Shown: positions 1 through 64,000 of the stretch, piece after piece
Layout of the letters: each line of letters opens with the position of its first letter
Position numbering within the stretch: position 1 is the stretch's first letter
Source of the DNA: an uncultured Eubacteriales bacterium
Lineage (GTDB): Bacteria > Bacillota > Clostridia > Peptostreptococcales > Anaerovoracaceae
Assembly: GCA_902786855.1 (NCBI GenBank)
Contig: CADAEH010000001.1
Span: forward strand, 124,001-188,000
Length of the DNA: 64,000 nucleotides
Reading direction: 5' to 3'
Position numbers and translations under genes: made by a program
The notes under the pieces: generated by a model
Seen by the model: only the letters and a program-made list of their open reading frames with translations
The model's database searches: none
What the model was told of the DNA's origin: nothing

Positions 1-802
1 AAGCAACAGTCATATTCTCTACTTTGAGAATAACATCACCAGGTTTAGCAGGCTCTTTATCAACTACCATGTTGACATCACGGCCTACCATCATGCGGCT
101 CATCTCTTCCTTGGAAGTAGTAGCAACATCTACAGTACCAATGTACTTACCGCGGCGGAGAACTGTAACTCTGTCAGCAACAGCTTTGATCTCGTTCAGC
201 TTGTGTGTGATAAACAGGATCGATTTACCTTCTGCTCTGAGGTTATTCATGATCTCCATCAATTCTTCGATTTCCTGCGGTGTGAGCACGGCAGTAGGCT
301 CGTCGAAAATGAGGATCTCATTGTCCCTGAAGAGCATCTTGAGGATCTCTGTCCTCTGCTGCATTCCTACTGTGATGTCTTCGATCTTGGCGTCCGGATC
401 TACATGAAGACCATACTTTTCAGAAAGTGCCTTGACCTTGGCTCTCGCTTCATCCATCTGAAGCACGCCGCCCTTAGTCGACTCAACGCCGAGGATGATA
501 TTCTCCAGTACAGTAAAACACTGGACCAGCTTGAAGTGCTGATGAACCATTCCTATACCAAGATCGTTGGCGTCATTAGGATTGTTGATTTTTACCTCTT
601 TTCCGTCCTTTTTGATTACTCCTTCTTCAGCCTGATACAGACCGAAGAGAACGGACATGAGGGTAGATTTTCCGGCACCGTTCTCACCGAGCAGGGCATG
701 GATTTCTCCTCTGCGAAGCTGCAGGGTAATATTGTCATTAGCAATAATGCCGGGGAATCTCTTTGTGATGTTTACCATTTCTATGGCATAAGGTGCATCC
801 AT
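1..802 (-). CDS. Nucleoside/BMP-type ABC transporter ATP-binding protein (3' end cut by window edge)
   Basis: ATPase subunit expected to energise uptake of a nucleoside-like solute delivered by the lipoprotein encoded just upstream (953-2089). My translation of the minus strand gives 267 codons without a stop. The Walker A is GENGAGKST, the signature is the VGMQQR variant typical of the YufO/sugar-nucleoside group, the Walker B is ILIFDEPTA, and an H-loop reads FITHK. Family members are about 500 aa with two ATPase modules; here the first module and the start of the second are inside the window. The start ATG at 802 has a GGAGGG ribosome site about 9 nt upstream. It follows the binding-protein gene by 150 nt containing a terminator hairpin, so it is probably expressed at a lower level. 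The substrate is inferred from the binding-protein family only. Confidence 0.88.
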   Translation of the reverse strand, partial: MDAPYAIEMVNITKRFPGIIANDNITLQLRRGEIHALLGENGAGKSTLMSVLFGLYQAEEGVIKKDGKEVKINNPNDANDLGIGMVHQHFKLVQCFTVLENIILGVESTKGGVLQMDEARAKVKALSEKYGLHVDPDAKIEDITVGMQQRTEILKMLFRDNEILIFDEPTAVLTPQEIEELMEIMNNLRAEGKSILFITHKLNEIKAVADRVTVLRRGKYIGTVDVATTSKEEMSRMMVGRDVNMVVDKEPAKPGDVILKVENMTVA

Positions 803-880
803 AAAATCTGTCCCTCCATCATATAAAATTCCCAATAGTTTACCTCTTTAAATATAGCAGAAAACATAATATCTAACAAT

Positions 881-920
881 AAAAAGACGATCCCGACACC
901 TACCGGAACCGTCTTTTTTT
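881..920 (-). terminator. Intrinsic terminator/attenuator between the BMP lipoprotein and ABC ATPase genes
   Basis: Read on the minus strand this is a long hairpin. AAAAAGACGG...CGTCTTTTT pairs over about 16 positions with a few G-U pairs and ends in a T run. It sits after the binding-protein stop and before the ATPase start, an arrangement that usually makes binding protein in excess over the membrane complex. The perfect A/T ends make it potentially bidirectional. Confidence 0.75.
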
Positions 921-952
921 AATTATTTCTAATTGTTATTCAGAACAGATCA

Positions 953-2089
953 TTAGCCCTTGATAGCGCCCTGATCATCAACCTTAACTGCTGTTGTTGC
1001 AGGAATAGCATCGATGTCAGCGGAAACTGTTCTTGTTCCGTCGAAGAGCTCTTTTACAAGAGTCTCATAGTCAGCCCGCTGGAATCCATCACCCCACTGT
1101 GTTGAATCCGGAAGCTGTACATAGTTCTCAGAAGGAACTTCTGATACGAGACCGAGGTTCTGGATCTGGCCTGCATAATCTTCCCACTTGCCTTCCTGGA
1201 TAGCTCCGAGGAGTGTGTTAACTGTAGCTCCGAGACCCTTCATAGCGGATGTAACTGTCATGCCTTCACCGTAAGCGCCGTCGATGATTCCCTGCTGGTC
1301 AACGTCTACACCGATTACCTTGCCGCCTGTCTTTGCAGCAGCTTCAGCAGCGGATGAATAGATGCCGCCGCCGCAAGCGAATACGCACTCTGTGCCTGAG
1401 CCGTACCATGTGTCCATAGCAGCTGTGATATCAGCATCGCCGAAGAACTGTCCGCCATATACGTACTTAATCTCTACGCCTTCAACTCCGCCTTCGGAAG
1501 CTGCAGCGTCAGCACCCTGAACGAATCCATGACCGTATCTCTGTACAGCAGGAACTGCCATTCCGCCGAGGAATCCAAGCTTGGTGTAACCGAGCTTAAC
1601 AGCAGCATAGCCAGCCATGTAACCAGCGAGCTCTTCCTGATAAACAGCACTGTATACGTTAGGTCCGTCAAATTCTCTCTCACCATAAGCAGTGAGGTCG
1701 CCTTCACTTACGTCAAGAGCAACGAACTTAACATCCTCATAAAGAGGCGCTACTTCATAAATAGCATTAGCGAATGCGTAACCAGGCATTACGATTACAT
1801 TGTAGCCTTCCTCGATTGCTTCCTCGATTGAAGAAACACGGTCAGCATCAGCATCGGAAGCAGGCTTCTTATAAGTGAACTCAACACCGTTTGCCTCACA
1901 ATAAGCCTTGCATGCTTCATAAGTTGTCTGGTTGAATGACTGGTCAGTGATATCACCATAGTCTGTGACCATAGCTACCTTCATTTCAGAATCACCATCC
2001 GATGAGCCTGAATCTGATCCGCCGCCCCCGCAAGCTGCAAATGAGAATACCATCAGAGCTGCGAGGAGAATAACAAGAAACTTCTTCAT
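953..2089 (-). CDS. BMP family (Med/BmpA-like) ABC transporter substrate-binding lipoprotein
   Basis: 378-aa extracellular solute-binding lipoprotein. The N-terminus is a lysine-led hydrophobic signal ending in a lipobox (SFAAC), followed by a Gly/Ser-rich linker. The body matches the BMP/PnrA periplasmic-binding fold: an early VTDYGDITDQSFNQ motif, a central FLGGMAVPAVQRYGHGF segment, and a VIGVDVDQQG motif near residue 270. PnrA-type members bind purine nucleosides; this specificity is family knowledge, not shown here. I chose the ATG at 2089 over the in-frame one at 2110 because GGAGGG lies 6 nt upstream and the signal peptide begins there. It is followed by an attenuating hairpin and then the ATPase gene. 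It diverges from thymidine kinase, fitting a nucleoside-salvage neighbourhood. Confidence 0.92.
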   Translation of the reverse strand: MKKFLVILLAALMVFSFAACGGGGSDSGSSDGDSEMKVAMVTDYGDITDQSFNQTTYEACKAYCEANGVEFTYKKPASDADADRVSSIEEAIEEGYNVIVMPGYAFANAIYEVAPLYEDVKFVALDVSEGDLTAYGEREFDGPNVYSAVYQEELAGYMAGYAAVKLGYTKLGFLGGMAVPAVQRYGHGFVQGADAAASEGGVEGVEIKYVYGGQFFGDADITAAMDTWYGSGTECVFACGGGIYSSAAEAAAKTGGKVIGVDVDQQGIIDGAYGEGMTVTSAMKGLGATVNTLLGAIQEGKWEDYAGQIQNLGLVSEVPSENYVQLPDSTQWGDGFQRADYETLVKELFDGTRTVSADIDAIPATTAVKVDDQGAIKG

Positions 2090-2282
2090 AATTTCCCTCC
2101 TCAAGGTCATAAATGAAATTACTATATGTCAGGAAACCCTATGTTTCCATACGGATAAATTATAAAACATTGCATTTAAAAAATGAATATATATTGGCAC
2201 ATTTTTTCTCCTTTGCGTGACACATAATATCTGATGTAGTAATATTTTTACATAAATATAAAAAAGAGGAGGACCTTCATAT

Positions 2283-2867
2283 ATGGCAAAGCTATACTTT
2301 AAATACGGTGCTATGGGTTCATCCAAATCGGCTCAGGCCCTGATAACAAAATTCAATTACGAAGAAAAGGGTATGAATGTATGGCTGATAAAACCGGGAA
2401 CTGATACCCGTGACGGTGCAGATATCATACAAAGCCGTATCGGTCTCAGAAAGCAGGCTCAGATAATATATCCTGATGATGATATCATTGAGGAATATCA
2501 CAAAGCCGGTGATCATGATGTCATAATAGCCGATGAGGCACAGTTCCTCACGCCTGAACAGATAGACGGCCTTCGTAAGCTGGTCGATGAAAATGACCTG
2601 CCGGTCTTATGTTTTGGACTCCGCACGGATTTTCTAACACATTTCTTTCCGGGTGCCAAAAGGCTTATGGAACTTGCCGATTCCATCACAGAGATCAAAA
2701 CTATCTGTGAATGCGGCAGAAAAGCAACAGTAAATGCCAGAATCGATGAAAACGGTAATGTCATTACCAAAGGAGATCAGGTCATGCTCGGAGGTAATGA
2801 CAGCTATACAGCAATGTGTCACAGATGCTGGATAAATAAAATAAAAGAGCAGGAAAAGCAACTTTAA
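2283..2867 (+). CDS. tdk: Thymidine kinase (class II, zinc-binding)
   Basis: Phosphorylates thymidine (and deoxyuridine) with ATP in the salvage route to dTMP. At 194 aa it has the usual length. The P-loop is GAMGSSKSA at residues 9-17, and the DEAQF motif at 84-88 carries the catalytic Glu. Four cysteines (142, 144, 179, 182) form the structural zinc site of the lasso domain. A strong GAGGAGG site precedes the ATG. It is the first gene of a rightward nucleoside-salvage group with psuK and psuG, and is divergent from the BMP transporter. Confidence 0.96.
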   Translation: MAKLYFKYGAMGSSKSAQALITKFNYEEKGMNVWLIKPGTDTRDGADIIQSRIGLRKQAQIIYPDDDIIEEYHKAGDHDVIIADEAQFLTPEQIDGLRKLVDENDLPVLCFGLRTDFLTHFFPGAKRLMELADSITEIKTICECGRKATVNARIDENGNVITKGDQVMLGGNDSYTAMCHRCWINKIKEQEKQL

Positions 2868-2922
2868 ATTACAGATCAAAATCGTTAAATCATAATATAA
2901 TTACAGATATTGAAATATTATT

Positions 2923-3918
2923 ATGGAAAATAAACGAAAAATAACAGTAATAGGTGCTGCAAATATTGATATAGGAGGAACTCCTTACAGACCTCTGATC
3001 ATAGAAGATTCTAATCCGGGCACCATAAAAATAAGTTTTGGCGGTGTAGGAAGAAACATCGCTCATGATCTTGCGATGCTTGGCGCAGATGTATGTTTTA
3101 TCACTGCTGTCGGAAACGACAGTCTTGGAAAAGATCTTCTGGATGAATGTAAAAAAGTCGGGATCAACACTTCACATGTGATCGTTTCAGACGGAAGCAG
3201 ATCATCGATGTATATGTATATCAATGATGTGAACGGAGATATGAATATAGCTCTTTCATATGTTGATATCGTACAGAATATTACACCGGAATATTTAGAT
3301 TCTGTAGCAGACATCATAAATGCATCAGATGCAGTAGTTACAGACTGTAATATCACTCAGGAAGCATTTTTTCACTTAAAAGATTTATGTAAAGTTCCAC
3401 TTTATGTTGATACAGTTTCAGTCACGCATGCTGAGAAAATAAAAAATCATCTTGAAGGAATAGATACATTAAAGCCTAATCTTCTTGAAGCGGAATATCT
3501 TACAGATATTAAAATCGATAGTGAAGAAGACTGCCTTGAAGCTGCACTTTCAATTATTGAACAGGGTGTAAAAAGAGTATTTATCACAATGGGCAATAAA
3601 GGAATTGTAGCAGCAGACAGGAATCGTGCCATCATTGCTGAAAAATATCCTGTTACTGTAAAATGTACGACCGGTGCAGGAGATGCTGCAATGGCAGCCA
3701 TATTATGGTCATCACTCAATAATGATAATGATCTTATCCACGCATCAAAATCAGCAAATTCAGCAGCATCGCTTACGATAGCATCTGATTTTACTAATGC
3801 GCCGGATCTGAATGAAAAAAATATTTACAAAATGATAGATGATAATCTGATAAAGATACGTTATTTTTATAAAAACTCAGATTATTTATCATTGATCACT
3901 AATAATGAAGATGTTTAG
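2923..3918 (+). CDS. psuK: PfkB-family carbohydrate kinase, probably pseudouridine kinase
   Basis: 331-aa ribokinase-fold enzyme. The N-terminal part has the substrate-binding GGVGRNIAHDLAMLG element, and TTGAGDA around residues 249-255 supplies the anion hole and catalytic Asp254. The family phosphorylates sugars or nucleosides. The assignment to pseudouridine 5'-phosphorylation rests on the next gene, 35 nt downstream, being pseudouridine-5'-phosphate glycosidase. No good Shine-Dalgarno is seen before the ATG, and the gap to tdk is only 55 nt, so the gene is probably read from the tdk transcript. The gene is AT-rich like its neighbours near the origin. Confidence 0.88.
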   Translation: MENKRKITVIGAANIDIGGTPYRPLIIEDSNPGTIKISFGGVGRNIAHDLAMLGADVCFITAVGNDSLGKDLLDECKKVGINTSHVIVSDGSRSSMYMYINDVNGDMNIALSYVDIVQNITPEYLDSVADIINASDAVVTDCNITQEAFFHLKDLCKVPLYVDTVSVTHAEKIKNHLEGIDTLKPNLLEAEYLTDIKIDSEEDCLEAALSIIEQGVKRVFITMGNKGIVAADRNRAIIAEKYPVTVKCTTGAGDAAMAAILWSSLNNDNDLIHASKSANSAASLTIASDFTNAPDLNEKNIYKMIDDNLIKIRYFYKNSDYLSLITNNEDV

Positions 3919-3953
3919 TCAACATTTCTAGCAGAGAGGAGAATAATAAAATA

Positions 3954-4865
3954 ATGAACAATTATCTTGATATAAAACCTGAAGTAAAAGAAGCTCTTGA
4001 AAGCGGAAAACCAGTTGTTGCTCTTGAATCAACAATCATTTCTCATGGTATGCCTTATCCTCAGAATGTTGAAACTGCTCTTCAGGTAGAGCAGATCATA
4101 AGAGACAATGGTGCAGTACCGGCAACGATTGCTATTATCGGCGGCAGACTCAAAGCAGGTCTGACTCCTGAAGAAATCGAATATTTCGGAAAAAAAGGAC
4201 CTGAAATCACTAAGGCATCAAGAAGAGATCTGGCAATGCTATGTGCTAAGGGAGAAGACGGTGCATGCACGGTAACTACTACCATGATGATCGCACATAT
4301 GGCAGGCATCAAAGTTTTTGCTACCGGCGGAATCGGAGGAGTACACAGAGGAGCAGAAATCACAATGGATATCAGTGCAGATCTGGAAGAACTGGCACAG
4401 ACACCTGTAATGGTAATATGTGCAGGCTGCAAATCCATCCTGGATATAGGTCTGACTCTTGAATATCTTGAAACACACGGTGTTCCTGTAATAGGTTTCG
4501 GAACCGAAGACATGCCGGCTTTCTATACTCAGAAGAGCGGTTTCAAAGTGGACTATAAAGTAGACAGCCCGGCAGAGCTGGCAAAATTCTTCAATACGCA
4601 TCTTGAATTAGGACTCAGAGGAGGTATCCTTGTAGGAAATCCTATACCTGATGAATATTCAATGGATCCTGATGTGATCAATCCTGCAATTGACGCTGCA
4701 ATAGAAGAATGCAATAAACTGGGGATCAAAGGAAAGGCAACCACTCCGTTCCTCCTGGCAAAAGTAAAGGAGATAACAGGAGGAGACAGCCTTGATTCCA
4801 ATATCAGACTGGTATTCAATAATGCAAAAGTCGCAGCACTCACAGCAGCTCAATTATCTAAATAG
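3954..4865 (+). CDS. psuG: Pseudouridine-5'-phosphate glycosidase
   Basis: Cleaves the C-C glycosidic bond of pseudouridine 5'-phosphate to uracil and ribose 5-phosphate. The 303 aa match the family length. Conserved blocks include VALESTIISHGMPYP near the N-terminus, the glycine-rich FATGGIGGVHRGAE, and CAGCKSILD, whose Lys160 corresponds to the Schiff-base lysine known in the E. coli enzyme. GAGAGGAG precedes the ATG. It follows the kinase directly, completing the two-step route. The structured repeat at 4894-4993 lies just past the stop and can serve as terminator for both this gene and the convergent dnaN. Confidence 0.95.
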   Translation: MNNYLDIKPEVKEALESGKPVVALESTIISHGMPYPQNVETALQVEQIIRDNGAVPATIAIIGGRLKAGLTPEEIEYFGKKGPEITKASRRDLAMLCAKGEDGACTVTTTMMIAHMAGIKVFATGGIGGVHRGAEITMDISADLEELAQTPVMVICAGCKSILDIGLTLEYLETHGVPVIGFGTEDMPAFYTQKSGFKVDYKVDSPAELAKFFNTHLELGLRGGILVGNPIPDEYSMDPDVINPAIDAAIEECNKLGIKGKATTPFLLAKVKEITGGDSLDSNIRLVFNNAKVAALTAAQLSK

Positions 4866-4893
4866 ATTTCTATAAATCATAATATAATATAAA

Positions 4894-4993
4894 AAAGAGA
4901 ATATATATTGCGCAGGGAAGCGGTCGACCCTCGGTGCGAAGTCCAACGTCGAAGACGTTGGATCTAGCGACCGAAGCAATATATATTCTCTTT
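4894..4993. repeat. Structured repeat, copy A: 18-bp inverted arms around a conserved 64-nt core
   Basis: Left arm AAAGAGAATATATATTGC (4894-4911) and its perfect complement (4976-4993) enclose 64 nt. Within the core, CGGTCG (4921-4926) pairs with CGACCG (4968-4973). The apical hairpin is TCCAACGTC-GAA-GACGTTGGA (4942-4962). The core is 61/64 identical, in opposite orientation, to copy B at 17963-18060, with 57 nt continuously identical (4919-4975). Both outer ends run into T tracts on the strand read (TTTCCTTTTT on plus, a six-T run on minus). Lying between convergent psuG and dnaN, this copy looks like a bidirectional terminator carrying an insert in its loop. Function is unknown. Confidence 0.9.
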
Positions 4994-5020
4994 CCTTTTT
5001 ATTTTAATTATTAATTATTT

Positions 5021-6124
5021 TTAATTCATTCTGATTGGAAGTATCAGATATGAGTATTTGTCTCCTTTGAGTGGCTTTATCACGCAAGGGCTGATGCTGT
5101 CCTTGAAATTCATGATGATCTCTTCATCTTCAATGACGCTGAGAGCATCTTTAAGATATTTTGAATTAAGTCCTATATTCAGGCTCTCTCCGTCATTTAT
5201 GACTTCTACTTTTTCTTCTATATTTCCTTCTTCGTTGAGAGACTTGATTACAATGATTTCTTTTTCTATATCAAATCTAATAAGATTATTGTTCTGCACT
5301 GAAGCAAGGAGAGATGCTCTTTCAGTACTTTTAAGGATATCATTTCTCTTTACTCTTACATTGATGTTGCCCTGTTTATTAAGGATCCTGCCGTAATCAA
5401 TGAACTTCCCGGAGAATGTATTGATAATAACTTTATTATTATCAAATTTCATTACTGCCTTTCCATCCGCTATTTCAAAGCTCATCTGGTCATCGCCGTC
5501 ATCACTTATGATCTTGGCAGTTTCATTGATGAGTTTTGCAGGGATAACAACACTCATTTCTCTTTTATTATCAGCATCTATGCTGTAGGTAGCTATCCTG
5601 TAAGGATCAACACCTACCATTTTCATTTTTCCATCTTTTATTTCAAGAAGAACTCCGGTAAGGATACCGTTGAAATCATCTGTAGATGCACTGAAAGCTG
5701 TTTTTCTTATCAGTTTTTTTACATCTTCCTTACTTAAATAAATAGGATCTACACCGTCATCGATATAGAGTTTTGGAAATTCATCAGATCTGAAACATAT
5801 GAGTTCAGAATTAGAACCTCCGCACTTTATCATGATCTTCACTGATGAAGGATCGTAGTTTATCATGATCTCTTCTTCAGGAAGCTTATTTACTATAGCG
5901 CTGAATAGTTTTGCAGGTACTACGAATGAACAGTCTTCGTTACACTGAACAGCGATTGAAGATTCTATGGTCATATTGGTATCTGTCGCTGTAAGCTTCA
6001 TAATATTATCGCTTACTTCAACAAGAATTCCTTCAAGTATGTTTGAAGTAGATCTGACCGGGACTGAATGAGATACATTAGCCAGAGCTTTATTCATATC
6101 ATTTCTGCTGCAGTAGATTTTCAT
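5021..6124 (-). CDS. dnaN: DNA polymerase III subunit beta (sliding clamp)
   Basis: 367-aa processivity clamp of the replicative polymerase, with three clamp-fold domains of about 120 residues. The N-terminus (MKIYCSRNDMNKALANVSHSV) and the C-terminal PLKGDKYSYLILPIRMN strand, which carries the ...LPIR motif forming the peptide-binding pocket, are both intact. The gene is AT-rich, as is usual beside the origin. It lies 162 nt after dnaA on the same strand with DnaA-box-like sites between, and converges on psuG across repeat copy A. Confidence 0.97.
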   Translation of the reverse strand: MKIYCSRNDMNKALANVSHSVPVRSTSNILEGILVEVSDNIMKLTATDTNMTIESSIAVQCNEDCSFVVPAKLFSAIVNKLPEEEIMINYDPSSVKIMIKCGGSNSELICFRSDEFPKLYIDDGVDPIYLSKEDVKKLIRKTAFSASTDDFNGILTGVLLEIKDGKMKMVGVDPYRIATYSIDADNKREMSVVIPAKLINETAKIISDDGDDQMSFEIADGKAVMKFDNNKVIINTFSGKFIDYGRILNKQGNINVRVKRNDILKSTERASLLASVQNNNLIRFDIEKEIIVIKSLNEEGNIEEKVEVINDGESLNIGLNSKYLKDALSVIEDEEIIMNFKDSISPCVIKPLKGDKYSYLILPIRMN

Positions 6125-6286
6125 GACGGTATCCCTTTCGTTATTTTTATATATTTATTTTAGTATTAATAGTAAGCCCTGTGAATAATGTGGAAAACTC
6201 ATGCTGTCATTGAAAAATTAAGGTTTTTTGCATTTTCAAATAGTGTAAAACACAGTTAATAATAAGGGTAAAAGATGTTAAAAACT
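6125..6286. other. dnaA-dnaN spacer with DnaA boxes (second part of a bipartite origin candidate)
   Basis: An AT-rich spacer. TGTGAATAA at 6180-6188 is a perfect TTATNCACA box on the minus strand. It is followed directly by TGTGGAAAA at 6189-6197 (TTTTCCACA on minus, one mismatch). In Bacillus the dnaA-dnaN spacer carries the unwinding element; a similar role here is inference. Confidence 0.6.
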
Positions 6287-7627
6287 TTATCTGCCGGCAT
6301 TGAGCTTGGCTTTTATCGTTTCAATATTCTCCCTCAGTTCCTCATCATACTTAAGTTCAGACTCTATTTTTTCAACAGCATGTATAACTGTTGAATAATG
6401 TCTGTTTCCGAAGAGCTTTCCTATCTTAGGAAGAGAAAGATCTGTAGTTTCTCTGCACAGATACATAGCTACCTGACGCGGGAGAGTGATCTCAGCATTT
6501 CTCTTAGGTGAATCTATATCTGAAAGTTTTATCTTATAATGATTTGCTACAGTTGATCTTATTCTTTCAGGAGCAACTGCCTGTTCATTATCCTTGACTA
6601 TATCCTTAAGAATGTTCTTTGCATTATCAATTGTGATCTTTTCGTGCAGCAGCTGTGAAAAACTGACCACTCTGTTATAGGCACCTTCAAGTTCTCTGAT
6701 GTTATCTTTTACCTGGTCAGCAATGAAACAGAGAACATTATAAACATCATCAGTTATTTCTATATTAGACTTGGCTGCAAAATTCTTAAGGATAGCTACT
6801 CTTGTTTCATAATCAGGAGGCTGGATATCAGCTATCATGTTCCAACTGAATCTTGTTCTGAGTCTTTCATCCAGTCCCTTCAGACTTACAGGAGGACAGT
6901 CACTTGTAATGACGATCTGTTTATTGTTCTGGTAAAGAGCTTCAAATGTGTGGAAAAATTCTTCCTGTGTAGCTTCTTTTCCTTCAAGAAACTGTATATC
7001 ATCTATAAGAAGAACATCGAGTTTACGATATTTGTTACGAAAACTTCTGGTTTTATTATCATTTATTGCAGTGATCAGTTCATTAGTGAACATCTCTGCG
7101 GAAACGTAAAGAACTTTTGAAGCAGGATTATTCCTTATTATATGTACACCTATAGCCTGCATGAGATGAGTTTTTCCCAGGCCGGATCCCCCGTAAATAA
7201 AAAGAGGATTATAGATGTCTCCCGGAGATTCAGCAACAGCTACACTTACCGCATGTGCATACTTATTGGAATTACCTACTACAAAATTTTCAAAATTAAA
7301 CCTAGGATTGAAAAGTTTCTCCTGATTAAGAGAATTTCTCATCCTGGTTGTATCGATCTTAGGCGCGTCGTATTCTTTTTCCTGCTTGATTACTACTCTG
7401 TATTCCTTATCAAGACTACTGTTCAGAGCATTCTGTATCTGAGTAAGATAATGGTCAGCGATATGATTGATCAGCTTTGCATGACCGGGCCATGCAAGAT
7501 AAATAATACCTGTTTCTTCCTCTATATGATGGATAGAGAGGGGAGAAATCCAGGTATCGTAGCTCAGATTGGTAGTATTTGCTTTGAGGTAGTTAAGAGT
7601 AGTACCCCATATCTTGTTTTTATCCAA
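6287..7627 (-). CDS. dnaA: Chromosomal replication initiator protein DnaA
   Basis: AAA+ initiator that binds DnaA boxes and opens the origin. Domain I is at the N-terminus (IWGTTLNYL...SYDTWISPL). Domain III has Walker A GGSGLGKTHL and Walker B LLIDDIQFL. Domain IV carries the DNA-binding signature in PRQVAMYLCRETTDLSLPKIGKLFGNRHYSTV (shown in part). I chose the TTG start at 7627 (446 aa) because AGGAG lies 7 nt upstream. An in-frame GTG at 7654 would add nine residues but has no ribosome site. The promoter at 7655-7684 contains a DnaA-box-like site in its spacer, suggesting autoregulation. Confidence 0.95.
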   Translation of the reverse strand: MDKNKIWGTTLNYLKANTTNLSYDTWISPLSIHHIEEETGIIYLAWPGHAKLINHIADHYLTQIQNALNSSLDKEYRVVIKQEKEYDAPKIDTTRMRNSLNQEKLFNPRFNFENFVVGNSNKYAHAVSVAVAESPGDIYNPLFIYGGSGLGKTHLMQAIGVHIIRNNPASKVLYVSAEMFTNELITAINDNKTRSFRNKYRKLDVLLIDDIQFLEGKEATQEEFFHTFEALYQNNKQIVITSDCPPVSLKGLDERLRTRFSWNMIADIQPPDYETRVAILKNFAAKSNIEITDDVYNVLCFIADQVKDNIRELEGAYNRVVSFSQLLHEKITIDNAKNILKDIVKDNEQAVAPERIRSTVANHYKIKLSDIDSPKRNAEITLPRQVAMYLCRETTDLSLPKIGKLFGNRHYSTVIHAVEKIESELKYDEELRENIETIKAKLNAGR

Positions 7628-7654
7628 ATCTCTGCTCCTAGTGGTTATGTACAC

Positions 7655-7684
7655 ATTTTACATAAAGTTTTCCACATATGTAAA
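7655..7684 (-). promoter_or_regulatory. Predicted dnaA promoter with embedded DnaA box
   Basis: On the minus strand, TTTACA (7684-7679) and TAAAAT (7660-7655) are separated by 18 nt, a good sigma-A match. The spacer contains TGTGGAAAA (plus-strand TTTTCCACA, 7668-7676), a one-mismatch DnaA box. Bound DnaA would cover the core promoter. Confidence 0.65.
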
Positions 7685-7863
7685 GTCTTGAAATTTCATA
7701 AAAAGAGTGTCTAAAAATAGTCAAAAAAATAGTTATCCACATATTGTTGATAAAGTTGTTAATAAGTAAAAAGGGACACTATATATTGTTGATAAGTGGT
7801 TTTTTGTACCAATTGTATTAAATTAAAAAACTACTGCAGAACAAAAGTGGACCGGAACTCATA

Positions 7864-7892
7864 TTGACTATAATAATTCATTAAATTATAAT
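7864..7892 (+). promoter_or_regulatory. Predicted sigma-A promoter of rpmH-rnpA-yidD-yidC-jag
   Basis: TTGACT (7864-7869), 17 nt, TATAAT (7887-7892): a near-consensus promoter about 75 nt upstream of rpmH, facing right. It is one of the strongest promoter matches in the window, as expected for a ribosomal-protein operon. Confidence 0.8.
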
Positions 7893-7969
7893 ATATCGGC
7901 GTATGCTCTTGAAATTCAGAGAGCAACATATTTCATTAACTACATTAATATATAGAAGGAGTAACAGAA

Positions 7970-8104
7970 ATGAAAAGAACTTATCAGCCAAAAAAGAGAC
8001 AGAGACTTAAGGAGCACGGATTCCGCAAGAGAATGGCAACAGCTAACGGCCGCAAGGTACTCAAGAGAAGAAGAGCAAGAGGAAGAAAGGCCCTCACAGT
8101 TTAA
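7970..8104 (+). CDS. rpmH: 50S ribosomal protein L34
   Basis: 44-aa basic ribosomal protein. The reading from ATG 7970 gives [12 protein letters not shown]...[12 protein letters not shown], the full family length with the conserved MKRTYQP opening and the HGFRKRM block. AGAAGGAG lies upstream of the start. It is the first gene of the rnpA-yidD-yidC-jag group and diverges from dnaA across oriC. Confidence 0.97.
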
Positions 8105-8117
8105 TTATCAGGATCAG

Positions 8118-8468
8118 GTGTTCCAGGTGAGAGATAACAGCGAACTGACCCTCAGGAAACAGAAAGATTTCAATAGAGTATATAAAAAAGGAAAATCCAG
8201 AGGAAGTAAATACGTTGTTGTATTATACAGAAAGAATAACCTTGGATATACAAGGACTGCTTTTGTTTCCAGTAAGAAGGTAGGAAATTCGGTAGAAAGA
8301 AATCGCTCCAGAAGACTTATGAAAGAGTCTTATTATTCCTTTAAAGGTAAAGTAAAGGAAAGCTACGATATAGTATTTGTAGCAAGAAACAGTATAAACG
8401 GAGCATCAATGAATGAAGTTCAGCATTCATTGTACGGAACTTTAAAATCATGTGGTCTTTTCAAATAA
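8118..8468 (+). CDS. rnpA: Ribonuclease P protein component
   Basis: Protein subunit of RNase P, which with the catalytic RNA matures tRNA 5' ends. At 116 aa it shows the conserved LRKQKDFNRVYKKGKS opening and the RNR-type signature (VGNSVERNRSRRLMKE) that contacts the RNA. The start is uncertain. A GTG at 8118 gives MFQVRDNSEL, while a GTG at 8127 gives MRDNSEL and has an AGG 8 nt upstream. It follows rpmH by 13 nt, the usual arrangement. Confidence 0.94.
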   Translation: MFQVRDNSELTLRKQKDFNRVYKKGKSRGSKYVVVLYRKNNLGYTRTAFVSSKKVGNSVERNRSRRLMKESYYSFKGKVKESYDIVFVARNSINGASMNEVQHSLYGTLKSCGLFK

Positions 8469-8489
8469 TAAGATCTTTTACTTAGGAAC

Positions 8490-8717
8490 ATGAAAGAAAA
8501 AAACATTTTTCAGAAATTTTTAATCATTATGGTCAGGGCATATCAGCTTGCTATATCCCCTTATATAGGAGCACACTGCAGATATACGCCGACATGCAGC
8601 GCATATTTTATAGAAGCAGTTGAAAAATACGGTGCTTTGAAAGGAAGCTGGCTGGGTATAAAAAGAATATTAAGATGTCATCCGGGCCGCCCGGGTGGAT
8701 ATGATCCTGTACCATAA
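8490..8717 (+). CDS. yidD: Membrane protein insertion efficiency factor YidD
   Basis: 75-aa amphipathic membrane-associated protein that assists YidC-dependent insertion. The family signature [20 protein letters not shown] and the C-terminal [13 protein letters not shown] are both present, including the three conserved cysteines. It lies between rnpA (21 nt) and yidC (15 nt) in the standard order. Confidence 0.95.
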
Positions 8718-8732
8718 GAACGGAGACAGATA

Positions 8733-9491
8733 ATGGGAATAATCGCTAAACCTATCGGATATCTGCTGATGCTGATATACAGATTAGTAGGAAATTATGG
8801 TATTTCCCTCATTATCCTTACATTTATAGTAAAGCTTGCGCTTTATCCTATGTATGCCAAGCAGATAAAATCTTCTGCTGATATGGCTGAGATGTCTGAA
8901 AAGACACAGGAGATACAGCGCAGATATGCAAATGATAAGGAAAAACAGAATGAGGAGATGCAGAAACTTTATGCAGAGGTAGGATTCAATCCTATGAGCG
9001 GATGCCTTCCTATGCTTATTCAGTTTCCTATCATCATGGGACTTTTCGCACTTCTCAGAAATCCGATGAAGTATATGCCGGGCAGCGAGATGATTTTTGC
9101 TAATCATGAGTCTTTCCTGTGGATAAAAGACCTCGCTCAGCCTGATCCATGGATACTGCCTATTGCAGCCGGTGTTGCCACATATTTTGCTTTCGCCATG
9201 AACAGTGCTATGAATATGACGCAGCCTGGAGCATCCGCAGGACAGGCCAAGGCTATGAATGCAATTATGAAATATTTCTTCCCGCTGAGTATTCTTTGGC
9301 TCGCAAGATCATATCCTGCAGGTCTTGCCATCTATTGGGCAGGCGGTCAGTTTATGCAGATTTTCTTTAACATCAGGATCAATAAGATGAGAGATGAGAT
9401 CAGAGCAGAAAAAGAAAAGAAAAAACTGGCAGAAAGAGCAGAAAAAGAGCTCGCAAGGAAGAAGAGAGCAAGAATGAAAGGAACAGTTTAA
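8733..9491 (+). CDS. yidC: Membrane protein insertase YidC/Oxa1 family
   Basis: 252-aa insertase that places membrane proteins in the cytoplasmic membrane, with or without SecYEG. The core is about five membrane segments: residues about 15-35, then a charged cytoplasmic hairpin rich in Glu/Lys/Gln, then segments around 90, 130, 170 and 200. It ends in a very basic tail (KKKLAERAEKELARKKRARMK) that may contact the ribosome. It lacks the lipoprotein signal seen in Bacillus SpoIIIJ and starts directly at the first segment, a form common in Clostridia. GGAG precedes the ATG. jag begins 5 nt after its stop. Confidence 0.94.
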   Translation: MGIIAKPIGYLLMLIYRLVGNYGISLIILTFIVKLALYPMYAKQIKSSADMAEMSEKTQEIQRRYANDKEKQNEEMQKLYAEVGFNPMSGCLPMLIQFPIIMGLFALLRNPMKYMPGSEMIFANHESFLWIKDLAQPDPWILPIAAGVATYFAFAMNSAMNMTQPGASAGQAKAMNAIMKYFFPLSILWLARSYPAGLAIYWAGGQFMQIFFNIRINKMRDEIRAEKEKKKLAERAEKELARKKRARMKGTV

Positions 9492-9495
9492 ATAC

Positions 9496-10368
9496 ATGAG
9501 ATTTTCAGAAAAATGGGGAGTCGATGTTGAGACAGCTGTTGGATTGGCTCTCAAGGACCTCAAACTTGAAAGAGATGAGGTTGAAGTAGAAATACTTGAA
9601 GAGTCATCAAGCGGATTTCTGGGAATCGGCTCCAAGCTCGCCAAAGTCAGAGTAACGGCGAAAGAGGATAAGACATCTTCTAAAGAAAAAGCAACATTCG
9701 ATGATATAGATGCTATTCTCGCAGGCCTTCCTGAAAACACTTCATCAAAACTTCCTGATGAAGTAAGAGCGGAATATGATAAGTATGAAGCTGAGGAGCG
9801 CGAGGACGCACGCAAGAGAGAAAAGGCTCTTGCAAAAAATAAAAAAGGAAATAAATCGAAGAATAAGAAATACGATCTTTCAGTAGAAGACACAATGCTC
9901 TACGAGGTAAAAAAGTTAGACCCTGTTGAAGGACATCCTGTAGAAACTTTTCTGAAAGATATTGCAGATAAGATGGGTATCAACCTCTCGTTCAGCGTAA
10001 AAGAGGGTGATGAGCTGGTATTCGTAGAGATCACCGGCAAGGATACCGGAACGATCATAGGAAAGCGCGGAGCAACTCTCGACGCAGTTCAGTGCCTTGC
10101 AAGCTATGTGGTCAACAAGGATAAGAATAAATACGTCAGAGTCATCCTTGATGCAGAGAATTACAGATCCAAGAGAGAAAAGACTCTCGTGAACCTCGCC
10201 AACAGACTTGCAGGCAAGGTTGAGAGGACAAGAAGGTCAGTAACTCTCGAGCCGATGAACCCTTATGAGAGAAAGGTGATCCACTGTACACTTCAGAATC
10301 ATCCGAGAGTAAAGACAAGAAGCGAGGGCAAAGACCCATACCGCAAAGTCATCATTGAGCTAAAATAA
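9496..10368 (+). CDS. jag: RNA-binding protein Jag/KhpB (Jag-N, KH and R3H domains)
   Basis: 290-aa cytoplasmic RNA-binding protein linked in Firmicutes to cell elongation and envelope control. Residues 1-52 form the Jag-N domain (GVDVETAVGLALKDL ... SSGFLGIGSK). A charged Lys/Glu linker spans about 55-130. A KH domain contains the GTIIGKRGATLD loop (about 176-187). The C-terminal R3H domain has RKVIHCTLQNHPRVKTRS. It is the last gene of the rpmH operon and is followed by a clear terminator. Confidence 0.94.
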   Translation: MRFSEKWGVDVETAVGLALKDLKLERDEVEVEILEESSSGFLGIGSKLAKVRVTAKEDKTSSKEKATFDDIDAILAGLPENTSSKLPDEVRAEYDKYEAEEREDARKREKALAKNKKGNKSKNKKYDLSVEDTMLYEVKKLDPVEGHPVETFLKDIADKMGINLSFSVKEGDELVFVEITGKDTGTIIGKRGATLDAVQCLASYVVNKDKNKYVRVILDAENYRSKREKTLVNLANRLAGKVERTRRSVTLEPMNPYERKVIHCTLQNHPRVKTRSEGKDPYRKVIIELK

Positions 10369-10377
10369 TACAAAATG

Positions 10378-10403
10378 ATCCGGTCGCAAGACCGGATTTT
10401 TTT
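10378..10403 (+). terminator. Intrinsic terminator of the rpmH-jag operon
   Basis: ATCCGGTC-GCAA-GACCGGAT with a GNRA tetraloop, followed by six T. Confidence 0.92.
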
Positions 10404-10514
10404 ATGGTCATTTTGAGAAAAAGATGTCATTTATTTATAAGCGATCATCGGCTATGTTAGAATGATTACAGTATTATCAGAAAAAATCAGTTAATTATTC
10501 AGAGGAGGCTGAGT

Positions 10515-11648
10515 ATGAAAAGAAGGAGACATTTGCGTTCAATTCTGGTCGTAACATTGTTTACGATATTTATAGTTTCATGTTCTCTGGTTTTTGCGTC
10601 CGCTGAAAGCAGTGTGAGAATAACAAAACCTGTAAATGGCAGTACTGTAAAACCAGGCAATATTGAAATATGGACAACATTTGATCAGCCTACCGGAGAT
10701 TGGAGCGGCCAGACGCTTGCTGCTGATTATACTCCGGTTACCCTTAGATTATATAAGGGAAGTACAATGATCACTGAGCAGAAAATAACCCCGTCCGGAA
10801 TCAAATTTACTACTGAGGGAGGACAGATAGCATCTATAACCATAAATGATGAAGGAACATATACACTCAAGGCCAGTGTACCTAAGACATCAGGTCAGTG
10901 GAACAGTGTCACTTTTAAAGTTTCAAAAGCTACTGCTTCTGATTCTGAAGATGACGGACCTGAGTACAGTATAAGTAATCCCGGATACTTTATTTATCCG
11001 GGTAAAAACACCTATAATGCCAAGCCGGGGCAGGTTGTGAAAATACCATTCAGTATGTCTGTTAACGCAGCATCTACCGGAACTAACAAATTCTTATACT
11101 ACAGTGATCATGTTCCTGATGGCAGTAAGAACCTGATACAATTTAAAGGTCTCAGTGAATATAGCTGGACTGAAAAGGATGGAAATCTTGTTGCCAATGG
11201 AACTGTAGAATATACATGTCTCAGGAATGGCAGCGCAAAACTGTATATGTATGTTCTTGTGAATGGAATCCGCTATGACAAAAAGGTTGTGGCTATCAAC
11301 ATAGGAGATGCTGCAGTGGCTTCATCTGCGGCCAATGAAAAAATAGTTCTTCCTAAAGTGAAGATAAAATCCGCAAAAGCTTCCAAAAAATCCATGACGG
11401 TCAAGTGGAAAAAAGTAAGTAAAGCGAATCTGAAAAAAATAAAAAAGATAGAGATCCAGTATAGCCCGGATAAGAATTTCAGCATGGATGTTAAGACAAA
11501 ACTAGTCAGTGCAAAGAAAACATCCTGTAAAATCAAAGGTCTGAAATCCAAAGGAAAATATTATGTAAGAATCAGAGCATATACGAAAAGCGGAAGTGAA
11601 GTAAGAGTATCAAAATGGACAGGAAAGAAAAGTGCAAAAATTAAGTAA
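10515..11648 (+). CDS. Secreted protein with C-terminal fibronectin type III-like domain
   Basis: 377 aa, not recognised as a named family. A signal peptide (basic MKRRRHLR, hydrophobic 10-27, cleavage near ASA-ES at 29-32) is followed by an Ig/beta-sandwich module at about 33-140 (SSVRITKPVNGSTVKPG...). A second beta-rich part spans about 150-270. A Lys-rich C-terminal domain at about 280-377 (MTVKWKKVSKAN..., YYVRIRAYTKSGSEVRVSKW) has the look of a bacterial Fn3 domain. No wall-anchor motif is seen. AGAGGAGG precedes the ATG, and a terminator with a GCAA loop follows. Probably an exported surface protein of unknown role. Confidence 0.8.
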   Translation: MKRRRHLRSILVVTLFTIFIVSCSLVFASAESSVRITKPVNGSTVKPGNIEIWTTFDQPTGDWSGQTLAADYTPVTLRLYKGSTMITEQKITPSGIKFTTEGGQIASITINDEGTYTLKASVPKTSGQWNSVTFKVSKATASDSEDDGPEYSISNPGYFIYPGKNTYNAKPGQVVKIPFSMSVNAASTGTNKFLYYSDHVPDGSKNLIQFKGLSEYSWTEKDGNLVANGTVEYTCLRNGSAKLYMYVLVNGIRYDKKVVAINIGDAAVASSAANEKIVLPKVKIKSAKASKKSMTVKWKKVSKANLKKIKKIEIQYSPDKNFSMDVKTKLVSAKKTSCKIKGLKSKGKYYVRIRAYTKSGSEVRVSKWTGKKSAKIK

Positions 11649-11667
11649 CCATATAATATGAGACATG

Positions 11668-11695
11668 AATCCGGCCGCAAGGCCGGATTTTTTTG
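11668..11695 (+). terminator. Intrinsic terminator after the Fn3-type secreted protein
   Basis: AATCCGGCC-GCAA-GGCCGGATT followed by a T run. It closely resembles the jag terminator in sequence and loop. Confidence 0.9.
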
Positions 11696-11701
11696 TTATT
11701 A

Positions 11702-11727
11702 GAAAACCCCGCGTTGGACGCGGGGTT
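11702..11727 (-). terminator. Intrinsic terminator of the small lipoprotein gene
   Basis: AACCCCGCG/CGCGGGGTT (11705-11713 with 11719-11727) around a 5-nt loop. On the minus strand it is followed by TTTTCT. It lies back to back with the preceding rightward terminator. Confidence 0.85.
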
Positions 11728-11759
11728 GGTGTTTTTGCCCTGGATCCAGTAGTAACTGA

Positions 11760-12179
11760 TTAGCTGACTGCACCGGACGCGTTGAATGTTTTGGTGACTA
11801 TGACTTCATCGCCGTATGTGTAGTTGACTATTATCTGGATGCCCTCTATCTTGGATTGCTCTTCGAGCTCTTTGCACAGACCAGCGAAAGTATCAGCTGT
11901 GGAGTCAAGAGCTGCAGTGAGCTGCTCTATCATCAGGTCGCTCTTGATGACTTCTTCTGTGACTCCGTCAAGTGAGCTGAGGTCATAAGTATATATGACA
12001 TCATTTCCGCTGAAAGATACATCAAGACCTGCGGAATCTGCTGCTGACTGAACTTCTTCCATCGCATCAGCGTCATTCTTGACATATTCTTCGATAGTTT
12101 TTGGCTTGCTGCAGGATGTGAATGCAGCCATGACCATTACCAAACATAGTAAAAGAGCGATCAAACCTTTTTTCTTCAT
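11760..12179 (-). CDS. Small lipoprotein, DUF4854-like
   Basis: 139-aa predicted lipoprotein. The signal MKKKGLIALLLCLVMVMAAF leads to the lipobox FTSC at residues 20-23. The mature part is acidic (IEEYVKNDADAMEEVQSAADSAGLDVSF...) and resembles the DUF4854 group of small Clostridia lipoproteins; that family call is from memory. GGAGG precedes the start. It sits 56 nt downstream of the Asn-rich protein gene on the same strand and may share its transcript. Function unknown. Confidence 0.78.
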   Translation of the reverse strand: MKKKGLIALLLCLVMVMAAFTSCSKPKTIEEYVKNDADAMEEVQSAADSAGLDVSFSGNDVIYTYDLSSLDGVTEEVIKSDLMIEQLTAALDSTADTFAGLCKELEEQSKIEGIQIIVNYTYGDEVIVTKTFNASGAVS

Positions 12180-12235
12180 TGCTATCCTCCTTAGACATTT
12201 ATTACACGTTTAATATCAACTTGCCGGAAGTGGGA

Positions 12236-12844
12236 TCAGTCGCCGCCCAGCAGACTGTTCAGAAGACCGCTTGGCGAATTATTGCCTGATGTCCCGTCGT
12301 CATTCGTGATAGCAGTGCTGCCGCTGCCATTGCTGCTGTTGCTGTTATTGCTGTTATAACCGTTGCTGTTATTATTGCTGCTGTTGTTATTATTGTTATA
12401 ACCGTTGCTGTTGTCGTAACCGTTATTATTGTCGTTATAACCGTTATTATTGCCGTTATTGTAGCCGTTGTTATTGTTGTTATTATTATTGTTGCTGTTT
12501 TTGGCTTCTTCAGCGGCTCTCCTTGCCTCTTCAAGCTCTTTCTGAGTTTTGGTCGGCACCTTGGCAACATCAGCATTGAAATCAGTCATGATCTCATAGA
12601 CTTCCTTGCGGGTCTTTGCAGTCGCAAGATCCTTGGAAGCTTTGTCTATATAACCCTGGATCTCTGTATTCTCAGGTGCATCATAGTCAGCTACATTGAC
12701 AGAAGCCACGATCTTATTGGCCTCTCTTACTGCCAGCTTTCCGTCAAGAACACTGTAGCCATATGCACCTCCGCCTGCGGAAGCAAGCATCAGTATCAGT
12801 ACCAGTATTATTTTGGCACCGACGCCTCCTCTTTTATTGTTCAT
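12236..12844 (-). CDS. Membrane-anchored protein with Asn-rich low-complexity tail
   Basis: 202 aa, no recognised family. A basic start and one membrane segment (residues about 9-30) are followed by a helical domain at 35-115 ending in a charged coil (KELEEARRAAEEAK). Residues 116-173 are low complexity, with 35 of 58 being Asn plus five Gly-Tyr dipeptides and interspersed Ser. The topology places the tail outside. The DNA beneath is an imperfect AAC/AAT triplet array, so its length may vary between strains in steps of one codon. It is upstream of the DUF4854-like lipoprotein and divergent from recF. Confidence 0.8.
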   Translation of the reverse strand: MNNKRGGVGAKIILVLILMLASAGGGAYGYSVLDGKLAVREANKIVASVNVADYDAPENTEIQGYIDKASKDLATAKTRKEVYEIMTDFNADVAKVPTKTQKELEEARRAAEEAKNSNNNNNNNNNGYNNGNNNGYNDNNNGYDNSNGYNNNNNSSNNNSNGYNSNNSNSSNGSGSTAITNDDGTSGNNSPSGLLNSLLGGD

Positions 12845-12974
12845 TGCAATTCTCCATTCTAGTGACCCTTAACATATAGCCTTGCAGCTGCCGTCAAGTG
12901 AAAAACAATATACACATGAATTATAACATAACAAGAATAAAATAATGATATAATTATTGCGGAAGGAGAAAAAG

Positions 12975-14207
12975 ATGAAGATCAACAGCATTATCCTGGA
13001 GAATTTCCGCAATTATAAAAATCTGGAGCTGGACTTCGACGAGAGCCGCAACATCATCGTAGGCGAGAACGCGCAGGGTAAGACCAATCTGGTGGAAGCC
13101 ATATACCTGACTGCTTTTGCCCGGTCTTTTCGCACGAACAACTCTCAGGATCTGATCAGATTCGGTGAGAGCAGCGCGCGGGTCAGCACGGATATCACCA
13201 GCGAAGATCTTGAAAAGAATATCAATATAGTCATCAGAGCTGATGGCAAAAAGATGATAAAAAAAGACGGCAAGGCGATAAGCAAGACGACAGAGCTTCT
13301 CAATAATGTTGTTGTGATCATTTTTTCGCCTGATGACCTGCGCATCATCAAGGACAGTCCGGAGAGAAGAAGATCTTTCATCAACCGCGAACTGTCGCAG
13401 ATGCGGCCGAGATATTACGAGCTCCTGAAGAGATACAACGATGCGCTTCGTCAGAAGAACGCTCTGCTCAAGGGCTACTTTAATATTAAGAAGAAAACAT
13501 TCACTCGCGCTGACAATCTGACGCTGAACGATATCGGTCAGGCAAAACAGGATCTTTCCGGCATGGCACCCGGAGAAGGGGACCGCAGCCGCTTTGACAA
13601 CAGCAGGAAGTTCAATGAGGACATGCTCGATGTGTTCGACCGCCAGCTTGCCGATGCGGGATATGAGCTGATCAGGTACCGTAAGGAATTCACAGAGATG
13701 CTCTCTGAGGAAGCCGGCGAGATAATGCGAAAGATCTCGGGCGGCAGGGAAAACCTGACCATAGAATACAGGACTTCATGCGACTTTGTAACTGCACCGG
13801 AGGGCAGGGAGATCCTGTACAAGCAGTTCTATCATCACAGAGACCGTGACATATATAACGGAAGCCAGTCCATCGGACCTCACAGAGACGACCTGGAATT
13901 TTACATAAACGGAAAAGATGCGAAGAAATACGGCTCGCAGGGGCAGCAGCGTACCATAGCTCTGTCGCTCAAGCTGGCCGAGATCAGGATCGCAAGGCAG
14001 CTGCTTGAAGAGTCGCCGGTACTGCTGCTCGATGATGTGCTTTCAGAGCTCGATCTCGAGAGGCAGCGCTTCCTCGTCAGCGAGATAGACGATGTGCAGC
14101 TTTTCATCACATCCGCAGAGCTCAATGAAGAGGTGATAAAAGACCTGCGCGGCGGTACGCTCTTCAGGATAGAGGACGGAACAGTTACCAGAGTTGATAA
14201 GTACTGA
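12975..14207 (+). CDS. recF: DNA replication and repair protein RecF
   Basis: SMC-like ATPase that loads RecA at single-strand gaps. The start ATG 12975 (410 aa) is chosen because AAGGAG lies 6 nt upstream; the TTG at 12957 has none. Walker A is GENAQGKTNL near residue 31. The family block SPERRRSFINRELSQ is present, with the signature YGSQGQQRTIALSLKLAE and Walker B ESPVLLLDDVLSELD near the C-terminus. In most Firmicutes recF follows dnaN; here it is on the opposite side of oriC, about 1.8 kb before gyrB. Confidence 0.95.
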   Translation: MKINSIILENFRNYKNLELDFDESRNIIVGENAQGKTNLVEAIYLTAFARSFRTNNSQDLIRFGESSARVSTDITSEDLEKNINIVIRADGKKMIKKDGKAISKTTELLNNVVVIIFSPDDLRIIKDSPERRRSFINRELSQMRPRYYELLKRYNDALRQKNALLKGYFNIKKKTFTRADNLTLNDIGQAKQDLSGMAPGEGDRSRFDNSRKFNEDMLDVFDRQLADAGYELIRYRKEFTEMLSEEAGEIMRKISGGRENLTIEYRTSCDFVTAPEGREILYKQFYHHRDRDIYNGSQSIGPHRDDLEFYINGKDAKKYGSQGQQRTIALSLKLAEIRIARQLLEESPVLLLDDVLSELDLERQRFLVSEIDDVQLFITSAELNEEVIKDLRGGTLFRIEDGTVTRVDKY

Positions 14208-14240
14208 CCTGTATTGGACAATATTGGAACAAGTATCAGA

Positions 14241-14273
14241 AAAGGCATCGAAGCTTACAGCTGCGGTGCCTTT
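14241..14273. terminator. Candidate hairpin terminator between convergent recF and MATE genes
   Basis: AAAGGCATCG (14241-14250) pairs with CGGTGCCTTT (14264-14273) with one G-T pair. The T run is short, so this is a weak prediction. Confidence 0.45.
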
Positions 14274-14326
14274 ATCAATTGCCGGATCCTGAATAAGACA
14301 GCGATGTGCATGTGCTCAGGCCAGTA

Positions 14327-15679
14327 TCACAGATCCTCAATGACAGTATTCATCCACTTCTTCGACTTAAAGCGTTTGAGCAGGATGGCAGCCTTGATGA
14401 CAGACTCGATCCTGGTCATAAGCAGGGCAAGGTGTATCGGCATGTGCCAGACAAGAGCAGAGATGAACGCCAGCGGCACAGCGATCAGCCAGATGCTCCC
14501 GCATTCTGTGAGCATGGCAAAGCGGGTGTCGCCTCCTGCTCTGAGTACGCCTGCGATCAGCACACCGTTCAGAAGATCGAATACCATCGTGGCGCCGAAT
14601 ACTATGAGAATATAGAAGGTAAACGTTTTGCCCTGATCAGTGAGATTGAAGACAAGGGACAGCGGCTTTGCAAGAGCGATGGTCAGCGCGCCGAAAGCTA
14701 GACCGACGATGACAGCGACCTTGAGGATATGTCTGGACAGCATCCAGGTGTATTCCTTGTCGCCTTCTCCGAGCTTTTCTCCGATCAGTATCAGTGCAGC
14801 ATCGCCAACGCTGAATGATGCGAAGTTGAATATATTGAATAGAGAATTGGCTGCCTGATAGGCTGCGTAGGCTGTGGTGCCAATGCGGGTGAATGCGGCC
14901 ACATACATGGTCTGGCCAAAGCCCCAGAAGAATTCGTTCAAAGTCGTCGGAGTCGCATTTTTGATCACTCTTCTGACCAGCTCAGGATCCCAGCCGAAGA
15001 AGCTTTGGATACTTCCTCTGAACGGATTGCTTTGTCTGAAAGCGAATACTGTGTTCAGCGCGACTTCCACCAGCCTTGCTGCCAGCGTACCGATCGCTGC
15101 ACCCGCAACACCGAGCCGGGGGAAGCCGAATTTTCCGAATATCAATAAATAATTAATAGTAACGTTGCTTATGAAGACAGCAGCACTGACGATCATAGGC
15201 AGCCGCACCTGCTGTGTTGCCTTGAACGCCATTTCCATCGGAGCGGAAAAAGCCAGAAGCAGGAACGAAAAACTGTTGATCCTTACATATGTTGCCGCAA
15301 GAGCTTTTACAGACGGATCGCTGCTGTAAACAGAAAGGACCCCGTCCGTAAGACAGTTTGCAAGCACGAAGAACAGTATTCCCAGGCCGGAGAGCAGAGT
15401 GAAAGCGAATCCGATCACCTTCCGTATATTGGCCATATCTCTCGTACCGTAGAACTGCGCCATGAAAGTAGCCGATCCGCTGAGTATCCCGAACAGGAGC
15501 ATATAGTGCACCATAAAGATCTGACCTGCGACACCGACTGCCGCCAGCTCAGTCTCACCCAGGAAACCCACCATCAGATTGTCGATCATGGTGAGCGTTG
15601 CCGTAACGATGCCCTGAATGGCGATCGGAGACGCAATCCTGAATAATTTTAAGTTAAGTTCTCTCCTGCTGAATTGCAT
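14327..15679 (-). CDS. MATE family efflux transporter
   Basis: 450-aa, about 12 membrane segments, sodium- or proton-driven multidrug exporter fold. The family opening (IASPIAIQGIVTATLTMIDNLMVGFLGE...LAAVGVAGQ) and the mirrored second half (TPTTLNEFFWGFGQTMYVAAFTRIG) are both visible. No Shine-Dalgarno precedes the ATG at 15679, and the upstream sequence is AT-rich within 12 nt, so the transcript could be leaderless or the start slightly different. It lies convergent with recF and is unlikely to be part of the replication operons. Substrate unknown. Confidence 0.93.
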   Translation of the reverse strand: MQFSRRELNLKLFRIASPIAIQGIVTATLTMIDNLMVGFLGETELAAVGVAGQIFMVHYMLLFGILSGSATFMAQFYGTRDMANIRKVIGFAFTLLSGLGILFFVLANCLTDGVLSVYSSDPSVKALAATYVRINSFSFLLLAFSAPMEMAFKATQQVRLPMIVSAAVFISNVTINYLLIFGKFGFPRLGVAGAAIGTLAARLVEVALNTVFAFRQSNPFRGSIQSFFGWDPELVRRVIKNATPTTLNEFFWGFGQTMYVAAFTRIGTTAYAAYQAANSLFNIFNFASFSVGDAALILIGEKLGEGDKEYTWMLSRHILKVAVIVGLAFGALTIALAKPLSLVFNLTDQGKTFTFYILIVFGATMVFDLLNGVLIAGVLRAGGDTRFAMLTECGSIWLIAVPLAFISALVWHMPIHLALLMTRIESVIKAAILLKRFKSKKWMNTVIEDL

Positions 15680-15878
15680 ATCAAATATAATAGCATTACT
15701 TCTGTGGAGCTGTCGATAAACGCATTCGGAGATGTCCGGATAAGGGTCAGGATCACATAGTTTTGCAAGAGCCTCAACAACATGGAATTACTGGCTTTCA
15801 GGATTTTGATGTCGAAAACGGGGCGAAAATCGCCGATTTGAGCGACTTTTTTGAAAATACAAGATATTGTGGTAAAAC

Positions 15879-15907
15879 TTGCAAAAAAATGGCTTATATG
15901 GTAAAAT
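15879..15907 (+). promoter_or_regulatory. Predicted gyrB promoter
   Basis: TTGCAA (15879-15884), 17 nt, TAAAAT (15902-15907). The transcript would begin near 15914, giving a leader of about 120 nt. Confidence 0.7.
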
Positions 15908-15920
15908 ATGGACGTAATTT

Positions 15921-17959
<2,039 letters not shown>

Positions 17960-17962
17960 TTG

Positions 17963-18060
17963 AAAGAGAAATACGTTCCTTCGGTCGCTAGATCCAACGT
18001 CTTCGACGTTGGACTTCGCACCGAGGGTCGACCGCTCCGCTACGGAACGTATTTCTCTTT
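17963..18060. repeat. Structured repeat, copy B: 17-bp inverted arms around the conserved 64-nt core
   Basis: Left arm AAAGAGAAATACGTTCC (17963-17979) and its perfect complement (18044-18060) enclose a 64-nt core. The core is inverted relative to copy A and identical to it over 57 nt (17980-18036). The internal pairing CGGTCG/CGACCG (17982-17987 with 18029-18034) and the apical 9-bp hairpin (17993-18013) are conserved. Unlike copy A, no long T tract follows on either strand, and the element lies between co-directional gyrB and gyrA. A stop-free frame crosses it, but that is a by-product of the repeat. Confidence 0.9.
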
Positions 18061-18140
18061 AAAAATCAGAATCGATCAAAGACCTGATATAAAATCAGCG
18101 TTTCTCCGGAACGCTTTGCTTAGAACAAAGGAACAACATA

Positions 18141-20717
18141 ATGGCTGATGAAATTGTAAAAGCAGCTGACAACAGCACGATAATAGAACACGAGATATAC
18201 GATGAAATGAAGAATTCGTATATCGATTATGCTATGAGCGTCATAGTCGGCAGAGCTCTTCCTGATGTCCGCGACGGCCTCAAGCCGGTCCACAGAAGGA
18301 TACTGTACGGCATGCATTCTCTCGGCATTACTCCTGACAAGCCTCACAAGAAATCGGCGCGTATCGTCGGTGAGGTCATGGGTAAGTATCACCCGCACGG
18401 AGATTCTTCCATCTATGACGCAATGGTCAAGATGGCTCAGGACTTTTCCACGAGATATCCGCTTGTTGACGGTCACGGTAACTTCGGTTCGGTCGACGGC
18501 GACGGAGCGGCGGCTTCGAGATACACCGAGGCGAGAATGTCTCCGTTTTCTCTGCAGATGGTCAGAGATATCGAGAAGGACACTGTCGACTTCATGGACA
18601 ACTACGACGGTGAAGAGCAGGAACCTGTAGTACTCCCTTCAAGAGTACCGAACCTGCTGATCAACGGTTCGAACGGTATCGCGGTCGGAATGGCCACATC
18701 CATCCCGCCACACAATCTGGGTGACACGATAGATGCCTGCGTTAAACTGATCGACGAGCCTGATTGCGACATCGAAGACCTGATCAGGATCATCAAGGGC
18801 CCTGACTTCCCGACAGGCGCTATGATTCTCGGCAGACACGCAGCACGCGAGGCATACCTTACCGGACAGGGCAAAGTCAATGTCAGGTCGGTATGCGAGA
18901 TCGAAGAGGGCGCTCACGGTAGGATGCGCATCGTCGTCAGTGAGATCCCGTTCCAGGTCAATAAAGCGAGACTCATAGAGTCCATGGCCGACCTGGTCAG
19001 GGACAAAAAGATCGACGGTATCTCAGCGATCAGAGATGAATCCAACAGAGAAGGCACCAGGATAGTCATCGAACTCAAGAAAGACGTCAATCCTAACGTC
19101 ATTCTCAACAGATTATATAAGCACACAGCTCTGCAGACCTCTTTCAGCATGATCATGCTGGCACTGGTCGACGGCGAGCCTAAGATACTCAACCTGAGGC
19201 AGATCCTCGAAGAGTATCTCAAGCACCAGAAGATCGTAGTCACAAGAAGGACCCGCTTTGACCTTGCCAAAGCAGAGGCCAGGGCTCATATCCTCGAAGG
19301 ACTCATCATCGCACTTGATAATATAGACGAAGTCATCGCGACCATCAGATCATCGTACAACGATGCCAAGGAAAAACTGATGATCAGATTCGGGCTCACC
19401 GAGATCCAGGCTCAGGCCATACTCGACATGAGGCTTGCCAGACTGCAGGGACTCGAGCGCGAAAAGATCCAGGCAGAGTACGAAGAACTGCAGAAAAAGA
19501 TCGCTTACTATAAGAGCCTTCTCGCAGATGAGCATCTGCTGATGGGTGTCATCAAGGACGAGCTTCTCGAGATCAAGCAAAAGTGGGGTGACCCGCGCAG
19601 GACCAAGATCGTCGCATTCGAAGGAGACCTTGACGACGAATCACTGATCGAAGAGCAGGATGTCGCAGTTACGCTGACACATCTCGGATACATCAAGAGA
19701 GTGCCGGCTGAGACATACAAAGCACAGCGCCGCGGAGGCAAGGGCATCGTCGGATTGACGACGAGAGACTCTGATTTTGTCCGCGACCTGATCATCACAA
19801 GCACCCATGACTACCTGATGTTCTTTACAGACATGGGCCGCGTATACAAGATCAAGGCATACGAGATCCCTGAGGCGTCAAGGACCGCCAAGGGCACACC
19901 GGTCATCAACTTCCTCAACCTCAATAGCGAGGAGAGAGTAACGGCAGTGATACCTATCAGGGAATTCGCTGCAAGCGACTGCCTCGTGATGGTGACAAAA
20001 CGCGGTACCATCAAAAAGACACCGCTCTCAGAATTCGACACCAACCGTAAGACGGGTCTCATAGCGATCAACCTGAGAGAAGACGACAAGCTGATCGCAG
20101 TAGCACAGGCAGGCGGGAATGAGAACATCCTTGTGGTCACAAGAGAGGGCAAAGCGATCGCATTCTCCGAGGATGACGTCAGACCGATGGGCAGAAGTGC
20201 CGGCGGCGTGAGAGCTATCCTGCTCGACGAGGGAGATGAAGTCGTTTCCATGGAGCTCGACATCGACCAGACAAGGAAGATGCTCGTCATCTCAGAGAAC
20301 GGCTACGGCAAGAGGACTCCGCTTACCGAATACAGGCTGCAGACGCGTGGCGGCAAGGGCGTTGCCACTTATGACAAGACCAAGTTCGAGAGAACAGGCA
20401 AACTGGTCGGCGCAACACTTGTCGATGACGAGGACGAAGTGATGCTCATCAACTCTGACGGTGTTATCATCAGGATCAGAGCCAATGAAGTCAGCACTTC
20501 GGGAAGAGCGACACAGGGTGTCAAGATCATGAGAGTCACCGAAGAAGGCCGCATAGTATCCTTCGCCAAGGTCGTCGACGAGGACAATCAGGCCAAACCG
20601 GGCAGCAATGATGCAGAGGAAACAGCTGATACAGATGCTGAAGAGCTGGCTGCAGATCCTGATAGCCCGGTCGATGATCAGACCATAGAAGTAGCTGAAG
20701 ACGATCAGGAAGACTGA
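18141..20717 (+). CDS. gyrA: DNA gyrase subunit A
   Basis: Breakage-reunion subunit of gyrase. Of its 858 aa, residues about 30-500 form the cleavage core with catalytic Tyr128 in AASRYTEA. The quinolone-determining loop is GDSSIYD with Ser89 and Asp93 at the usual Ser/Asp positions. The C-terminal beta-pinwheel begins near 520 and contains the GyrA box QRRGGKG (529-535), which marks a true gyrase, not topoisomerase IV. An acidic tail (about 820-858) follows. AAAGGA lies about 9 nt before the ATG. It follows gyrB across repeat copy B. Confidence 0.97.
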
Positions 20718-20738
20718 TAATAAGTAATGTAGAATAAA

Positions 20739-20770
20739 GGGTGCAATCTGCAAAAATGCATATTGCACCC
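20739..20770. terminator. Hairpin after gyrA
   Basis: GGGTGCAATCTGCA pairs with TGCATATTGCACCC with one mismatch around an AAAA loop. No T run follows, so it may be a stabiliser or a factor-dependent terminator. Confidence 0.45.
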
Positions 20771-20845
20771 GTCGTTAATGATAGAAGATGATAAGGCCGG
20801 ATTATTAGGGCTGAACCCTCTTAAAACAGTAGATATTAAATAATA

Positions 20846-22819
20846 ATGGCAAAAAAAGATTACGACAACAGCAGTATATCCATGCTCAAAGGAGCTGACA
20901 GGGTCAGAAAAAGACCGGGTGTCATCTTCGGATCAGATGATCTGGAAGGGTGTATACACGGCTTTTTTGAAATTCTTTCAAATTCTACCGATGAGGCCAG
21001 GACCGGACATGGTGACAGGATAGAAGTCATCAGGTATATGGACGGATCTATCCAGGTGACAGATTACGGTCGTGGTGTTCCTATGGACTGGAATGAAGCT
21101 GAGCAGAGATATAATTGGGAATTGTGCTTTTCCGAATTATACGCAGGATCCAAATATTCTGACAGTACCTATGACTACTCTCTTGGACTGAACGGACTTG
21201 GTGCCGCTGCTACTCAATATGCGTCAGAATGGTTTGATGTTACTTCTGTAAGAGATGGATATGAATACAAGATGCATTTCGAGAAAGGTGATCCAGCGAG
21301 TGAACTTGGAAAGAGAAAGGTCAGAGGCAGACCGACCGGAACAGTCCAGAGATGGAAACCGGATACTGAAGTTTTCACAGAGATCGATATACCTCTGAAC
21401 AGATTTCAGGAGATACTTAAGCAGCAAGCTATAGTCAATACCGGCATCACTTATTCACTGTATGACGAAGAGACCAAGGAGACTTTTGAATTCCTCTATC
21501 CTGAAGGTATCCTCGGCTATGTGAATGAGCTGGCTCAGGATGAGGCGATGACCACACCGTTCCTGTTCTCGGGTGAGGGCAGGGGCAGGGACCGCGCCGA
21601 CAAGGAAGAGTATTCTGTCAAAGCTGACATCGCATTCTGCTTCAGCAATATGACCCAGGAGATCAAGTATTTTCACAACTCTTCGCACCTCGAGCACGGC
21701 GGCTCTCCTGACAAGGCGGTAAAAAATGCCATGGTCGCTGCTTTTGACAAGGAGATCAAGACCCGAGGCAAGTACACTGCCAAGGAAGCCAAGCTCACAT
21801 TCGGCGACATCCAGGACAGCCTGATACTCGTGACCAACTCGTTTTCCACGCAGACTTCATACGAGAACCAGACCAAGAAGGCGATCAACAATAAGTTCAT
21901 CCAGGAATTCCTGACTGACCTGATCAAAAATAATATGCAGATCTGGTTCATCGAGCACAAGCCTGATGCTGACAAGATCATTGATCAGGTACTGATCAAC
22001 AAGCGCAGCCGCGAGCAGTCCGAGACCCAGCGGATCACAGTCAAGAAGAAACTCATGGAAAAGACGGATGTGACCAACAAGGTCAAGAAATTCGTCGACT
22101 GCCGCAGCAAGGACCCGGAGAAGAGAGAGCTCTTCATCTGCGAGGGTGATTCCGCTCTCGGCAGTCTGCTTACGGCAAGGGATCCTGAGTACCAGGCTCT
22201 GATGCCGATCCGCGGCAAGATCCTGAACATACAGAAGGCTTCACTTCAGAGCGTCTTCGGTTCGGATATCATCATGGATCTGATCAGAGTGATGGGCTGC
22301 GGTATCGAGGTCAGAGGCAAGAAACTGCCTAAGGACATCCCGCAGTTTGATGAGAGCAGGCTCAAGTTCAACAAAGTCATAATCACAGCGGATATGGATG
22401 TCGACGGTTCGCACATCGTATGCCTTGTGACCACCATGATATACAAGCTCTGCCCGCAGCTCATAGAGAGGGGATATCTGTATTATGCTATGACCCCGCT
22501 CTTCGAGATCACCGACAGGACGGGCAAAAAGCCTGAAACACTTTACGCTTTCAGTGATGCAGAGCGCGACAGGATGATCGAGGGCAAGGATCCTAAGAAG
22601 ATCACCATTCAGCGGTCGAAGGGACTCGGTGAAAACGATGCCGAAATGATGGCGAAGTTCATCACACCGGGCACCAGAAGATTCATCCGCATCACCTCCG
22701 CAGAGGCCGAGGAGATGGAAAAATGGTTCGACCTGTTCATGGGTAATGAGGTCGCTCCGCGTAAACAGTACATAGAAGCTCATGGACACGAGTTCATGAA
22801 TGATCTTGATATAAGCTAA
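20846..22819 (+). CDS. parE: Type II topoisomerase subunit B, topoisomerase IV ParE-like
   Basis: 657-aa second GyrB-type ATPase. The GHKL part (EILSNSTDEARTG, TDYGRGVP, GLNGLGAAATQYAS) is more divergent than in gyrB. The TOPRIM domain has EGDSALGSLLTARD, PIRGKILNIQ and DMDVDGSHIVCL, and QRSKGLGENDAEMM lies near the C-terminus. Pairing with the next gene, which lacks a GyrA box, suggests topoisomerase IV decatenation, though divergent pairs of this kind are sometimes annotated as a second gyrase. No Shine-Dalgarno is seen before ATG 20846; the leader is AT-rich. Confidence 0.88.
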   Translation: MAKKDYDNSSISMLKGADRVRKRPGVIFGSDDLEGCIHGFFEILSNSTDEARTGHGDRIEVIRYMDGSIQVTDYGRGVPMDWNEAEQRYNWELCFSELYAGSKYSDSTYDYSLGLNGLGAAATQYASEWFDVTSVRDGYEYKMHFEKGDPASELGKRKVRGRPTGTVQRWKPDTEVFTEIDIPLNRFQEILKQQAIVNTGITYSLYDEETKETFEFLYPEGILGYVNELAQDEAMTTPFLFSGEGRGRDRADKEEYSVKADIAFCFSNMTQEIKYFHNSSHLEHGGSPDKAVKNAMVAAFDKEIKTRGKYTAKEAKLTFGDIQDSLILVTNSFSTQTSYENQTKKAINNKFIQEFLTDLIKNNMQIWFIEHKPDADKIIDQVLINKRSREQSETQRITVKKKLMEKTDVTNKVKKFVDCRSKDPEKRELFICEGDSALGSLLTARDPEYQALMPIRGKILNIQKASLQSVFGSDIIMDLIRVMGCGIEVRGKKLPKDIPQFDESRLKFNKVIITADMDVDGSHIVCLVTTMIYKLCPQLIERGYLYYAMTPLFEITDRTGKKPETLYAFSDAERDRMIEGKDPKKITIQRSKGLGENDAEMMAKFITPGTRRFIRITSAEAEEMEKWFDLFMGNEVAPRKQYIEAHGHEFMNDLDIS

Positions 22820-22831
22820 CTGATAAACTAT

Positions 22832-25030
22832 ATGGCAAGAAAGAAAAAGACAGAAGAACCAAAACCGATAATAGAAAACATCCAGAATGTCTCCGCTCCT
22901 GAGGTGCTGAAGAATAATTTCATGCCTTATGCGATGAGCGTTATCGTTTCGCGTGCCATTCCTGAGATCGACGGTCTCAAGCCTTCACACAGGAAGATCC
23001 TCTACACTATGTATGAGATGGGTCTTCTCACCGGTAACAGGACCAAGTCAGCCAATGTTGCGGCGAGGACCATGCTGCTCAACCCGCACGGAGACGCTTC
23101 TGCTTATGAGGCAGCTGTCAGACTCACGCAGCACAACGACACCCTGCTGACACCGCTGATCGACGGCAAAGGAAATTTTGGCAAGCACTACAGCAGAGAC
23201 ATGGCCTATGCTGCCAGCAGATACACAGAGATGAAACTCATGCCTGTTGCGGCAGAGTTTTTCAGGTCCATCAAAAAGAAGACCGTTGATTTTGTCGACA
23301 ACTACGATTCGACGAGAAAAGAGCCTGTGCTCCTCCCAGTGACCTTCCCGAACATCCTCGCGAACCCGACAGAAGGTATCGCGGTCGGAATGGCTTCGTC
23401 CATCCCTAGTTTCAACCTTGTCGAGCTGTGCGAAGCAACCATCCTCAGGATCCAGCATCCTAAGAGTGATATAGCGGAAGTCATGCCGGGTCCGGACTTT
23501 ACGACCGGCGGAATGCTGCTGCTCGATCCCGAGACGATGGCAGAGATATATAAAACGGGCAAAGGCGCGGTCACTTTGCGCGCAAAATACACAGTCGACA
23601 CCAAGGCGCGCATCATAGAGGTCAACGAGATCCCGTACTCGACCACGGCAGAGGCTATCATCGACGGCATCATCTCACTCATCAAGGCGGGCAAAGTCTC
23701 GGAGATATCCGATGTGCGTAATGAGATAGGTCTCCACGGATTCAGACTGGCGATCGACTACAAGCGCGGAGTCGACCCTGACGTTCTGATGAAGAAACTT
23801 TACCGTCTGAGCAAGTTGCAGGACACATATTCCTGCAATATGACAGTCCTCATCAACGGACATCCGCGTCAGCTGGGAGTCATTCAGATACTTGACGAGT
23901 GGATAAAGTGGCGGCGTGTATGCGTTGTCCGCGAGCTGTACTTCGATTATCAGAGGAAAGCCAAGGAACTCCACCTTCTTGAAGGTCTTGCCAAGGTGCT
24001 TCTTGACATAGACAAAGCGATCAGGATCATCCGCAGGACAGAGAAGGATGAAGAGGTAGTTCCTAACCTGATGAAAGGTTTTGGCATCGACGAAGAGCAG
24101 GCCAATTTCATCGCAGAGATCAAGCTCCGCAACCTCAACAAGGATTACATACTCAATAAGACCAAAAGCATCGAAGAATTGAGAGACGATCTCAAGACGA
24201 TAGACCGCCAGTTGCGTTCCGAAAAGGAGATCGATAAGATCATCGTCAGGACTCTGCGCGAGATCCAGAAGAAATACGGTATCCCGCGTAAGACTGAGAT
24301 CGTGACAGAATACGAAAGTGTTACGGCGCCGATCGTCGAGGAAAAACCAGATTACCCGGTCAAGGTCTATGTGACCAGAGACGGATACGTCAAGAAGCTG
24401 GCACTGACATCCCTGAGAAACGATCCTGAGGTCAAGTTCAAAGAAGGCGATGCTGTCGTGGCTGTATATGACAGCTTCAACTCAAAAGAGCTGCTTGTAT
24501 TCACGGATACCCAGACGGTATACAAGGCGATGCTTTCAGATCTCAAGGACTCCAAGCCTTCCGATATAGCAGACTATATGTATAATGTGTGCGGCATAGA
24601 TCCTGGTGAGACGATCATCAAGGCATGCACTTCGGATGCCGGCGAGAACGTGCTGATCGCATTCGAGAACGGAAAGGTCGGTAAATTCCCGCTCTCTGTA
24701 TACGAGACCAAGCTCAACAGAAAGAAGCTCGTCAATGCATTCGGGAGTGCGGCAAAAGCTTTGCGTATATGCATAATAAAGGAAGATGAAGATTTTGCCA
24801 TCCAGAGCTCGGCCGGCAAATTGCTCGTATTCGACAGTTCGAAAGTGCCGCTCAAGACGACCAAAACGACACAGGGAGTTCAGGTGATCCGCCTTGCAAA
24901 AGGTCAGACGGCAGTAAGTTTTGGCCGCGTGAAGGAGTTCCGGCTACGCAAGAAGGAGGACTACAGACCGGCCAACATTCCGGCAGCCGGCAAGGCCCAC
25001 GCCAACGTACAGCTCAGTCTCTTCGATTAG
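22832..25030 (+). CDS. parC: Type II topoisomerase subunit A, topoisomerase IV ParC-like
   Basis: 732-aa breakage-reunion subunit partnering the preceding gene, 12 nt downstream. The winged-helix core contains NPHGDASAYE and the catalytic Tyr131 in AASRYTE. The position equivalent to gyrase Ser83 (E. coli numbering) is Ala89, while the acidic partner is Glu93. The C-terminal region is a shortened beta-pinwheel with no GyrA box, consistent with ParC. No Shine-Dalgarno precedes the ATG, so translation may be coupled to parE. A 14-bp perfect hairpin follows. Confidence 0.9.
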   Translation: MARKKKTEEPKPIIENIQNVSAPEVLKNNFMPYAMSVIVSRAIPEIDGLKPSHRKILYTMYEMGLLTGNRTKSANVAARTMLLNPHGDASAYEAAVRLTQHNDTLLTPLIDGKGNFGKHYSRDMAYAASRYTEMKLMPVAAEFFRSIKKKTVDFVDNYDSTRKEPVLLPVTFPNILANPTEGIAVGMASSIPSFNLVELCEATILRIQHPKSDIAEVMPGPDFTTGGMLLLDPETMAEIYKTGKGAVTLRAKYTVDTKARIIEVNEIPYSTTAEAIIDGIISLIKAGKVSEISDVRNEIGLHGFRLAIDYKRGVDPDVLMKKLYRLSKLQDTYSCNMTVLINGHPRQLGVIQILDEWIKWRRVCVVRELYFDYQRKAKELHLLEGLAKVLLDIDKAIRIIRRTEKDEEVVPNLMKGFGIDEEQANFIAEIKLRNLNKDYILNKTKSIEELRDDLKTIDRQLRSEKEIDKIIVRTLREIQKKYGIPRKTEIVTEYESVTAPIVEEKPDYPVKVYVTRDGYVKKLALTSLRNDPEVKFKEGDAVVAVYDSFNSKELLVFTDTQTVYKAMLSDLKDSKPSDIADYMYNVCGIDPGETIIKACTSDAGENVLIAFENGKVGKFPLSVYETKLNRKKLVNAFGSAAKALRICIIKEDEDFAIQSSAGKLLVFDSSKVPLKTTKTTQGVQVIRLAKGQTAVSFGRVKEFRLRKKEDYRPANIPAAGKAHANVQLSLFD

Positions 25031-25052
25031 AAAAACAGTGATCATAAAAGTA

Positions 25053-25083
25053 AAGGACTCGTCATTCTGAATGACGAGTCCTT
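25053..25083. terminator. Terminator hairpin after parC
   Basis: AAGGACTCGTCATT-CTG-AATGACGAGTCCTT is a perfect 14-bp stem. The following T content is modest (CCTTATT). Confidence 0.7.
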
Positions 25084-25084
25084 A

Positions 25085-25114
25085 TTGCATATAGAGCACT
25101 TTAATCAGTATAAT
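25085..25114 (+). promoter_or_regulatory. Predicted promoter of the first YD-like secreted paralogue
   Basis: TTGCAT (25085-25090), 18 nt, TATAAT (25109-25114), about 45 nt before the ribosome site. Confidence 0.65.
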
Positions 25115-25160
25115 TATTATATAAAAAATGTTTGATGAAACTGATACTCAGGAGGTCAAA

Positions 25161-25961
25161 ATGAAAACTAAAAGATCAGGCCGCTTCCTGTCGGTACTTC
25201 TGGCTTTGATGGTATGTGTGGTGTTTACTGTTCCATTCACTCAGGTTGCCGGTGCAGCCAGCAAGAAGACATTTTATGTACCGACCAAAATAACTAATTC
25301 TTATACCTTTGACGGGCAGACAGACACTTTCACTACAACTTATAAGTATAATAAGAACGGTCTGAGAACAACTGCCAAGTTTAACGACGGATCCAAAACG
25401 ACCTATAAGAGAAATAAAAAAGGTGTGATCAAATCCTGGAAGACTACTGATAAAAAGGGCAAGACCACAGCATCCGGAACCTGCAAGATCAAAGGAAGCA
25501 AAATTGTAAGTGAAAAAATCTATTCCTACAACGGCAAAAAGAAAACGCTGAATTCTACTATTACATATACCTTCTCCGGAAACACTCTGACCCGTGAAGA
25601 AAGCGTATATTCAGATGGGGACAGATTCATCTCGGAATTTGACAGCAACGGTCATGTCACTAAAGATGTGCTCTTCATGAAAGGCGGTTCTTCTATGACA
25701 ACTGTGCATGCGATCAAAGTCGATGACCATGGTAATGTCATAAGTGATGTGCAGACCATAACTAATGTATTCGATGGCAATACAAGCACAGATGTAGTTA
25801 CGACCAATACTGTATATACATATAACAAGGCAGGAAAGATCACAAACGAAGTAAGTACCACAACCAACAGCGATGGAAAGGTAACAAGCACTTCAACTAC
25901 TGCTTACAAGTATAAGAAGGTAAAAGCAGCAAAGAAGTACTGGAAACTCTTAGCACAATAG
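25161..25961 (+). CDS. Secreted Lys-rich YD-like repeat protein, paralogue 1
   Basis: 266 aa. The ATG at 25161 is chosen because AGGAGG lies 5 nt upstream and a signal peptide starts there (MKTKRSGRFL..., cleavage near AGAASKK). The mature protein is a run of about 20-25-residue beta-type repeats of the form Y-x-Y-(N/D)-x-x-G (YKYNKNGLRTT, FDSNGHVTKD, YTYNKAGKITNE), resembling YD/RHS repeats. It ends in YKYKKVKAAKKYWKLL. The charge is strongly positive. No anchor motif is seen. It is the most divergent of four paralogues in this neighbourhood (also 27463, 28673, 29630). The function is unknown; electrostatic binding to wall polymers is possible. Confidence 0.75.
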   Translation: MKTKRSGRFLSVLLALMVCVVFTVPFTQVAGAASKKTFYVPTKITNSYTFDGQTDTFTTTYKYNKNGLRTTAKFNDGSKTTYKRNKKGVIKSWKTTDKKGKTTASGTCKIKGSKIVSEKIYSYNGKKKTLNSTITYTFSGNTLTREESVYSDGDRFISEFDSNGHVTKDVLFMKGGSSMTTVHAIKVDDHGNVISDVQTITNVFDGNTSTDVVTTNTVYTYNKAGKITNEVSTTTNSDGKVTSTSTTAYKYKKVKAAKKYWKLLAQ

Positions 25962-26022
25962 AAATAAGAACTCTATCCGGATAACATAAGAAACGGAGTA
26001 TAACTGCAAATAAACAGAAAAG

Positions 26023-26050
26023 CCTGGCAGCGGGATCTCTTGCTGCCAGG
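26023..26050. terminator. Hairpin after paralogue 1
   Basis: CCTGGCAGC pairs with GCTGCCAGG around a 10-nt loop. A short TTATT follows. It lies upstream of galM. Confidence 0.6.
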
Positions 26051-26094
26051 TTATTGATATATGTACAAGCAGCTGCTCAAAGGAGAAACTAAAC

Positions 26095-27282
26095 ATGGAA
26101 ATCAGAGAATTCGGAAAACTTAAAGACGGACGAAATGCCAGCCTGTATGTTCTGAGAAATACTAATGGCATGGCAGCTGCCGTGACAGACTACGGTGCGA
26201 CATTAGTGAAGCTGATCACACCGGACAAGAACGGAGATCTGCGCGATGTGGTTCTGGGACATGACGATGCATCCGGGTATGAAACAGGGCACGGATCTCT
26301 GGGAGCGACGATCGGCAGATTTGCCAACCGGATCGGCGGTGCCTGCTTTGCCATGAATGGAAAGACATACGAGCTCACTGCGAACAACGGACCAAACGCT
26401 TTACACGGAGGCCGTGATCCATACAGCAAGAGGCTTTGGCAGGCGAAGATCCCTTTTGGCCGCATCAATACCAATGAGATCTATAAACAGTATGCGATCG
26501 AAAGCCTGAATGACCGCTGGCCTGTAAATGCACAGGAGAGTCTTGACGGTGATACCATAACCTTCTGTCTTGACAGCAAGGATGGAGACCAGGGGTTCCC
26601 GGGGGATCTGCATATCGAGGTGACATATACGCTGACTGCAGATAATGAGCTGCAGATCGATTACTGCGCGGTACTGACAGAAGGCGATTCTACTCCGCTC
26701 AACCTGACCAATCACAGCTACTTCAATCTCAGCGGCCATGACAGCGGGACGGTCTATGATCAGATCGTACGGATCGGCGCTGAGAAGTTCACGCCTAACG
26801 ACAGGTGGTCATTGCCGACAGGGGAACTGAGAGACGTTGCCGGTACACCTATGGACTTCCGTAAACCTAAGAGACTGGGAGAGGATATCCATGCAGAGGA
26901 TGGACAGATAGAGATCGGCTGCGGCTTTGATCACAATTTCGTTCTGGACGGATGGGATGAAAGTGCGGCTGATCCTGAAGGACAGGAAAAAAAGCACGCA
27001 GAGGGACTGTGCACATTCAGAGAATGCGCTTCGCTTTATTCTGCTGAGAGCGGGATCATGATGAAGGTGCTCACCGATCTTCCGGGAATGCAGCTGTATA
27101 GCGGCAATCATCTGGGCGGTATGCCGGGCAAGGGTCCGGCTGCATACATGGATGGAGCCGGAGTCTGCTTTGAGACCCAGTTCTGGCCTGATGCAGTGAA
27201 CAAGGAGACTTTCCCGGGCGGGGTGCTGAGGGCAGGCGAAGAATTTCGCTCACGCACGACTTACAGATTCAGCATAGCCTAG
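26095..27282 (+). CDS. galM: Aldose 1-epimerase (galactose mutarotase)
   Basis: Interconverts alpha and beta anomers of hexoses ahead of the Leloir pathway. At 395 aa it is slightly long for the family because of an inserted charged segment around residues 285-300 (ESAADPEGQEKKHAEG). The family blocks are present: NRIGGACFAMNGKTYEL, NALHGG, the catalytic His in NLTNHSYFNLSGH, and a Glu near the C-terminus in GVCFETQFWPDAVN. AAAGGAG precedes the ATG. It interrupts the array of secreted paralogues and has no obvious operon partner; galE lies 6 kb downstream. Confidence 0.94.
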   Translation: MEIREFGKLKDGRNASLYVLRNTNGMAAAVTDYGATLVKLITPDKNGDLRDVVLGHDDASGYETGHGSLGATIGRFANRIGGACFAMNGKTYELTANNGPNALHGGRDPYSKRLWQAKIPFGRINTNEIYKQYAIESLNDRWPVNAQESLDGDTITFCLDSKDGDQGFPGDLHIEVTYTLTADNELQIDYCAVLTEGDSTPLNLTNHSYFNLSGHDSGTVYDQIVRIGAEKFTPNDRWSLPTGELRDVAGTPMDFRKPKRLGEDIHAEDGQIEIGCGFDHNFVLDGWDESAADPEGQEKKHAEGLCTFRECASLYSAESGIMMKVLTDLPGMQLYSGNHLGGMPGKGPAAYMDGAGVCFETQFWPDAVNKETFPGGVLRAGEEFRSRTTYRFSIA

Positions 27283-27462
27283 AGATCATCGGTCGACGGC
27301 ATGTCTGAAAGCTCGTATAAACGCCAAATACTTCCCTTTTATATAAAAAGATCTCAACGTATAATCATAACAACAGATTGTAATATTAAAAGCAAAAGTT
27401 GAGTAAGTAATCGCATCTTATGAGGGGTTTTGTTATCACCAACAAAGAAGGAGGGGTTTAAT

Positions 27463-28458
27463 ATGAAGAAATACGCAAAACGATATTTATCGCTGGCACT
27501 CTCGTTTGCTCTTGTCTTTGCGATCCCGTTCGCTTTCACACAGGAAGCAAGTGCGGCATCCAAGAAGGGAGTCAAGGTATATCAGCCTGTACAGATTACA
27601 GAAACGTATAACGATGGCTCGGTCGATACGACCACCTATGTTTATGACAAAAACGGCTTTTGCACCGGACTTTATTACAGCAGCGGGTCCAAGCGGTTAT
27701 CTACTTATAACAAAACAGGTCTGGTAACAGCGTGGACAAGGTATTACAAAGACGGTACGGTGTCTTCACAGGGCAAAAACACAATAAAGAAAGGGAAGAT
27801 CGCTAAAGAAGAGTATTATGATATGGACGAAGGAAAGCTCGTTCTTTCATCTGTCACAAGTTACAAGTATAAGAAGGGTAAAAAATCAACAGAGACCGTT
27901 ACCTTTCCTAACAGCGCTTCAACAGATATACTCACATACAGATCAAACGGGACCAGGAAAAAAGCAATTTATTCCACCAAGACCGATTATGATGTAGTGA
28001 CATATGATAAAAAAGGAAATATTACAAGCTATGTTTCCAAGGATCTGGCGACCGGTAAAATCTATAAAGATCAGTATAAAAACACCTACAAGAAGGGTAA
28101 GCTCGTAAAGAGAGTTGCAACTTATGTAGATACTGACGGAAAGGTCTCCCAGGGAGGTACTACTACTTATTCCTATAAAAAGGGTAAACTTGCTAAGACA
28201 GTATATACTTATACCAGTACATTTGATGGTGGAACATATACTGATACAACAACAACTCTATATACATTTAATAAAGCAGGTCTGCTGACCAGGAAAGTAA
28301 GAACAACGATTGAAGTGTCACCGGGCAAGACCACTACAAGCACCAAAACGACTACGATCAAATATAAAAAGATAAAAGTACCGAAAAAGGCAAAGAAAAA
28401 CATTAAGGAAACTATGCTGGAATTTACAGAAAGCTTCTTACCGATCCAGATGCGCTGA
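27463..28458 (+). CDS. Secreted Lys-rich YD-like repeat protein, paralogue 2
   Basis: 331 aa, the longest of the four paralogues. The ATG at 27463 has GGAGGGG upstream. The signal ends in AIPFAFTQEASAASKK, shared almost exactly with paralogues 3 and 4. Repeats such as YVYDKNGFCTG, VTYDKKGNITSY and YTFNKAGLLTRK follow, with a terminal KYKKIKVPKKAKKNIKE. The body is Lys/Thr/Tyr rich. No enzymatic motif or anchor is seen. The tandem arrangement and near-identical signal peptides point to local duplication. Confidence 0.77.
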   Translation: MKKYAKRYLSLALSFALVFAIPFAFTQEASAASKKGVKVYQPVQITETYNDGSVDTTTYVYDKNGFCTGLYYSSGSKRLSTYNKTGLVTAWTRYYKDGTVSSQGKNTIKKGKIAKEEYYDMDEGKLVLSSVTSYKYKKGKKSTETVTFPNSASTDILTYRSNGTRKKAIYSTKTDYDVVTYDKKGNITSYVSKDLATGKIYKDQYKNTYKKGKLVKRVATYVDTDGKVSQGGTTTYSYKKGKLAKTVYTYTSTFDGGTYTDTTTTLYTFNKAGLLTRKVRTTIEVSPGKTTTSTKTTTIKYKKIKVPKKAKKNIKETMLEFTESFLPIQMR

Positions 28459-28544
28459 TGTCAGCTTACATCAGGAATAGAGGGAGTCTGTCACAAGTGA
28501 ATAACGACAGAAAACTCTAAGACAGGGTCATTTTCTCAAATGAG

Positions 28545-28575
28545 AGCAGGGGAATCACATGGTTCCCCTGCTTTT
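28545..28575 (+). terminator. Intrinsic terminator after paralogue 2
   Basis: AGCAGGGGAA pairs with TTCCCCTGCT around an 8-nt loop, followed by TTTT. Confidence 0.85.
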
Positions 28576-28605
28576 GTAAGATTTTTGCGTTTTTCTGCGT
28601 GCACC

Positions 28606-28634
28606 TTGATGCAACAGTTTTTTCAGAATAAAAT
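28606..28634 (+). promoter_or_regulatory. Predicted promoter of paralogue 3
   Basis: TTGATG (28606-28611), 17 nt, TAAAAT (28629-28634). With the terminator just upstream, paralogue 3 appears to be its own transcription unit. Confidence 0.6.
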
Positions 28635-28672
28635 TATATTCAGACTAAGCAAAAACATTAAGGGGGAAGATC

Positions 28673-29515
28673 ATGAGAGCAGGTTTAAAGTATTTTGTTA
28701 CGATGATCATTACATTTGCGCTTGTGCTTGCGATACCGGCTGTATTTACTCAGGAGGCAAACGCGGCAGCAAAGAAGTCCGGCCCCAGAAAAGTAACTGT
28801 TCATGTGGTTACTGATGAATCGGTGTCGAGAGCGGTTTCGAATAGTCTGCAGTATGTTACCTATACTAAGAGCACATATAATAAAAAAGGTTTCAGGACC
28901 AAGTATGTGAGCAGCAACAATAAAGGGAGCATGGAAAAGGTCAAAATCAAATATAACAGCAAGGGTTATATGACCTCATGCAAGGTTTACAACAAGAGCA
29001 ACAAACTGTACAGACTGATCAAGGTCAGGACGAAGAAGGGCCTGCCGTATACCAGCAAAGAATATAGTGTAAATGGCAGAAAAAAAGCGCTGATCTATAA
29101 GCAGACCTATGTCTATAAAGGGAAAAAGCTTGTTAAGATAAAGTGGACCAATCTGACCACGAATACCAGCGGAACAGAAAACGTGGCAGCTTCCGGAGCT
29201 TCAGGCAAAAAGGGATCTCCTAATGCAAAGTATGATACATACGGGAACCTTACTGAAGATACGATCACAACGAAGCAGACAGTATCCGGCACCGCCGTCA
29301 CGATCATCTACAGGGTCACTCATGAGTACACCTACGATATGGTCGGAAATATGACGGAAGACAAATGCGTGGAGACCACAACACAGGTGCGTCCCGGTGG
29401 GAAAAAGAGCGAAGTGGTGACCAAAACGGTCAAAAAATTTAAATATAAAAAGATGAAAGTCCTGAAGAAATATCTTGAGCAGATCCTCTACGGCAGAAAA
29501 CCGGTACACCATTAG
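28673..29515 (+). CDS. Secreted Lys-rich YD-like repeat protein, paralogue 3
   Basis: 280 aa. Signal peptide TFALVLAIPAVFTQEANAAAKK; AGGGGGAAG precedes the ATG. Repeats include YNKKGFRTKYVSSNNKG, YNSKGYMTSCKVYNKSNK, YDTYGNLTEDTITTKQ and YTYDMVGNMTEDK. The end is FKYKKMKVLKKYLEQIL, the same C-terminal signature as the other paralogues. The function is unknown. It differs from paralogue 4 mostly in the repeats, while signal and C-terminal block are conserved. Confidence 0.77.
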   Translation: MRAGLKYFVTMIITFALVLAIPAVFTQEANAAAKKSGPRKVTVHVVTDESVSRAVSNSLQYVTYTKSTYNKKGFRTKYVSSNNKGSMEKVKIKYNSKGYMTSCKVYNKSNKLYRLIKVRTKKGLPYTSKEYSVNGRKKALIYKQTYVYKGKKLVKIKWTNLTTNTSGTENVAASGASGKKGSPNAKYDTYGNLTEDTITTKQTVSGTAVTIIYRVTHEYTYDMVGNMTEDKCVETTTQVRPGGKKSEVVTKTVKKFKYKKMKVLKKYLEQILYGRKPVHH

Positions 29516-29543
29516 GGAAAAGCAGATATTTTTGATATGCATA

Positions 29544-29572
29544 TTGAAGAACAGGCGATTTGTTAATACAAT
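29544..29572 (+). promoter_or_regulatory. Predicted promoter of paralogue 4
   Basis: TTGAAG (29544-29549), 17 nt, TACAAT (29567-29572). Confidence 0.5.
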
Positions 29573-29629
29573 AAAAGCGATAAAGTGAAATCTCAGATCA
29601 AACACCGAGATAAAAAACGGAGGTAATAT

Positions 29630-30496
29630 ATGAAGAAGCATGTAAAGTGCATTATGGCTCTGGTCCTGACATTTGCCCTTGTACTTGCGATCCCGTTCGC
29701 ATTTACACAGGAAGCCAGTGCGGCATCCAAGAAAGCCAAGAAGACGACCATGTATCTCACAACTCAGATGACCAACACATCTAAGGATGAGAACGGCAAA
29801 ACCAAAAAAATGGTAAAAAAATATACTTATAACAGCAAAGGCTTCATGACAAAAGAGACCTGGAAAGAGGGAAAAGACAACGGGAAAACGCTGTATAAGT
29901 ACAACAAGAAGGGTTATGTGAAATCCGTCAAGTCATATTCCAAAGGCAAACTGGAATCGAAGACTACTGTCAAGATGAACAAGAACGGTATGCCGGCTGT
30001 AGTAAAGACATATCAGGTAAAGGGAAAGAAAAAACACACTTATACTTATAACTTTGTATACAGCGGCAAGGAACTGATCAAGATCAACTACAAGGATATC
30101 CAGGAGAAAAAGAGCGGTACAATTAATCTGAAAGGAGAACCTGCACCTTCTGAATCTGCAGAGACCGAGGTCGTGACTGACAATACCAATAACGTCAAGT
30201 ATGACAAAAAAGGCAGAATAATAGAAGAAACATATTCAGACACATTTTCAGAAGTCAATGATCAGGGCGTTACCGAGACCACAGTATTCTCAAATGTCTG
30301 GAAATACACCTACAACAAGGCCGGCAAAATAACGAAAGAAAAAGTAAATACTACATCCACGCTCACTTATTCTGACGGAACAGCAGCTAAAACAGTAAAG
30401 ACTTCAGACACATACACTTACAAGTATAAGAAAAAGAAACTTGCTAAGAACTATGATGCGATCGAGCTCATTAATTTATATGTGAAATATCTCTAA
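29630..30496 (+). CDS. Secreted Lys-rich YD-like repeat protein, paralogue 4
   Basis: 288 aa. The ATG has GGAGG 6 nt upstream. Signal peptide FALVLAIPFAFTQEASAASKK is nearly identical to paralogue 2. Repeats include YTYNSKGFMTKETW, YKYNKKGYVKSVK, VKYDKKGRIIEETY and YTYNKAGKITKEK, ending YKYKKKKLAKNYDAIELINLYVKYL. The mature charge is very positive. A strong bidirectional terminator follows, shared with the convergent CHAP-domain gene. Confidence 0.77.
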   Translation: MKKHVKCIMALVLTFALVLAIPFAFTQEASAASKKAKKTTMYLTTQMTNTSKDENGKTKKMVKKYTYNSKGFMTKETWKEGKDNGKTLYKYNKKGYVKSVKSYSKGKLESKTTVKMNKNGMPAVVKTYQVKGKKKHTYTYNFVYSGKELIKINYKDIQEKKSGTINLKGEPAPSESAETEVVTDNTNNVKYDKKGRIIEETYSDTFSEVNDQGVTETTVFSNVWKYTYNKAGKITKEKVNTTSTLTYSDGTAAKTVKTSDTYTYKYKKKKLAKNYDAIELINLYVKYL

Positions 30497-30550
30497 ACAG
30501 TCACAGACACTAAAAGAGAAGGGCTCGATTTCAAGGTAACAAAACACGAA

Positions 30551-30577
30551 AAACGGGGGTTGTTGAAACCCCCGTTT
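30551..30577. terminator. Bidirectional terminator between paralogue 4 and the CHAP hydrolase
   Basis: AAACGGGGGTT (30551-30561) pairs with AACCCCCGTTT (30567-30577) around a 5-nt loop. Confidence 0.85.
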
Positions 30578-30618
30578 GTGCGTTTCACCTCGAGTGAGTT
30601 ATCAGTGTCATTTTCACA

Positions 30619-31923
30619 TTACTTAGCGTAGTTAGGTCTTGCGTAACCGCGGATGCAGCCCCAGCCGACCTTCATAGTACGGTAATCTACAACACCGATA
30701 CCACGATTGCCTTCGATCGCGGTGATCTGGTTACCTTCGACTTTGACTACGAGACCGATGTGCGATGCGGAAGCGTTATTAGGCTGCTTGAATTTCTTCC
30801 AGCTGTATACGATGATGTCGCCAGGCTTAGGAGTGATGGTGCCGTCTTCTTCCCAGATGCCGAGCTTCTGGAAAATCTTGATATGTCTTGGAACACTGCA
30901 TTCTCTTCCGATCCTCTCAACGTTTCCGGTCTTGATAGCTGCGGCTGTGACAGTTGCGTCACACCATGCATCCTTGTATCTCATCTTATAGCCTGACGGC
31001 CACGGAGTGATCGAATTATAGATGTCGATGATACCGTTCTGATAGCCGTTGATCCTGTTGTAACCAACCCATGCAGTAAAGGTATCGATCATAGCCTGAG
31101 CTGTACCCGGTTTGGTTATTACTGTATTGAAGGAAATGATGCTGCCCGTATGGGTCTTGGCATAAATCGTTGCTTTGCCTGGTTTGACGCCTGTAATAAG
31201 ACCGTTTGCATCAACCTTAGCCACTGCGCTGTCGCTGCTCGTCCATGAGATCACAGTCGTGGCGGAATTGCTTGGGAACTGCAGATAAGTCTGTGCGCAT
31301 GAACCCGCCATGATGGCTGACACGTTGGCAAGGTTGTTGACCTTGACTGCATACACATTCTTGAGATTGCTTCTGGTCGTCATAGCTCCTGCCGATGAGG
31401 TCGGTGCAGAGACCATTTTCTTTTTACCGACCTTCTTGTAAGCTACGACTGTATAGCAGTACAATTTATTTTTCTTTTTTGCGGTTTTGTCAGTATATGA
31501 TTTCTTACTGGCCTTTACGCTTGCGATCTCACGCCATGTGGAACCGTTGAGATCCTTCTTCAGAATGAAATAGCCGCTGATACCGTCAGGATTCTCGACC
31601 GGACCCCAGCTCACTTTTATACTCTTTCTCTTGCCGACAGTAGTCACATTGCCAGGCACGAGCTTAAGACGCTCATTGCTGATGACCTTTTTCTTGAAAG
31701 CGATCTGATATCCGTCGATATTCTGATTCTTAGATGTTGTGTATTTGACTTTTGCTGAACTGGTAGTAGTTGCAGTGTTTGCAGCGAATACTTCCGAAGG
31801 CACAGCCATCGGCAGCACGAGCGCAAAAGTCAGCATCAGGCAAATCAGCAGCCTTGCCGCTATTCTCAGCATGCCTGTCTCATGCGACGCTGCATTTTCT
31901 TTACAGTTTTTGATGATCTTCAT
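30619..31923 (-). CDS. Secreted CHAP-domain (Cys peptidase/amidase) protein with Fn3 and Big2 domains
   Basis: 434-aa predicted wall hydrolase. The ATG at 31923 is preferred because the signal peptide (ending VFAANT) follows at normal distance; earlier in-frame starts add about 42 non-signal residues. Domains in order: an Fn3-like domain at about 95-180 (KSIKVSWGPVENPDGISGYFILKK), a bacterial Ig-like Big2 domain at about 200-270 (SWTSSDSAVAKVDANGLITGVKPG), and a C-terminal CHAP-like domain. In the last, Cys321 (KDAWCDATV), His388 (ASHIGLVV) and Glu404 fit the catalytic set. CHAP enzymes cut peptidoglycan amide bonds; the exact bond is not predictable. The ribosome site is weak. Confidence 0.82.
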   Translation of the reverse strand: MKIIKNCKENAASHETGMLRIAARLLICLMLTFALVLPMAVPSEVFAANTATTTSSAKVKYTTSKNQNIDGYQIAFKKKVISNERLKLVPGNVTTVGKRKSIKVSWGPVENPDGISGYFILKKDLNGSTWREIASVKASKKSYTDKTAKKKNKLYCYTVVAYKKVGKKKMVSAPTSSAGAMTTRSNLKNVYAVKVNNLANVSAIMAGSCAQTYLQFPSNSATTVISWTSSDSAVAKVDANGLITGVKPGKATIYAKTHTGSIISFNTVITKPGTAQAMIDTFTAWVGYNRINGYQNGIIDIYNSITPWPSGYKMRYKDAWCDATVTAAAIKTGNVERIGRECSVPRHIKIFQKLGIWEEDGTITPKPGDIIVYSWKKFKQPNNASASHIGLVVKVEGNQITAIEGNRGIGVVDYRTMKVGWGCIRGYARPNYAK

Positions 31924-32067
31924 AGCGCTTATTTCCTTACTATTTCTTCTCAGACGGCGAGTGCCGTAAAAGTGATCGATTCTTTCGAGTAAATCAATTC
32001 TATCACGCAAAAAGCGCGGATTTTCTGAAGATCCTTTAAGAAAGCCCAAGCTTAAAGAATATTAAAA

Positions 32068-32094
32068 GACCCGCCGGACAGGATGCGGCGGGTC
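32068..32094 (-). terminator. Intrinsic terminator of plsC
   Basis: GACCCGCCG pairs with CGGCGGGTC around a 9-nt loop, followed on the minus strand by TTTTAAT. Confidence 0.8.
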
Positions 32095-32173
32095 AATATA
32101 TGCCAGTAGAAACACTGTATTCTTACGTACAGTATCGATCTGTTTCGATCGGGAAAGGACTGTTACTGATGTA

Positions 32174-32899
32174 CTAATCCAGTGCGGAGCGGATGGTCTG
32201 TTCTATCTGCAGAGCGGCTTCTTTCTGCTCATGCTTGCTCATCTGCTCTATGTGGACGAGTGGGTGCACAGTGATCTTGACATGTGCAGGCTGCCAGGTT
32301 TTCTTTTCTTCAAAGAGCTTGTAGCCGCCGTCAAGTGTGATCGGCAAAATAGGAACTTTTCCTTTTTCTGCGAATTTGAAAGCGCCTGCCTTGAATTCGC
32401 CCATCTCATGGCGCTGTGAGCGGGTACCTTCAGGGAAGATGACCATAGCAAAGCCCTGGTTGAGAAGCTCAGTGACCTCTTTAAGGGACTTTACGGCTTC
32501 ACGGCTGTCTCCGCGCTTGAGGAATATCGACCGGGTATACTCGATCGCATTATAGAGGACTTTATACTTACGCCATTCTTCCTTGGCCACATATCCCATC
32601 TGGCGGCGGTCCTTGAACAGCCATATCAACGCAAAAACGTCTGCAAAACTCTGGTGGTTGGAGTACACCATATAAGTGCCTTCGGCTGGGATGTTTTCCT
32701 CACCGGTCACCTCAAAAGTAAGGCCAAGTCTTGGAGCTGTCCATTCAATGAATTCCTTTTGCCCCTTGCGGATGAGTTCTTTTTCGCCTTCAATGTCGCC
32801 GGCGGCACGAAGACGCTTGAGCTCCGGGATGTTCTTTCCGTAACCTTTGGCTCCGAAATAGAAACTCAGAAGCCTCGGCAGTGATTTGAAAACGTTCAT
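32174..32899 (-). CDS. plsC: 1-acyl-sn-glycerol-3-phosphate acyltransferase
   Basis: Makes phosphatidic acid from lysophosphatidic acid at the membrane. At 241 aa it has the catalytic HX4D motif in SNHQSFAD, the substrate-binding FPEGTRS block, and a hydrophobic/basic N-terminus for membrane association. GGGAGG lies 6 nt before the ATG. It is divergent from galE and stands alone, with its own terminator. Confidence 0.93.
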   Translation of the reverse strand: MNVFKSLPRLLSFYFGAKGYGKNIPELKRLRAAGDIEGEKELIRKGQKEFIEWTAPRLGLTFEVTGEENIPAEGTYMVYSNHQSFADVFALIWLFKDRRQMGYVAKEEWRKYKVLYNAIEYTRSIFLKRGDSREAVKSLKEVTELLNQGFAMVIFPEGTRSQRHEMGEFKAGAFKFAEKGKVPILPITLDGGYKLFEEKKTWQPAHVKITVHPLVHIEQMSKHEQKEAALQIEQTIRSALD

Positions 32900-33047
32900 A
32901 GTCGACCTCCCATAATTATTGACGCCGTTATTATAGCACGACAGTGCGATTTGCAGTATAATAATATTTCACAGAATATATGGGATTACTGCGCTTTTCA
33001 CGATTCTACATGATCTTGCAGTTTTACCGGAAAACGGAGGATAAACA

Positions 33048-34064
33048 ATGAAAACACTTCTCACTGGAGGAGCAGGATATATAGGTTCACATACTGCAGT
33101 TGCGATGCTCGAAGCAGGACATGAAGTCGCTGTTGTCGACAATTATTACAACAGCTCGCCTGAGGCGATCCGCAGAGTAGAGCAGATCACAGGCAAGGCA
33201 GTTACACTATATGAGGCAGACGTGGCAGACAAGGACGCGATGCGGAAGATCCTTAAGGCAGAGATGCCGGATTGCATCATCCATTTTGCAGGTCTTAAAG
33301 CAGTCGGAGAATCCGTTGCCAAGCCTACCGAGTACTACAGGAACAACATTGATACCACACTGACCCTGCTCGAGTGCATGAAGGAGCTGGGTCTCAGCAA
33401 CATCGTTTTTTCAAGCTCTGCAACAGTATACGGAGAGGACAACATCCCGCCGTTCTATGAGACGATGCCAAAAGGCGTATGCACCAATCCGTATGGCTGG
33501 ACAAAATGGATGCAGGAACAGATATTAAGGGACGCCTGGTATGCCGACAAAGAGATGTCAGTCGTTTTGCTCAGATACTTTAATCCGGTCGGGGCACATG
33601 AAAGCGGTCTTATAGGCGAAGATCCTCAGGGCATCCCGAACAATCTGATGCCTTACATCTCTCAGGTCGCAGTAGGAAGGCGCGATCATCTCACCGTTTT
33701 CGGCGATGACTATGACACTCCTGACGGTACTTGCAGACGCGACTACATCCATGTCATGGATCTTGCAGAGGGTCATGTCAAAGCAGCTGAGTATTCAGTC
33801 GAACACAGAGGCACAGAAGTCTTCAACCTCGGCACCGGTAATCCATACAGCGTACTCGATATGGTCAAAGCTTTCGGCGATGCGTGCGGACATCCTATCA
33901 AGTATGAGATCGGACCGAGGCGCGCCGGCGATGTCCAGGACAGCTGGGCCAACGCCGATAAAGCCAGAGAAGTGCTCGGCTGGGAAGCGAAGCGCGGCAT
34001 CGATGAGATCTGCCGCGACGCATGGAAGTGGCAGAGCACCAATCCGCAGGGTTACGGCGAATAG
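33048..34064 (+). CDS. galE: UDP-glucose 4-epimerase
   Basis: Interconverts UDP-glucose and UDP-galactose, and in some members the N-acetyl forms. 338-aa SDR enzyme with NAD-binding GGAGYIGSHT at the N-terminus, the catalytic Ser/Thr region SSSATVYG, and the YxxxK motif (YGWTK) near residue 150. CGGAGG precedes the ATG. It could supply UDP-galactose to the glycan locus downstream and works in the same pathway as galM. dtd follows after 55 nt. Confidence 0.96.
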   Translation: MKTLLTGGAGYIGSHTAVAMLEAGHEVAVVDNYYNSSPEAIRRVEQITGKAVTLYEADVADKDAMRKILKAEMPDCIIHFAGLKAVGESVAKPTEYYRNNIDTTLTLLECMKELGLSNIVFSSSATVYGEDNIPPFYETMPKGVCTNPYGWTKWMQEQILRDAWYADKEMSVVLLRYFNPVGAHESGLIGEDPQGIPNNLMPYISQVAVGRRDHLTVFGDDYDTPDGTCRRDYIHVMDLAEGHVKAAEYSVEHRGTEVFNLGTGNPYSVLDMVKAFGDACGHPIKYEIGPRRAGDVQDSWANADKAREVLGWEAKRGIDEICRDAWKWQSTNPQGYGE

Positions 34065-34119
34065 CCTGAAAAAGTGATAAAAGGCGACGGATCCCATCCG
34101 CGTCAGAAGAGGAGTAATA

Positions 34120-34566
34120 ATGCGTTTTGTTATACAGAGGGTGCAGCGCGCATCCGTAACAGTAGATAATGAAGTGATCGGCAAGATCGGCAGAGGGTAC
34201 ATGGTACTGATCGGTGCCTGCGAAGCGGACGATGAGGCGATTGCAGACAAGATGGTCGACAAAATGATCAAGCTTCGCATCAATGAAGATGCAGAGGGAA
34301 AGACCAATCTCTCTCTTGCCGATGTCGGCGGCGGGCTGCTGCTTGTATCCCAGTTCACTTTGTACGCCAATTGCAAGAAGGGTAACAGACCGTCTTTCGT
34401 CGAAGCCGGACCTCCTGACAAGGCAAATGCTCTCTACGAATACATCATCGCCCGCTGCAAGGAAAGAGTTCCGGTGGTCGAGAAGGGTGCGTTTGGAGAG
34501 CACATGCAGGTCGAACTCATAAACGACGGACCGTTTACCATAGTGCTCGATTCAGACAGACTCTAA
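34120..34566 (+). CDS. dtd: D-aminoacyl-tRNA deacylase
   Basis: Removes D-amino acids (and glycine from mischarged tRNA-Ala) from tRNA, a proofreading step. The 148 aa are full length with [13 protein letters not shown] at the start, the [17 protein letters not shown] motif, and the C-terminal [12 protein letters not shown] loop holding the Gly-cisPro element. AGAGGAG precedes the ATG. Probably co-transcribed with galE. Confidence 0.96.
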
Positions 34567-34645
34567 AAGTCCCGGGAAATCAAAACATATAGGACTCAGG
34601 GCGGAAAAGCCGTTCTGCGTACTATAAAAGGCGGTGAATAAATAT

Positions 34646-35638
34646 ATGAAGAAAACAACTTCCGGAATACTTTCTCTGATACTGATGCTGATGATCTTTC
34701 TGACTTCAGTCCCTGAGACATATGCTCTGACCGGGGAGGGAGCCACCGGTGATCCGGCGCATATCCACAGTTACAGTGACTGGACGGTGACAGCGCAGCC
34801 GACCTATACCAGGGAGGGGACTCAGGTCCGCACCTGCAGCTGCGGTGCTTCGGAGATACAGGCCATCCCAAAACTCAATGCATATAATCAGTGGGTCACT
34901 GAGGACGGCAATGTGTTTTATTTCAATGCCGCAGGTGAAATGCATCTGGGCTGGCATAAGATGACAGCTTACAATACAACAACCACGATGTGGTGCTACT
35001 TCGATGAAAACGGCGTATACACCAAAAGCATCAAGAAGAACACCAAAAACAAATGGGTCAGGGCAGGCAACCATAAGTTCTACTTCACCAAGAAGAAAAA
35101 GCCGGCGAGGAAGGGCTTTAACACCATCAAGGGCAAGCTGTACTACATGGACAAGTACGGCGCTGTAGTGATCGGAAAGTTCAAAGCTAGCGACGGCAAC
35201 ACGTACACGACCAACAAAGACGGTTCCATCAGCGGCCTCGCATATTACAAGGCAAAATACAAGACATTTATCCTTATCGATATATCAAAACAGAAAATAT
35301 GGTATTACCGAAAGGGTAAAAAGGTACTGAAATCAGGTGTAGTCACCGGAAAGCCGGGCGGATACAGCACGCCGACCGGGATCTTCAAGGTCAGAAGCAA
35401 GGGAAGAAATGTCAGGCTCACAGGGGCTACCTGGGATGTCACAGTAAAATACTGGATGGCTTTCTACGGATCTTCTTACGGTATGCATGATGCAAGCTGG
35501 AGGTCTTCGTCGCAGTTCAATAACAGCCGGACATACAGGTCGAATGGTTCCCATGGATGCGTCAACCTGAGACCGTCAGTTGCGAGAAAACTGTACAACA
35601 GGGTCAGGATCGGTACCCCGGTGATCATACAGCATTAG
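34646..35638 (+). CDS. L,D-transpeptidase (YkuD domain) with cell-wall-binding repeats
   Basis: 330-aa secreted peptidoglycan cross-linking enzyme. The ATG at 34646 is chosen over the GTG at 34634 because the GGCGGTGA site then sits at good distance. A signal peptide ends near TYA-LTG. Residues about 80-190 carry aromatic choline-binding-like repeats (VFYFNAAGEMHLGWHKM, WCYFDENGVYTK). The YkuD domain at about 210-330 has the SHGCVNL catalytic motif with Cys305. Such enzymes form 3-3 cross-links or attach proteins to the wall. Confidence 0.92.
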   Translation: MKKTTSGILSLILMLMIFLTSVPETYALTGEGATGDPAHIHSYSDWTVTAQPTYTREGTQVRTCSCGASEIQAIPKLNAYNQWVTEDGNVFYFNAAGEMHLGWHKMTAYNTTTTMWCYFDENGVYTKSIKKNTKNKWVRAGNHKFYFTKKKKPARKGFNTIKGKLYYMDKYGAVVIGKFKASDGNTYTTNKDGSISGLAYYKAKYKTFILIDISKQKIWYYRKGKKVLKSGVVTGKPGGYSTPTGIFKVRSKGRNVRLTGATWDVTVKYWMAFYGSSYGMHDASWRSSSQFNNSRTYRSNGSHGCVNLRPSVARKLYNRVRIGTPVIIQH

Positions 35639-35821
35639 GGATCAGGAAAAACCCTTTCTGGAGCAAGTATCAAAAAAACCATTCCGCAATTGAAAAACAG
35701 GGCCATAAAGGGAAAAACACGGACAGTTCTGCGGCATTCAACTGTAGAACTATTGCGGTTAGATATGTATAATAAAGAGATAGGATTTTTATAAATAACA
35801 ATCACACAGGAGGCAATCAAA

Positions 35822-36781
35822 TTGCAGGAAAAAACAGTTCAGGCTATTCATCAGGCAACAGATCTGATCACTAAGGAGATGGGTAAGGTCATCATCGGTA
35901 AGGATGATGTTATTCGTAAGGTGCTTATGGCGGTGCTTGCCAACGGTCATGTACTGCTTGACGACGTACCGGGCGTAGGAAAGACTTCTATCGCAGTCGC
36001 ACTCGGAAAAACGCTCGGCATGAACTATAACAGGATCCAGTTCACACCGGACGTACTGCCATCGGATATCGTCGGTTTTTCCATCTTCAACAGAGACAGC
36101 GAGACCCTCGTTTATGTACCGGGAGTCATCAATGATACCAACCTGCTGCTGGCAGACGAGATCAACCGTACATCCAGCAGAACACAGGCCGCTCTTCTCG
36201 AGGCAATGGAAGAAAAGCAGGTTACTGTTGACGGTAACTCACATAAACTGCCGGATCCTTTCATCGTCATCGCGACACAGAACCAGGTCGGTGCTGCCGG
36301 AACTCAGGTGCTTCCGCATGCACAGATGGATAGATTTCTCGTAAAACTCGCTATCGGTTATCCTGACAGAGACAGTGAGATCGGCATTATTCAGGGCAGA
36401 CAGACTGCAGATCCGTATGCAACTATCAAAAAGGTAGTCAGCGCTGATGCAGTCCGCACGATGCAGGCAGCTGTGCTCCAGGTAACGATCAAGGATGAGC
36501 TCGTAGGATACATTACTGACATTGTTTCTGCTTCCCGCGCCAACAGTCTCATCGACCTCGGCATCAGCCCGAGAGGTGCTATTGCTGTAAGCCATATGGC
36601 AAAGGCATGCGCCCTCATGAACGGAAGGGATTATGTCACTGAAGAAGACATCAGAGACGTGTTCTTCGATGTCTGCGCACACAGGATACTCCTCACACAG
36701 AAGGCGAGAGCTGCCAACCTCACATCATATGATGTGCTGCAGCAGATCATCTCCAACGTTAAGACCCCGTACGGAGTATAA
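35822..36781 (+). CDS. MoxR family AAA+ ATPase
   Basis: 319-aa cytoplasmic AAA+ protein thought to act as a chaperone for partners encoded beside it. Walker A is DVPGVGKTS, Walker B is LLADEINRTSSRTQAALLEAMEE, and a sensor block reads FIVIATQNQ. The start is a TTG preceded by a perfect AGGAGG at 8 nt; no ATG fits. It heads a four-gene group with a DUF58 protein, a membrane protein and a lipoprotein. This is the classic moxR/DUF58 arrangement, often tied to envelope functions. Confidence 0.94.
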   Translation: MQEKTVQAIHQATDLITKEMGKVIIGKDDVIRKVLMAVLANGHVLLDDVPGVGKTSIAVALGKTLGMNYNRIQFTPDVLPSDIVGFSIFNRDSETLVYVPGVINDTNLLLADEINRTSSRTQAALLEAMEEKQVTVDGNSHKLPDPFIVIATQNQVGAAGTQVLPHAQMDRFLVKLAIGYPDRDSEIGIIQGRQTADPYATIKKVVSADAVRTMQAAVLQVTIKDELVGYITDIVSASRANSLIDLGISPRGAIAVSHMAKACALMNGRDYVTEEDIRDVFFDVCAHRILLTQKARAANLTSYDVLQQIISNVKTPYGV

Positions 36782-36801
36782 AAGGAGCCGGAGACTGACA
36801 G

Positions 36802-37941
36802 ATGCTGAAAAGAAGAATAGTATGCATCCTGCTGATACTCTCAGCTCTTATACTGTATTTTTTCGACAACGAGACCGTGACACTGGCTTTGCTGGCAGCG
36901 CTTATTGTGATGCCGGCAGCTTCGATCGGGCTACTGGCACTTTCGGGCAAAAATTTCAAGATCTCCATGGAGAGAGCTCCGCAGAATACAGAGAATCCGG
37001 TGATCAGGGTCCGCATAGAAAATCCTGATTTTATCCCGCTTTCAACTGTAGAAGCGGAGGTCACATGCACTAACCTCAGGACGGGAGAGGCAGACAGCTA
37101 TATCATAAGCAAAACGCCGCGTCCTAAGAGCACGCAGGAGATCGATCTTGAAGTGATGCCAAAACACGCGGGCAGGTATGAGATATCCGTATCTTCCGCC
37201 GTGCTGACTGACCCGCTGCAGCTTTCGAGCAAACAGGTCGTCTGCAGTGACAGGGAATACATCACGATAATGCCTGAGATCTTCGAGATGCAGCTCACAT
37301 ACGGAAGTGACGCGGCAATGCTTGAAAGCGACAGATCTGCTGACAGCCGCCGCGGAAACGACCCGGGTGAAGTCCGGTCTATCAGAGAATATGTTCCGGG
37401 CGACCCGGTCAGGAATATCCATTGGAAGCTTTCAGAAAAGCTCGACAAGCTCCTGGTCAAAGAACTGGGTAATCCGATCTCTGACCAGTTCCTCGTAATT
37501 CTTGATACAGGACATGAGATAAGCCAGGATCCTATCGCTCTTGAGACAGTTGCTTCAGTATTCGTATCTCTCGTTGAGACACTCAGACGTGACAGCTCCG
37601 GTCTGGCTATCGGCTGGACGGATCCTTTTAGCGGCAAAGCTGTGATAAGAAAGGTCGTAGAGGACACCGACTTTACAGCTGCTGCAGACGAGTACCTCGC
37701 GGTGCCTGCTATTATGCACAGCGCTTTTGGCAGGATAGAAAGAGATATTTCCGAGAGCAGATACGCTCATATAATTTTCGTCGGATCTGCGATACCTGAG
37801 GGCATCGACGCCATAGGAAACGGCTGTCTTGTCACCGTCCTTGTTTACGGAGAAGACGGATATATGACAGAGGGCAATGTGACAACAGTAGGATTTGAAA
37901 CGAAGACCTATAAGAGTGACCTTGCAGGAATAGAGATCTAG
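36802..37941 (+). CDS. DUF58 domain-containing membrane protein
   Basis: 379 aa. Two membrane segments at residues about 5-20 and 27-47 are followed by a beta-sandwich region (about 50-150) and the DUF58 domain. The hallmark is REYVPGDPVRNIHWKLSEK near residue 195-215, followed by a von Willebrand-A-like fold (FLVILDTGHE). It starts 20 nt after the MoxR stop and is a presumed MoxR partner. The biochemical role of DUF58 is not established. Confidence 0.92.
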   Translation: MLKRRIVCILLILSALILYFFDNETVTLALLAALIVMPAASIGLLALSGKNFKISMERAPQNTENPVIRVRIENPDFIPLSTVEAEVTCTNLRTGEADSYIISKTPRPKSTQEIDLEVMPKHAGRYEISVSSAVLTDPLQLSSKQVVCSDREYITIMPEIFEMQLTYGSDAAMLESDRSADSRRGNDPGEVRSIREYVPGDPVRNIHWKLSEKLDKLLVKELGNPISDQFLVILDTGHEISQDPIALETVASVFVSLVETLRRDSSGLAIGWTDPFSGKAVIRKVVEDTDFTAAADEYLAVPAIMHSAFGRIERDISESRYAHIIFVGSAIPEGIDAIGNGCLVTVLVYGEDGYMTEGNVTTVGFETKTYKSDLAGIEI

Positions 37942-38051
37942 CGGGAGATTTGAAATAATCTGCAACAGATACCCGTATTTCTGTATCTACATATATAGAG
38001 AAGTAATTTTAAAAGCCGCTGCCTTGGGGCAGAAGAACATTTTTTAAATAA

Positions 38052-39665
38052 GTGAAGATAAAAATACCAAGTGTAAAAAAGAATAAAAAAGACGCGCAGC
38101 CTGAGGGCCCTGTCTTTGACATGACAGGCGGCAGCGATAATACCTACGCAGATCGCAATACTGCGGCAAGCCCGATTGATGTACCTGAAAAGAAAAAGCC
38201 CGGCAAAAAATCTTTTGGCGGACGCATCAAAAAAGGTTCCGGTAAAAACGTCCTTAAAGGTGTTGGCAAGAAGCTCCACAGAGGATCAGAAAAAGACACG
38301 CCTAAGGAAGTTGACATAGTCAGGATCCCTGATCCTTCATCCAGTCTCCTCATGTCGGATGGGGATGGTTTTTCCGTAAACGTACGTAACTCTGAGCCGA
38401 TCATCAAGTGCCTCAGCGTGGAAAAAGGACCACAGAAATGGACAAGAGATCTGCAGCTCAACATCGCTTCTGCTATGATCGTGATGTCGCTGTTCGCCCT
38501 GCTCCTGATGGCCGGCGAAACTCCTGAGCTGCTGTTCTTTATTCTGCCGGGATTCGCTGTATACATGCTCATAGCAGAGTTGGGCACTTTTGAGAAGGAA
38601 AAGCTTCAGCTGTATATCGGCGCAGTGATGGGCGTGGCGCTCATAGCAACTCTCGTGATTTTCCGTAAATATATCGGAAACGGCTGGGGACTGATCATGG
38701 ATCAGTTCTATGACATTGCAGAGGCTGAGCAAGCTTATGTTTATGACAGGTTCGACATAGGTTCGACTGGCCAGGACAACCCGGATCTATGTATGCAGGT
38801 AGCTCTGATGTGGGCTTCTTCGCTGTTTGGTCTGCTCACAGCCCTTCCATCGGCTAATATCAGAAGAATCGTTTCATTAGTCATTGCGGGCTTCAACATG
38901 ATCGCATTTGCTTACTACGGCGTCATTCCTTCATGGATCTGCATAGGTGTGCTGGCGGCAGCTCTGGCTTTCGTTCTCTCGCGGGGAAGTTTTGTGTCAT
39001 CACTTACGGTACTGCTCGCAGCTCTCATAGTTTTTGGCGCTATATGGCTGATCGATCCCGGCGAGAGCTACGGGATATCGAGGGCAGACGAGAACTTCAG
39101 AGACCGTTTTGCACTCAGATCATCTTACCTTGACGGCGGTACCAGCGATCTGGGTAATTCAGATCTTGATACCATGGATGACCAGCAGGAACAGGATGCA
39201 GAAAATAATAACGCGGGGTTCCTGTCTGAAAATAAATGGGTCGTAGCCGTTGTTATAATCGTACTGATACTTGCAGCGCTCGGAGCGGCAGGATGGATCT
39301 TCATGAAGAGGCTGAGGAAACGCCAGGCGGCGAACCGTGCAGGTATCGACAGCGCTGATCCGCGGGAAGCGATAGTTGCGATGTTCCCTTATGCGGTCAG
39401 ATGGCTCCAGCCGGCAGGCATCGATGTGACGGGTAAGACTTTTGTCTCGCTTACACCGATGATCCGTGCGGATGTTTCCGAGCAGTATGCAGAAAGATAC
39501 ACAAACATGTATGAACTCTGGAAAGAAGCGGCGTACAGCGACCACGAAATGACAGAGGACAGAAGAGGCGAGATGAAGAACTTCCTCGGCGATACAATGA
39601 AAATGATCGCCGACAGGAGTGATATAGGCGCCAAGATCCGTAATACAGTGAAGTATGCTTTATAA
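38052..39665 (+). CDS. Multi-pass membrane protein with DUF4129-like C-terminus (transglutaminase-less TgpA-like)
   Basis: 537 aa. An unusually basic cytoplasmic N-terminus (about 1-130, rich in Lys/Pro) leads to six or more membrane segments between about 135 and 335. After these come a short acidic extracellular loop (DTMDDQQEQDAENNN), one more segment near 395-415, and a C-terminal region like DUF4129 (REAIVAMFPYAVRWLQPAGIDV). In related operons this slot holds a TgpA-like protein with an extracellular transglutaminase domain between the last two segments; here that domain is absent. The start is a GTG with no clear ribosome site, 110 nt after DUF58, so it is uncertain. Confidence 0.75.
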   Translation: MKIKIPSVKKNKKDAQPEGPVFDMTGGSDNTYADRNTAASPIDVPEKKKPGKKSFGGRIKKGSGKNVLKGVGKKLHRGSEKDTPKEVDIVRIPDPSSSLLMSDGDGFSVNVRNSEPIIKCLSVEKGPQKWTRDLQLNIASAMIVMSLFALLLMAGETPELLFFILPGFAVYMLIAELGTFEKEKLQLYIGAVMGVALIATLVIFRKYIGNGWGLIMDQFYDIAEAEQAYVYDRFDIGSTGQDNPDLCMQVALMWASSLFGLLTALPSANIRRIVSLVIAGFNMIAFAYYGVIPSWICIGVLAAALAFVLSRGSFVSSLTVLLAALIVFGAIWLIDPGESYGISRADENFRDRFALRSSYLDGGTSDLGNSDLDTMDDQQEQDAENNNAGFLSENKWVVAVVIIVLILAALGAAGWIFMKRLRKRQAANRAGIDSADPREAIVAMFPYAVRWLQPAGIDVTGKTFVSLTPMIRADVSEQYAERYTNMYELWKEAAYSDHEMTEDRRGEMKNFLGDTMKMIADRSDIGAKIRNTVKYAL

Positions 39666-39695
39666 GCAGTTCTCAAAAAAGAAAGAAGCCAGAAA

Positions 39696-41081
39696 ATGAA
39701 GACGAAAACAGGCAACAGAATATTAAAGATTCTTTGCATCGCGGCAGTATTCGTACTGATGCTGATTTTGAGCGGCTGCAGAACAAGAATCTCAAACAAC
39801 AACGAGGTGAACAACGTCATGTATGATGACGGCGGTTACATGCAGGAAGAATACGACATGAGAAGAGAAGATCTCGATCTTTCTACTGCAAAAAAGCCTG
39901 TGTTCACCGGATTTGGCAATCCTGAAGAGGAAGAAGACGAGGACTATGATTTTGGCGAAGACGGACAGGCCCTCGAGGACTATGAGCCTGATGAATTTGA
40001 GGATGAAGTCGATGACAGCAACCCGCCTCTTCCTAATTCCAGTACCACAACTACCCCGGGAACCGGCACCGTTAAGAGGCGTGTGATAACCAATAATGCA
40101 CCGGTAGTTATCACTGTTACCCTTAACCCGAACGGCGGTAAGTGCAAAACAAAAACATTAGCAGTCAGGAAAGACGGCAAATACGGCATCCTTCCGACAC
40201 CGACAAGAGATGATTATACCTTCACAGGCTGGTATACGAAAAAAGAAGACGGCAAGGGTAAAAAGGTAACATCAACGACAAAGGTGGCTTCGACGACCAA
40301 CCACACTCTGTACGCTCATTGGAAGAAGGGCGAAGAAAAGAAGGAAGAAGATACAAAACCAGCAGATACGACGCCAACAACACCTACTACCCCGACCGAA
40401 GAGACTAAGCAGGAGTTTACAGTTACTTTCGATCTGAATGCAGCTGATGCCACATTCACAGAAGGCGGAGGAAATCTTACCGTTAAAGATGGAGAAACAT
40501 ACGGCAGCCTTCCAAAAGCAGAAAGACCGAAGTATAAATTCAAAGGCTGGAGCACATCTTCGTCCGGAACAAGTACAGTCAGCAGCGGAGACAAGGTCAC
40601 ACAGAGCCATACCCTGTATGCAGTGTGGGATGAAGACTCGAAAGGCTATTGGGAAGCCCAGCTTGCCGACAGCGTCAAGGCCGCAGATAAATACAGCTAC
40701 AAGAGTCTTGACGGAAAAAATGATTCATTCCTTCAGGACAGCGGATTGTCCAAGGGCAAGAACCCTGATTATCTCGTAGTATTCGGGAATGAGTCGGATG
40801 CGGAGAAGGCAGATACTAAGGAGGATAATCCTGATCACACAAGAATACTATACATTCCAAAGAGCGATGCCGGCGGGAAGAAGGAACTGATACACAAGAT
40901 ATATGTCTTCAATTATCTGTATTCGGGTCTAGACGCAGCTCAGGCAGAGGAAGATCTTGGCGTTTCCGACGAGGATTATTTCAATAAGATAGGAGAGTAT
41001 GAGTCGAGCTGGACTGATGACGGTGGTGATGACGGCGGTAGCTCAGGTGATGGTGGTGCCGGAGAGGGCACAGAGCCATAG
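39696..41081 (+). CDS. Lipoprotein with two InlB-type (Listeria-Bacteroides) beta-grasp repeats
   Basis: 461 aa. A signal peptide with lipobox LSGC near residue 25-28 precedes a very acidic region (about 60-120, PEEEEDEDYDFGEDG). A Thr/Pro linker follows. Two repeats at about 145-210 (LNPNGGKC...FTGWYTKKEDGKG...HTLYAHW) and about 245-315 (FDLNAADA...FKGWSTSSSG...HTLYAVW) are of the Flg_new/InlB B-repeat type. A C-terminal domain (about 320-435) and a Gly/Asp tail end it. It is 30 nt downstream of the preceding membrane protein, so it is the fourth member of the MoxR operon and probably its surface component. Confidence 0.85.
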   Translation: MKTKTGNRILKILCIAAVFVLMLILSGCRTRISNNNEVNNVMYDDGGYMQEEYDMRREDLDLSTAKKPVFTGFGNPEEEEDEDYDFGEDGQALEDYEPDEFEDEVDDSNPPLPNSSTTTTPGTGTVKRRVITNNAPVVITVTLNPNGGKCKTKTLAVRKDGKYGILPTPTRDDYTFTGWYTKKEDGKGKKVTSTTKVASTTNHTLYAHWKKGEEKKEEDTKPADTTPTTPTTPTEETKQEFTVTFDLNAADATFTEGGGNLTVKDGETYGSLPKAERPKYKFKGWSTSSSGTSTVSSGDKVTQSHTLYAVWDEDSKGYWEAQLADSVKAADKYSYKSLDGKNDSFLQDSGLSKGKNPDYLVVFGNESDAEKADTKEDNPDHTRILYIPKSDAGGKKELIHKIYVFNYLYSGLDAAQAEEDLGVSDEDYFNKIGEYESSWTDDGGDDGGSSGDGGAGEGTEP

Positions 41082-41191
41082 GCTGTTAATTGTGTAACCC
41101 ACTGCAAAAGAATCAATCTGTTTTGCAAATGGAATGAGCGATAGCAATCGATAATGATTTGTAAAAAAGTATAAGTAACGGGGACTGTAAC

Positions 41192-42292
41192 GTGAAGAAA
41201 AAAGGCAGGGTTGCGATAATAAGCCGTGAGAGTGATGAGCCGACGATGGACATCGCGATGCTTGATGCGGAGCTGAAGAAGCGGGGCATCAGCACTGAGG
41301 TGCTGACCAAGCTTTTTACCAAGGACAAGTCTTCAGGATCTGCGGCAAGCTACTTTGGACATGTCATGAAACAGACGGCGGCCATTGCGAGGGCTGATGT
41401 GGTCGTGGTGGATACTTATTGCATCCCGGTCAGCATGCTGCCTCACACCCGCAGGACCAAAGTCATACAGATATGGCACGCTCTGAGTGCTGTCAAGAAA
41501 TTTGGCTGGCAGACTGTCGGCAGTGAAGACGGCACGTCTGAGAGGACTGCAAAACTGATGCGCATGCACAAGGGGTATGACTATGTGATCAGTGCGAGCG
41601 ATGTCACTGCAGACCATTTTGCCGAAGCTTTCAGGACTGACAGAAGCAAAGTCGTGAAGCTCGGGCTGCCGAGGATCGACTATATACTGGATGTGACGCA
41701 GGGCGATGGACGTTACCGTGCTATCGGTGCAATGTATGCTCTGCATCCGGAACTCGCGCAGAGTGAAAAGAAGATCGTTTTGTACGCACCGACCTTCCGC
41801 AAGGGAAGCGTGCCTGATGTGAAGGGGCTTGCAGAAGCACTCGACCCGGAGCGCTATCAGCTGATAGTAAAACTGCACCCGCTTTACAGAGGTGAGGCTG
41901 AGATGCCGCAGGCGGACAATATAATATATGAAGAGGGCATCCAGACATACGATCTGCTTGCCGCCGCTGATGTGGTGATCAGCGATTACTCATCACTCGT
42001 TGTAGAGGCGAGCCTTGCTGACAAACCGATGTATCTTTACACCTACGATATTGATGAGTATAGCAGGACGACCGGGCTCAATATGGATTTTGCATCGGAG
42101 GCGATAGCAAAATACGTATACAAGGATGCTGCAGAGCTTGCGGCAGCTATGGACAAGGAACTGCCTGAAGATGCTGAAGATCCATATGACCTGGAAGCAC
42201 TGAGGACATTCAGGGACAAGTATATAGATGTAGATAAGAAAAACTGCACCGGGCAGCTCGCGGATTTCATCGAGAGCCTGCTTGGCAAATAG
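41192..42292 (+). CDS. CDP-glycerol glycerophosphotransferase family protein (TagB/TarF-like)
   Basis: 366-aa GT-B-type enzyme of the family that transfers glycerol-phosphate to teichoic-acid precursors on the inner membrane face. Family motifs: IQIWHALSAVKKFGW, the KLGLPRIDYI block, KIVLYAPTFRKGS, IVKLHP, and VVISDYSSLVVEASLADKPMYLY. The start is a GTG. It stands alone without other teichoic-acid genes in the window, so substrate and polymer are uncertain. A terminator follows. Confidence 0.88.
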   Translation: MKKKGRVAIISRESDEPTMDIAMLDAELKKRGISTEVLTKLFTKDKSSGSAASYFGHVMKQTAAIARADVVVVDTYCIPVSMLPHTRRTKVIQIWHALSAVKKFGWQTVGSEDGTSERTAKLMRMHKGYDYVISASDVTADHFAEAFRTDRSKVVKLGLPRIDYILDVTQGDGRYRAIGAMYALHPELAQSEKKIVLYAPTFRKGSVPDVKGLAEALDPERYQLIVKLHPLYRGEAEMPQADNIIYEEGIQTYDLLAAADVVISDYSSLVVEASLADKPMYLYTYDIDEYSRTTGLNMDFASEAIAKYVYKDAAELAAAMDKELPEDAEDPYDLEALRTFRDKYIDVDKKNCTGQLADFIESLLGK

Positions 42293-42321
42293 AGCAGGGG
42301 TATTACTCTGCGTATCAAAAG

Positions 42322-42352
42322 GAGGGAGATGTTGAAAACACCTCTCTCGTTT
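42322..42352 (+). terminator. Intrinsic terminator after the CDP-glycerol transferase gene
   Basis: GAGGGAGATGTT pairs with AACACCTCTCTC with two G-T pairs around a 3-nt loop, followed by GTTTT. Confidence 0.7.
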
Positions 42353-42418
42353 TATATATATGAATTATCGACTGTTTAGGTTTGAAATTGTGTTAAGACC
42401 CGAAAGAGGAGATCAGCT

Positions 42419-45286
42419 ATGAAAAAAAGACTTGCACTGCTGCTCGCACTGACGCTGGTATTCAGCGGCTTGACTGCTTTTGCCGAGGAGGGAAATGTAT
42501 ATGCCGCAGCTAAGAAATCTGCAAAAATAAAGAAGGTCACTTCGCTCAAGGCACAGTCCCAGGGCAAAAACAGCATCAGGCTGAACTGGAAGGATAAGAA
42601 GAATAAAAAGAAGAAGATAAGCGGCTATGCGATCTATCGCGACGGCAAGCTCATTCAGCGTGTGAGAAAAAAGAAGAAATCTTTTGTAGACACCGGTCTT
42701 CAGGCGGGTACTTCATACACGTACAAAGTAAAGGCATATAAGACCTATAAAACTAAAAAATGGTACAACAAGAAGACTCTGAAGTGGCAGAAGAAAAAGC
42801 CGGCTAAGAAATACCGCGGCAAGAGCAAGAAGGTCAAAGCTTATAAATACGGCAAAGCGTCACCTGCTGCAACAGCAACGACAGATCCGGAAGACGGTCC
42901 CGCGCCGCCCCCTGCAGGACAGGGGGAAGACCCGTCGAAATCGTTCAGCTATGGCAAAAATGATGACGGCACTGTAACGCTGACATCTTACAACGGCAAT
43001 GAAGCCGAAGTGAATGTCCCTTCTGAGATAGGCGGCGCGAAAGTTACCGGAATAGCAAAGGAATGCTTCCGCAACAATGTGGATCTGGTAAAACTCACAG
43101 TTCCTGAAGGAGTGACTTCGATCGGAGACTATGCTTTTGAGTGCTGCAGCAAAATGCAGAGCGCTGCCCTGCCTAAGTCACTTATCAGTATCGGAAAGGG
43201 TGCTTTCTCGGGCTGCGGCCTGCTTACATCATTGGATCTCGGAGGAGTTCAGAATATCGGCAAGGGCGCATTCCTCTACTGCCTCAGTCTGAAGAGTGTA
43301 GCGCTTCCGGCAAGCCTGTCGAACATGGGAGACTTCGCTTTTGCCGGATGCCACGCACTTGAATCCGTTGAGTTCAAGGGAAACAATATCACAGATCTCC
43401 CTGACAGAGCTTTCTGCAACTGCAAGAGCCTGTCAACTGTAAAACTTGCGGACAGTATAGATACGATAGGCAAGAGAGCCTTCTCGCGGTGTGCATTGCT
43501 TGAGTCTGTTACGATGCCTTCGTCGCTTAGTCATATAACAGAATATGCTTTTGAAGATTGTCATAAACTGTCATCTGTAAAGTTCACCGGCGGAGCCGTT
43601 TATGTTGGGAAATATGCATTCTCCAATCATCCTTACTATGCACCCGGCGGCAAAACAGAGCTCCTGATCGCATTCCCGTCCGGTACAGCATTTGAAGAGA
43701 ACGCACTCAGTTCATCCAATCTCTGCGGCATCTCAATTGTGGATGGTCCTTATTCTCAGTATGAAGGAGACGGGTCACTGTACACGGAGGATGGACTGAC
43801 CCTCGTCAAATACTTCCCGTATATTTATGAGGACGGAGAATTCATCAAGACAGAGGATGCTGAAAAAGGCGAATTCAGAGTTCCTTACGGTGTGACCGGG
43901 ATAGCTGATAATTCGCTCGACGGAACTGAACTGAATGTTGTCAGCCTGCCGCCGACAATGACAGATTTCAGTGGAGCAGCTTTTGGCAGGACACGCATAA
44001 AGTCAGTGGTGATAAGAGAAAACGATCCTGCTGACCCGGAGGATCCGGACGATCCTGTTATACCGGAATATGTCATGCATGACGGTTGTATTTATTCAAG
44101 TGACGGGACGCACCTGGTCAGGTTCTCGAAGTATATCCAGGATGAATCGGGCAATATGATCGTTAATCCTGCTATCGATGGATCAGGCGTGTTCACTGTT
44201 CCGGATGCAGTAGAGGTCATCGATCCATATGCTTTCTCGACTGCAGGCAAAGTGACAGTCAGGTTCACTCCGGGTACAGCGCTCAGAAGGTTGTCAGAAA
44301 AAGCTTTCTATTACAGCGGAATACTTAGGAATATGGTCGATGATTGGCGCCAGTATTATTTTGGATATGTCGATATACCGGAAGGGACAGAAGTCAGTAT
44401 CAGCGCCGATGCTTTCGAAAGTGCCAATGAATACTACGATCCGGATGCAACAAGTGATGACGAAGATGTCTCAGATCCGGAAACGCAGACTCAGGAACCT
44501 ATAGATCAGGAAGACAGTGAACCGGTCGCAGGCGAACCGGAAACAGGCGGACCGGATGTTGTGGAATTTGAATCCATCCTTGGAGGCTCAAGCCAGTTCA
44601 ATGAGGAAGACTATGCTGATTACACTGTTGTCGGAGAAGACTTTGATAACTGGACGAAGCAATATCTTGCCTATAACACAGCACAGGGGTTCCGACCTGA
44701 TGATAAGACCATGCCATACACTATCATGTATAAGGGTGACGAACATTACAGAAGTATGTGCGCTGTGCTCAATCACGATCCTGAAAGAATAAAGTATTCG
44801 ATTGAAAATGTCGGAGATGACTATGAGAAGATGTATCTCATGATGGTTCACGGACTGTTCACTGAGCTTGAACGGTGCAAGATCAGCGACAAGGGCTTCA
44901 TTGTATTCAGCGGCCTGTCAACAGCCAGAGCGGCTAACGTGGGAGGTATAAAAGACCCGACGAAAAAGCCTACACGCGAGCAGCTTGCAGGGCGTGCAGG
45001 CAAAATGTTTACAGCGCCTGACATGATGAGCACGACTGTAACGCTGAAGGTTGCCATGACATTCTCCTCTTCGGATGTAGTCCTGGTGATCTATGCACCT
45101 AAAAAAGCTCTGGATGAAGTCGGATCTGTATGCGTAGACGCTTTCAGCGATCTCTACCCCGGCGAACATGAGATACTTTTCAGCGGGAGCGCAAAATACA
45201 AGATCCTCGACGTCGGTAAGCTGAAAGTAAATGGCGAAGACAAAAAAACATACGTCAGAGTGGAGTTGCTCGGAAAGGCTGGCTAA
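42419..45286 (+). CDS. Secreted BspA-type leucine-rich-repeat protein with ADP-ribosyltransferase-like C-terminal domain
   Basis: 955 aa. A signal peptide (to about residue 22-30) precedes a Lys-rich Fn3-like domain (about 40-150) and a Pro linker. LRR_5/BspA repeats run from about 200 to 410 (VPEGVTSIGDYAFECCSKM, LPKSLISIGKGAFSGC and so on, about 23 aa each). Degenerate repeats reach about 690, then an acidic linker. Residues 727-955 resemble an ADP-ribosyltransferase exoenzyme fold. They comprise a helical lead-in, a GFIVFSGLS strand, the STT motif at 871-873 (PDMMSTTV), and a bi-glutamate EHE at 916-918 (PGEHEILF). The usual Arg of the R-S-E triad is Ser831. Activity and target are unproven. 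AGAGGAG precedes the ATG. Confidence 0.8.
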   Translation: MKKRLALLLALTLVFSGLTAFAEEGNVYAAAKKSAKIKKVTSLKAQSQGKNSIRLNWKDKKNKKKKISGYAIYRDGKLIQRVRKKKKSFVDTGLQAGTSYTYKVKAYKTYKTKKWYNKKTLKWQKKKPAKKYRGKSKKVKAYKYGKASPAATATTDPEDGPAPPPAGQGEDPSKSFSYGKNDDGTVTLTSYNGNEAEVNVPSEIGGAKVTGIAKECFRNNVDLVKLTVPEGVTSIGDYAFECCSKMQSAALPKSLISIGKGAFSGCGLLTSLDLGGVQNIGKGAFLYCLSLKSVALPASLSNMGDFAFAGCHALESVEFKGNNITDLPDRAFCNCKSLSTVKLADSIDTIGKRAFSRCALLESVTMPSSLSHITEYAFEDCHKLSSVKFTGGAVYVGKYAFSNHPYYAPGGKTELLIAFPSGTAFEENALSSSNLCGISIVDGPYSQYEGDGSLYTEDGLTLVKYFPYIYEDGEFIKTEDAEKGEFRVPYGVTGIADNSLDGTELNVVSLPPTMTDFSGAAFGRTRIKSVVIRENDPADPEDPDDPVIPEYVMHDGCIYSSDGTHLVRFSKYIQDESGNMIVNPAIDGSGVFTVPDAVEVIDPYAFSTAGKVTVRFTPGTALRRLSEKAFYYSGILRNMVDDWRQYYFGYVDIPEGTEVSISADAFESANEYYDPDATSDDEDVSDPETQTQEPIDQEDSEPVAGEPETGGPDVVEFESILGGSSQFNEEDYADYTVVGEDFDNWTKQYLAYNTAQGFRPDDKTMPYTIMYKGDEHYRSMCAVLNHDPERIKYSIENVGDDYEKMYLMMVHGLFTELERCKISDKGFIVFSGLSTARAANVGGIKDPTKKPTREQLAGRAGKMFTAPDMMSTTVTLKVAMTFSSSDVVLVIYAPKKALDEVGSVCVDAFSDLYPGEHEILFSGSAKYKILDVGKLKVNGEDKKTYVRVELLGKAG

Positions 45287-45303
45287 AGAATCAGAAAAAG
45301 AAT

Positions 45304-45331
45304 CAGGCATTCCGGAAAACCGGGATGCCTG
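45304..45331. terminator. Bidirectional terminator between the LRR and carboxypeptidase genes
   Basis: CAGGCATTCCGG pairs with CCGGGATGCCTG with one mismatch around AAAA. T-rich sequence follows on both strands. Confidence 0.75.
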
Positions 45332-45360
45332 GATTTGTTTTTCTGAGATCAGTATTTACC

Positions 45361-46608
45361 TCAGTACTTACCTGCGGCGTATTTATTGATGTAGGTATGC
45401 AGCTTCTTGGTGTCCGCCCAGCGCGAGAAACCATAACCGCTGCCGAGGACGACTGTGACATAGGTGCTGCCGCCGTAAGTGTATACTCCGGTGAAGCAGC
45501 ATCCGGCATTGTCCTCAGTTCCAGTCTTGCCGCCGAGGAAATTGCTTATGTAGCTGAAGATCGAGTTTGTGGTCCAGAGTGTCCACTTTTTCTTTTTGCC
45601 GTTCAGACTCCTGATGGTCTTGGACTTGGTAGCCCAGCATTCTCTTATCTCAGGGAATGAGTAAGCATAGGCTGTTAGCTTTGCGAGTTCAACGGCTGTG
45701 GTATAATGCCCGTTCGCATCCAGACCGTGCGGATTGCAGAAATGTGTTTTGTTCCAGCCCATGGAATTGGCTTTGGCATTCATCATGGCGACAAAGTTCG
45801 CCTCTGTGCCGCCGACTCTCTCTGCGACTGCTGTTGCAGCATCGTTAGCTGAAGGCAGCAGCATAGCGTAAAGCAGGTCATGAGTGCTGTAAACATCACC
45901 TTTCTTCATCTTGCCTGCGCTCCAGGGAGTCGCAGCAGCATGCGATGAGACCGTAGTTGTGGTCTCGAGCAGACCGCTTTCAAGCAGCAGTACCGCAGTC
46001 ATCAGCTTGGTGGTACTTGCCTGAGCACGCTTGGTGTCTGAATTCTTGGTATAGATGAGAGTGCCGGTCCCATTGCCGTCTATGCGGTAGATGCAGGCAG
46101 CCTTGGCGGAGAGCTTATAGCTCTTGAGGTTGCGCGTCGTCACCGTGATATTGTCACTGACGGCTTCCTCGGCTTTTTTGGTCGAAGGTACGTAAAGGCG
46201 CCACACGGATGTAGTCTTTTTTCTCTGCTTCTTAGGGATCGTGAACGAGACTTTGGCGCTTTTTGCACTTTTGGTGGTGACAGTTTTGACCGTAGTCCAG
46301 CTGTCAGTAGCTGAGTTATATCTCTGCAGCTTGACCTTGCGCCCACCCTTTGCCGGAGAGACCGTCGCGCTGAACTTGACGGTTTTCTTGTAAGTCTTGT
46401 TGATGACAGCCGGGTAGCCGGTGATCTCGGTGACAGCCTTGGAGGACTCATTTGTTTCATCTGATGCAGCATAGACAGAAGAAACTGAAGCCCAAGGCAG
46501 ATCTGACGTATCAGATAAAACCGGAAATACCGCCGTTATGACCAGCATCAGAGACAGGAATACGGCAGATATTCGTTTGATATGCTCGATTCGATAGAAT
46601 GCTTTCAT
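45361..46608 (-). CDS. D-alanyl-D-alanine carboxypeptidase (PBP5/DacA-type serine hydrolase)
   Basis: 415-aa secreted penicillin-binding protein that trims the terminal D-Ala of peptidoglycan stems. The start ATG 46608 has GAGG upstream. A signal peptide (to about residue 48) is followed by an extra beta-sandwich domain at about 60-160 (VTEITGYPAVINKTYKK..., Big-like). The catalytic domain has SxxK = S198-TTK201 (ASTTKLMTA), SxN = PSANDA and KTG = GGKTGTED. The normal C-terminal PBP5 domain and amphipathic anchor are missing; the protein ends just after the catalytic fold. The N-terminal domain may take over wall targeting. Confidence 0.92.
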   Translation of the reverse strand: MKAFYRIEHIKRISAVFLSLMLVITAVFPVLSDTSDLPWASVSSVYAASDETNESSKAVTEITGYPAVINKTYKKTVKFSATVSPAKGGRKVKLQRYNSATDSWTTVKTVTTKSAKSAKVSFTIPKKQRKKTTSVWRLYVPSTKKAEEAVSDNITVTTRNLKSYKLSAKAACIYRIDGNGTGTLIYTKNSDTKRAQASTTKLMTAVLLLESGLLETTTTVSSHAAATPWSAGKMKKGDVYSTHDLLYAMLLPSANDAATAVAERVGGTEANFVAMMNAKANSMGWNKTHFCNPHGLDANGHYTTAVELAKLTAYAYSFPEIRECWATKSKTIRSLNGKKKKWTLWTTNSIFSYISNFLGGKTGTEDNAGCCFTGVYTYGGSTYVTVVLGSGYGFSRWADTKKLHTYINKYAAGKY

Positions 46609-47044
46609 ACAAAACACCTCTTTACAGACATCCGGTCAGCAAGTGCTGTGTCGGATGATTACACATGAACATGCGCAAGACGGCAATCGATGCAGTCATT
46701 CTGAAGCATACTATGTGCACTATACAATGGGTTGAAAATCAGTGTATCACATAATAAAAGTGCAGGATTATAAAATTTGTTAAGAATGATCCGGAAAAAG
46801 GGATATCGGCGCTAGTTTCAATAATACGCGCCGGACGTTCACTGCCGGTCATCGTATCTGCGATCCCACCATTTTTCAGATCCTCCATATGTGAATTAAT
46901 CAACCATATGTAATGTGTTATATTTCCGCAGTTATGATACAATTACAGCGTTAAGCAAGCATCGATGCCATATCGGCATGATAGAGATCTCTGCAAGACG
47001 GTATGGAATGCATCTGCCGGCTATACTCTGATAAGTATTGAAAA
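46609..47044. other. Intergenic region before the glycan locus
   Basis: 436 nt between divergent genes. I see no convincing gene or RNA. A TACAAT element near 46938 could be a -10 box for the glycosyltransferase operon, but its -35 is poor. Confidence 0.5.
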
Positions 47045-48193
47045 ATGGGACGACTGAAACAATTAGAACGGGACACAAAAAGACTGAACCGTAACCTCAG
47101 GATCTTTTCTGAGGAAGATAAAAAAATAAAAGAATGTAAAAAAAGCGGCAGAAAAGCGGTCCTTATTATGGTGGATTCTTTTTACAGAGCAGGTGCGCAG
47201 AGGGTCGCGGCAACACTTGCAGACGGCTTATCTGAAGATTACTCGGTTACGATTTTCTGCAAAAAGAAAGATACCCTGGAATATCCGGTCCCGGAAGGGG
47301 TAGGGATGCTATATTTACCGAAATTTATCGGGGACAGGGAAGAACAGGCCCGCTATGAAGAACGCTATGTAAAGTGGCTCAAACGGCGGCTCAGGATAAA
47401 AGCATCCATATCTATGCTGTTCTGGATGAATGATATGAATGTCAGATGCCGTGCAAGGGACAAGGTGATATGCTGCGAGCGAAATAATCCGTCAAAAAAA
47501 GAACCGGAGAACATGGGACGGATCTGCAGTATATATGAGCAGGCAGATCATGTGGTATTCCAGTCACAGAAGGTGAGGGATCTGTTCCCGGAAAGCGTGA
47601 AAAGCCACAGCAGCATTATTCTCAACCCGACACTGACGGAGATAAAAAGAAAGGAACCAAGCCGCCACAGGATCGTAAACATCGGCCGGCTTCATCCACA
47701 GAAAAATCAGAAGATGCTCATCCGAGCCTTTAACGAGTTCTACAGGAGCCATCCGGGATATGAATTATCTATCTATGGGGATGGAGAGGAACGCAGGAAC
47801 CTGGAAGGACTTGTGCATGATCTGGGACTTGAGGATGCAGTGATCTTCCATGGAAATACCGAGAATATACATGAGGAAGCAGCGGATGCGGAGATGGTTG
47901 TGCTTTCAAGTGATTATGAAGGACTTCCCAACGCTATCCTCGAATGCATGATGATGGGAATGGCATGCATATCTACAGCGTGTGAAGGCGCTGTCGATGT
48001 GATCGATAATAATGAAAACGGACTGTTAACAGAGATCGGTGATGAAAAAGCTCTTGCTGAAGCAATGACGCTGCTTGCAGATGATCCGGCCCTGAGAAGA
48101 AAACTCGGCGATAATGCTCAGAAGAGTTCCGGGCGTTTTCGCAAGGACAGGATCATAGCACAGTGGAAGCAGCTTATAGAAGACCTGACGTAA
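47045..48193 (+). CDS. Glycosyltransferase family 4
   Basis: 382-aa GT-B retaining glycosyltransferase, probably cytoplasmic. The N-terminal domain has VLIMVDSFYRAGAQRVAATLA. The C-terminal nucleotide-sugar domain has NIGRLHPQKNQKMLIRAF and the EX7E-type block SSDYEGLPNAILECMMMGMACIS. It opens the surface-glycan locus. No Shine-Dalgarno is seen before the ATG. Donor and acceptor sugars are unknown. Its 3' end is close to the next gene. Confidence 0.92.
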   Translation: MGRLKQLERDTKRLNRNLRIFSEEDKKIKECKKSGRKAVLIMVDSFYRAGAQRVAATLADGLSEDYSVTIFCKKKDTLEYPVPEGVGMLYLPKFIGDREEQARYEERYVKWLKRRLRIKASISMLFWMNDMNVRCRARDKVICCERNNPSKKEPENMGRICSIYEQADHVVFQSQKVRDLFPESVKSHSSIILNPTLTEIKRKEPSRHRIVNIGRLHPQKNQKMLIRAFNEFYRSHPGYELSIYGDGEERRNLEGLVHDLGLEDAVIFHGNTENIHEEAADAEMVVLSSDYEGLPNAILECMMMGMACISTACEGAVDVIDNNENGLLTEIGDEKALAEAMTLLADDPALRRKLGDNAQKSSGRFRKDRIIAQWKQLIEDLT

Positions 48194-48213
48194 CAGCTCC
48201 TGCAATATGCACC

Positions 48214-50061
48214 ATGAAAGATTTTAAACACAGTATTCGAAATCTTAAATACGGCAAAGCAAACAATGGCGGTATCTTCAGATACGAAGATCTTGAATGG
48301 AAACCGGCGTACCTGAGACCGGAAGTCAGGTACGGTCTGGACGATTCTCTGCGCAGAAAAAGCAAAAAAAGCGAAACCCCTGCCAGTGCGGAAACAGTCG
48401 AAGAAACGAAAGAGGAAATAATACTCTCTCCGGGAAAAAAGACGACAAAAATTACCGACTGCGGATATGATATGCTGTCATGCTGCTATACCGGTATCCC
48501 GGCGGAGTATGATTTTGAGCTGTCAGCGCTTGTCAGGATCGAACGGTTTCTGGCAGACGGGCCGCCGGTATATCAGGAAGGCTTCGGACTGTTTATCAGA
48601 GATAATATGACACTGGAGCACTCTACAGGATACCCTTACGCCAACATGGCGTTGGCCGGAGGATATCTGGGCGGAACGAATTTCTACGTACGGACCGGAG
48701 TGACTAAGTCAGATCATGAGGACATTCAGAACTACAGCCTTAAAGGCCGCGCTTCAGAAAAAGATCGTTTTGCAGTAGATGAGCCAAGGACATTCAGGAT
48801 CAGGATCCGTCTCAGTGACCGGGAGATCAGTGCAGAGATGACGGATGTTGACGGGGCTGATATGTTTGCGCCTGAAACTGCAGCTGACGATGCGAATACC
48901 TGCTTCGGTGACGGCTTTTCGCGAAAAGGAACGGTCTACAGCATTCCTGTCGGGAAAGACATATTTCTGGAGAGGGATAAAAGGAATATCTACATCGGTT
49001 TTCTGGCTGCAGGCAATACGCGGATAGCTATAATAAAAGACTCTGTTTCAATAACGATTACCCCGGGCGGGAGCGGCAGTAAAAAGGAGATCTATGTATC
49101 TCCGGACGGGAAGGCACAGGCTGCCGGGGATATAGATCACCCGATGGATCTTGCTGCAGCGGTTTCACTGGCCGGCGCGGGAGTGATAAAACTGCTGCCC
49201 GGAAGGTACTGCCCGGATTCAGACCTTGTGCTCGGAAAGAGGCTTGCTGACGGAGGGCATCCTTGTATTGTTGCCGGAGAACCGGGGAAAGGAAAAGATA
49301 CAGTAATTGATTTTGGCGGTAAAGAGCACGCCCTGAAAATAACCGGAGACTACTGGACTCTTGAGAATATAACAGTAGCCAATGGTATGGGTATACAGAT
49401 CTCAGGAAGTCACAACCGGCTGAAAGGGTGTATCTCGCGCGGAAACAGGGAGACCGGCATATTGATCCGCCATCCGGACAACAATGCAAAGAGGCAGGAC
49501 TGGCCGGAGTACAATCTGATAGAAGACTGCATTTCTTGTATGAATATAGATGACTCGGAATGTAATGCTGATGGATTTGCATGCAAGGTGACTGCAGGCC
49601 GCGGCAATGAATTCATCCGCTGCATCTCATTCCTGAATTCTGATGACGGATTTGATCTGTTTGCAAAGAACCGGGCAACAGGAAAAGTCAGCCTGAAAAA
49701 CTGTGTAAGCTGCCTTAACGGATACCGCATTACAGCAGGCGGAGATCTGCTGCAGACAAAAGGTCATGGGACCGGCTTCAAACTGGGCGGGAGCGGGATA
49801 CGTGTCAGACACCTCGTAAGGGACTGCACCGCACAGGGCAATAAGGACTGTGGCTTTACAAGCAATTCCAATCCATCAATGATACTGGTCAACTGCAGGT
49901 CGCTTTATAATCAAAAGGGCAATCTCAGATTCTACTATTCAGGCACCAGAGTGATACCTGAAAAGATCATAATTGAATTTACCGAAAAAAAAGACCCTGA
50001 TTTCGATCAGGCTAAACTGTGCCGGGAACTGCTGGCAAAGTATGACATCGAGACGATATGA
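48214..50061 (+). CDS. Right-handed beta-helix protein resembling PL9 pectate lyase, without signal peptide
   Basis: 615 aa from ATG 48214, preferred because the upstream in-frame ATG at 48163 would overlap the previous gene by 31 nt; neither has a good ribosome site. The N-terminal half (about 75-290) looks like a jelly-roll domain. From about 300 (KEIYVSPDGKAQAAGD) comes a parallel beta-helix with the PL9-type block NADGFACKVTAGRGNEFIRC and NSDDGFDLF. PL9 enzymes cut polyuronides by beta-elimination. No signal peptide is visible, which is odd for a polysaccharide lyase. It overlaps the next gene by 4 nt (ATGA), so it belongs to the glycan operon. Confidence 0.82.
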   Translation: MKDFKHSIRNLKYGKANNGGIFRYEDLEWKPAYLRPEVRYGLDDSLRRKSKKSETPASAETVEETKEEIILSPGKKTTKITDCGYDMLSCCYTGIPAEYDFELSALVRIERFLADGPPVYQEGFGLFIRDNMTLEHSTGYPYANMALAGGYLGGTNFYVRTGVTKSDHEDIQNYSLKGRASEKDRFAVDEPRTFRIRIRLSDREISAEMTDVDGADMFAPETAADDANTCFGDGFSRKGTVYSIPVGKDIFLERDKRNIYIGFLAAGNTRIAIIKDSVSITITPGGSGSKKEIYVSPDGKAQAAGDIDHPMDLAAAVSLAGAGVIKLLPGRYCPDSDLVLGKRLADGGHPCIVAGEPGKGKDTVIDFGGKEHALKITGDYWTLENITVANGMGIQISGSHNRLKGCISRGNRETGILIRHPDNNAKRQDWPEYNLIEDCISCMNIDDSECNADGFACKVTAGRGNEFIRCISFLNSDDGFDLFAKNRATGKVSLKNCVSCLNGYRITAGGDLLQTKGHGTGFKLGGSGIRVRHLVRDCTAQGNKDCGFTSNSNPSMILVNCRSLYNQKGNLRFYYSGTRVIPEKIIIEFTEKKDPDFDQAKLCRELLAKYDIETI

Positions 50062-51029
50062 AACATACACAGGACGAAGAAAAAATCAGGGAATTGCTTG
50101 ATGCGATGGCAGAGCTGACGTATCTGTATAAAAGGCAGAATAAGAACCTTTCTGTTTCTGCCAGAATGGAACGATTCCTCAGAAAAGTTTCGAGAGAGGG
50201 ATTGCGAAGCACGGTCATGAAGGAAGCCCGAAAGCTGAAGGCGTATTTTGGCAAGGGACAGCAGGACCGGCAAAAAGTAAAATCGGCACTGCCGCAGCAG
50301 CGATACGATTATTTCCGGGACGAGCAGATCGCAGTATATATGGCGCCTTTTGGCGGATATGACCAGATAAGAGAACCGATCTGCCGTCCGGATAATATAG
50401 ATTATTACATCCTGACGGATCAGGAACTTCCGGCTGAAAGCAGATGGAAGAGACTCGATGTTCAGAAATATGTCCCGCAGCAGCTCCTTCAGGATCCGGC
50501 TATGGCGAACAGATGGTGCAAGATGCATCCGCATCTGATCTTTCCGGAATACAGCATTTCGGTCTATCTGGACAGCAATTATCTGATCACATCAGATCTG
50601 ACCGGGCTGGTCAATCGAATGACAGATTATCCGGCAGCGATGTTCCGGCACAAAGGCCGCAGATGTGTATACGATGAAATAACAGCATGCATTGAACAGA
50701 AAAAGGACAGCCGGGAGAGGCTTACCGCCCACCGGGAGGTGCTTCTTGAAAAAGGGATACCGGAAAATTACGGTTTGCTGGAAGCGCCGGTCATAGTACG
50801 AAAGCATAATGACGAAGAATGCATCCGGCTTATGGACACCTGGTGGAGCATGTTGTGCAGCGGATGCAGGCGCGATCAGATCGCGCTGATAGAGGCACTG
50901 TGGGAACTGAAAATCACACCCGAAAAGCTTGCATCGCTTGGCGATGATTTCAGAAAATGCGATCTGTTTGCGACATTTAAGCACAGTAAAGGACAGGCGG
51001 GTCGTCTGACGCAGAAGCGAAGCAAATAG
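50058..51029 (+). CDS. DUF616-like glycosyltransferase
   Basis: 323 aa. An N-terminal charged helical region (1-85) precedes a glycosyltransferase-like domain. Its motifs YYILTDQELPAESRWKR and ANRWCKMHPHLIFPEYSISVYLDSN are characteristic of DUF616/TOD1-type proteins, where the DxN-like motif replaces DxD. The start overlaps the preceding stop (ATGA), implying coupled translation. The sugar is unknown. A basic tail (QAGRLTQKRSK) ends it. Confidence 0.82.
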   Translation: MKHTQDEEKIRELLDAMAELTYLYKRQNKNLSVSARMERFLRKVSREGLRSTVMKEARKLKAYFGKGQQDRQKVKSALPQQRYDYFRDEQIAVYMAPFGGYDQIREPICRPDNIDYYILTDQELPAESRWKRLDVQKYVPQQLLQDPAMANRWCKMHPHLIFPEYSISVYLDSNYLITSDLTGLVNRMTDYPAAMFRHKGRRCVYDEITACIEQKKDSRERLTAHREVLLEKGIPENYGLLEAPVIVRKHNDEECIRLMDTWWSMLCSGCRRDQIALIEALWELKITPEKLASLGDDFRKCDLFATFKHSKGQAGRLTQKRSK

Positions 51030-51056
51030 AATGAGCCGGGTGTAAGGAGGATAGTA

Positions 51057-51971
51057 TTGATTATCTATTACGACAGTGGATGTCGGCATTTCACCGATAT
51101 CTTTGCTGAAAACGGGCAGATATGTGTCCAGCATTATCGGCACATGTTCCCGGGAAGGGTCGGCGGGTATATCTGCAGCAGAAAATGGCTTAAACCGATG
51201 AGCAGAATTTTACCCGATGTCAGTGCGGATGATCCGTTGATCATTGTGTTTGATACTGCTACTACAGCATCTTACATAAAAAAACTGAAAAGAAAATATC
51301 CTGATAAGCATATAATCTTCTGGTGCTGGAACCGGATCAGTGAGGATAAGATCGATGAGATCGAGCAGATCAAAAGAATGGTAGATGTCTGGTCATATTC
51401 ACTTGATGACTGCCGCCGTTTTGACCTGAAGTATAATACCCAGTTTTTCTTTGACAGCCTGATCCCTGAAACGGATCCTGAGAACGGGAACAACGGGAAC
51501 GGTCATTCCAGACCGAAAGCTTTGTTTATCGGAAGAGAGAAAAAGGCGCGTGATAAAATCCTCAAGAAGGCGTTTGCTGAACTTGAAGCGGAAGGGACCG
51601 AGGTCGAGACATATATATCAAGAGGACGTTCCGGAAGATATAAGTACTCACTCAGAGAAAAACTGATCCCGTATAAAGATGTAATAAAAAGAGCCAGAGA
51701 TGCGGACATCCTGATAGATTGTTACGGTACTGAAAAAGCAGGCTGCTCCCTTCGTGCTATGGAGGCTATATTCCTGGGCAAGAAGCTGATCACGGACAAC
51801 CTTGCATTGGCTGACTATGATTTCTACGACAGTCACAATATATATTTTATTGATAAAGAGGACAGATCACTGAAAGACTTTCTTGCTGAACCCGGTGTAG
51901 CGGTGGATCGGGAGATCTGCGACAGATATCGTTTTTCTTCATGGATCGAACGCTTTTTACAGGATGAATAA
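51057..51971 (+). CDS. Glycosyltransferase-like protein (GT-B C-terminal domain)
   Basis: 304 aa. The start is a TTG with AAGGAGG 6 nt upstream; no ATG fits. The C-terminal half has the CgeB/GT-B type block AGCSLRAMEAIFLGKKLITDN followed by DYDFYDSHNIYFID. The N-terminal half (VFDTATTASYIKKLKRKYP...IIFWCWNRI) looks like the acceptor domain. I do not recognise the exact family. The stop overlaps the next ATG by one base, supporting a single operon. Confidence 0.75.
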   Translation: MIIYYDSGCRHFTDIFAENGQICVQHYRHMFPGRVGGYICSRKWLKPMSRILPDVSADDPLIIVFDTATTASYIKKLKRKYPDKHIIFWCWNRISEDKIDEIEQIKRMVDVWSYSLDDCRRFDLKYNTQFFFDSLIPETDPENGNNGNGHSRPKALFIGREKKARDKILKKAFAELEAEGTEVETYISRGRSGRYKYSLREKLIPYKDVIKRARDADILIDCYGTEKAGCSLRAMEAIFLGKKLITDNLALADYDFYDSHNIYFIDKEDRSLKDFLAEPGVAVDREICDRYRFSSWIERFLQDE

Positions 51972-53650
51972 TGCCCGGAAAAGTGAAATACACAGACAGA
52001 ATAAGTGATAGATCTGCAGCCAGAGAAAAATGGATATGCTGGGGCATACTTTTATTTCTTGTTGTCCTGCGGCAGCTGTTTGCAGCCGGGATCCCTGTTT
52101 TCGTACGACTCAGCAACAGTGATGATGTACTGATGGTCCGTATGGCAGAAGGCCTGATCAGAGGGGACTGGCTTGGAGAATACTACGGTGTTCTGCTGAT
52201 GAAGGGCTGCTTCTTTCCTATGTTCCTTGCAGCAGTGAACAGTCTGAAAGGGTCATATCTTCAGATGCTTACGGCTGTGCACTCTGCTTCCTGCCTGTTT
52301 TTCGTTTCGCAGATCCGCGGTCTGATCCGCAAGCCGCGTATGCGTGTGATACTTGCAGCGGTCCTGATGTTTGATCCATGCTCATTCGCGAAGAGAAGTT
52401 TCCAGGAAGTCTATCGAAACAGCATTACCATCCCGCAGGTCCTGCTTATATTCGGCGCGATCATAGGTCTTTATCTTGCCTTTGGCGAAAACAGGTATAA
52501 AGATTTTCTGAAAGCTGCTTTTGCGGGATCCATGATGTGGGGATTCTGGAATACAAGAGAGGATGCAGTCTGGCTGCTTCCATTTTTTGTGACCGCACTT
52601 GCCGTTACTGTGCTGAAAGGAGTTCTCTCAGACAAAACACGAAAAAATATCATCATCAGCATATTGATATGCATAATGCCTGTAATGATGATATTGGCCG
52701 GCAATCAGTTTATCATCAGAAGCAACCTTGCAAATTACGGAAGCCCGGTACGGCTTGAATCAGTCGACGGGGAATTTGCCCGAATGATGAAAACGATATA
52801 TTCTGTCAAACCCGAAGAGGAGATCCCGTACTGCAGTGTTCCTCAGGAAAAACTGCAGCGGCTCTATGCAGTCTCTCCGACGCTTGATCTGATCCATGAG
52901 AGACTGGATGAAAAATGTCAGGAGTATGGCGCTATTGACCGGAACCAGCATGATGGAGAAGTAGAGGACGGCTGGTTCTTCTGGAGCCTGAAATGGGCTG
53001 CGTGGGAGGCCGGCAAAACGGATTCTCTTCCTGAAGCTGAGCAGTATTATCGGCAGATACGAGAAGAAATAGAAACGGCACTGGATACACCGGGCAGCGG
53101 GGTGGAGCGTGGCGGAACCATGCCTTCAGCACTGATGTCTCCGTGGAGAAAGGGCTACGGCTCACAGCTGGCACGGAAAATGAAAGACGGTGTGCTGTAC
53201 ATTGCCGGATCCAAGGAGATAGAGACAACTGTTGAGGTTATAGCGGAAGGGAGCACGCCGGATCTGTTTGAGCAGGTAACCGGCGACCGTTATATCCGTG
53301 AAGGCGAGGCTGCATCGGAGCAGATGAAAGCTGCAGAAAGAGCAGTGACGAGAGCGACTTTCGTTACTCGCCTGTATCAGGTGATAAACCCGTTGATACT
53401 GTTATTATCCTTAGCTTTATTGATACGGCTGATATATATAAGCATAAAAAGAAAAACAGCTGAACACTGTCAGCTGTTTCTGGTCATAGCAGGAATGTGG
53501 CTCAGCATCATCGTTATGCTTGGAGGAGTAGCGTATACAGATATCACGGCTTTCTTTGCAGTCAACTATTACTACATGGCCGGAGCCTTTCCCCTCATGC
53601 TGGCAGGGGAATGGATGATACTGCTTTACACCGCAGAGCATCCTCACTGA
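51971..53650 (+). CDS. Polytopic membrane protein, GT-C-like
   Basis: 559 aa with about ten predicted membrane segments: one near 25-45, several at 75-250, and three at 460-555. A large extracytoplasmic domain lies between about 255 and 455. Early SNSDDVLMVRMA and central GFWNTREDAVWLLPF are the most conserved-looking parts. The topology, with acidic residues in the first outer loop, fits GT-C glycosyltransferases that use polyprenyl-linked sugars, but I cannot name a family. It is start-stop coupled to the preceding gene, and its last 7 nt overlap the convergent DHHW gene. Confidence 0.65.
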   Translation: MPGKVKYTDRISDRSAAREKWICWGILLFLVVLRQLFAAGIPVFVRLSNSDDVLMVRMAEGLIRGDWLGEYYGVLLMKGCFFPMFLAAVNSLKGSYLQMLTAVHSASCLFFVSQIRGLIRKPRMRVILAAVLMFDPCSFAKRSFQEVYRNSITIPQVLLIFGAIIGLYLAFGENRYKDFLKAAFAGSMMWGFWNTREDAVWLLPFFVTALAVTVLKGVLSDKTRKNIIISILICIMPVMMILAGNQFIIRSNLANYGSPVRLESVDGEFARMMKTIYSVKPEEEIPYCSVPQEKLQRLYAVSPTLDLIHERLDEKCQEYGAIDRNQHDGEVEDGWFFWSLKWAAWEAGKTDSLPEAEQYYRQIREEIETALDTPGSGVERGGTMPSALMSPWRKGYGSQLARKMKDGVLYIAGSKEIETTVEVIAEGSTPDLFEQVTGDRYIREGEAASEQMKAAERAVTRATFVTRLYQVINPLILLLSLALLIRLIYISIKRKTAEHCQLFLVIAGMWLSIIVMLGGVAYTDITAFFAVNYYYMAGAFPLMLAGEWMILLYTAEHPH

Positions 53651-54786
53651 AAATTATTCATCTCACTGTCATTGACATAAGCGATGTTATAAACGACTAT
53701 AACGGTTTCTGTTTCCGGATGGTCTTTGATCCAGGCGGTGACATTGGCATCTGTTCGCATATCCCACAGAGTCAGATGATTGCATGTAAGTGCGAGAAAC
53801 GGTGTCAGCGCGCTGGAGAAAGAATCCTTGATCATCAGTATATTTCCATCTGTGACATCTTTATTGAGGATCTCGTCCAGATTGTAATTACCATACATAT
53901 AGTAATAATAAAGATTATCACCGTAGTCCTGCGGAAGATCTTTCAGGAGGTCATCATCTGTAAGCACCTCGAAGCCTCCCGTTTCGTCAGAATCTCTCTG
54001 GGGAGAAATGAATCTGATATGGGTGTCATAGAGAGGAAAACGGCGAATAAAATCATCCCTTCCCCCGAACCTGCCGAGAGCTTTCATGCCCATCTCACCC
54101 ACAAAAGCATCAGGATATACTTCTCTGCCGATCTTTTCGTCATCTATATTATCGACACGAAGGGACATACCGAACCGCTCATTCAGATCATTTGAGATAA
54201 GTCTGGCTGCCATCAGGCCCGCATCGGTATTCCAGTGGTGATCAGTTCTGTAAAAAATGGCAGAGGTGTCACCTGATTTTTTTAATTCATCCCGGAAGGC
54301 ATCCCTGAGATCAAGGACAGGGACACCCCGCGACTGAAACGCTTCACGCCCCAGATCAGCGCTCAGATTTCTGGCACAATCAAGTCCATAGAGTTCAATA
54401 TCTTCATCATACAGAGGTTTTCCCGGAATTATCACATACAGAAAATCGACCCCTTGCTCTTTACATGCCTCGTAAAGTGCTTTCGCATGATCTGCCGCAA
54501 AGTCAGGGTCAGTAGGGCATGAAGTCTTATAGATCTGACCATCATCACTGATCACGCTGTTTACTTCGGTAAAATAACGTTTCCCTGTAGCTGCGCCGAC
54601 TGCACGGAACGGCATCAGCAGGGCTTCTTTTGCAGGAAGAAGTTTGTTTATTCTAGCTTCACGGTCAGACGCATTCATACTGATCATTTCAGAGAGTCCT
54701 GAAGACTGCACAATAACAGAGGCTCCCAGAAGGAAGAAAATCAACATTACCGTCATGTAAAAGATCCGAACGGTTTTTCTTTTCAC
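53644..54786 (-). CDS. DHHW/AlgX-type SGNH-like protein (surface glycan O-acetylation partner)
   Basis: 380 aa. A GTG start has GGGGG 8 nt upstream. One N-terminal membrane anchor (about 6-27) is followed by an extracellular SGNH-hydrolase-like domain. It contains the DHHW motif in YRTDHHWNTDAGL and the Ser block MIKDSFSSALTPFLAL. In AlgX/AlgJ and similar systems such a protein receives acetyl groups from an MBOAT partner and transfers them to polysaccharide. The MBOAT gene lies 12 nt upstream on the same strand. The target glycan is presumably the product of this locus. Confidence 0.88.
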   Translation of the reverse strand: MKRKTVRIFYMTVMLIFFLLGASVIVQSSGLSEMISMNASDREARINKLLPAKEALLMPFRAVGAATGKRYFTEVNSVISDDGQIYKTSCPTDPDFAADHAKALYEACKEQGVDFLYVIIPGKPLYDEDIELYGLDCARNLSADLGREAFQSRGVPVLDLRDAFRDELKKSGDTSAIFYRTDHHWNTDAGLMAARLISNDLNERFGMSLRVDNIDDEKIGREVYPDAFVGEMGMKALGRFGGRDDFIRRFPLYDTHIRFISPQRDSDETGGFEVLTDDDLLKDLPQDYGDNLYYYYMYGNYNLDEILNKDVTDGNILMIKDSFSSALTPFLALTCNHLTLWDMRTDANVTAWIKDHPETETVIVVYNIAYVNDSEMNNFQ

Positions 54787-54798
54787 TTCGTTGTCCCC

Positions 54799-56217
54799 CT
54801 AAAACTGAAAATACAGAAACGGATTATAGCTGCCGTTGATCAGAAATGACAGAGACAGGATGACCATAAGGAACAGAACGCAAGCATACGCCGGGGTCAT
54901 ATATTCTCTGAAATTCCCGCTTTCCAGACGGGCTTTTACTGCTTTTGGAGCGGAACTGGATAAAAATGCTCCGAATACAAGCCAGGGGGCTGCCTGTGTG
55001 AACCACAGGGAGAGAAGCGGTCCCTTTCCTGATGAAAGCAGCCATCTGCCCGGTGAAAACAGACCCGTTATAATGAAAATCGCAGTCTCGATATCTTCTG
55101 CCCTGAACAATGTCCACATCAGAACGATCCAGAGCAGCAGCAGGATCCGGTAGACCGTTCTGAACATATGGCTTTTCTCTTCAGGTTTTATAATGAATCG
55201 CTCAGTGATAAGCAGAGCACCCCATAGCAGGCCCCACAAAATATATGTCCATCCTGCACCGTGCCACAGGCCTGTAAGAGCCCAGACGATCACAAGATTT
55301 CTTATTGTCACTGCATTACCGCGGCGGCTGCCTCCAAGAGGGATATATACATAGTCTCTGAACCAGCTTGAGAGGGAAATGTGCCAGCGCCGCCAGAAAT
55401 CAGTGCCGCTGACAGCCAGGTAAGGATCCCTGAAGTTCTCCGGGATCGTGAAGCCGAACACCCGGCCGAGGCCTATCGCCATATCCGAATAACCGGAAAA
55501 GTCAAAAAATATCTGCAATGTATAGGACAGAACACCCAGCCAGAGGACCGGAGCCGGAAGCATGCTTTTGTCACAGTATTTGAAAACAAAATCAGCTACG
55601 ATGCCGAGATTGTTCGCCAGAAGGACTTTTTTGCAGAGGCCGCAGCAGAAACGTATGAAACCTTCACCTGCTGAATCAAAAGATACCGGCCGATCCAGCA
55701 GCTGAGGCGAGATATCGCTGTAACGAACGATAGGACCGGCGATGAGCTGAGGGAACAGGGCCAGATAAAGCGCCACAAGCAAAGGGTTTTTCTGCGGAGA
55801 TTCTCCGCGATAGATATCAACTGCATAGGAAATGGCCTGGAAAGTATAGAAAGAGATCCCGATAGGCAATGTGAGTCCGGGACCTGTCATCTGCGTATGT
55901 GTCAGGGAACTGATCGTTTCCGCGAAGAAATCCGCATATTTGAAAACACCCAGTACAGCCAGATCCCCTGCAATACACAAAACGAGAGACAGCTTCCTTG
56001 TCACGATGGATCTGCTGCTGCCTATCACGAGACCAAGGAGCCAGTTCCATATGATCTCTGCCATGAACAGAAAGACAAAGCGCGGCTCACCGCTGGCATA
56101 GAAAAACAGACTGGCGATCACGAGCCAGACATTCCTGCATCCTTTCGGCAAAATAAAATATCCTGCCAGAACTACAGGTAAAAATATAAGCAAAAAGGTA
56201 AGGGATGAAAAAACCAT
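54799..56217 (-). CDS. MBOAT family O-acyltransferase (AlgI/DltB-like)
   Basis: 472-aa multi-pass protein that moves acyl groups, usually acetyl from acetyl-CoA, across the membrane. The AlgI-type opening MVFSSLTFLLIFLPVVLAGYF is present, along with a periplasmic-face FRDYVYIPLGGSRRG block and the active-site His in LTGLWHGAGWTYILWG. It forms a two-gene unit with the DHHW protein, so both steps of glycan O-acetylation are encoded together, on the strand opposite to the flanking glycosyltransferases. Confidence 0.94.
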   Translation of the reverse strand: MVFSSLTFLLIFLPVVLAGYFILPKGCRNVWLVIASLFFYASGEPRFVFLFMAEIIWNWLLGLVIGSSRSIVTRKLSLVLCIAGDLAVLGVFKYADFFAETISSLTHTQMTGPGLTLPIGISFYTFQAISYAVDIYRGESPQKNPLLVALYLALFPQLIAGPIVRYSDISPQLLDRPVSFDSAGEGFIRFCCGLCKKVLLANNLGIVADFVFKYCDKSMLPAPVLWLGVLSYTLQIFFDFSGYSDMAIGLGRVFGFTIPENFRDPYLAVSGTDFWRRWHISLSSWFRDYVYIPLGGSRRGNAVTIRNLVIVWALTGLWHGAGWTYILWGLLWGALLITERFIIKPEEKSHMFRTVYRILLLLWIVLMWTLFRAEDIETAIFIITGLFSPGRWLLSSGKGPLLSLWFTQAAPWLVFGAFLSSSAPKAVKARLESGNFREYMTPAYACVLFLMVILSLSFLINGSYNPFLYFQF

Positions 56218-56258
56218 AGTATCATTCGCCCCCGCTATGGCTGATGAAGGTGATTATA

Positions 56259-57347
56259 TCACGGCATCAATGAATTTTTAATGTTTACCACTTTGCTCAG
56301 GACCTTGTCCATGACAAATGAGAATACATAACACAATAATAAGCCCCAGACAGTAACCAACACCGGATTGTGCGGATAGTACAGGATCGGGTTGAATACT
56401 GCTTTTGAATTATTGTAGAAGATACATGATGCAAACCACATCAACAGAGAATACTTACCGATCTGAGAAAGGATCTTTTCAACGAACGGAAGGCTTACCC
56501 TGTTATGGATCTGTATGACTGAATAGATGAAGAGCGGAGTCAGAATGACATCCAGATTTACATAAGCAATGACAGAGTGGTTCAGGACCTTTGCATTGAA
56601 TAAGTGTATGAAGGTATTCGGCGAAAAATGTCTGCACATAGGCAAAAGCAGGACAGAAAATACATAAACGATCATCCTGACACGGTCTGAATGTATAAGA
56701 TCTGTTTCGAAACGTTCTATTTTCCGGAAAATATCATGCTGCGCGACAACGTATCCGCTCAGGAGAGTAGGGAGCCAGAACAGCAGATTCTGTAAAACTT
56801 CCTGTGCAAGAGCAGAGTCAGCCGCACGAAGACCGCAGAACAAGACCACCGGGACGATAACAACAGAGATTATCAGATCGAGCCAGTATTTTGGTGACAT
56901 CAGCCTGGTCAAAAACGGCAGAGCCAGCATGGAAATATAATAGAAATAAACATACCAGCAGAACCACATCGTCGGTCTGAATAATGCCGGGATCTCCAGG
57001 AGAAAAGGGATCAGATCATAATGATAACCACATGCGACCGCACTTATTGCAAAGACAAAAAAGACACCCCAATAGAAGATCAGTATGTCAGTGATCTTCT
57101 TTACGGAGTATAGGAGCGTTTTGTTTTTAGCGAAATAGTAAAAATAACCTGTCAGAAAACAAAAGACAGGCACGCACATCTTTAAAGGAACGCAAAAGTA
57201 AGGGGCCAGCTGCTCGAGCAAAGGGTATTCAGCCCCCTCCGGCCACCAATTGGGAAAAGTAAAGAAATGATGATAGAACATCATGATCAATGCGATCCCT
57301 TTTAATAGCTGTGTTCCGTTTCTGTCAAAAAAAGGTGTTTTGTTCAT
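56259..57347 (-). CDS. Acyltransferase 3 family membrane protein
   Basis: 362 aa with about ten membrane segments. The family opening GTQLLKGIALIMMFYHHFFTFP supplies the conserved His residues, and later blocks (VCWYVYFYYISMLALPF-like, here MWFCWYVYFYYISMLALP) fit the acyltransferase-3 fold. Members acetylate or succinylate surface sugars. It lies 41 nt upstream of the MBOAT gene on the same strand, so three genes for glycan acylation may be co-transcribed. Confidence 0.85.
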   Translation of the reverse strand: MNKTPFFDRNGTQLLKGIALIMMFYHHFFTFPNWWPEGAEYPLLEQLAPYFCVPLKMCVPVFCFLTGYFYYFAKNKTLLYSVKKITDILIFYWGVFFVFAISAVACGYHYDLIPFLLEIPALFRPTMWFCWYVYFYYISMLALPFLTRLMSPKYWLDLIISVVIVPVVLFCGLRAADSALAQEVLQNLLFWLPTLLSGYVVAQHDIFRKIERFETDLIHSDRVRMIVYVFSVLLLPMCRHFSPNTFIHLFNAKVLNHSVIAYVNLDVILTPLFIYSVIQIHNRVSLPFVEKILSQIGKYSLLMWFASCIFYNNSKAVFNPILYYPHNPVLVTVWGLLLCYVFSFVMDKVLSKVVNIKNSLMP

Positions 57348-57561
57348 GCGTGTGCTGATAAAGTAAGTCCTATCATTTGCTTCCGGTCCAAAGCATCATA
57401 ATGTTACCATATTATTCCTCTTCGCTACAAATATTCAAGTTCCTTGCGGTGCAGGCTGACGCAACGGGAGTATTCAGCTAAAACACACAGTTCAAGTGCT
57501 TTATGTGTTAAAATATATTTGTGAAATTATGCGATGATCGCAGGAAAGAACAGTTTTATTG

Positions 57562-60438
57562 ATGCTTAGTGATCACACACTGAATATACAGAAAAACAAT
57601 TTCATATACAGACTGTCTGAGGCAGCGCTTCTGCTGGTAGCAGGAGCGTATGTCCTGATTTCTGATATCGCAAAGGCAACTCTGCGTCTCGGGATCCCGC
57701 AGGATTGGGAACGATATGTGATATACGCATTGGTTCCGGTCGTTCTGTTCAGGATCCTTGTGGTATTGCTGCAGGAAAAAGAACAGAGGAAGACCTGGTT
57801 CTTATTCATTGCGGCAGCAGCTGCCGCCGGTGCAGTATACTTTATGATCTACCGCGGGCAGCAGAATAAGACGGTAGTGTTTATCGCTGCTTTTACACTC
57901 GGTACCATAGGCATAGATTACATCAAGGTGCTCAAAGTCTATATAGCAGCAGCTACTGCTGTTCTGTTCCCTGCGATGATCCTTGCCTGGGCGGGGGAAA
58001 TAGAGAATTATGTGTATATCAGAGAGATGACCATCAGGAGCTCGTGGGGCATCAAATATCCGACAGATCTGGTATCGCTCCTGTTCTTTTTGTGTCTTGC
58101 TGTGTGGATCGCGGCAAGAAAGAAAAATGACCTGTGGTTCCTGATCCCGGGAGCAGCACTGACATTGCTGGCATACTTTGTTGCTGACAGCAGAACAGGC
58201 ATGCTCTGCGGCGTAGTAATGATGATCTTCATATGTATCAGCTATCTGCTTTCGCGCAGAAAAGTCAGGATACTGAGAAAATTCATCGAATTCTGTGCCT
58301 GTGCAGCGTTTCCGGCCTTTACGGTGATCATGAATGCGCTGCTGTTTGCATACCGCGCTGGCAATCCGATCGCTGTGAAGATCAACGGAGCGATGTCAAA
58401 CCGTCTTGCACTCGCTTTGCAGGCGGTCAACGACTACGGATTCAGCCTGTTCGGAAGACCCATACCGCAGATCGGAAACGGCGGATCCGCTTTTCTGAAA
58501 CCGGATTACTATTTTATAGACTGCAGCTACAACCTTATCCTGCTGAAGTACGGAATAGTAACTCTCATCATGGTCAACATCCTGTGGGTGCTTATGACAC
58601 GCAAAGCGTTCAGGATCGGCGATACGCGTCTTGGGTTAGCATTGGCACTTGTCGCATTTAACGCGATAACCGAACACCACATAATGCAGCCAAGCTACGA
58701 CGTGTTCATCATGATGCCTTTTGCTGTCCTTGCAGCATCCGAGATCGTGATCGAAAAACCTTACCGGCCGGCTCATGCAGCAGAAGAACCGCGGATCGGT
58801 CTGAAAGGAGGAGCCAAAAGAGCTGCAGCCGCTGCAGTTCTGGCAGCCGCGACAGTAGCGGTATTCTTTGCGATCCTTCCGATGATGCGAACGGCTTTCA
58901 CGATCCTGGATATCGGAGACAGAACTACAGAAAGGAAACTGACATGGCTTCTGTGCATCGGCGCACTGTGCCTGACCGCTTTCACTCTGCAGTCGGTTTT
59001 CGCTCTCCTTACAGATAAAGAGAACAGGAAGAGCCCTCAGAACAGAAAGCATATCGCACTTACAGCAGCATTTTGCATTGTATTAGCTGCAGGAGTGATC
59101 TGCGGGAATATGGTTATAAGCAGAGGTGCGAAAAAGAACGCAGATATGATCGCTTCGGAAAAAGAAGCGATAGAGATAGTGAATTCATCAAAAAGCGGTA
59201 AATTCTATGTCAGCGATCTGCCTTCTTTATATAACAGGACTTATGGCGGCGTCAGCACGTCACTGTTCAATGGTGAAGAGCTGGCAAGGTACAGAGATGC
59301 AACTGTACTGATGGATAAACATACGGATTCACCGTGCTTCTTCAACACGGGCTTCCTGTACACGCCTGTTTCCGATGGACATGCGATTTTCACCAATGAC
59401 AGATCAGTCGTTGAAGCGCTGCAGGATGCAGGATATCACATGACGGCATATTATCCTGAGCTTGTGAAAGAAGATCTGGAGAAAGAAGCTGAACGCAACA
59501 ATCATAAGTTTAATGACGATGGAACGATTACTCTGAATGGCAACAAGCAGACGCTTTATAAGGGTCCGCGTGCAGATCTCAGAGCAGGCAGATATACTTT
59601 TACATATGATCTGTCAATTGACAATAATACCTATCGGAGCCCTAAAGGCGCCTGCAGACTCATGGTCACGTATTACAAGGGCAAGTACATTGTGAATGAG
59701 ACCATCGTAGGATATGATCAGTTCGACGAAGACGGGAACGCTCATATAGAAATAGTCTGCGACATGCCTGATGCGGAGAATACTGACTTAAAAGTACTTC
59801 CTATAGGGAAAAATGTTATAACCGTCAAGGGCATCAGCTATCAGAAGACGCCTGAAGTGGACGTGCATGTATTCTTCGATGAAGACCGGAGAAAAATAAG
59901 GGAAGAATACTATGATCCGGACGGAGAGCCATACCTCGGTCAGTGGGATTATGCTGCAAAAGAATTACAATATGATGACAGAAACAACATCATCAGTGAA
60001 AAGTATTTTGACCGGAACAACAAGCCGACGCTCAATACCAGCGGATGCTGCGAGGTCAGGAGAGAATATAACAGCAATAACTGGGCCGTAAGAGATGAAT
60101 ACTACGGCGTAAAAGGGGAGCGTATCGAGCTTCTTGACGGGAGAGGTGCTACGGAGTACGAATATGATGCCTTCGGAAATATTATCGGTATCTCATACTA
60201 TGACATCAACGACAAGCCTATGGCTGTCGGCGGAGAAACATGGGGCGGCTATCACAAAATAGAGCGGCACTTTGACAGCAACGGACGGCTGGAGCAGGAA
60301 TACTTCCTGGACATCAATGGGGATATCACCATGATAAAAGAAGGATACGCATCGAGAAAGCTGGTATTTGATGAAAATAACAATTTTGTCGGATATGAGC
60401 TGTATGATACCGAAGGGAACATGGTCTGGCTGAACTAG
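57562..60438 (+). CDS. Polymerase/ligase-like polytopic membrane protein with C-terminal YD-like repeats
   Basis: 958 aa. Residues about 15-400 hold roughly eleven membrane segments with a Wzy/ligase-type loop (AYFVADSRTGMLCG; later DCSYNLILLKYGIVTLI and ITEHHIMQPSYDVFI), followed by two more segments near 420 and 460-530. The extracytoplasmic remainder has a mixed domain (about 540-640), a beta-sandwich-like domain (about 650-765), and a repeat tail (about 770-958). The tail includes REEYYDPDGEPYLGQWDY, LQYDDRNNIISEKYFDRN, YEYDAFGNIIGISYYD and FDSNGRLEQEYFLD. The fused tail is unusual for a polymerase. ATG 57562 is preferred over the TTG three bases earlier; no strong ribosome site is seen. 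Confidence 0.72.
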   Translation: MLSDHTLNIQKNNFIYRLSEAALLLVAGAYVLISDIAKATLRLGIPQDWERYVIYALVPVVLFRILVVLLQEKEQRKTWFLFIAAAAAAGAVYFMIYRGQQNKTVVFIAAFTLGTIGIDYIKVLKVYIAAATAVLFPAMILAWAGEIENYVYIREMTIRSSWGIKYPTDLVSLLFFLCLAVWIAARKKNDLWFLIPGAALTLLAYFVADSRTGMLCGVVMMIFICISYLLSRRKVRILRKFIEFCACAAFPAFTVIMNALLFAYRAGNPIAVKINGAMSNRLALALQAVNDYGFSLFGRPIPQIGNGGSAFLKPDYYFIDCSYNLILLKYGIVTLIMVNILWVLMTRKAFRIGDTRLGLALALVAFNAITEHHIMQPSYDVFIMMPFAVLAASEIVIEKPYRPAHAAEEPRIGLKGGAKRAAAAAVLAAATVAVFFAILPMMRTAFTILDIGDRTTERKLTWLLCIGALCLTAFTLQSVFALLTDKENRKSPQNRKHIALTAAFCIVLAAGVICGNMVISRGAKKNADMIASEKEAIEIVNSSKSGKFYVSDLPSLYNRTYGGVSTSLFNGEELARYRDATVLMDKHTDSPCFFNTGFLYTPVSDGHAIFTNDRSVVEALQDAGYHMTAYYPELVKEDLEKEAERNNHKFNDDGTITLNGNKQTLYKGPRADLRAGRYTFTYDLSIDNNTYRSPKGACRLMVTYYKGKYIVNETIVGYDQFDEDGNAHIEIVCDMPDAENTDLKVLPIGKNVITVKGISYQKTPEVDVHVFFDEDRRKIREEYYDPDGEPYLGQWDYAAKELQYDDRNNIISEKYFDRNNKPTLNTSGCCEVRREYNSNNWAVRDEYYGVKGERIELLDGRGATEYEYDAFGNIIGISYYDINDKPMAVGGETWGGYHKIERHFDSNGRLEQEYFLDINGDITMIKEGYASRKLVFDENNNFVGYELYDTEGNMVWLN

Positions 60439-60472
60439 AGAAACTCTGATGCTATAGCACTAGATAATGCTT

Positions 60473-60502
60473 TATAGTATAATTACTATAACTATATATA
60501 GT
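60473..60502. promoter_or_regulatory. AT-rich palindromes upstream of the priming glycosyltransferase
   Basis: TATAGTA-TAAT-TACTATA (60473-60490) is an inverted repeat. It abuts ACTATATATAGT (60491-60502), a perfect 12-bp palindrome. They may be operator sites or a -10 region; AT-rich palindromes can also occur by chance. Confidence 0.35.
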
Positions 60503-60552
60503 AGCCGTATTATGTATAGGCTGCATCAGCAGAATAAAACATCGTTTGAATT

Positions 60553-60568
60553 CAAATATATATATTTG
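60553..60568. promoter_or_regulatory. 16-bp palindrome touching the ribosome site of the sugar transferase gene
   Basis: CAAATATATATATTTG is perfectly palindromic and ends one base before GAGAAGAG, the presumed ribosome site of the gene starting at 60581. Confidence 0.35.
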
Positions 60569-60580
60569 GAGAAGAGATAA

Positions 60581-62041
60581 ATGAATCAAAAGCCATTACA
60601 GGGAGTTTTCAAGCATATTGATTTTATCGTACTTGATGTCATAACACTTCAGGTATGCTTCTTATTAGCCTACTGGTTTATCGTAGGTTTCCAGAATCCT
60701 TACAGGATCGATTATTACCAGTTCCAGGCGGAGATACTTGTGCTGTCTCAGCTCCTGGTTATTTCGTTTTCACAGGGCTACAAAAACATACTGAAAAGAG
60801 GGCATCTCGAAGAGATCTTCAGCGTGTTCAGATATACGATCGGGATACTGATCGTTGCTGTCGTGATCCTGTTCCTCACACACCAGACGATCAATGTCTC
60901 ACGTATGCTGATCGGTACAACTCTGGCGTTGTTCGTCTTTATCGGCTTTGCAGTAAGAACTGCCAACAAGAGGAGGATCCTGGGAGCGAAAAAAGGCAAA
61001 AAAATCGGGAACTCGCTGGTGCTGATCACCACGTCAGATCTGGTCGATGAAGCAATAGAAAAGCTTACCGAATCCGTTTCTTTCCAGAATCATTTTGTCT
61101 CAGGCGTGATCCTTCTGAGCGGCAGCAAGGAAGATATCAAAGGAGACCACGATATACCGATCATCCCGCTTGATGAGGATGCGATAAAGAGACTGAGAAG
61201 CACCTGGGTCGACGAAGTGCTGATCCTTCAGCCGAGCGATACTGTTATCGACAGAGATCTTCTGAATACTATCACAGATATGGGCATCACTGTTCACTTT
61301 ACCCTCGCTTTGCTGAACGACGACAGCTGGCCGCCTCTTGAAATGAGAAAGCTCGGTGAATATAAAGTGCTCACAAGCGGAATGAAAAGCATTTCCTTTG
61401 GAGAGGCCTTTGCAAAAAGGGCAATGGACATTCTGGGCGGGATCGTCGGATGTATCATTACCGGAATACTCTTCATATTCGTAGCGCCGGCTATATATAT
61501 CAAATCCCCGGGACCGATCTTCTTCAAGCAGGACAGGATCGGCAAAAACGGAAAAGTATTCAAGATGTATAAGTTCCGCAGCATGTATATGGATGCAGAG
61601 GCGAGAAAAGCCGCGCTCATGGAACAGAACAAAATAGAAGGCGGCCTTATGTTCAAGCTCGAAGATGACCCAAGGATCATCGGAAGCGAAAAGAAAGACA
61701 AGAACGGCAAGCCAAAAGGCATCGGTAATTTCATACGGAATACTTCAATAGATGAATTCCCTCAATTCTTCAATGTCCTTAAGGGTGATATGTCACTTGT
61801 CGGAACGAGACCTCCGACGCTCGATGAATTTGAGATGTATGATGACCATCACAGAGCCAGAATGACTACAAAGCCCGGGATCACAGGTATGTGGCAGGTG
61901 AGCGGAAGAAGCGAGATCACTGATTTCGAAGAAGTAGTCAGACTTGACCGGTGGTATATCGAAAACTGGAGCCTGGCTCTGGATATCAAGATCCTGTTAA
62001 AGACCGTATACGTGGTCTTTGCGAGAAAAGGCGCGGAGTAA
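60581..62041 (+). CDS. Undecaprenyl-phosphate sugar-1-phosphate transferase (priming enzyme)
   Basis: 486-aa polyprenyl glycosylphosphotransferase that starts repeat-unit assembly by moving a sugar-1-phosphate onto undecaprenyl phosphate. Four N-terminal membrane segments (about 12-125) and a CoA-binding-3-like domain (about 140-255) precede the catalytic part. That part has KRAMDILGGIVGCI, the PIFFKQDRIGKNGKVFKMYKFRSM block, and KPGITGMWQVSGRSEI near the end. Length and order match WbaP/WcaJ-type enzymes. The sugar (glucose, galactose or another) is not predictable. Confidence 0.94.
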   Translation: MNQKPLQGVFKHIDFIVLDVITLQVCFLLAYWFIVGFQNPYRIDYYQFQAEILVLSQLLVISFSQGYKNILKRGHLEEIFSVFRYTIGILIVAVVILFLTHQTINVSRMLIGTTLALFVFIGFAVRTANKRRILGAKKGKKIGNSLVLITTSDLVDEAIEKLTESVSFQNHFVSGVILLSGSKEDIKGDHDIPIIPLDEDAIKRLRSTWVDEVLILQPSDTVIDRDLLNTITDMGITVHFTLALLNDDSWPPLEMRKLGEYKVLTSGMKSISFGEAFAKRAMDILGGIVGCIITGILFIFVAPAIYIKSPGPIFFKQDRIGKNGKVFKMYKFRSMYMDAEARKAALMEQNKIEGGLMFKLEDDPRIIGSEKKDKNGKPKGIGNFIRNTSIDEFPQFFNVLKGDMSLVGTRPPTLDEFEMYDDHHRARMTTKPGITGMWQVSGRSEITDFEEVVRLDRWYIENWSLALDIKILLKTVYVVFARKGAE

Positions 62042-62091
62042 AACAGGACACATTTGCTGTTGTGCTACAACGTTAGAAGGGCAGAATTTCT

Positions 62092-63333
62092 ATGAAACAG
62101 ACCAACAAAGATCAGACTCCGGTTCAGAATGTTTTTATAATCGGGAGCAAAAGTATAGGACAGTACGGCGGGTATGAGACTTTTGTCGATAAATTGCTGG
62201 AACAGCATAAAGACGAGCCTCAGATAAAATACCATGTGGCCTGCAAAGCTAACGGAGACGGCCATATGGATGAAACCAAGCTGAATGGCATTGCTGTTAC
62301 AAAAGTTGACAAGGACGGAAACGTCGAGGAATTTGATTACAATAATGCTCATGTCTTTAAGATAAAATGCCCGAATATCGGACCTGCGGTCGCGATCTAT
62401 TATGACCTGAGCGCATTGTCATACAGCATCAGGTATTGCAGAAAGAATAAAATCGACCGGCCTATCGTATATGTCCTGACATGCCGGATCGGTCCGTTTA
62501 TTAATTACTATAAGAAAAAGATCAGGAAGATCGGAGGCAAGTATTATCTGAATCCGGACGGGCATGAGTGGAAGAGAGCAAAATGGTCTGCACCGGTAAG
62601 AAAGTACTGGAAACTGTCAGAGCGATTAATGACCAATGCCGCTGATCTGGTCATCTGTGATTCGATCAATATAGAAAAGTACATAAAGGAAAGTTATCAT
62701 CATCAGAATACTACCTTTATCGCTTACGGAGCGGATATCGAGAAGAGCAGCCTTCCTGATAATGACGAAGGCTTCCTGAAATGGCTGTCCGATAACGGAC
62801 TGAGCTCGGGTGAATATTATCTGATCGTCGGCAGATTCGTACCGGAAAATAATTACGAGACCATGATAAGGGAGTTCATGAAGAGCGGTACAAAGAAAAA
62901 GCTGGCAATCATAACAAATGACAACGAAAAGTATAAAAAAGAACTCGAAGAGAAACTCCATATGAGTGATGATGACAGGGTCGTGTTTGCGGGTACTGTT
63001 TACAACAAAGAGCTGCTGAAAAAGATCCGCGAGAATGCATACGGATATTTTCACGGCCATGAAGTAGGCGGGACCAATCCAAGCCTGCTGGAAGCACTGG
63101 GCAGCACGGATCTGAATCTCTTACTGGACGTCGGGTTCAATAAGGAAGTAGGCGAGGATGCCGCTTTATACTGGAACAAAGAATCCGGCAGCCTGAGCGG
63201 ACTGATCGATGAAGCAGATACTTTCAGCAAAGATAAGATCATCGAATTCGGCAAAAGAGCGAAAGCCCGGATCGCCGAGGCCTACAGCTGGGAACTGATA
63301 GGCAGGAAATATAAAAAGTGCTGGCTGGGATAG
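62092..63333 (+). CDS. DUF1972/Cps2T-type glycosyltransferase (rhamnosyltransferase-like)
   Basis: 413 aa. The DUF1972 N-terminal domain has FIIGSKSIGQYGGYETFVDKLLE and the long YYLNPDGHEWKRAKWS block seen in beta-1,4-rhamnosyltransferases of capsule loci, which act second after the priming enzyme. The C-terminal GT4 domain has YLIVGRFVPENNYETMI and HGHEVGGTNPSLLEALG. It follows the priming transferase by 50 nt. The rhamnose specificity is family-based inference; no rhamnose synthesis genes are in the window. Confidence 0.9.
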   Translation: MKQTNKDQTPVQNVFIIGSKSIGQYGGYETFVDKLLEQHKDEPQIKYHVACKANGDGHMDETKLNGIAVTKVDKDGNVEEFDYNNAHVFKIKCPNIGPAVAIYYDLSALSYSIRYCRKNKIDRPIVYVLTCRIGPFINYYKKKIRKIGGKYYLNPDGHEWKRAKWSAPVRKYWKLSERLMTNAADLVICDSINIEKYIKESYHHQNTTFIAYGADIEKSSLPDNDEGFLKWLSDNGLSSGEYYLIVGRFVPENNYETMIREFMKSGTKKKLAIITNDNEKYKKELEEKLHMSDDDRVVFAGTVYNKELLKKIRENAYGYFHGHEVGGTNPSLLEALGSTDLNLLLDVGFNKEVGEDAALYWNKESGSLSGLIDEADTFSKDKIIEFGKRAKARIAEAYSWELIGRKYKKCWLG

Positions 63334-63339
63334 TTTGAT

Positions 63340-64000
63340 ATGAATATAGTTCACTATTCTTTGGGGTTTCCACCTTTCAGGACCGGAGGAATGACCAAGT
63401 TCTGCATGGACCTGATAGAGGCACAGATGCATGAGGGTAACACAGTTACTCTCATTTGGCCTGGAAGGATCCAATTATTCAGAAAGAAGACACGGTTTAA
63501 GTTTCATAAGCCTGTAGAAGGGATCGGCAGCTGTGAAATAATAAATCCTCTCCCGATACCATATGATGAAGGGATAACAGATATCGATCTCTTTCTTGAT
63601 GAAGGGGATAAAAGTGCCTACAGGAAGCTTTTTGAAAAAATAAAGCCGGATGTTATCCATATCCATACTTTTATGGGACTCCATAAAGCTTTTATAGAAG
63701 CGGCAAAGGAGAAGGGAATATTCCTTGCGTTTACCACGCATGATTTTTTCCCTGTATGTCCGCGCGTCACGCTGGTCAGAGACGGCAGGGTATGTGTCAG
63801 CCGCTATAGCTGTGATGACTGCGCCGGCTGCAACAGCGGCGGACTGAGCTATAAAAAGATGATAGCTCTTCAGTCTCCTGTCTATCAGGCATTGAAGGAC
63901 TCAAAGGCAATAAAAAAACTGCGTTCTTCACATCGCCGGAAAGCTCTGGCTGAGGGAAGTGATATCAGCGTCACAGCAGGAAACCCGGGCAGAGCGGGAG
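63340..64000 (+). CDS. Glycosyltransferase family 4 (3' end cut by window edge)
   Basis: 220 codons from ATG 63340, 6 nt after the preceding stop, running off the right edge. The opening NIVHYSLGFPPFRTGGMTKFCMDL is the typical GT4 acceptor-domain start. It is followed by VIHIHTFMGLHKAF, a TTHDFFPVCPR block, and a cysteine cluster (SCDDCAGCNSGG) often found in this group. The nucleotide-sugar domain lies outside the window. Confidence 0.88.
   Translation, partial: MNIVHYSLGFPPFRTGGMTKFCMDLIEAQMHEGNTVTLIWPGRIQLFRKKTRFKFHKPVEGIGSCEIINPLPIPYDEGITDIDLFLDEGDKSAYRKLFEKIKPDVIHIHTFMGLHKAFIEAAKEKGIFLAFTTHDFFPVCPRVTLVRDGRVCVSRYSCDDCAGCNSGGLSYKKMIALQSPVYQALKDSKAIKKLRSSHRRKALAEGSDISVTAGNPGRAG

Follow-up and report, generated by a model that had tools for sequence, protein, structure and literature searches.

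A rare dispersed repeat family with a conserved core and covarying arms in gene spacers of uncultured Clostridia

Dispersed repeats such as ERIC, Correia/NEMIS, RPE and YPAL are, in the account given by one source (PMC2229807), non-autonomous elements of about 100-200 bp that are mostly non-coding, lie between genes and form end-paired stem-loops. REPs are described as shorter, at 20-40 bp (PMC3733652), and the accounts cited here tie them to RAYT genes (PMC3116915, PMC2817692, PMC3733652). According to a survey of stem-loop repeats in 40 genomes, 67 of 92 families were previously undescribed (PMC2267715). Template switching between inverted repeats is reported to homogenise the arms and to invert the spacer (PMC8604942), and it is proposed as a process that forms and maintains RNA stems, giving compensatory changes (PMC8794818).

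The repeat described here, designated family A, resembles the bacterial MITE-like repeats in that it is short, non-coding, dispersed and intergenic and forms a stem-loop, with six copies in six spacers. It differs from them in that its ends are variable and its interior is conserved, where MITEs have conserved terminal inverted repeats; no TA termini or target duplication was seen, and there are one or two copies per genome. REP and REPIN sequences, as these sources describe them, are likewise intergenic hairpin DNA and probably non-autonomous, but family A is about 90-100 bp in size and was found beside none of 15 Y1 loci. The families in PMC2267715 are also intergenic repeated stem-loops, a likeness drawn from the descriptions in that source and not from the sequences. 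The template-switch systems, as far as they are described in PMC8604942 and PMC8794818, are similar to family A and its sister families B and F in arm homogenisation, multi-base paired changes and spacer inversion; those systems are short repeats in yeast genes and rRNA stems, whereas here it would be the way in which dispersed repeat families evolve as a rule. The open-licence literature, searched by topic and not by sequence letters, yielded no naming of family A. In its working, family A is most like a small non-autonomous mobile palindrome, though one that has neither MITE ends nor the size and RAYT linkage of REPs.

The window analysed, a stretch of 64,000 nucleotides, comes from a 2.9-Mb draft assembly of 62 contigs that is 87% complete. 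A sequence-only reading of the window had described two intergenic elements with 64-nt cores on opposite strands, and the description was borne out: the cores are identical at 61 of 64 positions, including a run of 57 nt, and in both copies the 64 nt are closed by perfect arms, of 18 bp in copy 1 and 17 bp in copy 2 (Table 1). Between the two copies, three arm pairs have changed from one Watson-Crick pair to another and one indel affects both arms, while one-sided changes are absent; 14 of 17 arm bases are held in common, while the flanks and the loci differ. A separate repeat finder drew longer, imperfect arms around both copies. When a 26-nt core probe was run on the window with up to 3 mismatches, only copies 1 and 2 were matched, and there were no matches in 100 shuffles. 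In 464 kb of the same genome, surveyed for inverted repeats with arms of at least 12 bp and loops of 8-220, the two copies were the sole inverted repeats with arms longer than 14 bp. Copy 1 lies between convergent genes for an Indigoidine_A-family protein (named psuG) and DNA polymerase III beta (dnaN), and the two copies bracket dnaA, each within about 11 kb of it. A different 114-bp dispersed repeat, closed by AACAGACGCCGA/TCGGCGTCTGTT, was also found in two copies in the 464 kb (L089:17802-17915 and L100:2141-2254).

Table 1 Features of the two family A copies in the window.
Feature	Position	Strand	Remark
Copy 1, whole	4894-4993	+	100 bp arm to arm
Copy 1, left arm, 18 bp	4894..4911	+	perfect complement of 4976-4993
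Copy 1, core, 64 nt	4912..4975	+	61/64 identity with copy 2
Copy 1, first invariant core strand, 23 nt	4919..4941	+	same in 6/6 family A members
Copy 1, apical hairpin, 9-bp stem and 3-nt loop	4942..4962	+	from folding; pair changes across members
Copy 1, second invariant core strand (TCTAGCGAC)	4963..4971	+	same in 6/6 members
Copy 1, right arm, 18 bp	4976..4993	+	complement of left arm
Copy 2, whole	17963-18060	-	98 bp arm to arm
Copy 2, arm, 17 bp	17963..17979	-	perfect complement of 18044-18060
Copy 2, core, 64 nt	17980..18043	-	opposite strand to copy 1; between gyrB and gyrA
Copy 2, second invariant strand	17984..17992	-	six-member alignment
Copy 2, apical hairpin	17993..18013	-	from folding and pair changes
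Copy 2, first invariant strand, 23 nt	18014..18036	-	six-member alignment
Copy 2, other arm, 17 bp	18044..18060	-	complement of first arm

The alternative raised at the outset, that there are only two copies and that these are a simple recent duplication, was overturned by four further copies in three other genomes, whose arms are unrelated in sequence yet complementary. Among 48 genomes of the genus, four carry the family, with six copies in all: copies 1 and 2, which are the only ones in their own assembly (G000), two in G015 and one each in G036 and G001. The covariance-model search proposed with the sequence-only reading was carried out on the 48 genomes and recovered the same six copies. 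A search of these genomes for the exact first core strand also returned the six known copies only, none of them split by a gene. Each copy occupies a different spacer, namely psuG/dnaN, gyrB/gyrA, htpG/ParA-like (L018), two amine oxidases (L019), ackA/PFOR (L020) and rplL/rpoB (L021), where psuG, htpG, ackA and PFOR are names that we presume for the Pfam matches at these loci. Since the six copies lie at six spacers in four genomes, family A is a dispersed family and not a two-copy duplication. At L018, a possible upstream start of one neighbouring gene would overlap the element. Arm to arm, three copies measured 100, 98 and 97 bp, and the other three are similar (about 90-100 bp).

The distribution of the family is narrow. 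Among 394 genomes drawn from the order, the covariance model matched three, all of this genus, with G001 absent from the matching rows. A looser core pattern run over the GTDB species genomes found the same four loci in three relatives (uncultured Clostridiales or Clostridia), and a stricter core pattern found no match there; neither the order draw nor the GTDB pattern scan found family A outside the genus. Viral, phage and plasmid collections, searched by exact patterns or blastn only, gave no match. One of 30 fetched dnaN loci and one of 30 fetched gyrA loci contained the element, in both cases that of the window's own genome. Family A is thus uncommon and scattered, has so far been seen in a single genus, and pairs a conserved core with covarying arms. 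The G015 acetate kinase gene beside the element (L020:2003-3159) was found as two overlapping frames, and the gyrA match of G069 (L081, G069:C2:13242-14135) was found to have one in-frame TAA; both are perhaps assembly errors.

When aligned, the six sequences agree throughout in 47 of 105 columns. The invariant strand AGCGGTCGACCCTCGGTGCGAAG precedes the apical hairpin and TCTAGCGAC succeeds it. The arms are unrelated in sequence between species but complementary within every copy, and no arm-end sequence is common between species, a point that bears on any comparison with integron attC sites. Both copies in the window, folded as RNA and as DNA, scored better than all 200 shuffles on both strands. 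When the named structure was laid on the six sequences, 94.4% of 160 cells were paired; 15 of the 27 pairs had changed on both sides, and a one-sided change to a standard pair was seen in one cell. None of 500 shuffles was as good on any of five measures, and all slid registers were far worse, a comparison that is biased in favour of the structure by its having been drawn from the tested sequences themselves. The proposal that the repeats form an unnamed structured family, invariant in the core and covarying in the arms, was supported. The sequence-only reading had recognised no named RNA family in them, and Rfam at gathering score gave no match in the window; below threshold, the best match at copy 1 had E = 4.2.

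The inner helices that had been proposed stood in part. In the helix CGGTCG/CGACCG, four of the six pairs hold in all six members, while the outermost pair is broken in three and the next in one. The four central pairs are invariant, so covariation neither supports nor contradicts them, and when the strand with TCTAGCGAC is folded as RNA to minimum energy, TCGGTGC pairs with GC.GACCGA in place of CGGTCG with CGACCG. The 9-bp apical helix does fold as a hairpin, and in four of the nine pairs both bases vary among the six members, but an A.G mismatch occurs in four members and an A.C mismatch in one member.

In relatives, the spacers that hold family A contain other cores, set between other complementary arms. 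Two such sister families, B and F, are built on the plan of family A, with variable complementary arms, conserved strands and a variable apical hairpin. Family B (CCGCAG-hairpin-CGAGGAC) gave 66 pattern matches in 25 of the 48 genomes, and G015, G068 and G001 account for 34 of these (loci L151-L180); the reversed control pattern gave 10 matches in the 48 genomes and none in these three, and some of the 66 are chance coding matches. Four of the 34, two look-alike pairs in G015 and G068 that were not fetched, showed no apical hairpin. For 22 family B matches the context was assessed, and 20 midpoints fell between predicted frames and two inside one. In viral contigs, exact patterns or blastn only gave no match to family B. 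Compared with L157, the B orthologues L171 and L176 carry a further hairpin module, about 43 nt long, next to the core. In G015, four B matches occur within 18.5 kb including dnaN (G015:C38:17341-35853; L160, L161), two of them directly flanking dnaN, and a clustering of family B near the origin in this genome is possible.

Family F, a highly conserved structured repeat (GGTACTAAGCTCTG-hairpin-CGCTAAGTGCC), gave 77 exact pattern matches in 30 of the 48 genomes and none with the control; the window's own genome had no match to the exact pattern. Its loci include the gyrB-gyrA, ackA-PFOR and dnaN-flanking spacers of relatives (L031, L049, L055, L060, L065, L079, L200, L244-L253). Rfam at gathering score found only a tRNA in 19 of 20 loci, and up to E 0.5 it found no match in ten loci, three F loci among them. 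We do not claim homology between the A and F cores: a circularly permuted likeness (GACTTCGC, TCGCTA) reached P of about 0.02 in one of six comparisons, chosen post hoc.

The sequence-only reading had offered two explanations for the paired arm changes, selection for an RNA stem or copying of one arm from the other, and these proved to be the right pair of mechanisms to weigh. Covarying pairs are present as they would be in a selected RNA, but DNA arm copying predicts the same pattern. We therefore counted base pairs in the ungapped arm helices of the three families (751 Watson-Crick, 8 G-T, 12 A-C and 17 other). Family A contributed 85 Watson-Crick pairs and no others from six elements, family B 487 Watson-Crick, 7 G-T, 8 A-C and 11 other from 29 elements (L153, L171 and L176 were left out, their extra hairpin displacing the left arm), and family F 179 Watson-Crick, 1 G-T, 4 A-C and 6 other from 14 of 15 elements (L252 was left out). 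The count seeks Watson-Crick runs and so lowers all mismatch classes alike. With 8 G-T against 12 A-C, an excess of G-U wobble over A-C is absent on both strands.

Comparisons between duplicates and orthologues pointed in the same direction. The B orthologues L163 (G015) and L175 (G068) differ at 2 of 159 positions, and the two differences are paired with each other (T-A to A-T). Over 300 helix pairs in 11 duplicate or orthologue comparisons (11 of 14 aligned comparisons were used), there were 12 Watson-Crick to Watson-Crick double changes, 18 one-sided changes (11 other, 6 A-C and 1 G-T), 4 other doubles and 6 indels. By our own arithmetic, about 0.7 Watson-Crick doubles would be expected if the sides changed independently, compared to the 12 observed. 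One-sided changes in family B lie towards the outer ends in three comparisons, though not solely there. Downstream of dnaN, at the dnaN-psuG site, the B core is inverted between G001 and G015 within homologous arms that carry three paired changes. Both features of template switching, paired changes in single steps and spacer inversion, were observed, the inversion in family B only; neither the inversion nor the single-step paired change was seen in family A. Because there is no wobble excess, L163 and L175 differ by a paired change, doubles are in excess and a B core has been inverted, arm-to-arm copying of DNA is favoured, and the evidence leans towards arms homogenised at the DNA level rather than by RNA selection.

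Duplicates within one genome that have arms and core in common and different flanks were found for family A (copies 1 and 2) and for family B (L155:7781 and L161:1210, whose 20-bp arms are identical but for one paired change). These duplicates indicate that the arms travel with the core. Of 30 ackA-PFOR spacers fetched, that of G015 contains family A, that of G068 has a 19-nt palindrome, CTTGAGAACAATTCTCAAG, in its place, and the other 28 have neither. The G068 hairpin has arms that correspond to the outer arms at the occupied G015 site, and the G068 form could be a deletion between 5-bp direct repeats (GAGAA) or equally a pre-insertion hairpin. No target-site duplication was found, the sites seen being this possible deletion remnant and one diverged empty site, and none of the loci compared was proven to be a clean pre-insertion site for family A. 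At the G015 B copy L160:7342, compared with the short window spacer at about 22820, the outer arm pair is TATCAGTT/AACTGATA and its left half is present in the window site. A single 8-bp case proves nothing, but it hints at arms that take their start from host flank.

Family A has a conserved core and complementary variable arms, lies in gene spacers, differs in presence between two close relatives at one orthologous site and has sister families, and we regard it as probably, if not securely, a non-autonomous, MITE-like mobile palindrome whose core is conserved and whose arms are homogenised at the DNA level. Arms and core would move as one unit between gene spacers, and a putative trans-acting activity would recognise the conserved core, its folded form or both. 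The arms, judging from the mutation patterns, would be under little sequence constraint. Polymerase template switching inside the palindrome would copy one arm onto the other, so that the arms could drift in sequence while staying Watson-Crick paired and the core would be flipped now and then. Selection may preserve the core itself because it is needed for movement, because it affects the transcript, or for both reasons. Against the mobile reading stand the lack of a linked transposase at the 15 Y1 loci, the lack of a target-site duplication and of a proven clean pre-insertion site for family A at the loci compared, the one-sided changes in the family B helices, and the arrangement of a conserved core with variable ends, which is the reverse of a classical MITE. 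A broader idea, which we put forward as speculation, is that these are inside-out hairpin elements, in which families are defined by a conserved internal-loop core and the arms and apical stem are sequence-free and rewritten by arm copying; A, B, F and smaller families would represent parallel lines of a single mobility mechanism, one that recognises a folded single strand by its internal loop, and the arms might even originate at insertion as inverted copies of the flanking host DNA. Covariation is the usual proof of a selected RNA structure, and family A shows covariation without RNA-like wobble. If the mobile reading is true, the family would offer a natural test of template switching in DNA as a mimic of RNA covariation, and it would caution those who use covariance to discover new RNAs. 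The analysis also opens up repeat families without Rfam matches in core-operon spacers (gyrB-gyrA, rplL-rpoB, dnaA-dnaN) of uncultured Clostridia.

The main rival to a mobile palindrome is an RNA structure maintained by selection on its hairpin, acting in cis or as a processed transcript, in which compensatory changes would arise by ordinary mutation and selection and the conserved core would serve as an internal loop for binding a protein, a ligand or a nuclease; we consider this the less probable account, but one to be taken seriously. The strong covariation in family A, the conserved strands between two variable helices, the positions in core-operon spacers such as gyrB-gyrA and rplL-rpoB, the optional extra hairpin of L171 and L176 and the common plan of families B and F would all be in keeping with it. 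Orientation is also biased: as written, family A is antisense to both neighbours in 4 of 5 co-directional spacers and family B is antisense in 8 of 10 unique ones (10 of 12 with orthologues included), so that A and B together have the same mRNA strand in 12 of 15 unique co-directional spacers (two-sided binomial p of about 0.035, our arithmetic). This bias, together with the one-sided changes (six A-C to one G-T, equivalent to G-U on the usually transcribed strand), is a hint of an RNA role. Ordinary structural RNAs, however, carry many G-U pairs, and the arms have almost none on either strand. Family A lies in sense orientation at rplL-rpoB and in antisense at gyrB-gyrA, close relatives differ in whether the ackA-PFOR site has the element, the B core is inverted at one site, and there is no match in Rfam.

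The remaining explanations fare less well than a mobile palindrome or an RNA. It is unlikely that the arms are pre-existing intrinsic terminator stems into whose loop the core and apical hairpin insert. Arm sequence varies from site to site as such insertion would have it, the G068 site without a core is a small hairpin matching the outer arms of the G015 site, and the A-tract and T-tract edges at copy 1 and L009 are like those of plain terminators at the dnaN site in G007, G030 and G065; yet copies 1 and 2 have most of their arm bases in common at different loci, as do the B duplicates, and terminators are not expected inside gyrB-gyrA or rplL-rpoB spacers. A mobile terminator insert, or a general terminator role, had been suggested and was not upheld: by eye, a T-rich tail is present at only two of six A copies, copy 1 among them, and a T-tract is absent from the other four, including copy 2. 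A terminator scan, restricted to loops of 3-8, found none at copies 1 or 2, and its sole match, at 18097-18115, is another hairpin. The least probable explanation is a replication or nucleoid signal near oriC, which the position of copies 1 and 2 on either side of dnaA and the four B matches around dnaN in G015 would suggest. Of the six A copies, however, four are found elsewhere (at htpG, ackA-PFOR, amine oxidases and rplL-rpoB), the one in G036 at a distance of about 44 kb from dnaN, and 44 of the 48 genus genomes have no match to family A, which argues against this earlier suggestion.

Also very improbable is a REP-like element mobilised by resident RAYT (Y1) transposases, although PF01797 (Y1 transposase) genes occur in 25 of the 48 genomes, among them all four A carriers (G000, G001, G015 and G036) and the B carrier G068. 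A RAYT-type REP had been suggested as one possibility, but none of 15 Y1 loci of 2.5-4.5 kb each contained the exact A first strand or the B or F pattern, and family A, at about 90-100 bp, is well beyond a 20-40-bp palindrome. Seven of the loci (L230, L231, L233, L234, L235, L237 and L238) instead contain GGGACGGTYCT-type repeats, three more contain GGGGACWG-type repeats, which likewise resemble a RAYT partner, and five, including the three from the window's own genome, contain neither. The Y1 loci and the GGGACGGTYCT-type repeats are likely to be a RAYT/REP pair, where the RAYT label and the repeats as its REP partner are our presumption. Similar repeats were seen in the L056 and L195 spacers.

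Two smaller arrangements were observed downstream of dnaN. A short variant, with complementary arms around GCCGGTCGACTGCGAA, occurs in G006 (L185, about 1374-1387) and G066 (L186, about 1453-1466); it has CGGTCGAC and TGCGAA in common with family A and, judging from these motifs, may be a related minimal form of it. In G064, the spacer at L030 contains repeated large palindromic units ending in GGAATATAAATGAATCTC.
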